Positions 1-8,286 of a DNA stretch of 8,286 nucleotides are shown piece by piece. The stretch's first letter is position 1, and each line of letters begins with the position of its first letter. The notes under the pieces are model-generated. The model saw nothing but the letters and a program-made list of their open reading frames with translations. It had not been told where the DNA came from and did no database searches. The position numbers were made by a program, and so were the translations under genes. The DNA comes from Candidatus Latescibacterota bacterium (lineage in GTDB: Bacteria; JAAXHH01; JABIQT01). The stretch lies in the NCBI GenBank assembly GCA_018667995.1, contig JABIQT010001014.1, forward strand, positions 1-8,286, written 5' to 3'.

Positions 1-215
1 AAGACGTCCTGACAGTATATCAGCACCGGCGCGGATGGCTAATGCTCAAACGAGGAGCACAGGGAGGAAGGCGCCTCCACTACGTAGCCTCAGAGACCTT
101 CGCGCCTGCTGGAGCACCCGCGGTCCGTATTCGATTCGAGGTTGCGAATGGATCCGCACGGACCGTTACGGTACATGACCCGATTCCGTTGGTCAAGGCG
201 GTCCGCGAGGCATAA
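1..215 (+). CDS. 3' end of an unidentified protein (partial)
   Basis: An open frame enters from the left edge (first full codon at position 3) and ends at TAA 213-215, giving about 70 C-terminal residues. The tail alternates beta-strand-like stretches (VLTVYQ, LHYVA, VRIRFEV, ARTVTVHD) and ends VKAVREA. The order 'strand, F-x-P, R-F-x-V-x-N-G, V-T-V-x-D-P' resembles the small beta domain that closes some serine hydrolases of the beta-lactamase or S41-peptidase type, but this is an impression only, because the catalytic part lies outside the window. The stop sits just 6 nt before the -35 box of the next transcription unit. No hairpin followed by a T-run terminates it before that promoter, so some read-through is possible. 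Confidence 0.6.
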   Translation, partial: DVLTVYQHRRGWLMLKRGAQGGRRLHYVASETFAPAGAPAVRIRFEVANGSARTVTVHDPIPLVKAVREA

Positions 216-221
216 TCAGGT

Positions 222-250
222 TTGACAGTCCGGCATGCGCACCATATAAT
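222..250 (+). promoter_or_regulatory. Perfect-consensus sigma70 promoter
   Basis: TTGACA at 222-227 and TATAAT at 245-250 are separated by exactly 17 bp, so every base of both hexamers and the spacing match the housekeeping consensus. Transcription should start near 257, giving a leader of about 50 nt before the small protein at 306. Two copies of TGCGCA (236-241 and 250-255) flank the -10 box, 14 bp apart, and the second lies in the palindrome ATGCGCAT (249-256). This arrangement could hold a repressor, because a perfect promoter is usually restrained, but operator function is inference. Confidence 0.85.
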
Positions 251-291
251 GCGCATCGTATTTGACACTATCCCTAGTCAGAACACGACGC

Positions 292-297
292 AGGAGA
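292..297 (+). promoter_or_regulatory. Ribosome binding site that sets the start of the small protein
   Basis: AGGAGA at 292-297 lies 8 nt before ATG 306 and selects that codon. A longer in-frame reading beginning at TTG 222 would start inside the -35 box of the promoter, upstream of the transcript, and can be discarded. Confidence 0.8.
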
Positions 298-305
298 CTG
301 CCACC

Positions 306-476
306 ATGAAAAAACAAAAGGTTGATGTGCTCGATGCCATCAAGGCACACGAGACGACCAAAAACATGACGGACGAGGAAATGATCGCATATGCAAAGAA
401 GAAGAAAGGCGCGGCGAGAATCGACTCCGCGCGTCTCGTCCGCGCTATGCGAAATAAGCGCAAGAAGGCCGAATAA
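306..476 (+). CDS. Small highly basic hypothetical protein (56 aa)
   Basis: I do not recognise this protein. It has 56 residues with 17 Lys/Arg against 8 Asp/Glu, and no hydrophobic segment, so it should be a soluble cytoplasmic protein. Residues 5-30 read as an amphipathic helix pair (VDVLDAIKAHE, then MTDEEMIAYA). A KKKK run follows at 31-34, and the tail (residues 38-54) is a basic helix of the form IDSARLVRAMRNKRKK. The tail recalls the C-terminal helix of some small VapB-like antitoxins or nucleic-acid-binding proteins, but no toxin gene sits beside it, so that reading is weak. It has a strong AGGAG ribosome site and sits directly behind the perfect promoter, so high expression is expected. 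The dioxygenase gene begins 3 nt after its stop, which indicates co-transcription and possible translational coupling. Confidence 0.75.
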   Translation: MKKQKVDVLDAIKAHETTKNMTDEEMIAYAKKKKGAARIDSARLVRAMRNKRKKAE

Positions 477-479
477 GAC

Positions 480-1259
480 GTGGGCACCATGAGTCTATTT
501 ACCGAGCATGAGTTGGCTGATTTCAAGCGCGATGGATTTGTCAAAGTTACAGGTCTTGTAGAACCATCACTGATAGACCGAATCCTGGAATACACGGACG
601 GGGCGGTCGCAAAGCACGTGGGGCCCATCGAGTATGAGTCTGATCTGGGCTATCCGGGGGCACCCGATTCACGTGACGCTCCCGGCGGTGATACTGTACG
701 TCGCCTGCTCAAAGCCTTCGGACGCGACCCCTCCTTTACGGAGCTTGCGAGTCATCCACAAATAGTGACCCGTCTTCGGCAACTGCTGGGTTCAGAATTG
801 GTGCTCCCGCTCGCCCACCACAATTGCGTCATGGTCAAAGCCCCTTGTTATGGAACAGCCACGGGTTGGCATCAGGATATCCGATACTGGCGATTCAGAC
901 AGCCGAAACTAGTCACCATGCTTTTAGCGCTCAGCCCGGCTACGGAGACCAATGGCTGTCTGAAGGTCATCCCAGGATCTCATGTTCTGACTCTTGCCGA
1001 AGATCGGTTGGATACGGCGGAATTCTTGCGAGAAGATCATCCGGATAATCAGGAATTGATACACGCTTCAGTGCCATTAACGATGCAGGCAGGAGATGTC
1101 GCGTTCTTCCATTGCCGAACTTTTCACGCAGCCGGCAGTAACCAGAATGAGCTGGCCAGAAAATCTGTGCTTTTCACATATCGATCCTCGGACAACCCTC
1201 CAATTGCCGGTACGCGGTCCAGCATGTCACCGGAACTGCTGCTCCACGCGGAAGAGTAA
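480..1259 (+). CDS. PhyH-family Fe(II)/2-oxoglutarate-dependent dioxygenase
   Basis: This is a 259-residue enzyme of the phytanoyl-CoA dioxygenase (PhyH) family, which uses O2 and 2-oxoglutarate to hydroxylate a small molecule. Seen in the sequence: the double-stranded beta-helix iron triad as H131-x-D133 (in GWHQDIRYW) and distal H216 (in TFHAAGSN), with R227 eleven residues later in the position that binds the 2-oxoglutarate carboxylate; human PhyH has the same His-Arg spacing. Further family marks are NGCLKVIPGSH (158-168) and MQAGDVAFFH (202-211). Length is normal for bacterial members. The start is ambiguous. GTG 480 lies 11 nt after AAGAAGG (462-468), while ATG 489, giving MSLFTEHELADF, is the more usual family start but has a poorer ribosome site. 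It follows the small basic protein by 3 nt and should share its promoter. The substrate is unknown; lipid, amino-acid and sugar-linked substrates all occur in this family. Confidence 0.9.
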   Translation: MGTMSLFTEHELADFKRDGFVKVTGLVEPSLIDRILEYTDGAVAKHVGPIEYESDLGYPGAPDSRDAPGGDTVRRLLKAFGRDPSFTELASHPQIVTRLRQLLGSELVLPLAHHNCVMVKAPCYGTATGWHQDIRYWRFRQPKLVTMLLALSPATETNGCLKVIPGSHVLTLAEDRLDTAEFLREDHPDNQELIHASVPLTMQAGDVAFFHCRTFHAAGSNQNELARKSVLFTYRSSDNPPIAGTRSSMSPELLLHAEE

Positions 1260-1735
1260 CCACCGCCAGTCGCTCTCCAGGCGGAGTATGGTGAGCGGCT
1301 TCCCAAGCACTGTTCTGAGATTCCTTCACGGGGCTTGCACATGCTTCCGGGAATCCTGCTCGCCGGGAGACACAAGCCAATCTGCGGACCTGCGCCAGTA
1401 CCACTCGTGACCTCTCCGGCTCCATTTCCTCTCATCCCGACCATGCAAAACACCCACAAACCAAGAATACGGTCAATTGCACCTGGTTCGATATCAGAAC
1501 CATACGAAATCTGCGTCACGGCCGACGCGCATCGTTGACGCATGAATGCGTTGACATCACGGGCCAAGATCCGTAGCCTATAGCCCCGAATGACTGGGAT
1601 AGTTCTTCTCTCCAATGGATCGATATCTTTGAAAGATTCGATACCATTTTACTGCCGTTCAACATGGTTCCGTCCATAGTCATCAGGACCCAACATAGAC
1701 CTCCTATCTGATATCGAGAATTATCAAATTACACC
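1260..1735. other. 476-nt non-coding region with inverted repeats, no convincing gene
   Basis: I see no supportable gene here on either strand. The readable frames have biased composition, no ribosome site and no family resemblance. Small structures are present. An ACGCAT-GA-ATGCGT inverted repeat (1538-1551) sits between two CGTTGAC direct repeats (1533-1539 and 1549-1555). ATCTTT-G-AAAGAT lies at 1625-1637, and TGATA-N8-TATCA at 1709-1726 just before the GT4 start. No hairpin with a T-run follows the dioxygenase gene, so its terminator is not evident. The region separates the dioxygenase unit from the glycosyltransferase unit and probably contains the promoter of the latter. Confidence 0.6.
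1551..1579 (+). promoter_or_regulatory. Weak candidate promoter upstream of the glycosyltransferase cluster
   Basis: TTGACA at 1551-1556 is a perfect -35 box. At 17 bp it faces TAGCCT (1574-1579), a poor -10 with three matches. It overlaps the ACGCAT/ATGCGT inverted repeat at its upstream edge. The leader to the GT4 start would be about 150 nt. It is listed because no better promoter is visible in the gap. Confidence 0.25.
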
Positions 1736-2944
1736 ATGAACATCCTGTATACAATCACCCGGTACTGGCCAGCCATAGGCGGTGCTGAAACGCATGTGCG
1801 CCAGATCGCTACAGAACTCTCTAACGAGCATGGTGTACATGTAATCGCCCACAGTATGGACCAGAGAGTCGATCCCGTCTACGTATCTACGGTGGGTACG
1901 CCTGCTGAAGATCAAACGTATATGGACGGTTCGGCAACGGTCCATATACCGGGCATTACGGCGATCGAGCGACTGCGCCTGAGACCCGCATCACGACTCT
2001 ATCACTATCCCTTGACGAAGCGGACCAGCTATCGGTTTTATGCGTCGGTCTTCGCTACGAAAATGGAGCAGTTAATCCGTGAACATCAAATAGACATTGT
2101 TCACAATGTACTGGTAGGCACCGAGTTGCTCAGCCAATGTTCGCTCGAAATCGCCCACAAACTAGGATTGCCTTTCGTCATAACGCCACTGGTACACGAA
2201 GGCATCTGGGGTGACAGCGAATATTGCTTTGAGATATACCGTAAAGCCGACGCGGTGGTGGCACTCTTGGACGTGGAGCGAAGGCTGTATCTCAACAATG
2301 GAGTGCCCGAAAGCCGCTCACATATCGTTGGTGTCAGTCCTGTGATAGCCGAGACATTTGACGCTGAGGCGTTCAGAGCGCATCACCACATCGGTGGCAG
2401 AATCGTGCTGTTCGTGGGGCGTCAAGTAAGAAGCAAGGGGTACGCCGAACTTCTGGAAGCGGCGCCGCTGGTGTGGCAGCAGCATCCGGACGTATCATTT
2501 ATCTTTGTAGGACCATCAGAAGAAGCCGAATATAGCGTGGATCATGACGGCGACAAACGCATTCTTCGACTCGGGCCTCTCTCTGACTCGGAGAAGAGCA
2601 GCGCCCTGGCAGCCTGCGACATATTCTGCCTGCCCTCTGTTAGCGAGATCATGCCAACTGCCATACTCGAGGCCTGGCAGTTCGGCAAACCGGTCATTGG
2701 TGGAGACATTCCGGCACTCCGTGAACTGATTGAAGACAAGGGAGCCGGGTTGAATGTGGCCCAAAATCCGGAGGCCATTGCACAGTCCCTCATAGGACTT
2801 CTGGATGATCCCGACTACGCGCGGCAACTAGGCGAACAAGGTAAAGCCAGAGTCGAGGAACACTATACGACTCGGCGGGTAGCCTCCAGGCTGGAAGAGC
2901 TCTATGGAGAATTGTGCGGGAGAAACCTGGGGCAACACTCATAG
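1736..2944 (+). CDS. Glycosyltransferase family 4 (GT-B fold)
   Basis: This 402-residue retaining GT4 enzyme transfers a sugar from a nucleotide donor onto a growing glycan at the cytoplasmic face of the membrane. Seen in the sequence: an N-terminal acceptor domain opening MNILYTITRYWPAIGGAETH with the glycine-rich loop G15-G16-A-E18; a linker near residue 200; and a C-terminal donor domain with FVGR (226-229) and K234, which usually hold the donor phosphates. The diagnostic E-x7-E motif is E304...E312 within SEIMPTAILEA, followed by GKPVIGGDIPALRE (317-330). Length is typical. No signal peptide or membrane segment is seen. ATG 1736 is chosen because the canonical N-terminus begins there, although no good ribosome site precedes it (only CGAGAA near 1715). 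The next glycosyltransferase starts 86 nt after its stop on the same strand. Sugar and linkage specificity cannot be read from sequence. Confidence 0.93.
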   Translation: MNILYTITRYWPAIGGAETHVRQIATELSNEHGVHVIAHSMDQRVDPVYVSTVGTPAEDQTYMDGSATVHIPGITAIERLRLRPASRLYHYPLTKRTSYRFYASVFATKMEQLIREHQIDIVHNVLVGTELLSQCSLEIAHKLGLPFVITPLVHEGIWGDSEYCFEIYRKADAVVALLDVERRLYLNNGVPESRSHIVGVSPVIAETFDAEAFRAHHHIGGRIVLFVGRQVRSKGYAELLEAAPLVWQQHPDVSFIFVGPSEEAEYSVDHDGDKRILRLGPLSDSEKSSALAACDIFCLPSVSEIMPTAILEAWQFGKPVIGGDIPALRELIEDKGAGLNVAQNPEAIAQSLIGLLDDPDYARQLGEQGKARVEEHYTTRRVASRLEELYGELCGRNLGQHS

Positions 2945-3030
2945 ATATCTCATTTGAAGTTTACCTTAGCCACGGCGCATACTATTTTGTCAGCCATGAA
3001 CCTTGTACAACCCCTCAGGAATAGCCATTT

Positions 3031-3933
3031 ATGCTCCGGGTTAGTGTCATTACACCCACCTATAACCGTCCTCATCTGCTGAAAAAACTGCTCGATTCTC
3101 TGGTCCAGCAGAGCGTATCGGCGGAGCGCTACGAAGTGATTGTGGTGAGCGACGGGTCAACAGACGGCACGCATGCTTTTCTGGACGCCTACTGTGCGGA
3201 GCACAAAACATTTCGTTACATCGTCCAGGAAAACCAGGGACCGGCTGCTGCAAGAAACTGCGGACTTGAGGCGGCGAAAGGCAATATTATCGCCTATACG
3301 GATGACGATTGCATAGCTGATCCGGACTGGATAGGAGAGATAGTAGATCTCTTTGATACGCAGCCTGAAGTGATCGGCATGGAGGGACGGACTGTCACGA
3401 TCGATGATCAGGTAACGCCCTTCACCCATCAGGTTGTGGGCTCGGGTGAATGCTATGCCAGCTGCAACGCCGCCTACCGCCGAGAACCACTGCGTGAAGT
3501 AGGCGGGTTTGACCGCAGTTTCTTTTACGGTAATGAGGATGTGGACGTAGCCTGGCGGATCATGAAACTGGGCACCGTTGTATACAACGAACGCATGGTC
3601 ATTATACATCCGCCCATTCCGCTGACATTCATGAAGTTCGTACGGGTTCCCGAGACGTACGGTGTAGAAATACTGCTACACAAACGCCATCCTGAGAAAT
3701 ACCGGAAGGTTAAGAAACACAATCCGTTGTACGTAGTATTCTTATCGATCGGGCTCCGCTACTTGCCTGGCGAGATGATCCGGTTCGGGCGCATGTGTGC
3801 TGGTATGCCTGGCCTCTGGCTGAAGACTATGGCAGGGCTGCTGGTTCGCCGCGTTTGGTTGCTGCTGGTGGCGCCCCGACTGCTCGCCATGTACTGCGGC
3901 CTGGTGAAGGAGAATAAGTCGTATGTCTCCTGA
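3031..3933 (+). CDS. Glycosyltransferase family 2 (GT-A fold), first of a pair
   Basis: This 300-residue inverting GT2 enzyme has the GT-A order intact: VSVITPTYNRP (4-14), the nucleotide-binding VSDGSTDG (39-46, with D41), QGPAAARNCGLEAAKG (69-84), the metal-binding DDD at 91-93, and the acceptor/catalytic region with G-G-F (158-160) and E169-D170 in YGNEDVDVAWR. The C-terminal part (about 231-292) holds two hydrophobic stretches, NPLYVVFLSIGL and a longer one around VWLLLVAPRLLAMYCGL, broken by arginines. It therefore probably sits on the inner membrane and may act on a lipid-linked acceptor. AGGA (3017-3020) precedes ATG 3031 by 10 nt. The 86-nt gap before it has no clear terminator or promoter, so it is likely in the same operon as the GT4 gene. 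Its 3' end overlaps the next gene by 11 nt. Donor sugar unknown. Confidence 0.92.
   Translation: MLRVSVITPTYNRPHLLKKLLDSLVQQSVSAERYEVIVVSDGSTDGTHAFLDAYCAEHKTFRYIVQENQGPAAARNCGLEAAKGNIIAYTDDDCIADPDWIGEIVDLFDTQPEVIGMEGRTVTIDDQVTPFTHQVVGSGECYASCNAAYRREPLREVGGFDRSFFYGNEDVDVAWRIMKLGTVVYNERMVIIHPPIPLTFMKFVRVPETYGVEILLHKRHPEKYRKVKKHNPLYVVFLSIGLRYLPGEMIRFGRMCAGMPGLWLKTMAGLLVRRVWLLLVAPRLLAMYCGLVKENKSYVS
3907..3912 (+). promoter_or_regulatory. Ribosome binding site inside the upstream gene for the second GT2
   Basis: AAGGAG at 3907-3912 lies 10 nt before ATG 3923 and within the last codons of the preceding glycosyltransferase. The new start precedes the old stop, so ribosomes finishing one protein can start the next, which argues for coupled synthesis of the two enzymes. 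Confidence 0.75.
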
Positions 3934-4885
3934 CCCGGACGAGGAACAATACGCAGCCCATGCACCGAAGGGCTCTGAGGAAACTCAACGCACGGATCTC
4001 CCTCCGGACATCACCATCTGTATCGTCAGTTGGAATCGTGCGGATCTGCTGGAGCAGTGCCTCCAATCCATCTACGCAACCGAGCAGGCAGTGACCTTCG
4101 AAGTTATCGTCGTAGACAATGCCTCCGGCGACTCCAGTCCTGACATGGTGTCACGTCGATTTCCGCAGGTCCAGATACTGGTGAACGCGGATAACCGTGG
4201 TTTCGGCAGGGCGAATAATCAGGCTATCGAAATTGGCCGCGGACGCTACTTCCTGATTCTGAATCCGGATACCCTGTTGATGGACCGTACTCTCAACAAC
4301 ATGGTAGCATTTCTGGAGGATCATCCACGTGCCGCTGTGGCTACTGGCAAGGTCTACGAGTCGGACCGTCTCGATGAAGTTCGTATCTCATACGATTACA
4401 ACGACCTCACTCCCGGATTCCTGTTCCGAAACGACCTGGCTACGGTGGGCGGCCTTCACAGACTCTTCCCAGGTAATGATCGAATAGCAGCTTGGGTTTG
4501 GGGCGGTTCAGATCCTGAATTAGCGCAGCGGGTGAGTCAGGTTACTGGAGCTTTCATGGGCGTGCGGCGTGAGGCCATCGATGAGGTGGGAATGTTCGAT
4601 GAGCGGTACTTTCTCTACATGGAGGAGACAGATTGGTGTCGCCGATTCCGACAAGCCGGGTGGGAGATCTACTACACGCCGGAGTCAGCCATCGTCCACA
4701 TTTCCGAGGGCAGCAGTCAGCTCAGGACAGATCGCAATCAGCTGTACTACGACAGTATTAAACTTTACCTGCACAAACACTTCGGCTGGTCCGGCCGATT
4801 GATGTACCAGTGCCAGGAGAATCTTCTATTCGGGCCCCTGCGGCACGTACGACGGTTCCTGAAGCGTATTCAAGGAGGCGCATAG
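3923..4885 (+). CDS. Glycosyltransferase family 2, rhamnosyltransferase (WbbL) type
   Basis: This 320-residue inverting GT2 enzyme resembles WbbL-like rhamnosyltransferases. Seen in the sequence: ITICIVSWNRADLLEQCLQSI (30-50), the donor site VVDNASGD (63-70, with D65), NRGFGRANNQ (91-100), the metal motif NPD at 114-116 (LILNPDTLL), and the long signature VTGAFMGVRREAIDEVGMFDERYFLYMEETDWCRR (207-241) with the catalytic-region E234-E235-T-D237 and IVHISEGSS (258-265, H259). The first 28 residues are polar and acidic (SPDPDEEQ...), an extension ahead of the usual start of the fold. The good ribosome site and overlap with the upstream gene favour ATG 3923 anyway. It probably adds a deoxyhexose such as rhamnose, by family resemblance only. 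It ends 50 nt before the convergent Rieske gene, and no strong terminator hairpin is visible between them. Confidence 0.92.
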   Translation: MSPDPDEEQYAAHAPKGSEETQRTDLPPDITICIVSWNRADLLEQCLQSIYATEQAVTFEVIVVDNASGDSSPDMVSRRFPQVQILVNADNRGFGRANNQAIEIGRGRYFLILNPDTLLMDRTLNNMVAFLEDHPRAAVATGKVYESDRLDEVRISYDYNDLTPGFLFRNDLATVGGLHRLFPGNDRIAAWVWGGSDPELAQRVSQVTGAFMGVRREAIDEVGMFDERYFLYMEETDWCRRFRQAGWEIYYTPESAIVHISEGSSQLRTDRNQLYYDSIKLYLHKHFGWSGRLMYQCQENLLFGPLRHVRRFLKRIQGGA

Positions 4886-4935
4886 ACGCTCTTCGGTCTT
4901 TCTACCTCATCTACATTTCGCTCCAAACGCCGTCC

Positions 4936-5415
4936 TTACTGCACGGTGATTACCAACTCGTCACCCTCTACTCTGGTGACATAGGATTTGAGCGGCCGGC
5001 GTGGCGGGCCCCACTTGGGTTCACCGTTGGTATCGAACTGGGCGTTATGACAGGGACACAGGAAGCGACCACGTGCAGGATCATAGCTCACGATATTGCA
5101 GGCCTCATGAGTACAAAGCCCGGACAGAGCCCGGAACACACCGGGAGAAGCCTGAACAGCGATGATAGGTATGGAGGGATGCTCCAGAAAAACGGCCATG
5201 CCAGGTTTCGACAAGGGAGCGCCCGCTGCCAAGGAAAGTCTGTAGGCGCCGTTGGTGATCGGCGCCTGCATCACCTCCATATTGGTTTTGAGTCCGCATC
5301 CGCTCAGGCTAGTCCCGGCGAGCGCTGCCGCGATGAGGCAGGACGCGGCACGGCACGAGCATCGGAGAAAGACACGCCTGTCCATACTAGTGTCAGAATC
5401 AATCTGTTCTTTCAA
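4936..5415 (-). CDS. Tat-exported Rieske [2Fe-2S] lipoprotein
   Basis: This 159-residue Rieske iron-sulfur protein should carry one electron at a time outside the cytoplasmic membrane. The cluster ligands are complete: C101-T-H103 and C120-P-C-H123, with the C106 and C122 pair that forms the stabilising disulfide in bc1/b6f-type Rieske proteins. After the second box come GPPRRPLKSY (136-145) and a terminal beta strand typical of the domain. The N-terminus has a twin-arginine motif (R13-R14-V-F-L-R), a hydrophobic stretch (27-38) and a lipobox LSGC at 37-40, so it is probably folded and loaded in the cytoplasm, exported by Tat and lipidated at C40. The start is TTG 5415, because GAAAGAGG lies 7 nt upstream, whereas ATG 5385 has no ribosome site. 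No partner cytochrome b or oxidase subunit is in view. The redox partner is unknown. Confidence 0.9.
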   Translation of the reverse strand: MKEQIDSDTSMDRRVFLRCSCRAASCLIAAALAGTSLSGCGLKTNMEVMQAPITNGAYRLSLAAGAPLSKPGMAVFLEHPSIPIIAVQASPGVFRALSGLCTHEACNIVSYDPARGRFLCPCHNAQFDTNGEPKWGPPRRPLKSYVTRVEGDELVITVQ

Positions 5416-5422
5416 CTCGTTG

Positions 5423-5430
5423 CCTCTTTC
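5423..5430 (-). promoter_or_regulatory. Ribosome binding site deciding a TTG start for the Rieske gene
   Basis: On the minus strand GAAAGAGG (plus positions 5423-5430) sits 7 nt before TTG 5415. The alternative ATG ten codons later lacks any purine-rich site. The rare TTG start may limit translation. Confidence 0.65.
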
Positions 5431-5460
5431 TTGTACTTACTTAGATCTTCGGCGGGTAGA

Positions 5461-5479
5461 AGAAGCCGGCTTCTGCCGG
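5461..5479. repeat. 14-bp perfect palindrome overlapping a GC-rich hairpin in the Rieske leader
   Basis: AGAAGCCGGCTTCT (5461-5474) is perfectly self-complementary. It overlaps a second stem, CCGGC-TTCT-GCCGG (5466-5479); the two pairings are mutually exclusive. On the Rieske transcript the second stem is followed by CTTCTTCT, which gives a weak attenuator-like look. The element lies about 45-65 nt downstream of the predicted minus-strand start site. It could be a protein operator or an RNA structure. The function is inferred. Confidence 0.6.
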
Positions 5480-5523
5480 TTCGTAAAGCGCTGTCAATCC
5501 GATGTCCTGCAGAGATATATCAG

Positions 5524-5551
5524 AATATACCAGCCGCAGCAGGTGTGTCAA
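5524..5551 (-). promoter_or_regulatory. Minus-strand sigma70 promoter for the Rieske gene
   Basis: Reading the minus strand, TTGACA (plus 5551-5546) and TATATT (plus 5529-5524) are spaced 16 bp apart. The -35 is perfect and the -10 matches five of six. Transcription would begin near 5517 and leave a leader of about 100 nt that contains the palindrome/hairpin at 5461-5479. Confidence 0.65.
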
Positions 5552-5599
5552 GATGCCGCCACAACTCGAATTCGGCTACACTATTTGGTCTCGGATTGC

Positions 5600-5628
5600 T
5601 TGACAGAGCGATGCATGTTTAATACCAT
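5600..5628 (+). promoter_or_regulatory. Plus-strand sigma70 promoter for the patatin gene
   Basis: TTGACA at 5600-5605 and TACCAT at 5623-5628 are 17 bp apart. The -35 is perfect and the -10 matches four of six. The leader would be about 55 nt and contains the ribosome site GGAGA (5679-5683). The promoter lies back to back with the Rieske promoter, the two -35 boxes about 50 bp apart, so a single bound regulator could affect both. Confidence 0.6.
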
Positions 5629-5690
5629 CCCTACTCCTCCTACAAAACCAAATCATCCCACTTTTCCGTGAATCGACCGGAGACACGAAT

Positions 5691-7331
5691 ATGGCAACAG
5701 ATCCTGAGACAACTGGTGACGATCCTTTGGGTTCCCCAAAGATGGGACTGGCACTATCCGGAGGTGGATTTCGGGCATCCATTTTCCATCTGGGCGTTAT
5801 CCGGCGACTGGAAGAGCTTGGCCTGATGAAAGACATTGCGGTCATTTCTGCTGTTTCTGGCGGATCTATAATCGCCGCCTATTATGTGACTGAAATGGAG
5901 ATTCGTCTACGTAGCAAGCGTGACGAACTCACAAAGAATCCTGACCTGATCGATCAGGTCAGGCTGTCTGTATTTGATTCGATTGCGACAGACTTTTTTA
6001 CGGCTCTTGACCACAACCTACGGTCCCGCGCGCTGGTCTTTTCCCCGTTTTACCACCCTATAGGATTCTTGAAGAGTCTGCGCCCTGGATATTCCCGTTC
6101 AGATCTCATGAGGGCCGAATACGATTACTGGCTCTATCGCAACAACACCCTGGACCAGCTGCCGAGTGTCACAAAATCCACTGACAATGAGTCCTTGTAC
6201 AATAAGGCCGGTCCTAAGCTCATTCTCAATACCACATCATTGATGACAGGAGAGAGACGCAGTTTCTCCCGTCAACCTGAATCTGGCCTAAACGATCAGA
6301 TGACGGTTAACGGGAATGCGCTGTTGCTTTCACAGATTGTTGGCGCTTCAGCTTGCGTCCCTGGACTGTTTCCGCCGGTTCCCGTATCGGGTGAGCTGCT
6401 GGTGGATGGTGGGGTCAGTGACAACCAGGGGATTGAGGCGCTCATCGAGAATGACTGCGATATCCTCCTCGTCAGTGATGCGTCAGGACAGATGGAGCAG
6501 GTGGATCGACAATCATCAAGTACCGCTTCCGTGGTGGGAAGAACGATGTCCATTCTCCAGTTTCAGGTCCGAAATAAGCTGCTTGATTTGCTGATTCGGT
6601 GGCGTGAACTCTCTGGCAACAGGGAGTTCGCATTCATCCATCTATTCATGAATCTCAAGGATCGACCGGATGTTCCCAGAGTGCCATCCGAGTTTATACC
6701 TGGCATAGCGAGGATACGGACTGACCTGGATCAGTTTAGTTTCATCGAGCGCGAAGCGTTGATGTACCATGGCTACACGCTGATAGACGCACAGATTGCG
6801 ACGTATTGCCCGAACCTGAAAACGCAGTCGTGTGCCGCGACGCCCATGGGGTGTCCGCGCCTGTTCAGTGAAACCGGGCCGCAGAACGGTGCCGTGGCTG
6901 AGAAACGTGCACGCATCAAAACCGTACTGAAGGCTGGACAGCAAAAGGTGTTTCTGGCGAGATCAATAATGAAACACGGTCTAAAAGCCCTATTGGTGGT
7001 AATCTTAACATGGCTGGCTCCGCTTGGTGCCTTCTATTTTCTCTGGGCAAATAAACATATCGATATCTTAACGGAACGGATCGGGATGCCAGTACTGGGT
7101 TGGATCAATGGGATGATTCCTGACTGGGTCACGTTCTTATTTTCAGAAGGATTAGGTTTTCTCAACTGGCCTATTACGCCCCACGGATTCACCGTATTGC
7201 TGGTATTGGGGCTGCTCACATACGGCCTCCTATTCCTGTCATATCTGATTATGCGGAGATTGGCCCGCCGGTGGGACATCAATCAGTATCGAACATTGAC
7301 AGGAGAGAAACCTTTGCCGCCCCAGTGGTGA
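5691..7331 (+). CDS. Patatin-like phospholipase with C-terminal membrane anchor
   Basis: This 546-residue patatin-family acyl hydrolase is predicted to cleave acyl esters of membrane lipids with a Ser-Asp dyad. Seen in the sequence: the oxyanion-hole loop LSGGGFRAS (22-30); the nucleophile elbow SAVSGGSI (53-60) with S56 as likely nucleophile, in the A-x-S-G-G form in place of strict G-x-S-x-G; and the catalytic aspartate D239 in LLVDGGVSDNQG (236-247). The catalytic domain spans roughly 15-370. Two strong hydrophobic segments follow, about 432-452 and 499-521, with a semi-hydrophobic stretch between them, and a basic tail after the second (MRRLARRW). This suggests a membrane-anchored enzyme with a cytoplasmic catalytic domain. 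It has no signal peptide. GGAGA sits 7 nt before ATG 5691. It is transcribed divergently from the Rieske gene. A role in lipid turnover or lipid recycling during glycan export is possible, but the substrate is unknown. Confidence 0.92.
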   Translation: MATDPETTGDDPLGSPKMGLALSGGGFRASIFHLGVIRRLEELGLMKDIAVISAVSGGSIIAAYYVTEMEIRLRSKRDELTKNPDLIDQVRLSVFDSIATDFFTALDHNLRSRALVFSPFYHPIGFLKSLRPGYSRSDLMRAEYDYWLYRNNTLDQLPSVTKSTDNESLYNKAGPKLILNTTSLMTGERRSFSRQPESGLNDQMTVNGNALLLSQIVGASACVPGLFPPVPVSGELLVDGGVSDNQGIEALIENDCDILLVSDASGQMEQVDRQSSSTASVVGRTMSILQFQVRNKLLDLLIRWRELSGNREFAFIHLFMNLKDRPDVPRVPSEFIPGIARIRTDLDQFSFIEREALMYHGYTLIDAQIATYCPNLKTQSCAATPMGCPRLFSETGPQNGAVAEKRARIKTVLKAGQQKVFLARSIMKHGLKALLVVILTWLAPLGAFYFLWANKHIDILTERIGMPVLGWINGMIPDWVTFLFSEGLGFLNWPITPHGFTVLLVLGLLTYGLLFLSYLIMRRLARRWDINQYRTLTGEKPLPPQW

Positions 7332-7678
7332 GACCATTTCCATGCTTTCACGGCTTCTGTTTCCGCCTTGACATATTTCAAAATGAGATGCTATCTAATG
7401 CAGCTGATGAAGAGCACGGCAACGTTCTTGTATTGTCATGAAGTGCAGGAAGGTAAGTCCTGTTACCGCCCGCGGCGAAAATGTGTTTTACTTCAACGAT
7501 CATAGAAGCGGTTAGCCCTATAGAGATATCAGCGGCCCCATGTGCCCCTTCAACAGTACATCTCCTCAGGAAATCGCTTCCGGATATCATAGGATTAAGC
7601 GGCGGTGGGCATTCACTGATTCTGGATGTATACGCCACCGATCATCCGAGTGAAATCTGAACGTCGTCAGCAACAGCA
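7332..7678. other. 347-nt region without a convincing gene
   Basis: Several short frames overlap here and none has a good ribosome site. A plus-strand frame from ATG 7481 to TGA 7658-7660 encodes 59 residues with a segment IIGLSGGGHSLILDV that looks like the nucleotide-binding loop of PglD/NeuD acyltransferases. It is in the same frame as the genuine acyltransferase, 18 nt further on. A minus-strand frame (GTG 7638 to stop at 7378, 86 residues) overlaps it and is unrecognised. Either could be chance, or the region could hold a decayed gene. No terminator hairpin is evident after the patatin gene. Confidence 0.45.
7368..7397 (+). promoter_or_regulatory. Weak candidate promoter upstream of the acyltransferase
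   Basis: TTGACA at 7368-7373 is followed after 18 bp by TATCTA (7392-7397), in an AT-rich stretch. The -35 is perfect and the -10 is poor (three of six). The leader to ATG 7679 would be near 275 nt, which is long, so this may be fortuitous. Confidence 0.3.
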
Positions 7679-8286
7679 ATGAGATACTCTACCGTGTGCA
7701 ATGAATCTCCAACTACGCCATTAATAATCCTCGGAACCGGTCTCCTGGCTGAAGAATTCGCCGATCTGATCTCCGAGATCCCCGACTATAGAGTCGTCGC
7801 CTTCATCGAGAACCTCGACCTCGGTATATGTGACACGACCCTCCTGGGATTACCAATTCTGTGGATTGACCAGGTGGCAGAACTCGATGACCGACATATG
7901 GCTATATGTGCAATCGGCACTACCAGACGAGATGGGTTCATTGATGATGTAAAAAATCTGGGAATGGGTTTCGCTACTCTTGCTCATCCGAGCGCTCGCG
8001 TCTCCCCTTCCGCTACCATCGGTGAAGGTACGCTGATCAGCGCAGGAGTGATCATCGCTGCCCAAACCAGGATTGGTAGGCATGTCATCCTGAACCGAGG
8101 TTGTCTGATAGGTCACCATACCGAAGTAGGTGATTGCGTGACGATCTCTCCGGGTGCAAATATCGCTGGAAAGGTCAGTATCGGTGATAGAGCCTATATC
8201 GCGATGGGAGCCACGGTATTGGACAGAATCTCTATCGGCGCGAATGCTACGGTTGCGGCAGGCTCCCTCGTAACCCGAGATGTGCC
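7679..8286 (+). CDS. PglD/NeuD-type sugar acyltransferase (partial, runs off the right edge)
   Basis: At least 202 residues of a left-handed beta-helix acyltransferase are present. Family members acetylate amino- or hydroxy-sugars of nucleotide-linked precursors using acetyl-CoA. Seen in the sequence: an N-terminal Rossmann-like half, LIILGTGLLAEEFADLI (15-31), continuing to AICAIGTTRRDGF (75-87); AHPSARVSPSATIGEG (102-117), which opens the hexapeptide repeats; and NRGCLIGHHTEVGD (139-152), in which H146 matches the catalytic base of PglD. Repeated I/V-G-x-x hexapeptides (SPGANIAGKVSIGD, GATVLDRISIGAN) run to VAAGSLVTRDV at the edge. The N-terminal loop lacks the usual G-G-H. ATG 7679 is the first start available after an in-frame TGA (7658-7660); its ribosome site is poor. 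Only the last residues should be missing. Together with the upstream glycosyltransferases it suggests an acetylated sugar in the product. Confidence 0.9.
   Translation, partial: MRYSTVCNESPTTPLIILGTGLLAEEFADLISEIPDYRVVAFIENLDLGICDTTLLGLPILWIDQVAELDDRHMAICAIGTTRRDGFIDDVKNLGMGFATLAHPSARVSPSATIGEGTLISAGVIIAAQTRIGRHVILNRGCLIGHHTEVGDCVTISPGANIAGKVSIGDRAYIAMGATVLDRISIGANATVAAGSLVTRDV

Follow-up and report, generated by a model that had tools for sequence, protein, structure and literature searches.

A stand-alone, predicted Tat-exported Rieske lipoprotein in a Candidatus Latescibacterota genome and its likeness to PetC3

A gene for a Rieske [2Fe-2S] Tat-lipoprotein (4936..5415, minus strand) stands among glycosyltransferase genes and a patatin-like gene in a draft genome of Candidatus Latescibacterota, and the locus raises the question of what electron transfer such a protein would serve in this setting. 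The window analyzed here is the entire contig C172 (8286 bases), and both contig ends are the window ends; the source genome comprises 6.06 Mb in 1165 contigs and is 85% complete. Contamination is unlikely because the G+C content of the contig (0.53) fits that of the other contigs examined (0.507-0.55) and the nearest relative of the protein comes from the same order.

The open reading frame encodes 159 amino acids from a TTG start at 5415 or 149 amino acids from an alternative in-frame ATG at 5385, from which residues are numbered here. The longer form, also chosen in the sequence-only reading of this DNA, is favored because a ribosome-binding-site-like AGAGG (5423..5427, minus strand) sits 7 nt 5' of the TTG. 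Further upstream on the same strand, a sigma-70-like promoter (5524..5551, TTGACA-16-TATATT with a TG before the second hexamer) was called by consensus match, agreeing at 11 of 12 positions, and a weaker sigma-70-like site points toward the patatin gene; in total, three promoter-like sites were found compared with 0.5 expected in shuffled sequences. A possible leader element, called by consensus match, lies at 5466-5479 (minus strand), downstream of the promoter-like site and ahead of the Rieske start codon: a GC-rich stem-loop with a T-rich stretch after it. An Rfam search of the window gave no match.

The N-terminus, MDRRVFLRCSCRAASCLIAAALAGTSLSGC, carries the twin-arginine motif and lipobox that had been noted previously: DRRVFLR at residues 2-8 (5362..5382, minus strand) and L-S-G-C (5296..5307, minus strand) with predicted lipidation at Cys30. 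TatC and two copies of Lgt are encoded by the same genome. By motif, the lipobox takes the place of a retained or uncleaved transmembrane anchor, cleavage being predicted. The two cluster-binding segments on the minus strand are CTHEAC (residues 91-96, 5098..5115) and CPCHNAQF (5035..5058, with CPCH at residues 110-113). The alignment assigns Cys91, His93, Cys110 and His113 as ligands and Cys96 and Cys112 as the disulfide pair, and all six residues are invariant in a 7-way alignment, agreeing with the full set of ligands and disulfide cysteines described earlier. The match to the Pfam Rieske profile PF00355 does not arise by chance, as its 42.5 bits (E 6.3e-11) exceed the cut-off of 20.3. Combined, these features identify the predicted product as a genuine iron-sulfur electron carrier, lipid-anchored in the cell envelope.

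Structural comparison points to a published family. The best PDB sequence match (E 1.3e-12) was 5cxm, titled 'cyanobacterial plasma membrane Rieske protein PetC3'. The AlphaFold2 model had a mean pLDDT of 79, with values of approximately 75-95 over residues 41-149 and above 90 across most of the cluster half. In the fold comparison of this model, whose underlying alignment included PetC3-like sequences, 5cxm (Z 14.0, rmsd 2.0 over 98 residues) and, in a tie with it, the Chlorobaculum structure 8hn2 (Z 13.7) ranked at the top, whereas lower scores were obtained for dioxygenase ferredoxins (Z <=12.5), AioB (Z 11-12) and bc1 Rieske proteins (Z 10-11). AioB, the small subunit of arsenite oxidase, resembles the window protein in being a Tat-exported Rieske protein with Phe at the Tyr position; however, no AioA adjoins the window gene, and the AioB model TIGR02694 gave 29.4 bits against a cut-off of 95.65.

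The likeness to PetC3 (Synechocystis sll1182, 5cxm) extends to a Tat signal, a lipoprotein anchor, a soluble Rieske domain and the lack of a cytochrome b partner, and PetC3 has CPCHGAEF, with the same Ala and Phe as the window protein at the Ser and Tyr positions of other Rieske proteins. As in PetC3-type proteins, the ligand and disulfide set is complete and a separate bc Rieske protein is present in the genome. Two papers (PMC12341915, PMC9958174) describe PetC3 as a Rieske lipoprotein that depends on Tat and resides in the cytoplasmic membrane; they give it a role in homeostasis of the cell envelope and apparently no connection with photosynthetic electron transport. PMC12341915 cites Veit 2016 and Aldridge 2008, and PMC9958174 cites Veit 2016. 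Two cyanobacterial lipoprotein Rieske genes (L018 and L020) also have CPCHNAQF, with the same Tat and lipobox layout and no cytochrome b nearby, although this motif doubled as a search pattern and its presence in loci L017-L022 is partly due to selection. On the other side, the identity between PetC3 and the window protein is approximately 30%, the window protein lies on a separate deep branch, and its tree neighbors are not cyanobacterial. It grouped with neither PetC3 nor the Rieske proteins linked to genes for the di-haem oxidoreductase DHOR (PF06537) in trees built from 96-97 usable columns, in which the deep forks lack resolution. Approximately unbiased (AU) tests rejected none of the constrained placements, giving p values of 0.287 for joining PetC3, 0.245 for joining the DHOR-linked group and 0.099 for joining the bc group of the order. 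Searches for viral homologues found no relative, and all plasmid matches were below 60% identity, with a single one of the 20 records reaching 80% query coverage.

Linkage to cytochrome b differs between lipid-anchored Rieske proteins and the rest. Among 63 Rieske proteins (59 tabulated at first and four that came in afterward through DHOR or Rieske similarity), a cytochrome b gene was found within three genes of 0 of 15 Tat-lipoprotein Rieske genes compared with 36 of 48 others (Fisher p 1.4e-7, indicative only because the lipoprotein label was set by hand from N-termini and the rows are related). Without the four added loci, 0 of 11 Tat-lipoproteins were near cytochrome b (p 4.8e-6). In this sample, homologues of the lipid-anchored kind are therefore not routinely found in bc operons. 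The window follows this pattern, in agreement with the earlier statement that no cytochrome or oxidase partner lies nearby: no cytochrome gene is present in the 8.3-kb contig around the Rieske gene, and no real open reading frame of the window has a CxxCH haem motif, the one match falling in an unused frame with a stop before it.

The assignment of the protein to the high-potential type by the sequence-only reading was not borne out. High-potential Rieske proteins have CPCHGS.Y, and Ala115 and Phe117 of the window protein occupy the positions of the Ser and Tyr. In bc-type Rieske clusters, these two residues, which follow the second ligand pair, make the potential higher, and in yeast the removal of Ser or Tyr drops the potential by 130 or 65 mV, respectively, in an approximately additive manner (PMC12954380). 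Because Ala and Phe replace them here, the cluster probably has a lower potential than bc1 Rieske proteins. Exceptions to this rule exist, as a Phe-to-Tyr change in AioB had no effect on potential (PMC3758308) and Kustd1480 has a high potential despite its Phe (PMC12954380). Additionally, the two residues alone cannot split the classes, since the Ser is also missing from many of the sampled Rieske proteins that are linked to bc genes.

Taken together, the sequence features and the model make it more probable than not that the window protein is a small PetC3-type carrier ('periplasmic Rieske protein') of single electrons in the periplasm. The cluster would be inserted in the cytoplasm and the folded holoprotein exported by Tat; Cys30 would then be lipidated, with a short linker tethering the protein to an envelope membrane, where it could shuttle electrons one at a time between periplasmic partners whose genes lie elsewhere. 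The earlier suggestion of an envelope redox step not yet described was too strong, since PetC3 is already described in PMC12341915 and PMC9958174. Stand-alone Tat-exported Rieske lipoproteins are already known, and the window gene adds one in a poorly studied lineage. A PetC3-type assignment would extend these solitary proteins from cyanobacteria, where their function is an open question, to an unrelated lineage. The carrier most plausibly works in the redox or metal (iron) homeostasis of the envelope, a setting favored because the other Tat-lipoprotein Rieske genes of the order adjoin a DHOR gene, a gene for an outer-membrane protein and often FeoA/FeoB. Within this setting, PetC3-like envelope redox homeostasis is best supported and an iron-uptake redox module comes second.

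The evidence for such a module comes from a gene set that is conserved beyond the window. DHOR genes were found in five genomes of the order, in five genera (L060, L065, L069, L070 and contig C287 of the window's own genome), and in all five a Tat-lipoprotein gene adjoins DHOR. In L060, L065, L069 and L070, DHOR is followed by a lipoprotein Rieske gene and a gene for an outer-membrane-barrel-like protein (OMP), the barrel call being based on signal sequences and, for L069 and L081, a weak match to Porin_O_P. The C287 locus (L095) reads FeoA domain, FeoB G domain, FeoB C-terminal part and DHOR and, at the contig edge, MSTKRQNRREFMKETVLVGLAVSTGTYACATGLKTIIPPT, with which a second Tat-lipoprotein begins; this protein, cut off by the contig end, appears from its position and its relatives to be a Rieske protein. 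FeoA/FeoB adjoin DHOR in three of the five genomes (C287, L065 and L069). Outside the order, the triad was found at L081:5606-8474, L225:2859-5720, L223:5385-8725 and L224, with the gene order Rieske, OMP, DHOR in L223 and L224 and a divergent DtxR-FeoA-FeoB set alongside in L225; the triad thus spans five genera of the order and at least three families beyond it. Along with FeoA/FeoB, a DtxR-type regulator mostly adjoins the triad in L095, L065, L069 and L225. At L228:4785-9017, DHOR, an imelysin (PF09375), a Rieske lipoprotein and an OMP-like protein stand in a row, and this Rieske protein (CTHARN...CPLHGS) is without the two disulfide cysteines.

From this gene content, the conserved DHOR-Rieske-OMP(-Feo) set appears to serve iron uptake. 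DHOR/DUF1111 proteins have been tied to imelysins and iron uptake (PMC3143127). The iron link of such Rieske genes gains independent support from Bizionia, in which an iron-homeostasis regulator controls a Rieske protein and a cytochrome c, whose locus tags are adjacent, as well as an imelysin-like and a FeoB-associated gene; the authors of that study took the Rieske protein as a bc1 subunit (PMC9478572). No description of a Feo/DHOR/Rieske/porin operon was found in the open-access literature, which is not proof of novelty. The recurrent triad is a more interesting result than the window gene itself, as the presence of genes for ferrous-iron transport beside it in several lineages offers a way to test, under iron limitation, what partner-less Rieske proteins do. 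A broader proposal, of low probability, is that Tat-lipoprotein Rieske proteins, the window copy among them, carry electrons for an envelope redox module of iron uptake (DHOR, Rieske lipoprotein, outer-membrane protein, FeoA/FeoB) that is widespread and so far undescribed; the window copy would then serve it either in trans or as a variant for particular conditions.

Whether the window protein itself belongs to this module is doubtful. It could act as a second carrier in trans with the DHOR on C287, a reading in line with the adjoining of DHOR and Tat-lipoprotein genes in all five DHOR genomes (three with FeoA/FeoB), the presence of exactly one DHOR in its own genome, the Bizionia iron regulon and the AU test for joining the DHOR-linked group. 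The DHOR-linked Rieske lipoproteins of the order also share with it a Tat motif, a lipobox and a stand-alone domain. However, they lie in operons with DHOR and the outer-membrane protein (with Feo in some) and have Ser after CPCHG, whereas the window copy is approximately 28-34% identical to them, unlinked to any iron gene and apart from the DHOR group in both trees. The C287 operon, moreover, already includes the first part of a Tat-lipoprotein gene of its own, which from its position would encode the operon's Rieske protein, and the simple story of the window gene as the relocated partner of that operon was rejected for this reason.

A slimmer chance is that the gene is a decaying, largely redundant paralogue heading for loss. 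Its only near relative, at L064:~4418-4620 (plus strand) on contig C227 of another genome of the order (G013), is a degraded copy, of which the C-terminal part alone is recognizable, with Arg for the first ligand Cys and one in-frame TGA. The two are 53% identical over 60 columns and pair in two trees (support 100/99 and 99/97) on a separate long branch; copies grouping with the window protein were obtained from none of the order's other genomes. Against decay, the window copy is intact in its ligands, signal, start region and promoter-like site.

The glycan-related surroundings contribute little to the choice of function. On the plus strand, the window encodes a PhyH dioxygenase (480-1259), two glycosyltransferases (1736-2944 and 3031-3933), a family 2 glycosyltransferase (3923..4885) convergent with the Rieske gene, a patatin-like protein (5691..7331) divergent from it, and a NeuD-type acetyltransferase (7679 to the window end), the family 2 glycosyltransferase and the patatin being given for context only. 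The patatin-like protein has a hydrophobic C-terminal region. It is highly improbable that the Rieske protein provides a redox step for these glycan and lipid genes, for example by feeding an envelope oxygenase: the three glycosyltransferases, the PhyH oxygenase and the patatin are physically close, but they lie on the opposite strand, and the Rieske gene is the sole gene on its strand in the window with a separate promoter-like site of its own. Glycosyltransferases and patatins are not known to require electrons. Because no synteny was found between the window proteins (glycosyltransferase, patatin and PhyH included) and the loci of the collected relatives, and because no patatin homologue at E 1e-15 occurs in 15 other genomes of the order, the glycan-gene setting is taken as physical and looks incidental. 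The adjoining glycosyltransferases and patatin reported by the sequence-only reading are thus real neighbors, while the functional tie that it suggested found no support.

Finally, a relocated bc1/b6f subunit, which would share its fold and ligand set with the window protein and leave a weak similarity to the bc/b6f models, is very unlikely, as the window copy has a lipobox instead of a transmembrane anchor, no cytochrome b nearby and a lower predicted potential, and falls short of both curated models (TIGR01416, 31.8 bits vs 97.4; NF045928, 37.2 vs 250). The search for cytochrome b elsewhere in the genome, proposed at the outset, located it on contig C444 directly after a bc-type Rieske gene, whose product groups with the other bc Rieske proteins of the order (support 99/99), and the relocated-subunit candidate was rejected on this basis.

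The PF00355 profile search of the window's own genome gave approximately eight places with Rieske domains. At C978 of this genome (L059:437-1774, minus strand), a fatty acid desaturase has a fused C-terminal Rieske domain. At C271 (L054:2333-11021), a PQQ-dependent dehydrogenase, a TonB-dependent receptor, a WD40-like propeller protein and a membrane protein that ends in a Rieske domain form one gene run. In an unrelated genome (L142:5298-7112), with no cytochrome b nearby, three Rieske proteins with Tat-like signals are encoded in tandem.
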